From positions 1 to 24,280 of the IMG/VR virus record IMGVR_UViG_3300042369_000219: DNA of 24,280 bases. One strand, written 5' to 3'. The stretch is from a virus. A program made the position numbers and the translations under genes. This document shows positions 1 to 24,280 of this stretch, piece after piece. The notes beneath the pieces are model-generated. The model was not told where the DNA came from. It saw nothing but the letters and a program-made list of their open reading frames with translations, and did not search any database. Each line of letters starts with the position of its first letter. Within the stretch, counting starts at the first letter, position 1.

Positions 1-294
1 GCAACAGACGACTTGTTGACCGAGTCGGGCGAGGACATCTTGGTATCGGTAGCAACTACCCAAGGCGCCAATCCCCAAGCTATGCTGCGCTGGTCGGACG
101 ATGGCGGGCACACCTGGTCGAACGAGCACTGGCGCTCAATGGGCGCCATTGGCCAGTACGGTTACCGCACCATCTGGCGCCGCCTCGGCATGACCGAGAA
201 GCTCCGCGACCGGGTCTACGAGGTGTCGGGCACTGACCCGGTGAAGATCGCCATCATGGGCGCTGAACTGTTCATCACCCCGACCAATGCTTAA
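1..294 (+). CDS. Packaged-DNA stabilisation protein, P22 gp10-like (C-terminal part)
   Basis: The reading frame is open from the first base, so only the last 97 residues are present and the true start lies outside the window. In P22, gp10 is a tail accessory factor that sits below the portal and helps plug the head after DNA packaging. The visible C-terminus has the family's RWSDDGGHTW stretch, followed by SMGAIGQYG and WRRLG, then a final VYEVSGTDPVKIAI strand; this is the repeated beta-propeller-like pattern at the end of gp10 relatives. The stop overlaps the start of the next gene by 8 nt, and the downstream fibre and ejection genes fit a podovirus tail module. The family call rests on remembered motifs, not a search. 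Confidence 0.8.
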   Translation, partial: ATDDLLTESGEDILVSVATTQGANPQAMLRWSDDGGHTWSNEHWRSMGAIGQYGYRTIWRRLGMTEKLRDRVYEVSGTDPVKIAIMGAELFITPTNA

Positions 295-1273
295 TCTTAC
301 CCAAGTCCCTGCGCCGCGTGTGCCTCTCGTTGACGGCAGAACGGGCCTAGTGTCGACGGAGTGGTTTCGGTTCTTCAATGGGCTGTACTCGATTGTCGGG
401 GAAAACCAGAACACCATTCAGCCGGCCAATGGCGGCACGGGCGTGTCGGCCATACCAACTAATGGTCAACTGCTCATTGGCAACGCTGTCGGGTACACGC
501 TCAACACGCTGACGCCAGGCGCTGGCATCGGGGTGACCAATGCCGCTGGCAGCATCACCCTTGCCAACACCGGCGTCTTGTCTTGGTCTGGCGGCATCAC
601 CGGCTTGACGCCGGCCACGCCAACCACCGGCAACGTCACGCTCTCTGGTCTGCTCAACGTCGCAAGCGGCGGCACAGGACAGAGCACCTACACCAACGGT
701 CAACTACTGATCGGCAACACCACCGGCAACACGCTTGGCAAGGCAACGCTGACAGCGGGCAGCGGGATTGCAATCACCAACGGCGCTGCTTCGGTTACCA
801 TCGCATCAGACAAAGCCTACGGTTCGTTTTACGACACCACGACCCAATCTGCCGCCGCCCTTACGATTAAAGCAATCACGTTTAACTCAACGGATTTATC
901 TTATGACGTATCTATTGGGACGCCAACATCCAGAATTGTTGTAACCCGTGCAGGCATCTACAACATCCAATTTAGCGCAGAAATATCAAACCCTTCTGCT
1001 GCAATTGACGATGTAACTATTTGGATTCGGCAGAATGGGGTCAATATACCAAATTCTGCTGGTATTGTTGGATCACCACCAAAGCACGGCGCGATCAATG
1101 GGCATACCATCATTGGGTGGAACTACATTCTGCAAGCCGCCGCCAACGATTATTTTGAGTTGTATTGGATTACCGACAACGGTACAACTCAGATTTTGAC
1201 TTATCCGGCATCCGCAACACCCCCAATACATCCGCAAGCCCCGTCGATGATTCTGACCGTACAACAGGTATAA
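287..1273 (+). CDS. Tail fibre/appendage protein with C1q-like C-terminal domain
   Basis: This 328-residue protein begins with the short module seen at the N-terminus of many podovirus appendage proteins (LTQVPAPRVP..., then a WFRFFNGLY segment). Residues about 49-93 and 128-174 are two copies of a fibre repeat (GGTG...NGQLLIGN...GIxxTN), also visible as related DNA near 431-484 and 668-718. From about residue 179 to the end the protein changes to a beta-rich C1q/TNF-like globular domain (GSFYDTTTQSA start, then RAGIYNIQF, WIRQNG, DYFELYW). Such knobs are thought to bind host surface structures. The DNA coding for the knob looks more AT-rich than the repeat-coding part, which suggests domain exchange. 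The start overlaps the previous stop. The exact receptor or attachment role is unknown. Confidence 0.75.
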   Translation: MLNLTQVPAPRVPLVDGRTGLVSTEWFRFFNGLYSIVGENQNTIQPANGGTGVSAIPTNGQLLIGNAVGYTLNTLTPGAGIGVTNAAGSITLANTGVLSWSGGITGLTPATPTTGNVTLSGLLNVASGGTGQSTYTNGQLLIGNTTGNTLGKATLTAGSGIAITNGAASVTIASDKAYGSFYDTTTQSAAALTIKAITFNSTDLSYDVSIGTPTSRIVVTRAGIYNIQFSAEISNPSAAIDDVTIWIRQNGVNIPNSAGIVGSPPKHGAINGHTIIGWNYILQAAANDYFELYWITDNGTTQILTYPASATPPIHPQAPSMILTVQQV

Positions 1274-1274
1274 C

Positions 1275-3893
1275 ATGAGCGCAACCCTCACGCCCAGCCC
1301 GATCATGCAGTTCTTCACCGCTGGCGGCGTTCCGTTGGTTGGTGGGAAGCTCTACACCTACGCGGCGGGCACCGCTACGCTGCTGGCAACCTATACCGAT
1401 GCGACAGGCACCCAGTTCAACTCTAACCCGGTCATCCTTGATAGCCGGGGTGAAGCGGCAGTGTGGCTGGGCGCAGATGCGTACAAGTTCAAGCTAACCG
1501 ACTCTACCGACGTAGAGATTTGGACCGCCGATAGCATCGAGGGTTTGGTCGGCGGCGCCGATCTTGCCGCCAGCACCGGCTCATCGTTGGTCGGCTACAT
1601 AGCCGCCGGCAACGGCGCAGTAGCAACTACCGTCCAAGCCAAACTGCGCGAGAGTGTGAGCGTGCAGGACTTTGGGGCTGACCCGACTGGTGCAATGGAT
1701 GCCACCACCGCCATCAATGCGGCGCTTGCTGCGTCCAAGTGCGTCAGCTTCGGCGATGCTGGTGACACCTACACCATTAGCGGGGCGCTGACCGTCCAGA
1801 CCGGCAGCACGCTGATCTTCAACGGCGCCACGGTCACGCAGACCGTCAACCAGACGCCGATGTTCGATGTGCGCAGCACCACCGGCGTGACGATCTCAGG
1901 CGGCAACTTCGTTGGCAAGGCCGAGTCGCCGTTCACCAACACAGCGTCCTCGCTTGCCATCTGCGTGCGCGGCGCGTCAGCCATCAACCTATCCGTCCGC
2001 AACAACACGTTCACCGGGTTCTGCTACTCGCCGTTGATGGTGGCGCTTGCGGGCACGAACATTGAGTTCATTGACAACTTCATCACCGGGCCTGGCGTTG
2101 CGGTGCTGGGCGCGCCTACCGCTGGCAACCGCAACTGCACTGGCGTCACGATCCTTGGCAATGGCGTCACCATCCGTGGCAACACGATCCAAGACACCAG
2201 CGAAGGGATCATTGTTGGCCAAGAGTCAACGGACGTTGTGATCGATGGCAACATCATCAAGAACACGTTGGTCGAGCACGGCATCTACTGCGACACCAGC
2301 ATCCAGCGCCTGACCATCAGCAACAACGTCATCCACGACACCTGTGGCATCGGCATGAAGGTTCAGTGGTACAACGACCCCGTGCTGACGCAGTTGCCCA
2401 CCGACATGACAATCATTGGCAACGTCATTGAGAACACCGGCACGGCAGCACCCTTCATCAGCGGCGATGGCATCTTGGTGTACAACTCGGCACCGGCGGA
2501 CGTAGGGACGCTTTCTGGCGTCACCAATGCAGCCATTGCGGTGTTCACCACCGTAGCGGCGCACGGCCTTAGCTCCGGCGATGTCATCAGCATCAGCGGT
2601 GTGTCGGGCATGATCTCGGTCGATACGCAGACCATCTCAGGCATCACGAACGCCAACCCTGGCGTCTTCACCACCACCGCATCGCATGGCTTCCAGGTCG
2701 GCAACACGGTTGTAATCTCCGGCGTTGTCGGGACAACGGGCGTCAACGGCACCTTCCTCATCAACACGACGCCGGCGCTAAACACCTTCTCGATCTCGTT
2801 GGCCGGCGTCCCAGTAAACACCACAGCGTCGGGCGCATGGGTCAGCGGCGGCACGGCGGTGGTCAACTACGCAGTTGCCAACACGGTCAACGACACGTTC
2901 GTTGTCGCCACCACGCCGCTCGTAACAACCTTCACGGTCACCACCTACCAAGACGTTCAACTCAACACCTCGACTTGGACTCCTTACGCCAGCGGCGGCT
3001 CAATTACTAAGGCGATGTACGGCAATAACGTCACCATCACCGGCAACTCCATCCGCAACATTGACCAAGACGGCATCAGCCTGCGGTACGTCAAGAATGT
3101 GGTGGTCGCGGACAACGTGATCGACACCTGCGGACGCAACGGCCTGTACGGGTTGTACGTTGCCAACGTAGATTTCCTGAACAACAACGTCTCCAACGTC
3201 CAGTACAACGGCGTTGCGGTGTTTGCGCCGCTGAAGTCTTGCCGGGTCAGGAACAACACGCTGACCAGCCCAGGGCTGGCAGGCGTACCAACCAGTGGCG
3301 GCAACTCGGGCATCTTGCTCGACAGCAACGGCGGCATTGACTGCTCGTACAACACCGTTATCGGCGAGGCCACATCAACCAAGATGCTGTACGGCATCCA
3401 GTTGGCCTCGGGTGACAAGCGCCAGTTTGTGATGGACCGCAACATCATTTTGCGGGCATCAAGCGCAGGCATTGCGCTCTGGAACGACACGCCAAACAGC
3501 TATGCGCTGCGGTCTCTGCTCAACAACGATAGCAGTGCTTCTGTTGGGGGCGCAAACAGTTATGCGGGAATGCCTACAGCCATCCCAGGCCGAGGCTCCT
3601 CGCAGCGTGACTTCTTTGGTTCTGCCGCCCCAGTGACCGGCACTTGGATTCAAGGCGACAAGCTCTGGGTCGAATACCCCGCTGCTGGCGCTCCGATGGG
3701 CTGGACTTGCGTATCAAGCGGGACGCCAGGCACTTGGTATCCGTTCGGCGGGATGCAGACAACCAACGCCTACACGGTGACGGGCGCTGGGATACCTGAC
3801 CGAGCACTGAACACCGCCGATGCAGTGGGCGCCGTTGCCACTGTACTTGGCACTTTGATCAACGACCTCAAAGCCTCTGGCGTTTTACAATAA
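1275..3893 (+). CDS. Tailspike with particle-binding N-terminus and pectate-lyase-like beta-helix
   Basis: The protein has 872 residues. Residues 1 to about 90 resemble the head-binding domain of tailspikes (PSPIMQFFTAGGVPL, GGKLYTYAAGT, NPVILDSRGEA). At about 128-151 the pectate-lyase-3 entry motif appears (VQDFGADPTGAMDATTAIN), followed by many parallel beta-helix rungs of the form xxIxGNxIxN, continuing to about residue 715. Between about 409 and 575 the helix is interrupted by beta-rich, Thr/Val-rich repeats resembling E1-FCCH-like modules (VFTTVAAHGLSSGDVISISG and a second copy). Beta-helix spikes of this kind usually bind or cleave host surface polysaccharide. Catalytic residues cannot be assigned by eye. 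The gene starts 1 nt after the previous stop and is followed by a clear TAAGGAG ribosome site for the next fibre gene. Confidence 0.85.
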   Translation: MSATLTPSPIMQFFTAGGVPLVGGKLYTYAAGTATLLATYTDATGTQFNSNPVILDSRGEAAVWLGADAYKFKLTDSTDVEIWTADSIEGLVGGADLAASTGSSLVGYIAAGNGAVATTVQAKLRESVSVQDFGADPTGAMDATTAINAALAASKCVSFGDAGDTYTISGALTVQTGSTLIFNGATVTQTVNQTPMFDVRSTTGVTISGGNFVGKAESPFTNTASSLAICVRGASAINLSVRNNTFTGFCYSPLMVALAGTNIEFIDNFITGPGVAVLGAPTAGNRNCTGVTILGNGVTIRGNTIQDTSEGIIVGQESTDVVIDGNIIKNTLVEHGIYCDTSIQRLTISNNVIHDTCGIGMKVQWYNDPVLTQLPTDMTIIGNVIENTGTAAPFISGDGILVYNSAPADVGTLSGVTNAAIAVFTTVAAHGLSSGDVISISGVSGMISVDTQTISGITNANPGVFTTTASHGFQVGNTVVISGVVGTTGVNGTFLINTTPALNTFSISLAGVPVNTTASGAWVSGGTAVVNYAVANTVNDTFVVATTPLVTTFTVTTYQDVQLNTSTWTPYASGGSITKAMYGNNVTITGNSIRNIDQDGISLRYVKNVVVADNVIDTCGRNGLYGLYVANVDFLNNNVSNVQYNGVAVFAPLKSCRVRNNTLTSPGLAGVPTSGGNSGILLDSNGGIDCSYNTVIGEATSTKMLYGIQLASGDKRQFVMDRNIILRASSAGIALWNDTPNSYALRSLLNNDSSASVGGANSYAGMPTAIPGRGSSQRDFFGSAAPVTGTWIQGDKLWVEYPAAGAPMGWTCVSSGTPGTWYPFGGMQTTNAYTVTGAGIPDRALNTADAVGAVATVLGTLINDLKASGVLQ

Positions 3894-3904
3894 GGAGCCT
3901 CATC

Positions 3905-4798
3905 ATGGGCACGAAAATCTCTGACCTCCCCGTTGCATCAGCAGTAGCTGGCGCGAACCTGCTGCCTATTGTCCAGAGTGGGGTCACGAACAAGGCGACC
4001 GTCACGCAGCTATTCACTAGCCCCGCGCTGGTGACGCCTGACCTAGGGACGCCAACGACTCTTGTCGGCACGAACATTACCGGCACGGCGACTGCGTTCA
4101 ACATTAACGGGACGGTCGGTGCTACCACAGCCGCTGCCGGATCGTTTACCCAGGTAACAGCAAGCAGCAAAATTCTGGTGGGCGTTACAAGCAGCGCGGG
4201 GGTTCAAGGGCTACAGGTGTATGGGTCGGCATCCACCGGCGCACAGAACATCGTGCAGCGGGGCTATTCCAACGACTCTACTGGCGCCAATCTTCTGTTG
4301 GTCAAAACTCGCGGCACCACTGCAACTTCTTTTGACTTGGTAGCAAATGATGACACGCTTGGGCAAGTGTTGTTCTACGGGTCCAACGGAACCACCGCTA
4401 TCGGCACTGCTCTGGTGTACGGCAAGATTGGCCCATCTGCCGATTGGGGTGCCACCTCATCGACAAGCCTGCCAACGCTAATCGGGTTTAGCACAACAAA
4501 CGCAGGCTCTACTAGCGCATCCACTCGGATGACGATAGACCCTGATGGTGTGGTCAACATCTACGCCAAAGCTAGGGTGAACCCACTTTCGGCGATTCCT
4601 GCTGGCGGCTCACAGTCGCAAGCGTTGAACTTCTCAAGCACCGCCAACTTCGGCATCTTCTATGGGTCTGGTGTTCCTACGGTGTCTGCTGCTCAGGGCT
4701 CGCTCTACTTGCGCTCGGACGGCAGTAGCACCAGCACTCGGATGTACGTCAACACCAACGGCTCAACCACTTGGACAGCGGTCACCACCGCCGCATAA
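3905..4798 (+). CDS. Tail fibre-like structural protein
   Basis: This 297-residue protein opens with MGTKISDLPVASA...GANLLPIVQSG, a module commonly found at the N-terminus of phage fibre and appendage proteins. It is rich in Ser, Thr, Gly and Ala. The middle (about residues 115-180) and the C-terminus (about 220-297) look like the shaft part of fibres that in other phages end in a peptidase S74 chaperone, but no S74 catalytic region is present and the protein ends with SGVPTVSAAQGSLYLRSDG followed by a short beta-rich tail. A strong Shine-Dalgarno AAGGAG lies 7-8 nt before the ATG, overlapping the stop of the tailspike gene. The role as a structural appendage is inferred from position and composition. 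Confidence 0.7.
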   Translation: MGTKISDLPVASAVAGANLLPIVQSGVTNKATVTQLFTSPALVTPDLGTPTTLVGTNITGTATAFNINGTVGATTAAAGSFTQVTASSKILVGVTSSAGVQGLQVYGSASTGAQNIVQRGYSNDSTGANLLLVKTRGTTATSFDLVANDDTLGQVLFYGSNGTTAIGTALVYGKIGPSADWGATSSTSLPTLIGFSTTNAGSTSASTRMTIDPDGVVNIYAKARVNPLSAIPAGGSQSQALNFSSTANFGIFYGSGVPTVSAAQGSLYLRSDGSSTSTRMYVNTNGSTTWTAVTTAA

Positions 4799-4801
4799 GC
4801 C

Positions 4802-5044
4802 ATGAAGACTCCAGCCTGGCAGCGCAAGGAAGGCAAGAACCCCGAGGGCGGCTTGAACGCCAAGGGCCGCGCCTCGTACAACAAGGCCAACCCCGGCAAG
4901 CCTGGGTTGAAGCCGCCGCAGCCCGAGGGCGGCCCGCGCAAGGACTCGTTCTGCGCCCGGATGGGCGGCGTGCCGGGTCCGATGAAGGACGCCAAGGGCG
5001 AACCTACCCGCAAGGCGCTGGCGCTGAAGAAGTGGAAATGCTGA
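4802..5044 (+). CDS. Small basic DUF6321-like phage protein
   Basis: This is an 80-residue, Lys/Gly/Pro-rich protein without membrane segments. Its plan matches a small family I associate with DUF6321: an N-terminal MKTPAWQRKEGKNPEGGLN, an internal KGRASYN, then FCARMGGVPGPM and a C-terminal PTRKALALKKW. Members occur among virion genes of podoviruses and cyanophages and their function is not known to me. The start ATG lies 3 nt after the upstream fibre stop and the stop lies 1 nt before the next gene, so it belongs to the virion operon. A longer reading frame on the same DNA in another phase (4771-5049) is a shadow. Confidence 0.7.
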   Translation: MKTPAWQRKEGKNPEGGLNAKGRASYNKANPGKPGLKPPQPEGGPRKDSFCARMGGVPGPMKDAKGEPTRKALALKKWKC

Positions 5045-5045
5045 C

Positions 5046-5558
5046 ATGAAGGTGACCTACGGTCCAGAGTTCTTTGCCATTGCGAAGAACACTCCGTCGA
5101 AAGTCAAGTTTCGACAGAACATTCTGACCGTACAGGAAGGGATGCAGAAGATGATCGCTGACGGCGACATGCCGGATCGGTTGCCTGACTGCACCCTGAC
5201 GCACACCTTCTCGCCCATGCACGAAGAGTACGGGTGCCGGACCTACGCCAGACAGATGTTCATCCCGCAAGGGACGCTGATTATCGGGAAGATTCACCGG
5301 CACCAGCACCTGAACTTCATCATGCAGGGTAAGGTGTCGGTCAGCACTGAGTTTGGCAAAAAGTACTTTGAAGCGCCTTGCACCTTTGTCTCTGAAGAAG
5401 GGCTGAAGCGAGCGGTGTACGCGGAAGAAGACACGATCTGGGTGACGGTGCATATGACCAAGCACTCGGAGCTAGGCGCGATAGAATCAGAACTCATCTC
5501 GCCAACATACGATGAGATGGGCCTTCTGGGCGACATAACGGAAAAGGTGGCAGCATGA
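5046..5558 (+). CDS. Cupin-like (RmlC-fold) phage protein
   Basis: The protein has 170 residues. Its centre carries a cupin-type motif: GKIHRHQHLNFIMQGKVSV at about residues 81-99 (H84, H86, H88), followed by APCTFVSEEGLKRAVYAEE and a final beta strand WVTVHM. This matches a conserved phage protein seen among structural genes in several tailed phages. The histidines could bind metal, but a catalytic activity is not implied. The start follows the previous stop after 1 nt and the stop overlaps the next start in an ATGA arrangement. A structural or assembly role is inferred only from its place between fibre and ejection genes. Confidence 0.65.
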   Translation: MKVTYGPEFFAIAKNTPSKVKFRQNILTVQEGMQKMIADGDMPDRLPDCTLTHTFSPMHEEYGCRTYARQMFIPQGTLIIGKIHRHQHLNFIMQGKVSVSTEFGKKYFEAPCTFVSEEGLKRAVYAEEDTIWVTVHMTKHSELGAIESELISPTYDEMGLLGDITEKVAA

Positions 5559-6346
5559 CTTTCGGCATCACTGCTGGACAAGCATTTATAGGCGGCAGCG
5601 CCCTCTTGGGCGGTCTGATCTCAAGCAGCGGTGCTCAGAGCGCCGCAGGCACTCAGGCCGCTGCTGCTGATCGTTCTGCTGCTCTCCAGAAGGAGATGTT
5701 TGACGAACAGAAGCGTCTCTCAGAACCGTATCGCCAGGCTGGCTTGACTGGCCAGAATCGGTTGATGGAACTGCTGGGGCTAGGCGGTAACACTGGTGCA
5801 GCGGGGTACGGTCAGTACGCTCGCGACTTCGGTATGCAAGACTTCCAGCAAGACCCCGGCTATCAATTTAGGCTAGGCGAGGGTCTCAAAGCGATGAGCC
5901 GCCAGGCCGGCGCTAGGGGTGGACTGATCTCTGGCCAGACCATGAAGGGCCTAGAGGACTACCGGCAGGCATCGGCATCGCAAGAGTACGGCAACGCCTT
6001 CAACCGCTACCAGACCAATCGCGCCAACCAACTTCAGCCGCTTGGCAGTTTGATGTCGTCTGGTCAGGCAGCAGCAGCGGGGCAAGCCGCTCAAGCAGGC
6101 CAGTACGGCACCAACGTGGGCAACCTGATGGGCCAGGCAGGTCAGGCCATGGCAGCGGGGCAGATGGGTTCAGCCAACACAATGGGCAACGCGCTGGCTT
6201 CGATGGGCAGCATGTACCAGCAGCAGCAACAGCAAAACCAGAACCAGGCCAACTTCAACACGTTGTTTGGTAACCGGGGCGGCGGTGTATCGTACATGAA
6301 CGATCCGTCATCCTCCTTCGCTTACTACCCAGGTGGAGTTGTCTAA
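5555..6346 (+). CDS. Probable DNA ejection (internal virion) protein, gp7 position
   Basis: This is a 263-residue, Ala/Gly/Gln-rich protein. A hydrophobic N-terminus (about residues 5-27, ITAGQAFIGGSALLGGLISS) is followed by a helical stretch with MFDEQKRLSEPYRQAG, then QDPGYQFRLGEGLKAM...GARGGLISG and a long Gln/Gly/Ala-rich tail (about 165-240). The QDPGYQFR...LSG pattern is widespread in phage proteins annotated as DNA transfer or internal virion proteins. It is the first and smallest of three consecutive genes whose size order (263, 487, 704 residues) matches P22 gp7, gp20 and gp16, the proteins ejected with the DNA to build a conduit across the host envelope. The ejection role is inferred from order and composition. 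It overlaps both neighbours. Confidence 0.65.
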   Translation: MTFGITAGQAFIGGSALLGGLISSSGAQSAAGTQAAAADRSAALQKEMFDEQKRLSEPYRQAGLTGQNRLMELLGLGGNTGAAGYGQYARDFGMQDFQQDPGYQFRLGEGLKAMSRQAGARGGLISGQTMKGLEDYRQASASQEYGNAFNRYQTNRANQLQPLGSLMSSGQAAAAGQAAQAGQYGTNVGNLMGQAGQAMAAGQMGSANTMGNALASMGSMYQQQQQQNQNQANFNTLFGNRGGGVSYMNDPSSSFAYYPGGVV

Positions 6347-7809
6347 TGGCTGATCTGAACGCTCTCATCGCCCAAGGCGCCCAGTTCCGCGTCCCGCCAC
6401 CGGTGGACCCGATGGGGAACATGCCGCAACTGATGCAGATGCGCGCTGCGCAGAACCAAAATGCGCTGGCGCAGTACCAACTTTCATCTGCTAAACGCGA
6501 AGACGCATCTACGAACGCGCTCAACACGGCGTATCAGAACGCCTATGACCCTGCCACGGGCAAGATAGACTCTGCTCGATTGCTTCAAAGTTTAGCGTCA
6601 AGCGGCGCAGGTTCAAAAATCCCCGGCGTTCAAAAATCACTGACGGACGCTGAAATTGCACAGTTGCAGCGACAAGAGTTGCAAGGCAAAGTAAATCTTC
6701 AACCCATCACTAAGTCTGCGGCTGAAGTTAAATTGCTTGACGACAGGTTGAAACAATCTCGTGGTTTTTTAGACACTCTTGATGCTACGGCGCCCGATGC
6801 GGGCGCCCGGTACTTGGCTTGGCATGAGGCTAACCACGCCGATCCTATTATTGGGCCGGCGCTCACTGCGCGAGGTGCTAACGCTAATCAATCAAGGGCG
6901 GCTATTGAACAAGCTATTGCCAAAGGCCCGCAAGCACTTGCAGACCTAATCAACCAGTCCAAGTTAGGTGCGGAAAAGTTCATGGAAATGAACAAGCCTA
7001 CGGTTACGTCTCAGAATCTTGGTGGCCAACTGCGGATGGTGTCTACGCCTGGCCTTGGGGGCGCCGCTACTGAGGTGCCTGGGTCCAGAGTCGACACAAC
7101 ATTGACGCCGGGGCAAATTGCCGCCAACAAAATTTCCGAACAGCAATTGAAGGTGTCGCAAGGACAACTTACGTTGGCTCAAACAGGTCAAAACCTTACC
7201 GATGCCCGTGAGCAACGAAAAATTGCCATCATGGAGGAAAATCAACGGCGCGAAAATGACCCCGCGTTCCAACGACAAAAGGCCGAAGCTGCGGCTACGG
7301 GTCAAGCCATCGCTAAAGATAAAGCGTTGGCCCAGCAATTGTTGCCAAAAGTGCTTGAGACTGCCCAGCAAACGCTTGGCCAAATTGACAGCTTGATTGG
7401 AAAACGAGATCGCGAAGGCAATTTGGTTAAAGGTCAAGCGCCGCACCCCGGATTTTCTAACGTGGTGGGCGCTACTTTGCTGCCTGGTTTGCGGTTTGTT
7501 CCGGGAACTGACGCGGCTGACTTTCAATCAAAATTTGATCAGATCAAAGGCGGGGCGTTCCTGCAAGCGTTTGAAACGCTTAAAGGTGGCGGTTCTATTA
7601 CCAACCTTGAGGGTGAAAAAGGAACTTCCGCTCTTAACCGCATGAGTCTGGCGCAAAGCGAAAAAGAGTTTGTAAGCGCCGCACGCGAGTTCCAAGGCAT
7701 AATTCGCAAAGGGGTAGAGCGCGCCAAAGTGCGCGTCGGCGGCGGAGCAGCGCCTCCAACTGCAAGTAGTTCCCCCGCCATTGATGCGCTTCTTGAGAAG
7801 TACAAATAA
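6346..7809 (+). CDS. Probable DNA ejection (internal virion) protein, gp20 position
   Basis: The 487-residue protein is soluble-looking, largely helical and Gln/Ala-rich. The N-terminus (PPPVDPMGNMPQLMQMRAAQ) and long helical stretches near residues 30-60 and 260-345 suggest coiled-coil packing. The C-terminal third contains FVPGTDAADFQSKFDQIKGG and AFETLKGGGSITNLEGEKG, a pattern I recognise from phage proteins annotated as DNA transfer or ejection proteins. It is the middle gene of a trio with P22 gp7-gp20-gp16-like sizes. No enzymatic motif was seen. Codon composition varies, with AT-richer patches around 6580-6780 and 7100-7500, consistent with mosaic origin. The start overlaps the previous stop by 1 nt (TAATG). 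Confidence 0.6.
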   Translation: MADLNALIAQGAQFRVPPPVDPMGNMPQLMQMRAAQNQNALAQYQLSSAKREDASTNALNTAYQNAYDPATGKIDSARLLQSLASSGAGSKIPGVQKSLTDAEIAQLQRQELQGKVNLQPITKSAAEVKLLDDRLKQSRGFLDTLDATAPDAGARYLAWHEANHADPIIGPALTARGANANQSRAAIEQAIAKGPQALADLINQSKLGAEKFMEMNKPTVTSQNLGGQLRMVSTPGLGGAATEVPGSRVDTTLTPGQIAANKISEQQLKVSQGQLTLAQTGQNLTDAREQRKIAIMEENQRRENDPAFQRQKAEAAATGQAIAKDKALAQQLLPKVLETAQQTLGQIDSLIGKRDREGNLVKGQAPHPGFSNVVGATLLPGLRFVPGTDAADFQSKFDQIKGGAFLQAFETLKGGGSITNLEGEKGTSALNRMSLAQSEKEFVSAAREFQGIIRKGVERAKVRVGGGAAPPTASSSPAIDALLEKYK

Positions 7810-7811
7810 TC

Positions 7812-9926
7812 ATGGCCACCCTTGAGCAACTCAGCGCAGCGTTGGTCAAAGCCGATGCTGCCGGCAACTCTGCCGATGCCAAGGCTTTTGCCGATGCCAT
7901 TCGACAGATGCGTGGCCCCGCAATGGGCGAAATTCCAACTGTTGACGCGCCGCAAGCGCCGGCAAAAGAGCCTGGCATCTACGAGCAGTACGTGCGGCCT
8001 TTCCTTGAGCCTGCGATTACGACAGCGGGCGCTGTCGGTGGCGGCTTGCTAGGTGCTACCGCAGGTACGTTTGGCGCCGGTCCAGTCGGCACCGCAGCCG
8101 GCGGTGTTGCTGGTGCTAGCCTTGGCTATGGCCTTGGCAAAGAGGGTATGCAGCTACTCGACGTAGCAATGGGCGCCAGACAACCCCGTCAAGGCGCAGC
8201 GCAAGTAGTTGAGCCGGTGCAAAACCTGCTGGAAGGCGCTGCTTTTGAGGCTGGCGGGCGCGCACTTGGGCCTGCGATTGGCGCAGTAGCAGGCAAGATT
8301 GCTGACATTCGACGACTACCAACGCAGAAAGCGGCTGAGATTGCCCGTAACGCGCTTGGTCCTGATCTGCCTGAAGCACTCAACCTGCTCAAGGCAAGCC
8401 AGAGTGGTGGCAGCGCGGCGCAAGCAACTGCGGATATCAACAGTCCCACCTGGCAAGCATTGCTAACCCGCGTATCAAAGCGCGATCCTCGGTTTACGGA
8501 AGCGTTGGCTGCATCGCAAGGCGAAGTGTCGTTGAACGCGCTTGCGCGATTGGCCGGCGGCAGCACAGCGGCTGACGTTAGAGGGACCACCACGGCGGCA
8601 AAGAACGCGCTCAATGCGATAACAACACCGCAACGCGAACTGGCGCTCAATCGGGCAAACCTTGGCAAGGCCGTAGCCGAGTATGAAGCACAAGCGGGTA
8701 AATTGAGCGCAGACGCAGCGGCCAAAGTGCAAGAAGTGCGGCGCTTGATTGATTTAGGCGATCACGCGGCTGCGGCGGCGCGGTTAGAGACAATCAAAAT
8801 GGGTTTGCCCCCAAGTTCCCGCCTTGCGCCAGCTAAGTCTCAAGCAGGTTTTTCAGATGAGTTTGCGGCAAAATTTACTTACCCTGGTAAGTTGGCGCAG
8901 ATGTCAGACGAATGGGCTACGGGCGCAGCTAACGCATCGTTGGACTTGGGCCAAGGTGCTCGGTTTGCGCAGGGCGCGGCAGACGCGCTGCGGTCGGTTG
9001 GCATCAAACCGCTCAAAGGCGATGAAGTCATTCGCAGCATCCAGGGTGTTGCCAACAACCCTGAGTTTGCAGGCAACGATCTGATAACCGGTGCAATTGG
9101 CAACTTGACCAAAGACATTGCGCAATGGACACGCGGCGGCGGCGTGATCGACGCCAAAGCGTTGGACGCCATCCGCAAGAACTCCGTCAACGCCGCAATC
9201 CAGCAACTTCGACCAGGCGTAGACGCCACCACGCAGCGCAATCTTGCCGCCAGTGTGATGTCAGAAATTCGCCCTGCGCTAATCGACGCTATTGAAGCGG
9301 CAGGCGGCACCGGATACCGTCAGTACTTGGCCGACTACACCAAGGGGATGCAGCGGATTGCCGAGAAGAAGCTGTCTGGCGCGGCCCTAGACTTGTGGAA
9401 AACAAACAAAGACGAGTTTGTTCGACTGGTTCAGAACGAATCGCCAGAGGCAGTAGAGAAAATTCTTGGTCCCGGACGGTACAACGTTGCCAGCGAACTA
9501 GCAGACAGCACGATGTCTGTGCTGCGGGAACAAGCGGCTAAACACCTCAAAGAACTGAAGATAAAAGGGCAGGCCGAAGCGGGGCAAGACGCACTCAAAC
9601 AACTGCTGCTTGATAGCACATCTAAGATACGTTTGCCGTCGTATGTCAGCGCCGTGGTCGCAAGCACGAACAAAGCCCTGAACATCTTAGAAAACAAGAT
9701 TGGCGCTAAGACAATGGCGGCGCTGACAGAAGCGTCACAGACCGCAGGGGGCGCCGTCAAGTTGTTGGAAACTTTGCCCGCCAATGAACGCAACAGGGTG
9801 CTGAAGTTGATCTCGACGCCTTCTCAATGGACTGCTGCTGAACGTGCGGTAGCGGGCACGGCAACTGTCGGCGGCGTCAACTCTCTAGCGCCTGACCGCT
9901 TCAACGAAAACGCATTGGCTGAATGA
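7812..9926 (+). CDS. Probable DNA ejection (internal virion) protein, gp16 position
   Basis: This 704-residue protein starts with MATLEQLSAALVKADAAGNS, a helical leader common to phage internal virion proteins. Residues about 68-108 form a Gly/Ala-rich hydrophobic stretch (ITTAGAVGGGLLGATAGTFG) with glycine zippers, the type of segment expected to insert into a membrane during ejection. The remaining 590 residues are helical and charged, with no lytic transglycosylase or peptidase motif visible. It is the largest and last of the three candidate ejection genes, corresponding in position to P22 gp16. Its stop overlaps the next start (ATGATG). The function is inferred from order, length and the glycine-rich segment. 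Confidence 0.6.
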   Translation: MATLEQLSAALVKADAAGNSADAKAFADAIRQMRGPAMGEIPTVDAPQAPAKEPGIYEQYVRPFLEPAITTAGAVGGGLLGATAGTFGAGPVGTAAGGVAGASLGYGLGKEGMQLLDVAMGARQPRQGAAQVVEPVQNLLEGAAFEAGGRALGPAIGAVAGKIADIRRLPTQKAAEIARNALGPDLPEALNLLKASQSGGSAAQATADINSPTWQALLTRVSKRDPRFTEALAASQGEVSLNALARLAGGSTAADVRGTTTAAKNALNAITTPQRELALNRANLGKAVAEYEAQAGKLSADAAAKVQEVRRLIDLGDHAAAAARLETIKMGLPPSSRLAPAKSQAGFSDEFAAKFTYPGKLAQMSDEWATGAANASLDLGQGARFAQGAADALRSVGIKPLKGDEVIRSIQGVANNPEFAGNDLITGAIGNLTKDIAQWTRGGGVIDAKALDAIRKNSVNAAIQQLRPGVDATTQRNLAASVMSEIRPALIDAIEAAGGTGYRQYLADYTKGMQRIAEKKLSGAALDLWKTNKDEFVRLVQNESPEAVEKILGPGRYNVASELADSTMSVLREQAAKHLKELKIKGQAEAGQDALKQLLLDSTSKIRLPSYVSAVVASTNKALNILENKIGAKTMAALTEASQTAGGAVKLLETLPANERNRVLKLISTPSQWTAAERAVAGTATVGGVNSLAPDRFNENALAE

Positions 9927-10186
9927 TGCCCTCGCTCCCGCAAGATAAGGCGAACCACTTCTTCTATGGCAGCTTGATCTTCCTAGCCGCCCTGGCCATC
10001 CTGCGCCGCCCTGACGCCGCCTATGGCCTCGTGGTGCTGGCCGCAGTGGGTAAGGAGGTGCTGGACTGGCTCTCCAACCAACGTGCTATCAGAGCAGGCT
10101 TGACCCCTACGCACGGAGTAGAATGGTTCGATGCCCTGGCAACCTGCGCCGGCGGGGCGGCGCCTCTACTTGCAAGGATGATCTGA
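9923..10186 (+). CDS. Small membrane protein, YfiM/DUF2279-like
   Basis: The protein has 87 residues. After a short N-terminus it has DKANHFFYG, then a hydrophobic helix (about 14-26), a second helix ending in GKEVLDWLSNQ, and a last helix after GVEWFDALATCAGG. The spaced DKxxHF...GKExxD...DxxAT pattern is the signature I associate with YfiM/DUF2279-type small membrane proteins, which many phages carry near lysis or late genes. Histidine and acidic residues sit at predicted membrane borders. Function is unknown; a lysis-accessory role is possible. Two ATGs are adjacent at 9923 and 9926 and both overlap or abut the upstream stop. The stop overlaps the next gene in a TGATG arrangement. Confidence 0.65.
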   Translation: MMPSLPQDKANHFFYGSLIFLAALAILRRPDAAYGLVVLAAVGKEVLDWLSNQRAIRAGLTPTHGVEWFDALATCAGGAAPLLARMI

Positions 10187-10422
10187 TGGATTACCAGTCC
10201 CTGTTCAACACCGGCATTGGCATCGCTTGCGCAGTCACCGGTTGGTTTGCCAGGGAGTTGTGGACTTCCGTCAAGCTGCTCCAGTCCGACCTGACCCGCC
10301 TATCGGTCGAGCTACCCAAGACCTATGTGACGCGGGACGATTACAGGTCAGACCTCAAAGAGATCCGCGACCTGCTGGGGCGCATCTTTGACAAGCTTGA
10401 CGGCAAGGTAGACCGCTCATAG
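10186..10422 (+). CDS. Small membrane-anchored coiled-coil protein
   Basis: This 78-residue protein has an N-terminal hydrophobic segment (about 6-24, LFNTGIGIACAVTGWFAREL) followed by a charged helical region with heptad-like spacing (KLLQSDLTRLSVEL, then YVTRDDYRSDLKEIRDLLGRI). Such proteins are common at the end of podovirus late operons, but I cannot give a function. The chosen ATG overlaps the previous stop (TGATG); an upstream extension in the same frame to 10123 would run inside the previous gene and is unlikely. The gene ends the rightward virion block and its stop overlaps by 6 nt the stop of the leftward gene that ends at 10417. Confidence 0.65.
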   Translation: MDYQSLFNTGIGIACAVTGWFARELWTSVKLLQSDLTRLSVELPKTYVTRDDYRSDLKEIRDLLGRIFDKLDGKVDRS

Positions 10423-10638
10423 CAGCGCCGAGATACCCACAGTCACCATCTCGCTTTTGAGCTTCGACGGGTTGGTCTTCGCCATCACCCGCAGCGCCAC
10501 CGCCGCGAACGTCTCGATTCCGGCCCAGGCGTCCTCTAGGTGCGGATCATTGAGCGCCAGGATGTGCGCTCTGATCGTCAGAACGTCAGCCATGTAGGCG
10601 TCCCGGATGGCGTCTATCGCCGCTTTAGTTGGTCGCAT
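10417..10638 (-). CDS. Small unknown helical protein
   Basis: I do not recognise this 73-residue protein. It appears helical, with MRPTKAAIDAIRDAYMADV at the start, a central NDPHLEDAWAGIETFAA and no membrane segment. The ATG at 10638 is preferred over an in-frame ATG at 10659 because a GGAG sits 5 nt upstream of the former. It is the last gene of the leftward block; its start overlaps the end of the preceding winged-helix-like gene by 25 nt, and its stop overlaps the rightward block by 6 nt. No terminator hairpin is visible between the converging blocks. Confidence 0.55.
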   Translation of the reverse strand: MRPTKAAIDAIRDAYMADVLTIRAHILALNDPHLEDAWAGIETFAAVALRVMAKTNPSKLKSEMVTVGISALL

Positions 10639-11024
10639 GAAAACTCCGCTAGTTGCCATACTGAATTCGGTGCGTTGATCCTAAACGGTTTGGCTACCCG
10701 CCTTGGCGCCAGTTCCGATGCGGCCTGGCGGGCAGCGATCCTCGCTGTTTTTCGGTCCCTGCACGCCTTGTGTTGCAACTTGCGCTTGGTCCAGCGCCCA
10801 GCGTCTAGCTCTGCTGCTCGCTCAGGTGACGCCCATCGAGCAGTGACGCCGCTACCGGCCACGCCCAGCAGGCGAGCCTTGCGGGCAAAGCACAGAATCT
10901 TGCGGGTTTTGTCCAGCGAGATCGCCATGCGCAGATGCATGTCTACCGTGCTCACGCCGTTTGGGTACTCGCGCACTAGGTTGGATGCTAAGTGCATCAG
11001 CAACTCGGTGTCAGGATGCATCAT
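10614..11024 (-). CDS. Unknown protein with possible winged-helix fold
   Basis: This is a 136-residue basic protein. Residues about 5-55 (LLMHLASNLVREYPNG, then STVDMHLRMAISLDKTRKIL) look like a helix-turn-helix, and VAGSGVTARWA could be the wing of a winged-helix domain. The C-terminal half is Arg/Lys/Ala-rich (KACRDRKTARIAARQAASEL). This suggests DNA binding, but no family is recognised. The start is placed at the paired ATGATG (11024/11021) because the upstream part of the frame overlaps a small coiled-coil gene and lacks an ATG; an upstream TTG at 11075 with AAGAGA before it is an alternative. Its start lies inside the end of the upstream small gene (14-nt overlap). Confidence 0.55.
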   Translation of the reverse strand: MMHPDTELLMHLASNLVREYPNGVSTVDMHLRMAISLDKTRKILCFARKARLLGVAGSGVTARWASPERAAELDAGRWTKRKLQHKACRDRKTARIAARQAASELAPRRVAKPFRINAPNSVWQLAEFSCDQLKRR

Positions 11025-11172
11025 CTCGTACTCGCAGTGTTCCGCCTTCGTGCATCGCCAGTAGCAACTGCGCAATGACGATCTCTTGGCGTTTGACTTC
11101 GCGCTTGAGGCGTTCGTTCTCCGCTAGGGCATCACCTAGCAAGAAGTCTAGCTTTCTTTCGGTCTCAGTCAT
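11011..11172 (-). CDS. Small coiled-coil protein (53 residues)
   Basis: Reading the minus strand from the ATG at 11172 gives a 53-residue protein beginning MTETERKLDFLLGDALAENE. Residues about 5-40 have regular leucine/isoleucine spacing with charged positions between (LAENERLKREVKRQEIVIAQ), typical of a short coiled coil, and the end is GGTLRVRDDAS. It fills what would otherwise be a gap between the genes on either side, overlapping the upstream gene's stop by 8 nt and the downstream gene's start by 14 nt. The function is unknown. Its reality is supported by overlap geometry and sensible composition. Confidence 0.6.
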   Translation of the reverse strand: MTETERKLDFLLGDALAENERLKREVKRQEIVIAQLLLAMHEGGTLRVRDDAS

Positions 11173-11404
11173 TTTTTTCCTTTAGCTTTGCTTCTGCTGC
11201 TCTAATAAACTCCACAACCTCACTCTTGAACGCAATCACGAATCTTGTGAGTTTATTTACATCAGCCTTCGTCAACCCCTGCCACTCAAGCTTCGTATAA
11301 AGCGGCAAAGCTCGCTGGCCTTGCTGGATGTCGGTTGGGTTATCGGTTACATACACAGATTTACCGTCTTCTGTGTAAACCATCCATGCTACGGGCTCAA
11401 CCAC
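11165..11404 (-). CDS. Small unknown phage protein, 'EPVAW' type
   Basis: The protein has about 79 residues if started at the GTG at 11404. It then begins VVEPVAWMVYTEDGKSVYV and contains ALPLYTKLEWQGLT, a layout shared by many small phage proteins whose function is unknown (an EPxAW entry and a central PLY). The C-terminus is helical (RFVIAFKSEVVEFIRAAEAK). The GTG start gives an 8-nt overlap with the previous stop; the frame is open further up to 11455 and an ATG at 11383 is also possible, so the start is uncertain. It overlaps the next gene by 8 nt. Confidence 0.5.
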   Translation of the reverse strand: MVEPVAWMVYTEDGKSVYVTDNPTDIQQGQRALPLYTKLEWQGLTKADVNKLTRFVIAFKSEVVEFIRAAEAKLKEKND

Positions 11405-11753
11405 CGGGTTCAATCCAAAACAACTCTCCAATCTGCTCTGCCGTGTACGTGCCAAAATCGTTACTGCCCCACTTAACCAGCGTTTTGCCGGTGGTGGATG
11501 TGGCCTCTACAGTGCACAGTTCGTCGGTTTCAATGCATCTTAAGATGTCGCCTCGGTGCAAAGCCAACTCTTTTGAACAGGCATAACAAAGCATTGCTCG
11601 TTTACACGTTTCCCCGCAGCCCCCAACCTGCGCCAGGTCAACACGCCCAGCCTGCCATGCATCCCACTCACCACTGGTGGCGCTCTTGTGCAGATACGCA
11701 GAGTTGCCCCAATGTCTATCGGCCCACGCTTCAAACGCGGTGCGCTCGGTCAT
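11397..11753 (-). CDS. Unknown phage protein, Cys-containing
   Basis: This 118-residue protein starts MTERTAFEAWADRHWG and continues with GEWDAWQAGRVD. The FEAWA...WxAWQAG pattern is common at the N-terminus of small phage proteins. A central GGCGETCKRAMLCYACSKEL has four closely spaced cysteines that could bind zinc. The C-terminal half looks like a small beta barrel (HRGDILRCIETDELCTVEAT). No function is known to me. The ATG at 11753 overlaps the stop of the upstream micro-gene (ATGA), and a GGAG in that gene's last codons lies 7 nt before it. Confidence 0.6.
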   Translation of the reverse strand: MTERTAFEAWADRHWGNSAYLHKSATSGEWDAWQAGRVDLAQVGGCGETCKRAMLCYACSKELALHRGDILRCIETDELCTVEATSTTGKTLVKWGSNDFGTYTAEQIGELFWIEPGG

Positions 11754-11950
11754 GGCTCAACTCCAAAGTGGTTATAGATCAGCAACTTGACGTTGCCGGA
11801 GTAATTGGTGCTCAACTCGGCGCACTCTTTCACAACCAACTCGGCAAACCGCTGCACGTTGATGTAGTCGGCGCAACACTCCTCACGCCCACGGTGGTCA
11901 ACGGTAATGTCGAAGCAGCCGTCCATTAGTTTTCTAATTCTTTCGTTCAT
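11750..11950 (-). CDS. Tandem micro-gene C (66 residues, ends in HFGVEP)
   Basis: This 66-residue protein is the third in transcription order of three adjacent related micro-genes. It begins MNERIRKLMDGCFDI, has a central helix RFAELVVKECAELS and ends NHFGVEP. The gene upstream of it has the same plan (LAKLIIAECCDQV, then RQHFGVEP), so the two look like a tandem duplication followed by divergence. The codons for the final GVEP include GGAG 7 nt upstream of the next gene's ATG, so the protein C-terminus and the next ribosome site are the same bases. Function is unknown; similar 'FAELIVxEC' micro-proteins are frequent in phage lysis/late regions. Confidence 0.6.
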   Translation of the reverse strand: MNERIRKLMDGCFDITVDHRGREECCADYINVQRFAELVVKECAELSTNYSGNVKLLIYNHFGVEP

Positions 11951-12147
11951 GGCTCAACTCCAAAATGTTGTCTAATGGTCATAGCGTCAATTGCTCGCAC
12001 TTGATCACAACATTCAGCAATAATCAACTTGGCGAGCTTCTGCGAGTACAACTGTTCCCGTGTGTATCCAGTTTCTTTCTTGTCGTACTCTTTATAGCTC
12101 CACTCATTCGCTTGCTCAATGAGTTCATTGACCATTCTGTTGTTCAT
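11947..12147 (-). CDS. Tandem micro-gene B (66 residues, ends in HFGVEP)
   Basis: This 66-residue protein begins MNNRMVNELIEQANEWSYKE and has LYSQKLAKLIIAECCDQV before the C-terminal RQHFGVEP. It matches the downstream micro-gene in length, in the helical xFAxLIxxEC core and in the identical HFGVEP end. It overlaps both neighbours by ATGA junctions. Its own ribosome site (AGAGGG, 7 nt before the ATG) lies in the last codons of the upstream micro-gene, and it supplies GGAG for the next one. No enzymatic motif is present and I cannot name a function. Confidence 0.6.
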   Translation of the reverse strand: MNNRMVNELIEQANEWSYKEYDKKETGYTREQLYSQKLAKLIIAECCDQVRAIDAMTIRQHFGVEP

Positions 12148-12374
12148 GGCTCAACCCTCTGCTTAATGCCCAACATCTCTCGATGCAGGTTCTCCAACAT
12201 CACCCGGTAGGGTGACTGGGGCAGGCAGTCCGTTGCCAGCTTGCATCGGTCTGCAAATGCATCAGTGCGTACGGCTTCGCGTACAACGGTCCGCACTTTC
12301 GCAAGCATGTCGTCAGGGTGAAGGCTAGTTGGCCAACGCCACCCCATCAGTTCCGCAATGCGTTCATCGGTCAC
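12144..12374 (-). CDS. Tandem micro-gene A (76 residues, ends in RVEP)
   Basis: The first of the tandem set starts at a GTG (12374) that overlaps the holin stop in a GTGA junction. The 76-residue product reads MTDERIAELMGWRWPTSLHP, then VRTVVREAVRTDAFADRCKL, and ends KQRVEP. It shares the short N-terminal xxERIxxLM segment and the C-terminal VEP with the two following micro-genes but is more diverged in the middle. The frequent phage pattern of an N-terminal 'RIAELMGW' helix is recognisable, without a known function. The bases for the final residues provide the purine-rich ribosome site for micro-gene B. Confidence 0.6.
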   Translation of the reverse strand: MTDERIAELMGWRWPTSLHPDDMLAKVRTVVREAVRTDAFADRCKLATDCLPQSPYRVMLENLHREMLGIKQRVEP

Positions 12375-12748
12375 GATGCGGCGCCCTTAATTTTTTCCAT
12401 CGAACGCAGGCCACTGAGCCCGAGCATCCCCAGCATCAATTCCCAAAGATGGTCATCAATGCCAGGCAGCGCAGGCAGCGGGTGGTCGAGCACTATTCCG
12501 GTCCACTGGACCAGCGGTCTGGCGATGTATTGACACGCCAAGGCCGACGCGCAGACCCAGCCAATCGCTGGACGCCAGCCGCTGGTAAACGCGCTCGGGC
12601 TCGATGCCTCGGCGCGGTTGACGTCCAGCTGGCCCTGGACAATGGCGACCTGAGCAGCAAGCTGCGCCGCCTCGGCCTGCGACTTGTCTGGCCAGATGCG
12701 GGTGATGACGGTTTGCGCCAACTCGACGCCTGCGGTTAGAGGGTCCAT
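12371..12748 (-). CDS. Holin, 3-TM superfamily
   Basis: The 125-residue protein matches the holin_3TMs family (DUF3154) by eye: a helical N-terminus (MDPLTAGVELAQTVITRIWP, then AAQLAAQVAIVQGQLDVNRAEA), a conserved PSAFTSGWRPAIGWVC, a membrane segment (about 62-82), and a final amphipathic hydrophobic helix (about 100-118, LWELMLGMLGLSGLRSM). Holins form membrane lesions that let the endolysin reach the peptidoglycan at the end of infection. The start ATG lies inside the last codons of the lysozyme gene (13-nt overlap), a typical lysis-cassette coupling, although here the lysozyme precedes the holin. The stop overlaps the next gene (GTGA). Confidence 0.8.
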   Translation of the reverse strand: MDPLTAGVELAQTVITRIWPDKSQAEAAQLAAQVAIVQGQLDVNRAEASSPSAFTSGWRPAIGWVCASALACQYIARPLVQWTGIVLDHPLPALPGIDDHLWELMLGMLGLSGLRSMEKIKGAAS

Positions 12749-13158
12749 TCGCCTGTCTCCATTTGTTGCGCCATTCTGTACGCCCGCTTAGGCGTCTGCA
12801 TGGCCCAGCGGCTCTTGACCATCTCTTCTGCCGCTTCAACGTATTGCCCATCTTCAATGCTGCCCAGCATCCGCTTGAACTGAAGCAAACCCTTCATACC
12901 CATCTGAAAGGCCATGCCGATCAGCACGGCCTGGCGCGGCTCGGACAGTCTAGGCATCCACGGCAGCGCCAGCAATACCTCGCGGGTCTTGGTCTTGATG
13001 TCGTTCTCAAGCAGGAAGTCAATCTCCTCGTTGGACAGGCCACCGCCCTTGCGCGAGTCAATCAAGCGGCCAACTCCGATGGTCCAGTACCCAAGGCTGT
13101 CTTGGTAGGCGCAGGGCTCGGCGCCCTCTTCGCGTAGCAGTTGGCTCTTCAAGTCCAT
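12736..13158 (-). CDS. Endolysin, T4-type lysozyme (GH24)
   Basis: Starting at the ATG at 13158 gives a 140-residue lysozyme that aligns with T4 lysozyme without gaps at the active site: E11 in REEG, D20 in QDSLG and T26 in WTIGVG, the Glu-Asp-Thr triad of GH24 muramidases. It would cleave the glycan backbone of peptidoglycan. No N-terminal signal or signal-arrest-release segment is seen with this start, so export through the neighbouring holin is expected. The frame is open upstream to 13227, but only the 13158 start gives T4-like numbering. It overlaps the end of a small membrane-protein gene by 10 nt upstream and the holin start downstream. Confidence 0.88.
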   Translation of the reverse strand: MDLKSQLLREEGAEPCAYQDSLGYWTIGVGRLIDSRKGGGLSNEEIDFLLENDIKTKTREVLLALPWMPRLSEPRQAVLIGMAFQMGMKGLLQFKRMLGSIEDGQYVEAAEEMVKSRWAMQTPKRAYRMAQQMETGEWTL

Positions 13159-13337
13159 AACGTCACCCCGTAAGCCAGCGCCAGTACCCAGACACTGAAG
13201 GCAACGGCTCGGTTGAACCACGACCATCGGTTTCGGTAGTGGGTAATGGCGTAACCGTCGCCGCCGAAGGCTTCGTCGAGCGATCTACAGAAACGGCGAG
13301 TTGTTCCGTTGTGCTGAACCGGTGGTTGTTGTAACAC
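13149..13337 (-). CDS. Small protein with C-terminal membrane segment, nested upstream of lysozyme
   Basis: A GTG at 13337 preceded by a very good ribosome site (AGAAGGAGAT, 4-6 nt upstream) opens a 62-residue frame. The N-terminal part has RRFCRSLDEAFGGDGYAI, a pattern seen in short phage proteins, and the C-terminus is a single hydrophobic segment (about 42-60, FNRAVAFSVWVLALAYGVTL). It is read in a different phase from the zinc-finger-like gene that covers most of the same bases, and its stop overlaps the lysozyme start by 10 nt. Position beside lysozyme and holin makes a lysis-accessory role possible. Confidence comes from the ribosome site and the membrane helix. Confidence 0.5.
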   Translation of the reverse strand: MLQQPPVQHNGTTRRFCRSLDEAFGGDGYAITHYRNRWSWFNRAVAFSVWVLALAYGVTLWT

Positions 13338-13435
13338 TGGTATCTCCTTCTGGTTGAATTGTCGGGCGCGGCCCGAGTTGAAAGCACGCCGGCTGGCGCG
13401 TTACAGCGGGGGCACTGCATACAACGGCACCGCAT
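13163..13435 (-). CDS. NrdR/Ogr-like small zinc-finger protein
   Basis: The N-terminal 45 residues carry a zinc-ribbon signature: CPRCNAPAGVLSTR, then RRRYQCYNNHRFSTTE (CxxC...RR.RYxCxxxHRFxT), the arrangement in NrdR-type and phage Ogr-like regulators. The remaining 45 residues are Thr/Pro/Ser-rich without a clear fold. Two starts are possible, ATG at 13435 or ATG at 13420 (the latter placing MQCPRC at the N-terminus as in relatives). It may be a small transcription regulator. From 13337 on, the same bases are also read by the nested membrane-protein frame, so the tail is either dual-coding or the true gene is shorter in effect. It overlaps the upstream micro-gene. Confidence 0.5.
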   Translation of the reverse strand: MRCRCMQCPRCNAPAGVLSTRAAPDNSTRRRYQCYNNHRFSTTEQLAVSVDRSTKPSAATVTPLPTTETDGRGSTEPLPSVSGYWRWLTG

Positions 13436-13532
13436 CGCATCCGAGGTCTACCCAGTACTGCATCTCTTCGCGGCGCCGAGTGAGCAAGATGCAAACATTG
13501 CTCTCAAGGATCATCCAACCGATGTGCGTCAC
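13401..13532 (-). CDS. Micro-protein, 43 residues, ends VPLYAVPPL
   Basis: A GTG at 13532, overlapping the stop of the upstream membrane micro-gene (GTGA), opens a 43-residue frame: VTHIGWMILESNVCILLTRR, then YWVDLGCDAVPLYAVPPL. The ending V-PLY-x-PP-L is a recurrent feature of small phage proteins of unknown function, and the evenly placed Trp/Tyr/Leu residues look like a real fold. It overlaps the start of the zinc-finger-like gene by 20-35 nt. No strong ribosome site precedes the GTG, so translation would be coupled to the upstream gene. Confidence 0.45.
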   Translation of the reverse strand: MTHIGWMILESNVCILLTRRREEMQYWVDLGCDAVPLYAVPPL

Positions 13533-13633
13533 GCTAGCCACGCAATCAGCGCCACCAGGGCGACGATCCAGACCGCGCAGAACAGGCTCTGGCGGGCCGC
13601 AGCCTTACAGAAGTACTCTTCTCTGTCTTTCAT
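13529..13633 (-). CDS. Micro-protein with one membrane helix (34 residues)
   Basis: The ATG at 13633 has a strong ribosome site (GAGGAG, 6 nt upstream) and gives a 34-residue protein: a charged MKDREEYFCKAAARQS followed by one hydrophobic helix with VWIVALVALIAWLA at the C-terminus. This is a C-tail-anchored membrane peptide. It overlaps the upstream gene by ATGA and the next by GTGA. Candidates for the role include a small lysis regulator or accessory protein, but nothing in the sequence decides this. Confidence 0.55.
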   Translation of the reverse strand: MKDREEYFCKAAARQSLFCAVWIVALVALIAWLA

Positions 13634-13827
13634 GTCTTGCTCCTCTCTGGCCAGCTGTCTGGCCTTGGATACCACTTGACGTCATCGGTTGATTCCCTGG
13701 CGCTGTACCGCGCTATCCAGTACTCGTTGTCGCTGTCCAGGCAAGTCCAGGACCAGTACTTGCCGTTCCACCAGCGAACCTTGTGCTCGCCGGTGGGCCA
13801 CCATCCGATGCTTGGTGGCTTCCTCAT
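13630..13827 (-). CDS. Tryptophan-rich small protein
   Basis: This 65-residue protein has nine tryptophans. It reads MRKPPSIGWWPTGEHKVRWW, then NGKYWSWTCLDSDNEYWIAR, and ends with DDVKWYPRPDSWPERSKT. The first half resembles the short W-rich DUF2510-type motif (WWP...RWWNGxxW), which in other proteins is a small beta unit of unknown role. It overlaps its neighbours by ATGA on both sides and is therefore part of the leftward operon. No function can be assigned. Confidence 0.6.
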   Translation of the reverse strand: MRKPPSIGWWPTGEHKVRWWNGKYWSWTCLDSDNEYWIARYSARESTDDVKWYPRPDSWPERSKT

Positions 13828-14015
13828 GCCGCCATCGCCCCGCGCAAGATCAGGATGCGCTCGCGCTCAAGGCGCAGGACGCAGTACCGCTGGTGCAGGC
13901 GCAGCAGGATGGTGATGCGGTTGGCCCCGGCCTGCTCCTCTTGCAGCAGCTTCAGCACTTCCTCTTCAGACAGTTTCGTCAGCACCTCGTGCATGCTTCT
14001 CCAAGTCAGCTTCAT
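13824..14015 (-). CDS. Small helical unknown protein
   Basis: This 63-residue protein begins MKLTWRSMHEVLTKLSEEEV and continues LLRLHQRYCVLRLERERIL. It is predicted to be two or three helices with many charged residues. I recognise the general 'LSEEEVLxLLxxE...RLHQRYxxLR' form from small genes next to phage helicases but know no function. A GGAG lies 6 nt before its ATG, inside the last codons of the helicase, and the ATG overlaps the helicase stop (ATGA). Confidence 0.6.
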   Translation of the reverse strand: MKLTWRSMHEVLTKLSEEEVLKLLQEEQAGANRITILLRLHQRYCVLRLERERILILRGAMAA

Positions 14016-15274
14016 TTCAACTCCTCTATGGCTATGTCAGAAATCGTTCGCTTGTCGCGCAGTGCGCGCCAAATCTTCTCATCGACCGTCTTGTCGGTGA
14101 TCATCAGGTAGACCCAAACCGGATGCGCCTGACCGCTGCGGTGCAGTCGGCCTATGGTCTGCTCGTACAACTCCAGCGACCAGGGCAGCGACAGGAACAC
14201 CACCTTGCAGCCGCCGTACTGTAGGTTCAGCCCGTGGCCAGCGCTCTTGGGGTGAACCAGTAGTAGTTCGACCAGACCCGCGTTCCACCGCTCGATGACG
14301 TTGTCGTCGTCCAGCGTCTGCGCGTGCGGGTAGCGCCGTTTCAGTTCAGCCAGTTCGGCCTTGAAGTTGTACGCGATCAGCGTGTTGGCGCGTTGATTCT
14401 CGGCCAGCAGATCGTCCAGCGCGTCGAACTTGTGGGGTGACATCCACTGCGGCGCGCCATCGGCGTAGACGAACCCTGAGGCCATCTGCTGGAGCTTGCC
14501 CGTCACCACGCCAGCATTGACCGCGATGGCGCGGGCGTCGGGGAACTCCAGCACCATGTCCTTCTTCATCTGCTTGTACTTGGCCAAGTCCATCGAGCAG
14601 CGCACCTCAACCACGTTCAAGTCTGGCAGCGTGTAGGACTCCAACAGGAACGTGGACGGCTTGATGCGCTCCATCACCTGCGCCAACGCTCCAGCGCGTG
14701 GCGCCCACTGGTTGAACTCCTTGTTGACCAGCATGAAGTACTGCTGCTGGAAGACGCCTTTGAGCCGCCCCAGCAGCGCCGGGTCGATGATCTTGCACTG
14801 GCCAAAGACATCCTCCAGACCGTTGCTGGTGAAGCTGCCGGTCAGGCCCCAGCGGATGTTGACCTCGCGCAAGAACTTTTCCAACAGCTTGAACCGTTGG
14901 CCGCTTGGGTTCTTCAGCCTGGTCAACTCATCGAACACCACGCCGTCGAAGCCGCCCGAGGGCAGGTTCTCGTAGTTGGTCACCACCACCTGCACGTCGG
15001 CCCGCAGCGCAGCGGCGCGCTGCTTGGCCGTGCCCACGGCGATGGCCATCGTGATCTCTGGCGCCCACTTCGCCTTCTCTTCCAACCAGACATGTTCAGC
15101 CACGCGCTTAGGCGCCAGCACAAGGAACCGACTGGCGTGGCCATCGCGCAGCATCTCGCGCATGGCGGTCAGCGTGATAGCTGTCTTGCCCGCGCCGACC
15201 GGCGCAAGGATCATTGCGCGGTCATGCTCGTACAGGAAGTCAGCCGCAATGGATTGATACGAACGTAGCAACAT
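14012..15274 (-). CDS. SNF2/SF2-type helicase
   Basis: The 420-residue protein carries the SF2 motifs in order: RSYQ near the N-terminus, Walker A APVGAGKT at 24-31 (K30), LAPKRV (Ia) at about 53-58, DELT (motif II) at 115-118, LTGS (motif III) at 144-147, and QTIGRLHRSGQ (motif VI) at 372-382. The last motif is typical of the SNF2 group of DNA translocases. At 420 residues it is a compact two-RecA-domain version without accessory domains. A likely role is remodelling of replication or recombination intermediates together with the VRR-NUC protein encoded just upstream, whose end it overlaps by 35 nt. Phages often pair these two genes with DUF2800 and family A polymerase genes. Confidence 0.85.
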   Translation of the reverse strand: MLLRSYQSIAADFLYEHDRAMILAPVGAGKTAITLTAMREMLRDGHASRFLVLAPKRVAEHVWLEEKAKWAPEITMAIAVGTAKQRAAALRADVQVVVTNYENLPSGGFDGVVFDELTRLKNPSGQRFKLLEKFLREVNIRWGLTGSFTSNGLEDVFGQCKIIDPALLGRLKGVFQQQYFMLVNKEFNQWAPRAGALAQVMERIKPSTFLLESYTLPDLNVVEVRCSMDLAKYKQMKKDMVLEFPDARAIAVNAGVVTGKLQQMASGFVYADGAPQWMSPHKFDALDDLLAENQRANTLIAYNFKAELAELKRRYPHAQTLDDDNVIERWNAGLVELLLVHPKSAGHGLNLQYGGCKVVFLSLPWSLELYEQTIGRLHRSGQAHPVWVYLMITDKTVDEKIWRALRDKRTISDIAIEELK

Positions 15275-15518
15275 CTTCTTTATTCCAAAGTACTGTGTAG
15301 TTTTGGCCTAGCGCGGCCATGTCGGACGAAAAGACCTGCTGCAACGCCGACAGACGCCCGCCCTTGACCTTAAGCTCAACAAACCAGACGCGCCCGCCAG
15401 GTAGCACGACCAGGCGGTCGGCAACGCCTGCGCGGCCTGGCGAGACGAACTTGTACGCCTTGCCGCCGGCCTTCTCGACCAACTTGACCAGGTGGCGTTC
15501 AACGTCAGCTTCCTTCAA
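15240..15518 (-). CDS. VRR-NUC domain nuclease
   Basis: The domain shows the virus-type VRR-NUC core: an N-terminal helix KEADVERHLVKLVEKAGG, then KFVSPGRAGVADRLVVLPGG with the catalytic Asp, VWFVELK (the E-x-K of PD-(D/E)XK nucleases), and LSALQQ. Stand-alone VRR-NUC proteins of about 90-110 residues cleave branched DNA. The frame is open to 15605, but family members begin just before the first helix, so the TTG at 15518 (92 residues, 14-nt overlap with the upstream stop) is preferred; a TTG near 15548 is possible. The gene overlaps the helicase start, which supports joint function. Confidence 0.8.
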   Translation of the reverse strand: MKEADVERHLVKLVEKAGGKAYKFVSPGRAGVADRLVVLPGGRVWFVELKVKGGRLSALQQVFSSDMAALGQNYTVLWNKEDVATFVSIHCG

Positions 15519-15804
15519 CTTCGGGCTCTGACGGGTTGAGACGCGCAACGCGGTCGGGCAGCGGGTGGTACAGCAAGATGTGGTCGCCAGAACCATAGGC
15601 CGCAAGAGTCCAATGGCTGTTCAACGCAAAGTACTGCTGGATGTAGTCCTCGGTCGAGCCAAAAATTTTTGGAAAGCTGCGCTTGTGGGCTTTGATCTTG
15701 GTCGACTTGAGCGGCTTGAGGCCGGCAAAGAGATCGCGCATTGACTGCGCGTGGGCCTCTGTTACAGTGGCTGTCCCTCGCGGGGCGGTCTTGAAAGTGA
15801 TCAT
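15505..15804 (-). CDS. Unknown phage protein at head of leftward operon
   Basis: This 99-residue protein is the first gene of the leftward block. It starts at the ATG at 15804, which has GGAG 5 nt upstream; in-frame codons further up lie in the promoter region. It reads MITFKTAPRGTATVTEAHAQ, contains KIKAHKRSFPKIFGSTEDYI and a beta-like HWTLAAYGSGDHILLYHP. I do not recognise the family. Its position in front of the VRR-NUC and helicase genes suggests a DNA-metabolism or regulatory role, which is inference only. Confidence 0.6.
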   Translation of the reverse strand: MITFKTAPRGTATVTEAHAQSMRDLFAGLKPLKSTKIKAHKRSFPKIFGSTEDYIQQYFALNSHWTLAAYGSGDHILLYHPLPDRVARLNPSEPEVEGS

Positions 15805-15825
15805 GTCTGCTCCTTGTGAGGCACA

Positions 15826-15838
15826 ACTGTAACACAGT
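15826..15838. promoter_or_regulatory. Palindrome ACTGT-AAC-ACAGT, possible operator
   Basis: A perfect 5-bp inverted repeat with a 3-nt spacer covers the -10 region of the leftward promoter. ACAGT also recurs in the rightward -10 (15873-15877) and just before the first rightward gene (15901-15905). A repressor site is plausible, but no repressor is identified in the window. Confidence 0.35.
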
Positions 15839-15855
15839 AAAAAAGTTCTTGACAA
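15826..15855 (-). promoter_or_regulatory. Sigma70-like promoter for the leftward operon
   Basis: On the minus strand TTGTCA (15850-15855) and TACAGT (15826-15831) are separated by 18 bp, upstream of the ATG at 15804. The -35 shares five bases with the -35 of the rightward promoter. Confidence 0.5.
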
Positions 15856-15877
15856 GTCTTTTTTGGCCCGCTACAGT
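15849..15877 (+). promoter_or_regulatory. Sigma70 promoter for the rightward replication operon
   Basis: A perfect -35 TTGACA (15849-15854) is followed after 17 bp by TACAGT (15872-15877), about 30 bp before the first gene of the replication block. An AAGGAG ribosome site follows at 15894-15899. This is the best promoter in the window. Confidence 0.7.
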
Positions 15878-15908
15878 TCAGGTTCCATCAACCAAGGAGT
15901 ACAGTAAA

Positions 15909-16082
15909 GTGAAGATCACCCTAGACGACGCAGACATCAAAGACATCTTGACCTCGCACATCAAGAGGCGCTACGGCTCTCAATTCGAACTGGAGGAGTT
16001 GAGAGGCTACAGCTACACCACGACAGCGGTGTTTGCCGAGGTTCAGGAAGAAGAAGAGGCGCAAGATGACGACGCACTCTAA
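15909..16082 (+). CDS. Small acidic protein, first gene of replication operon
   Basis: A GTG at 15909, 9 nt after AAGGAG, opens a 57-residue frame: VKITLDDADIKDILTSHIKR, then FELEELRGYSYTTTAVFAEV, ending in a strongly acidic EEEEAQDDDAL tail. The frame is open upstream to 15816, but that part lies across the promoter. Small beta-alpha proteins of this look are frequent in phage early operons; no function is known. The acidic tail could be a DNA mimic or an interaction tail, as in single-strand-binding proteins, but this is speculation. It overlaps the next gene start by 17 nt. Confidence 0.6.
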   Translation: MKITLDDADIKDILTSHIKRRYGSQFELEELRGYSYTTTAVFAEVQEEEEAQDDDAL

Positions 16083-17127
16083 GATCGTCGGCGGCTCGAC
16101 CGCCAGCCGGGTCATCAACTGCCCTGGTTCCGTCGCCCTGACGGCCAAGATGCCGCCCCAGGCTGAGAGCAAGTACGCCGCCGAGGGTACGCTGCTGCAC
16201 GATGTCATCGCGGCCATCATCGACGGCAAGGTGCCCAAGCAGATCACCGAGGAACTGCACGACACCAAGATCATGCCGGCACTGGCGCTGCTGGATCAGG
16301 TCGATCCAGACAAGGACATGGAACTGGCCGTCGAGGTGCGCGTCGACTTCGGCGACTTCATCCCCGGCGTCTTCGGGTCGGTCGATGTGCTAGGCAAGAT
16401 CGGCAAGCGCGCCATCATCCTCGACTGGAAGTTCGGCGATGGCGTGATCGTTGAAGCCCAAGAAAACATGCAGTTGATGTTCTACGCTGCGGCAGCGCGC
16501 CGGTCCCAGCCGTGGGCCTTTGAGGGTGTGACCGAGGTCGAGTTGGTCATCATCCAGCCGCCAATGATCAAGCGTTGGGTCACCACTCGCGCCCGGATAT
16601 CGCGGTTCGAAGACCAACTCTTCGACGCGGTGCAGCAGGCCCTCCAACCCGACGCGGCGCTCAAGAGCGGTGAGCACTGCCGCTGGTGTACTGCCAAGCC
16701 AGTATGTCCTATCCTGACCGGCGCAGTTGACCGCGCCGTCAAGGTGCAGTTCGACGCGCTGGACAAGCAGCAGATCAGCATCTACTTGCAACAGGCTGAC
16801 CTGCTCGACAGTTGGATCGCCGGCCTGCGCGAGTTGGCGCAGCGCGCACTAGACAATGGTCAGGTGATCCCCGGCTACAAGTTGGTCGCGAAACGCGGCA
16901 CAAGAAAATGGTTGGACGAAGACAAGGCGCGGGTTGCCTTGGTCGAGGCCGGCCTGAAAGACCCCGACGTGACAACGCTGGTCTCGCCAGCAGTGGCCGA
17001 AAAGAAGCTCAAAAAGCTTCCCGACGGTCTCACTGTCAGCGTGTCGTCGGGTAACACAATGGCACCGGATTCTGACCCCCGGCCTGCCATCCTTCAGCTG
17101 GGTCAGCTTTTGAAAAAGGTACTGTAA
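16066..17127 (+). CDS. DUF2800 protein, Cas4-like PD-(D/E)XK nuclease with Fe-S cysteines
   Basis: This is a 353-residue DUF2800-type protein. It has the N-terminal SRVINCPGS with C19, GTLLH at 41-45, SVDVLG with D107, LDWKFG with D120 and K122, a QxxLxxY-like helix NMQLMFYA, and a cysteine triad GEHCRWC...VC (C205, C208, C214). This is the plan of Cas4/AddB-like exonucleases, in which four cysteines hold an Fe-S cluster. Phages carry DUF2800 with family A polymerase genes, where it probably processes DNA ends for recombination-type replication. The start at 16066 (AGAGG before it) is preferred to an upstream frame extension within the previous gene. It overlaps the next gene by 1 nt. Confidence 0.8.
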   Translation: MTTHSKIVGGSTASRVINCPGSVALTAKMPPQAESKYAAEGTLLHDVIAAIIDGKVPKQITEELHDTKIMPALALLDQVDPDKDMELAVEVRVDFGDFIPGVFGSVDVLGKIGKRAIILDWKFGDGVIVEAQENMQLMFYAAAARRSQPWAFEGVTEVELVIIQPPMIKRWVTTRARISRFEDQLFDAVQQALQPDAALKSGEHCRWCTAKPVCPILTGAVDRAVKVQFDALDKQQISIYLQQADLLDSWIAGLRELAQRALDNGQVIPGYKLVAKRGTRKWLDEDKARVALVEAGLKDPDVTTLVSPAVAEKKLKKLPDGLTVSVSSGNTMAPDSDPRPAILQLGQLLKKVL

Positions 17128-17747
17128 TGTCTAATCTCGTAGCGTTCAAATCAGCCGGCTTGCCGGCAGTCGCATCCCTTGCCCAATCGTTGCGCGCCAT
17201 CGCGCCGCGTGAGGCACCTGGTGTGGCAATCCTCAAGATGGACCGCACCGGTCATTGGGTCTTTGGCAGCGATCAGGATGAGGCCGAGGCCGGCTCGACC
17301 TGGGCGGTCAATCCGTTTGCTTTCGTCCACGGCTGGATAGCTTGGGGCGATGGTGAAGTCCTTGGTGAAATGATGGCGTCGGTGTCCGAGCCGTTGCCGG
17401 AGCACGGGCCGGTGCCTGCTGGCGCCAAGAAGGGCTGGGAGCAGCAGGTCGGCATGAGCTTGAAGTGCCTGACCGGTGAGGACAAGGGGCTGGAAGTGCG
17501 TTATTCCAGCACCAGCGTCGGCGGTAAGCGCGGCGTCCAGACCATCGCGGTGGCCATCGCTGCGCAGGTCGAGGCCGACCCGAGCAAGCCAGTGCCGGTG
17601 ATCGTGCTCAACAAGGAGTTCTACCAGCACAAGTCGTACGGCAAGATTTACACGCCGCTGTTTGATGTGCAGTCTTGGATCGGCATGGAAGGCGAAGAGG
17701 AGCCTACCGATACGCCTGCCGAGCCGACCCGCCGCCGCCGGGCATAA
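17127..17747 (+). CDS. Conserved unknown replication-block protein, possible ssDNA-binding
   Basis: The 206-residue protein begins MSNLVAFKSAGLPAVASLAQ and contains ILKMDRTGHWVFGSDQDEAE, NPFAFVHGWIAWGDGEVLGE and VIVLNKEFYQHKSYGKIYTP. It looks beta-rich and soluble and ends in a charged low-complexity tail (EEEPTDTPAEPTRRRRA). I recognise it as a conserved phage protein that accompanies DUF2800 and polymerase genes but cannot name its domain. In comparable phage operons this position is often occupied by DUF2815, a presumed single-strand DNA-binding protein; a similar role here is positional inference. Translation is coupled to the DUF2800 gene (TAATG). Confidence 0.6.
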   Translation: MSNLVAFKSAGLPAVASLAQSLRAIAPREAPGVAILKMDRTGHWVFGSDQDEAEAGSTWAVNPFAFVHGWIAWGDGEVLGEMMASVSEPLPEHGPVPAGAKKGWEQQVGMSLKCLTGEDKGLEVRYSSTSVGGKRGVQTIAVAIAAQVEADPSKPVPVIVLNKEFYQHKSYGKIYTPLFDVQSWIGMEGEEEPTDTPAEPTRRRRA

Positions 17748-17754
17748 GAGGATC

Positions 17755-17774
17755 AGGGGGCTGTAATGCCCCCT
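17755..17774 (+). terminator. Hairpin between replication gene and mom-like gene
   Basis: AGGGGGC (17755-17761) and GCCCCCT (17768-17774) form a 7-bp stem with a 6-nt loop TGTAAT. There is no T-run after it, so it could be an attenuator or mRNA stabiliser rather than a full terminator. It marks the left border of the AT-rich gene. Confidence 0.4.
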
Positions 17775-17798
17775 ACCTATACTAAAATATGGTAACGT

Positions 17799-18362
17799 AT
17801 GGATAAATTAAATCGTGCAGCTTCCATAGCTTTGATAATAGAAAAACACTACACGCATAAAGTGCCTAGCGGAAAAAGTCATTACGTTAACTTTGAAGAT
17901 TGTATAGTTGTGTGGTCTATACCCGCTAATAAAAATATTGCTAAGTTTTTACTGCCAAACGGGGGCACTGTTTGGGAGTTGTCAAGATTGTGGGCCCCGG
18001 ACGGGCACAGGCCTAATTTATTGACGCAAGCAATAAGCTACTCAGTAAAAATAATAAAAAAACTTGAGAATCCAGATATGTTGGTGAGCTATGCAGACCC
18101 AAACGTGGGGCATTTAGGAGGGGTATACCGCGCCGCATCATGGATATATCATGGGCAGAGTAGTGAATGTCGAGTATACCGAGATGCATTCGGCCAAACA
18201 GTTTCGCGTCGGGCTTTTCATTCTGGTAAACGGTCGCTTAGAAAAGCAGAAATAGAATTGTTAGGTTATAAAGAAGAAAAATTACCTGGAAAACATAGGT
18301 TTGTAAAACCGCTATTAAAAACGGCGCACCGGCAATTGCAGTTAAAATTGAAACCTTTATGA
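17799..18362 (+). CDS. mom: Mom-like DNA adenine modification protein (GNAT-fold)
   Basis: This 187-residue protein matches phage Mom-type proteins: HYTHKVPSGKSHY near 17-29, WSIPANKN at 39-46, ELSRLWAPDGHRPN at 60-73, the signature SYADPNVGHLGGVYRAASW at 97-114, then RRAFHSGKRSLRKAEIE and PGKHRFVKPL. In phage Mu, Mom converts adenines to N6-methylcarbamoyl-adenine and so protects phage DNA from many restriction enzymes. Counts on sampled 60-base lines here give about 28-38% GC against about 70% in the flanking polymerase gene, a sign of recent acquisition. No good ribosome site precedes the ATG; a TATACT lies at 17778-17783. The stop overlaps the polymerase start by ATGA. Assignment is from remembered motifs; the substrate is not shown. 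Confidence 0.75.
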   Translation: MDKLNRAASIALIIEKHYTHKVPSGKSHYVNFEDCIVVWSIPANKNIAKFLLPNGGTVWELSRLWAPDGHRPNLLTQAISYSVKIIKKLENPDMLVSYADPNVGHLGGVYRAASWIYHGQSSECRVYRDAFGQTVSRRAFHSGKRSLRKAEIELLGYKEEKLPGKHRFVKPLLKTAHRQLQLKLKPL

Positions 18363-21094
18363 TTTGGGTTGACTTTGAGACGAAGAGCGCCTGCGACCTA
18401 AAAAGCGCAGGCGTCTACAACTATGCGCAGAGCCTCAGCACAGAGGTTCTGTGCATGGCATATGCGTACGATGACGGCGAGGTCCAGATGTGGACCGGCG
18501 GCCCATTGCCTGACTTCACAGGCCACCAGATACGCGCCCACAACGCCGCTTTCGAGCGGCTCATCTTTTGGTACGTCCTCCAGCAGGACTACCCGCTGGA
18601 GCAGTTCTACTGCACCGCCGCGCAGGCCCGCGCCAACTGCGCGCCTGGCAGTCTAGAAGACGCTGGCCGGTTCGCCGGCGCGTCCATGCGCAAGGACCAT
18701 CGCGGTGGCCACCTAGTGCGCCAGTGCTGCATACCACCCTACAACACCGCGCTGCTCCCCGAATTGTTCGACTACTGCGCGCAGGATGTCCGCGCCATGC
18801 GCGCCATCAGTCAGGGCATGCGCGGTCTGTCCGACGATGAACTGCTCGACTACCATGTCAACGAGCGCATCAACGACCGTGGCGTGCTAGTCGATGTTGA
18901 GCTAGCACGTTCGGCCGTGCGCTACGCCAGCGCCGAGTTGATTGAGATACAGGACACTGTCGCCAAGGTGACGCAGGGCGCAGTGACATCTGTCCGTTCG
19001 CCCCGGATGCGCCAGTGGGTGCAAGACCGCGTCTCTCCTGAGCAGTTGGCGCTGATGACGGTCGAGGACAAGATCAGCATCGACAAGACCGTCCGCGCCA
19101 ACCTGCTGGCTTGCGACGATCTCGACCCGGATGTCCGCGAGGTTGTCCAGTCCGCTGACGATCTCTGGGCGTCGTCCGTTGCCAAGTTCGCCCGCATGGC
19201 GGCGCTGGCTGATGAGGAGGACCATCGCGTGCGCGGTGCGTTTGTCTTCAACGGCGGCGCTGCCACTGGCCGCTTGTCCAGCTATGGCCTGCAAGTCCAC
19301 AACTTCACGCGCAAGTGTGCCAAGGAGCCGCAGCAGGTGCGCGACTCGATGGTAGCAGACGCGCCCATCGTGCCGACTTACGGCAAGCGCGTTACCGATG
19401 TGCTCAAGAGCATGCTCCGGCCTGCGCTGATACCCGCACACGGCAAGCAGTTCGTCGTGGCCGACTGGTCGGGCATCGAGGCGCGGTGCAACCCATGGTT
19501 GTCGGGTATTGGCGACGAAGTGCTCAATGTGTTTCGCTCTGGCCAAGACATCTACGTTCGCGAGGCGTCGCTGATCTTCAAGACCGAGGATGTCACGCCT
19601 GACATGCGCCAGATAGGGAAAGTTGCGATCCTGAGTTGTTTTGGCCGTGATACCCGCGTGTTGACTAGTAACGGAGTCAAGGCTATAGTGGATGTTTCTT
19701 TAGCTGACCTTTTATGGGATGGTGTCGAATGGGTGAAACATCAGGGCTTGATAGCGCGGGGGCAACGCTCGACTTTATTGGTGGCGGGCGTCAATGTGAC
19801 GCCGGAACACCAGTTCTTGACGCCTTGCGGGTGGGTCGCGGCATCGAAACTCGGTTCAAACGAAAGTACCCTTTACCAAGCGTTGGTGATAGGTTCGGAG
19901 AACTTACCATCACCGGCTTTGAGCGCGGCACATCCGGCGCTTGCCCAGCGGTCATGGCCCGCGCCCAATGTTCTTGCGGCGCCCCTTCGCATCTGGTCCA
20001 CCTTTACAACTTACGCAAAGGTGCGTCTACGCGGTGTAACGTTTGCGCCAAGAAACAGTCCGGGCATTGGACAAAAAAGTATTGGGGCTACGCTGACATT
20101 TGCCCAGATGATTCGCATCGCCGCCGATTGCTGGGTCGGATATCTGCGTGCATCAACCGGTGCCACAACGTCAACGATTCAGGATTTCGGCATTACGGCG
20201 GCAGAGGCATCCATGTCTTTGAGCCTTGGAAAACAGACCGCCGCGCTTTCTTGGCCTATGTCATCGCCTTGGATGGCTGGGACACCCCGCGTCTGGAATT
20301 GGACCGGATTGATGTCGATGGCGGCTATGCGCCAGGCAATCTTCGGTTTATCACTCGGGCAGAAAACATGCTCAACAAGCGGCAAGTCGGGGCCATGCAA
20401 AGCCGAATCTTTGAGCTTGAGGCCCGTGTTCGATATCTTGAACAGCGGGCCGAGGGCGCGGTTCACGATTCTGTCGGATAGCGGTCCGCTGATTGCTCAC
20501 AACTGCGGCTACGGTGGCAGTGTGGGCGCCTTTGCCGCGATGGGCCGCAACTACGGCGTCCACCTGCCCGAGGCCGCTGCCAAGCGCACGGTGGACGCTT
20601 GGCGGCGCGCCAACCAGTGGGCCGTGCGGTACTGGCAGGCGCTGGAGTCGGCCTACATGCGCGCCATGCGCAACCCGAATCAAGAGTTCGTCGCTGGGCG
20701 CGTCACTTACCTGTTTGACGGCGTCCATCTGTGGTACGCGCTGCCCAGCGGCAGGGTACTATGCTACCCCTATGCGCGCTTCGAACCGGATGGTGTGTCC
20801 TATGCCAAGTGCGCTTGGAAACCCGCGCAAAACGCAACTGAGTGGCCCCGAGCGCGGCTCTGGAGCGGTCTGGCGGCAGAGAACGTCTGTCAGGCAGTGG
20901 CCAACGATCTGCTGCGGCACTCGCTGCGCCAGGTCGAGGATGTTGTGTTGACTGTCCACGATGAGATCGTTATCGAGACCGCTTCGCCTGACGTAGATGC
21001 GCTGCGCCAGGTGATGTGTACCCCGCCCGCTTGGGCGTCTGGCCTGCCGCTAGCGGTCGACATCAAAGTGATGGCGCGCTACGGCAAGCCCTAA
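18359..21094 (+). CDS. polA: Family A DNA polymerase precursor with intein
   Basis: The precursor has 911 residues; removing the intein (427-715) leaves a 622-residue polymerase. The 3'-5' exonuclease is at the N-terminus: DFE with D5/E7, HNAAFE, and CAQDVRA with D143. Polymerase motif A is VVADWSGIEAR (D369, E374), the O-helix motif B runs RQIGKVAILS (R417, K421) across the intein to CGYGGSVGAF (Y718), and motif C is LTVHDEIVIE (H867-E869). All catalytic residues look intact, so an active replicative enzyme is expected after splicing. No 5'-3' exonuclease domain is present. It follows the Mom-like gene by ATGA and is followed by a hairpin and the primase-helicase gene. The intein frame is covered in a separate entry. 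Confidence 0.9.
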   Translation: MIWVDFETKSACDLKSAGVYNYAQSLSTEVLCMAYAYDDGEVQMWTGGPLPDFTGHQIRAHNAAFERLIFWYVLQQDYPLEQFYCTAAQARANCAPGSLEDAGRFAGASMRKDHRGGHLVRQCCIPPYNTALLPELFDYCAQDVRAMRAISQGMRGLSDDELLDYHVNERINDRGVLVDVELARSAVRYASAELIEIQDTVAKVTQGAVTSVRSPRMRQWVQDRVSPEQLALMTVEDKISIDKTVRANLLACDDLDPDVREVVQSADDLWASSVAKFARMAALADEEDHRVRGAFVFNGGAATGRLSSYGLQVHNFTRKCAKEPQQVRDSMVADAPIVPTYGKRVTDVLKSMLRPALIPAHGKQFVVADWSGIEARCNPWLSGIGDEVLNVFRSGQDIYVREASLIFKTEDVTPDMRQIGKVAILSCFGRDTRVLTSNGVKAIVDVSLADLLWDGVEWVKHQGLIARGQRSTLLVAGVNVTPEHQFLTPCGWVAASKLGSNESTLYQALVIGSENLPSPALSAAHPALAQRSWPAPNVLAAPLRIWSTFTTYAKVRLRGVTFAPRNSPGIGQKSIGATLTFAQMIRIAADCWVGYLRASTGATTSTIQDFGITAAEASMSLSLGKQTAALSWPMSSPWMAGTPRVWNWTGLMSMAAMRQAIFGLSLGQKTCSTSGKSGPCKAESLSLRPVFDILNSGPRARFTILSDSGPLIAHNCGYGGSVGAFAAMGRNYGVHLPEAAAKRTVDAWRRANQWAVRYWQALESAYMRAMRNPNQEFVAGRVTYLFDGVHLWYALPSGRVLCYPYARFEPDGVSYAKCAWKPAQNATEWPRARLWSGLAAENVCQAVANDLLRHSLRQVEDVVLTVHDEIVIETASPDVDALRQVMCTPPAWASGLPLAVDIKVMARYGKP
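19637..20503 (+). other. Intein in the polymerase O-helix (289 residues, C427-N715)
   Basis: The intein begins at C427 with a block A sequence CFGRDTRVLTSNGVKAI. Block B is GVNVTPEHQF with the T481-x-x-H484 motif, followed by GWVAASKL. The C-terminal blocks are RARFTIL (F) and GPLIAHN with H714-N715 (G), and the +1 extein residue is C716. All splicing residues are present. Joining the flanks restores the continuous O-helix sequence LS-CGYGG, so the insertion sits in a catalytic motif, as usual for inteins. Recognisable splicing sequence covers about residues 427-500 and 689-715; the 188 residues between have no intein or endonuclease character in this frame and are instead coding for an HNH protein in another frame. 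Confidence 0.88.
19714..20481 (+). CDS. HNH homing endonuclease nested out of frame within the intein
   Basis: In the frame one base behind the polymerase (-1), an open frame encodes up to 255 residues. Residues about 47-225 are a typical phage HNH homing endonuclease: SVGDRFGELTITG, a zinc ribbon with C86-x-C88 and C108-x-x-C111, the HYGGRGIHVFEPW motif at 160-172, LELDRIDVDGGYAPGNLRFI (194-213) and NMLNKR. A short predicted coiled coil (FELEARVRYLEQR) ends it. Plausible starts are ATG 19714, ATG 19729 (GGGATGG upstream) or a later GTG/TTG near 19830; a stop lies at 19705. Such enzymes cut intein-less alleles and promote copying of the intein. The ORF lies entirely inside the intein (19637-20503). 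How it is translated is unknown. Confidence 0.8.
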   Translation: MGWCRMGETSGLDSAGATLDFIGGGRQCDAGTPVLDALRVGRGIETRFKRKYPLPSVGDRFGELTITGFERGTSGACPAVMARAQCSCGAPSHLVHLYNLRKGASTRCNVCAKKQSGHWTKKYWGYADICPDDSHRRRLLGRISACINRCHNVNDSGFRHYGGRGIHVFEPWKTDRRAFLAYVIALDGWDTPRLELDRIDVDGGYAPGNLRFITRAENMLNKRQVGAMQSRIFELEARVRYLEQRAEGAVHDSVG

Positions 21095-21120
21095 AAAAAA
21101 GGGCGCCGTGCAAGGCGCCC
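21093..21120 (-). terminator. Minus-strand intrinsic terminator at end of polymerase gene
   Basis: GGGCGCC (21101-21107) and GGCGCCC (21114-21120) form a perfect 7-bp stem with a 6-nt loop. On the minus strand this hairpin is followed by eight Ts (21100-21093), a textbook intrinsic terminator for leftward transcripts. In the rightward direction it lacks a T-run and could act as an RNA-stabilising or attenuating hairpin. Confidence 0.55.
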
Positions 21121-21137
21121 TAAAAGGAGTTTTCTAC

Positions 21138-23357
21138 GTGCTGAACTATATCGCATCTTTGGCAGTTGAGGGTGAAACTGCGTTGGTGGTGAAACAAAAA
21201 GACAACACTTGGCCGGCATATTTACCGGAAAAATGGCGCGGCGAGGCGTCGTGGTACTGCAATACCGGTAGTTTCATAGTGTCGAGATTCGTCGACGGTC
21301 GAGTGTCGGCATCTGCGTCTAACTGCACGCATTGTCTGGCGATGATGCTGGACGATATTGGCACCAAGAGCAAGACGCCGCCGCTGCCGCCGACATGGAT
21401 CATGGAAACGTCGCCGGGTAACTATCAGTATGGTTATGCGTTCAACGAACAACCAACGGTCGGCGAGTTTTCAGCCGCCATCAAGGCCATCGCTGCCGCC
21501 GGCTACACCGATCCAGGCGCCTGCAACCCGGTGCGCAATTTCAGACTGCCAGGCTCGATCAACCAGAAGAACGGGTTTATTTCGCGACTCGTTGAGTTCA
21601 CCCCCGACCGCGAGTACAGCGTGGGCGATATCTGCGCCGCGCTGGGCGTCACGCCAGGCGTGGCCGATACCGCCACGATGCGCCCGGTCGGCCTCGCAGA
21701 TGATGGCGATGATGACGTGCTGGCGTGGATTGCCGAGCGTGGCGACCTGTTGGAGAACGCCAACGGCGAGGGCTGGTGCGGCGTCGTTTGCCCCAACGCG
21801 GAGCAACACACGGATGGCAACGCGATGGGCCGCTACAGGCCCGTCAGCCGCGCCTATACGTGCTTCCATGGCCACTGCGTCGATGAGTGGAACAGCGCCC
21901 GGTACTTGACATGGGTCGCCGAGCAGGGCGGGCCTGACCACCAGCATGGCCTGCGCGACGAACTGCTAGCTGTTGTGATGGCTGGCGCGTTGGGCAAGAT
22001 ATCGCCGACGACTGCATTCCCCGATGAGACGGTCGAGATTATCCGCGAGGTCAACCGCAAAGAGATGGGCCGACTTGAGAAGGCCGAATGGTATGAGCGC
22101 TTCGCTTATATTATGAGCGACGATGCGTATTTCGACATGATGGAACGCCGCGAGATTATGCGCAAATCGTTTAACGCGGTGTTCGCGCATATACCGTGCA
22201 AGTCGATTCATGGTGAAGGAAAGACGAAAGTAGCCGCCAGCGTTTGCTACGATGAGAACCGTCAGGCCAAGGGCGCCCGCACGCTGCAAGGCGTGACTTA
22301 CGCCGCCGGCGAGTCGGTCCTTGCAACGATGGATGGCGCCGTTTTTGGCAACCGTTGGCGCGACGCTAGGCCGGCAACAACGGTTGGCGATGCGTCCCGC
22401 TGGCTTGAGCATGTCGAGCGCCTTATACCCGAGCAGTTTGAGCGCGAGCATGTGCTCGACGTGCTTGCGTATAAGCTGCAGCACGCGGATAAAAAAATCA
22501 ACCACGCCGTGCTGCATGGCGGGTTGCCAGGGTCAGGCAAAGACACGCTCTACGCGCCGTTTTTGTGGGCTATCGGTCGGTCGAACGTATCCATTGTCAA
22601 GAACGAAGAATTGTCGTCGTCGTGGGGGTACGCGTTGGAAGCCGAGGTCATGGTTATCAACGAGCTCAGACAAGCGGAAGCAAGGGATAGACGGGCGATG
22701 GAAAACGTCCTCAAGCCCATCATTGCAGCGCCGCCTGAATACCTGCCCGTCAACCGCAAAGGGTTGCACCCCTATAACGCCTTGAACCGCATATGGGTCT
22801 TGTGCTTTTCGAACGAGCGCGCCGCCATATCCATCCCCAGCAACGACCGCCGGTGGTTTTGTGTGTGGTCCGACGCGCCCCGCATGACCGACGCCGAAGG
22901 CGCGTCGATGTGGGCATGGTACGAACGCGGCGGCAACGCCATCGTTGCCGGGTATCTGGCGTCGCGTGACGTGTCGGCGTTCCTGCCAGGCGCGTCGCCA
23001 CCAATGACCGAGGCGAAGGCCATCATGGTCGAACGCGGTCGCAGCGCGCACGAAGAATACCTGCAATTGCTCATCGAGGCGCGTCAAGACGTGTTCGCGC
23101 CGGGAGTGCTGGCCGGCCCGTGGCATGCCATCTGCGATGCGCTGACGCAACCGGGGCAGCATCGGATTCACCCCAGCGCGCTTATGCACGCCCTGAACGA
23201 AGCCGGGTGGCAGGACATGGGGCGCGTGCATTCGCGGGAGCACGCCACCAAGCGGCAGATATTCGTCGCCGCCGACATGGCCGCGAAATACACCAAGTCC
23301 CAGCTACGCGATATGGTAGAGGCGCCAGCGGCGCCTACGGTGTTGCGAGCGGTCTAA
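21138..23357 (+). CDS. Primase-helicase (RepB-type primase, zinc finger, DUF5906-type ATPase)
   Basis: The GTG at 21138 has an AAGGAG 8 nt upstream and gives 739 residues; a GTG at 21108 lies in the hairpin and is unlikely. The N-terminus resembles RepB-type archaeo-eukaryotic primases (TWIMETSPGNYQYGYAF at about 86-102, RNFRLPGSINQKN). A zinc-binding segment follows at about 214-247 (WCGVVCP... and TCFHGHC). The C-terminal half is an SF3-like/DUF5906 helicase with Walker A GGLPGSGKDTL (K468), Walker B VMVINE (E509) and SNERAAISIPSNDRRWFC. Such fused proteins prime and unwind DNA in phages with family A polymerases. It ends the rightward block and overlaps by 4 nt the stop of a leftward frame. 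Confidence 0.82.
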   Translation: MLNYIASLAVEGETALVVKQKDNTWPAYLPEKWRGEASWYCNTGSFIVSRFVDGRVSASASNCTHCLAMMLDDIGTKSKTPPLPPTWIMETSPGNYQYGYAFNEQPTVGEFSAAIKAIAAAGYTDPGACNPVRNFRLPGSINQKNGFISRLVEFTPDREYSVGDICAALGVTPGVADTATMRPVGLADDGDDDVLAWIAERGDLLENANGEGWCGVVCPNAEQHTDGNAMGRYRPVSRAYTCFHGHCVDEWNSARYLTWVAEQGGPDHQHGLRDELLAVVMAGALGKISPTTAFPDETVEIIREVNRKEMGRLEKAEWYERFAYIMSDDAYFDMMERREIMRKSFNAVFAHIPCKSIHGEGKTKVAASVCYDENRQAKGARTLQGVTYAAGESVLATMDGAVFGNRWRDARPATTVGDASRWLEHVERLIPEQFEREHVLDVLAYKLQHADKKINHAVLHGGLPGSGKDTLYAPFLWAIGRSNVSIVKNEELSSSWGYALEAEVMVINELRQAEARDRRAMENVLKPIIAAPPEYLPVNRKGLHPYNALNRIWVLCFSNERAAISIPSNDRRWFCVWSDAPRMTDAEGASMWAWYERGGNAIVAGYLASRDVSAFLPGASPPMTEAKAIMVERGRSAHEEYLQLLIEARQDVFAPGVLAGPWHAICDALTQPGQHRIHPSALMHALNEAGWQDMGRVHSREHATKRQIFVAADMAAKYTKSQLRDMVEAPAAPTVLRAV

Positions 23358-23416
23358 AGGTCTAGCAGGGCCGCTAGCAGTAAGGCTAGCAGGCCGACAA
23401 GCAACGCGGTTACCAT
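23354..23416 (-). CDS. Tiny hydrophobic peptide (20 residues), doubtful
   Basis: An ATG at 23416, overlapping the stop of the methyltransferase-like gene by 7 nt, opens a 20-residue frame MVTALLVGLLALLLAALLDL. It is almost entirely hydrophobic and would be a single membrane helix. The coding bases include three near-repeats of CTAGCAG (23363-23393, plus strand) spaced 12 nt apart. The overlap with the previous stop and the clean hydrophobic composition make it a candidate, but there is no ribosome site and chance is possible. Confidence 0.3.
   Translation of the reverse strand: MVTALLVGLLALLLAALLDL
23363..23393. repeat. Three CTAGCAG direct repeats at 12-nt spacing
   Basis: CTAGCAG occurs at 23363, 23375 and 23387, followed by GGCCG, TAAGG and GCCGA. 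The array sits at the convergent end of the rightward replication block and the leftward block. It may simply encode the Leu-rich peptide, or be a protein-binding or end-processing site. Confidence 0.5.
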
Positions 23417-23988
23417 TGGGCCGCCATAGCATCCGCTATGCCTTGGAAGGTGGCCGAGCGGATCTTCCATCGGTCGGCGCTGGGCGGCAGGTTGTACCAT
23501 GTCGGCAGGCTCTTCCCGCTCTTTGTGACATGCCGCGCCCCTTTGCCGACAATGTCCGTCGGCACCAATGGCGGCAACCCTTTGAGCCACAGGCAGGTGG
23601 TCTTGGTGGCCTCATGGCCGAACTGCCACGGTTGGATTATCTGATCGGGCTTGCGTATCTTGGTGCTGATGATCGATACCGGGTTTTCTACGCATATGCG
23701 TGGTATCGGCGCATCCATGAGCATGCGAACGAACGCCAGCGCGGCCGCCTGCCGACCGTCTGCCTGTTTGGCTGCGAAATGCTTGGCGCCAGACACGGCT
23801 AGGTGCGTGCATGGTGGATGCGCGATCATCAGGCCCCAGTCGTCGCGCAGAATGTCGACGATATCCCCCTGATAGTGCGGCCCAGGGCGGTCGGACGGTA
23901 ATAGGTCGCATGACATAGCGTCATGCCCCTGCGCGATGAACGCATCGCGTACCGTTCCCGAGTACTCGCACGCGATCAGTACCCGCAT
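23410..23988 (-). CDS. DNA cytosine methyltransferase-like protein
   Basis: This 192-residue protein starts MRVLIACEYSGTVRDAFIAQ, a Rossmann-type SAM-binding entry, followed by SCDLLPSD and DIVDILRDDW, then AHPPCTHLAVSGAKHF (a PPC motif with the cysteine used in C5-methyltransferases) and ICVENPVSII (ENP in place of the usual ENV). The C-terminal KGLPPLVPT and KIRSATFQGIADAMA are also typical of this compact phage group. It lacks the target-recognition domain of full C5-methyltransferases, so DNA methylation is a family-level guess; a role on nucleotides or RNA is possible. It overlaps the upstream small gene by 13 nt. With the Mom-like gene it suggests DNA protection. Confidence 0.7.
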   Translation of the reverse strand: MRVLIACEYSGTVRDAFIAQGHDAMSCDLLPSDRPGPHYQGDIVDILRDDWGLMIAHPPCTHLAVSGAKHFAAKQADGRQAAALAFVRMLMDAPIPRICVENPVSIISTKIRKPDQIIQPWQFGHEATKTTCLWLKGLPPLVPTDIVGKGARHVTKSGKSLPTWYNLPPSADRWKIRSATFQGIADAMAAQW

Positions 23989-24164
23989 GGCACGCGTGTC
24001 CAGTCGGGCCGCGTACCCTCGTAATACTCGCCGTTCGCGTCCAGCTCATCGTTCCACACGTGGGCATACGTGTAGGCCTCAGCCGTTCGACCACTGAGCC
24101 AGTCCGTCGTCGATAGCTGGAACTGATAACCATCTTCGGGTTTGTTGGTGGCGTAGATATTCAT
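23976..24164 (-). CDS. Small unknown protein
   Basis: The ATG at 24164 has AGGA 5 nt upstream and gives a 62-residue acidic, aromatic-rich protein: MNIYATNKPEDGYQFQLSTT, then TAEAYTYAHVWNDELDANGE and a C-terminal RPDWTRVPCGY. The frame is open further upstream, but the upstream codons are better read in another phase. I do not recognise it. It overlaps the methyltransferase-like gene by 13 nt and the upstream partial gene by ATGA. Confidence 0.55.
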   Translation of the reverse strand: MNIYATNKPEDGYQFQLSTTDWLSGRTAEAYTYAHVWNDELDANGEYYEGTRPDWTRVPCGY

Positions 24165-24280
24165 ACGATTCCTGATAGAGTTTGAATAATGTCGCGGCGG
24201 GTCGAGCGGGTCGGCAGCCATGCGCCACGGGTCAACACGTAGGCGCCCGACATGAGGCGCCATTGTTGCCACCGGATGCG
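24161..24280 (-). CDS. Partial unknown gene at right edge (C-terminal 39 residues)
   Basis: A minus-strand frame open from the window edge ends at a TGA that overlaps the next ATG (ATGA), the junction style used throughout this genome. The visible end reads LMSGAYVLTRGAWLPTRSTR and then RDIIQTLSGIV. No family is recognised and the start is outside the window. Confidence 0.4.
   Translation of the reverse strand, partial: RIRWQQWRLMSGAYVLTRGAWLPTRSTRRDIIQTLSGIV

Follow-up and report, generated by a model that had tools for sequence, protein, structure and literature searches.

Can a homing endonuclease be encoded inside an intein without being part of the intein reading frame? This question is raised by a DNA polymerase gene in a virus of bacteria (IMG/VR record IMGVR_UViG_3300042369_000219), of which positions 1 to 24,280 were analysed and are hereafter called the window. 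The original prediction had proposed that one DNA segment of this gene gives a splicing polymerase precursor in one frame and, in the -1 phase (19714-20481), a free-standing HNH homing enzyme. Our analysis supports this reading, although with a different start codon for the HNH ORF. Moreover the arrangement is not unique to this phage but is typical of a whole, apparently undescribed class of viral inteins with two phases. The features of the locus are collected in Table 1.

Table 1. Features of the polymerase locus and its two neighbouring genes (window coordinates).
Coordinates	Strand	Feature	Supporting evidence
17799-18362		Mom-like DNA modification protein gene, directly upstream of the polymerase	Pfam PF25680, E=1.5e-25
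18359-21094	+	Family A DNA polymerase precursor, 911 aa (622 aa if the intein is removed)	Pfam DNA_pol_A, E=4e-16; phrog_17, phrog_10285
18359-19636	+	N-extein	Homologous to intein-free and intein-bearing phage polymerases
19637-20503	+	Intein, 289 aa, C1 (codon TGT at 19637) to terminal HN, followed by C+1 (TGC at 20504)	C1, T55, H58, D266, H288 and N289 invariant in related inteins; predicted HINT fold, best PDB match gp41-1 intein 6qaz
19637-19927	+	N-terminal splicing domain (intein residues 1-97)	AlphaFold pLDDT about 95; intein 3rd codon position most variable up to about 19848
19661-19666	+	-35-like box TTGACT of a candidate internal promoter, in the codons of intein Leu9-Thr10	Promoter scan, comparison with synonymous expectation
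19684-19689	+	-10-like box TATAGT of the candidate promoter, 17-bp spacer, in the codons of Ala16-Ile17-Val18	Promoter scan, comparison with synonymous expectation
19729-20481	+	HNH endonuclease ORF in the -1 frame, 250 aa; start ATG 19729-19731 overlaps intein Glu31-Trp32	phrog_374, E=2.6e-29; stop-depletion edge at this codon; AlphaFold mean pLDDT 82.8
19849-20426	+	Stretch where selection acts on the HNH frame	HNH 3rd codon position most variable; variants in the Jerseyvirus group
19934-20410	+	Intein residues 100-258, predicted disordered linker, the intein-frame reading of the HNH gene	pLDDT below 50 for 100-250 and 253-258
20414-20503	+	C-terminal splicing domain (residues 260-289)	pLDDT about 95; intein 3rd codon position most variable again after 20427
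20504-21091	+	C-extein, first residue Cys	Continuous frame; comparison with related polymerases
21108-23357		Primase/helicase-like gene, directly downstream of the polymerase	phrog_1156, E=8e-28

We first asked whether both reading frames are real. The intein frame is open as part of one continuous 911-codon frame and has, besides its terminal residues, TPEH at 55-58 and VFDILNSGPRARF at 264-276. The third frame, in contrast, has 20 stops across the intein. In the -1 phase, the match to the phrog_374 HNH family covers the zinc ribbon and the HNH core (residues 57-224 of the ORF as originally predicted), and CxC...CxxC, DR, Y, N and N are invariant. No relevant Pfam match was found for the HNH, and neither a sequence search of the PDB nor a Foldseek search with the HNH model gave anything significant. 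The intein has a GC content of 0.557 against 0.631 in the exteins, in keeping with a foreign origin.

When we used the intein and the HNH separately as tblastn queries, we found the same DNA in the same phages, namely Salmonella, Escherichia, Shigella, Sodalis, Vibrio and Pseudomonas phages and EBPR siphovirus 2; Jerseyvirus, Kagunavirus and Dhillonvirus are among the genera showing the arrangement. In the members inspected, both frames are open over about 200 codons at a GC content of 43-60%, with the same phase. A second set (APSE-1 and -5, Caulobacter RW, Gardnerella AB1 and IMG/VR contigs) has the HNH in the +1 phase. After profile scans of IMG/VR we classified 172 unique inteins, and of the 165 that lie in one ORF, 102 have the HNH at -1, 58 at +1, 5 have none, and none has it in frame. 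The scan in which only the splicing domain served as query gave 44, 22, 5 and 0, respectively. A scan of bacterial genomes with the HNH profile gave 23 loci, of which 22 are nested out of frame (7 at -1, 15 at +1), from Erwinia, Acetobacteraceae, Taishania, Elusimicrobia, Clostridia, Synergistales, Actinomycetaceae and others. Two inteins (loci L070:2501-3418 and L098:2501-3469) have intact HNH frames but stop codons in the intein frame, which could be due to sequencing errors or to conversion to split inteins.

Overlapping open frames could nevertheless be fortuitous. When synonymous codons of the HNH frame were shuffled, the intein frame remained stop-free with P between 0 and 0.27 per member, and the combined P over 18 divergent members was about 1e-26, a value that is too optimistic since the members are related. 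Of 49 HNH relatives scored as lying outside inteins, only one has an open alternate frame, and this is an APSE-2 fragment that is in fact nested but lost its intein start at the record end. Codon-position variability gives a map in three parts: up to an offset of ~212 the intein 3rd position varies most, from 212 to ~790 the HNH 3rd position, which is intein position 2, varies most, and after that the intein 3rd position does so again. The map is repeated in 86 members of the -1 class and, with its own phase, in 53 members of the +1 class. Within Jerseyvirus and its nearest relatives, 92 core variants are intein-changing and HNH-silent, against 28 the other way. Thus in the middle the HNH is selected while the intein frame is merely kept open; an alignment in the intein frame likewise showed that this frame is poorly conserved there. 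Interestingly, the predicted structures are complementary. AlphaFold orders the intein only outside the HNH-coding part, and Foldseek matched the ordered part to the gp41-1 intein, followed by DnaX, DnaB and RecA inteins. The HNH model, on the other hand, is disordered for its first 34 residues, which overlap the N-domain of the intein, and is mostly confident afterwards. Each protein is predicted to be ordered where its own frame is selected.

Where does the HNH frame begin? In 87 members of the -1 class, stops in the HNH frame match a codon-usage expectation until the codon formed by the last base before Trp32 of the intein (26 seen and 16 expected in the five codons before), and are then nearly absent (3 seen and 120 expected over the next 40 codons). 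This NTG codon is ATG or GTG in 79 of 88 members, ATG being found in most members, and in the window it is the ATG at 19729. A start at 19714, as originally predicted, at the conserved NTG near 19831 or at other codons was rejected, since the stop-free region begins sharply at 19729 and the later codon is CTG in Jerseyvirus. The Glu/Lys codon before Trp32 ends in A more often than elsewhere (47:14 against 353:371, P=2.5e-5), and in the window Glu is GAG 26 times and GAA 5 times in the exteins, yet GAA here. In the +1 class the edge lies after block B. We found no selection for a Shine-Dalgarno sequence beyond what the intein codons give, but overall these observations point to internal initiation rather than frameshifting.

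A scan for promoters found a sigma-70-like candidate in intein block A, 40 bp before the ATG. At the same place and spacing, members of the -1 class score above the synonymous expectation (8.5 against 5.2, P about 1e-12; P=2e-7 in a diverged subset), while the +1 class shows nothing. The 5′ region is generally AT-shifted; however, Leu9 is TTG in 53 of 79 members against 24% elsewhere, and TTG is favoured over TTA, so AT-richness alone does not explain the signal. Significance was not reached in seven independent genome loci (P=0.3), and the class members are related, so P values overstate independence. We consider the promoter likely in many members, but not proven.

Related phages also point to mobility. 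Jerseyvirus ER11 and buks, Kagunavirus ULINTec2 and Dhillonvirus JL1 have the empty site, reading GKA/CELGLGY without an insert. SETP3 and fEg-Eco19, which belong to different genera, share 98% of their intein DNA but only 82% of the N-extein, and Dhillonvirus inteins are 83% identical to these with exteins at 66%. The hosts of the inteins of this class include two polymerase sites and phage helicases. A tree of the splicing domains, although based on few columns, places the -1 class on one side of a branch (96/94), so the phase has switched rarely.

Taken together, the evidence leads us, with good confidence, to regard the element as a mobile intein of a class in which the homing endonuclease is entangled with the intein instead of being fused to it. 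The arrangement itself is near certain. The intein frame would be translated through as part of the polymerase precursor, its two ends folding into a splicing domain and its middle forming a passive, disordered linker kept only free of stop codons, while the same middle DNA, read in the -1 frame, encodes a free-standing HNH endonuclease. Separate expression of the latter is likely, by internal initiation and, in this class, probably often from its own promoter. In the absence of expression, splicing or cleavage data, protein splicing is inferred, as is the homing activity by which the enzyme presumably cuts intein-free polymerase alleles and so copies the whole intein with its own gene. The HNH family has Asp-Arg (D192-R193) where the canonical motif probably has a His, so cutting activity is assumed from family membership.

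Turning to ALTERNATIVES and known systems, -1 ribosomal frameshifting from the polymerase, giving a polymerase-intein-HNH fusion, survives best but remains unlikely. It would suit the -1 phase of this class and the lack of Shine-Dalgarno selection, but the stop-free region begins exactly at an NTG codon, an A before TG is favoured beyond codon usage, no slippery heptamer was seen there, and the sister class uses +1. It is also improbable that the HNH frame is a decaying relic in an intein that no longer homes. Five short inteins do lack the HNH, and the 168-aa mini-intein of Streptococcus phage Javan422 (locus L029:3001-3504) keeps only a zinc-ribbon remnant in its +1 frame, as a deletion derivative; however, purifying selection in the HNH frame is strong, stops are nearly absent and the intein has moved between phage genera. 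An intron is more doubtful still. HNH genes are often intron-encoded, and gp38/gp39 of Sodalis phage SO-1 carry the note of a type I self-splicing intron, but no group I or II match was found in the window or in six relatives, SO-1 included, at relaxed thresholds, the splicing-domain residues are invariant, the HINT fold is predicted with high confidence and the insert is open in the host frame. Chance overlap, of the kind common in GC-rich genes, is only moderately unlikely for this window alone (56% GC, P 0.005 to 0.01), but it is very hard to reconcile with members at 43-49% GC, the combined shuffles, the relatives outside inteins and purifying selection on both frames in complementary segments. 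Finally, even though the HNH sits exactly where intein endonucleases usually sit, between blocks B and F, a sequencing or assembly error that moved it out of frame is refuted by many independently sequenced phages, including SETP3, SO-1 and APSE-1, and bacterial genome contigs, in nearly all of which the intein frame stays open through the HNH region.

We did not find any published intein with an out-of-frame endonuclease in the CC-licensed PMC literature searched, although precedence in Gorbalenya 1998 (on non-canonical inteins) or Dassa et al. 2009 is not excluded. Canonical large inteins share the splicing blocks A, B, F and G, an endonuclease between B and F, and mobility with empty-site alleles, but their endonuclease (LAGLIDADG, or HNH as seems to be the case in the Synechocystis GyrB intein; Dalgaard et al. 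1997) is fused in frame, whereas here it is at -1 or +1 in all 160 HNH-bearing one-ORF members and would be a separate protein. The ShiLan domain and other hidden HNH insertions in phage methylases (PMC11855218) are also encoded out of frame inside a host gene, whose own reading is open and lacks a recognisable fold; their authors found no intein or intron features, while here a complete predicted splicing domain surrounds the HNH. In fractured genes with split inteins (Dassa et al. 2009) the endonuclease is likewise encoded separately from the intein halves, but in the present case the intein is one contiguous ORF and the endonuclease overlaps it. Group I introns with ORFs similarly carry a free-standing homing enzyme in a self-removing insert, but the insert described here lacks an intron RNA signature and would be removed, if at all, as protein. 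In the engineered STALEMATE system (PMC12455656), an intein-containing meganuclease gene overlaps the Im9 frame, and overlapping frames make loss of one product costly through the other; that system is synthetic and differently arranged, while the present overlap is natural and fully nested.

It is somewhat more likely than not that these elements form a distinct, widespread class of inteins in which the homing endonuclease is always encoded out of frame, in two fixed phases, and is made from its own start codon and, in the -1 class, from its own promoter written into the codons of splicing block A. Because indels that break the nuclease also break an essential polymerase, the overlap may shield the nuclease from the usual decay of homing enzymes, and what keeps such enzymes from decaying becomes a testable question. 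Such a design shows a way to uncouple the timing and dose of the homing enzyme from the essential host protein while keeping them genetically inseparable, as a natural counterpart of engineered gene entanglement. Many phage genomes, including those of much-studied Salmonella and E. coli phages, would thus carry a homing gene that nearly all the annotations we read miss. It had, however, been half-seen before, as gp39 of SO-1 is labelled as an HNH in a type I intron, and APSE-1 and APSE-2 are annotated with a hypothetical P46 within P45.

Related loci suggest a continuum with split inteins. In another intein in phage polymerases (site YYAAHTGRWGG/; loci L037:1218-2239, L079:855-1873 and L059:1125-1912), IntN, HNH and IntC lie in three different frames, IntC seeming to start at MLVPVYDI, so that the HNH overlaps the halves of a split intein. 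In two more loci (L155:678-1925 and L158:599-1847), IntN and IntC are separated by a GIY-YIG-like ORF in another frame, as judged by eye from the translation, and IntC seems to be a separate ORF. Interestingly, the polymerase loci L090, L150, L168, L187 and L281 have two inteins of the family studied here, a -1 type upstream and a second one downstream, which is of the +1 type in those where its HNH was classified.
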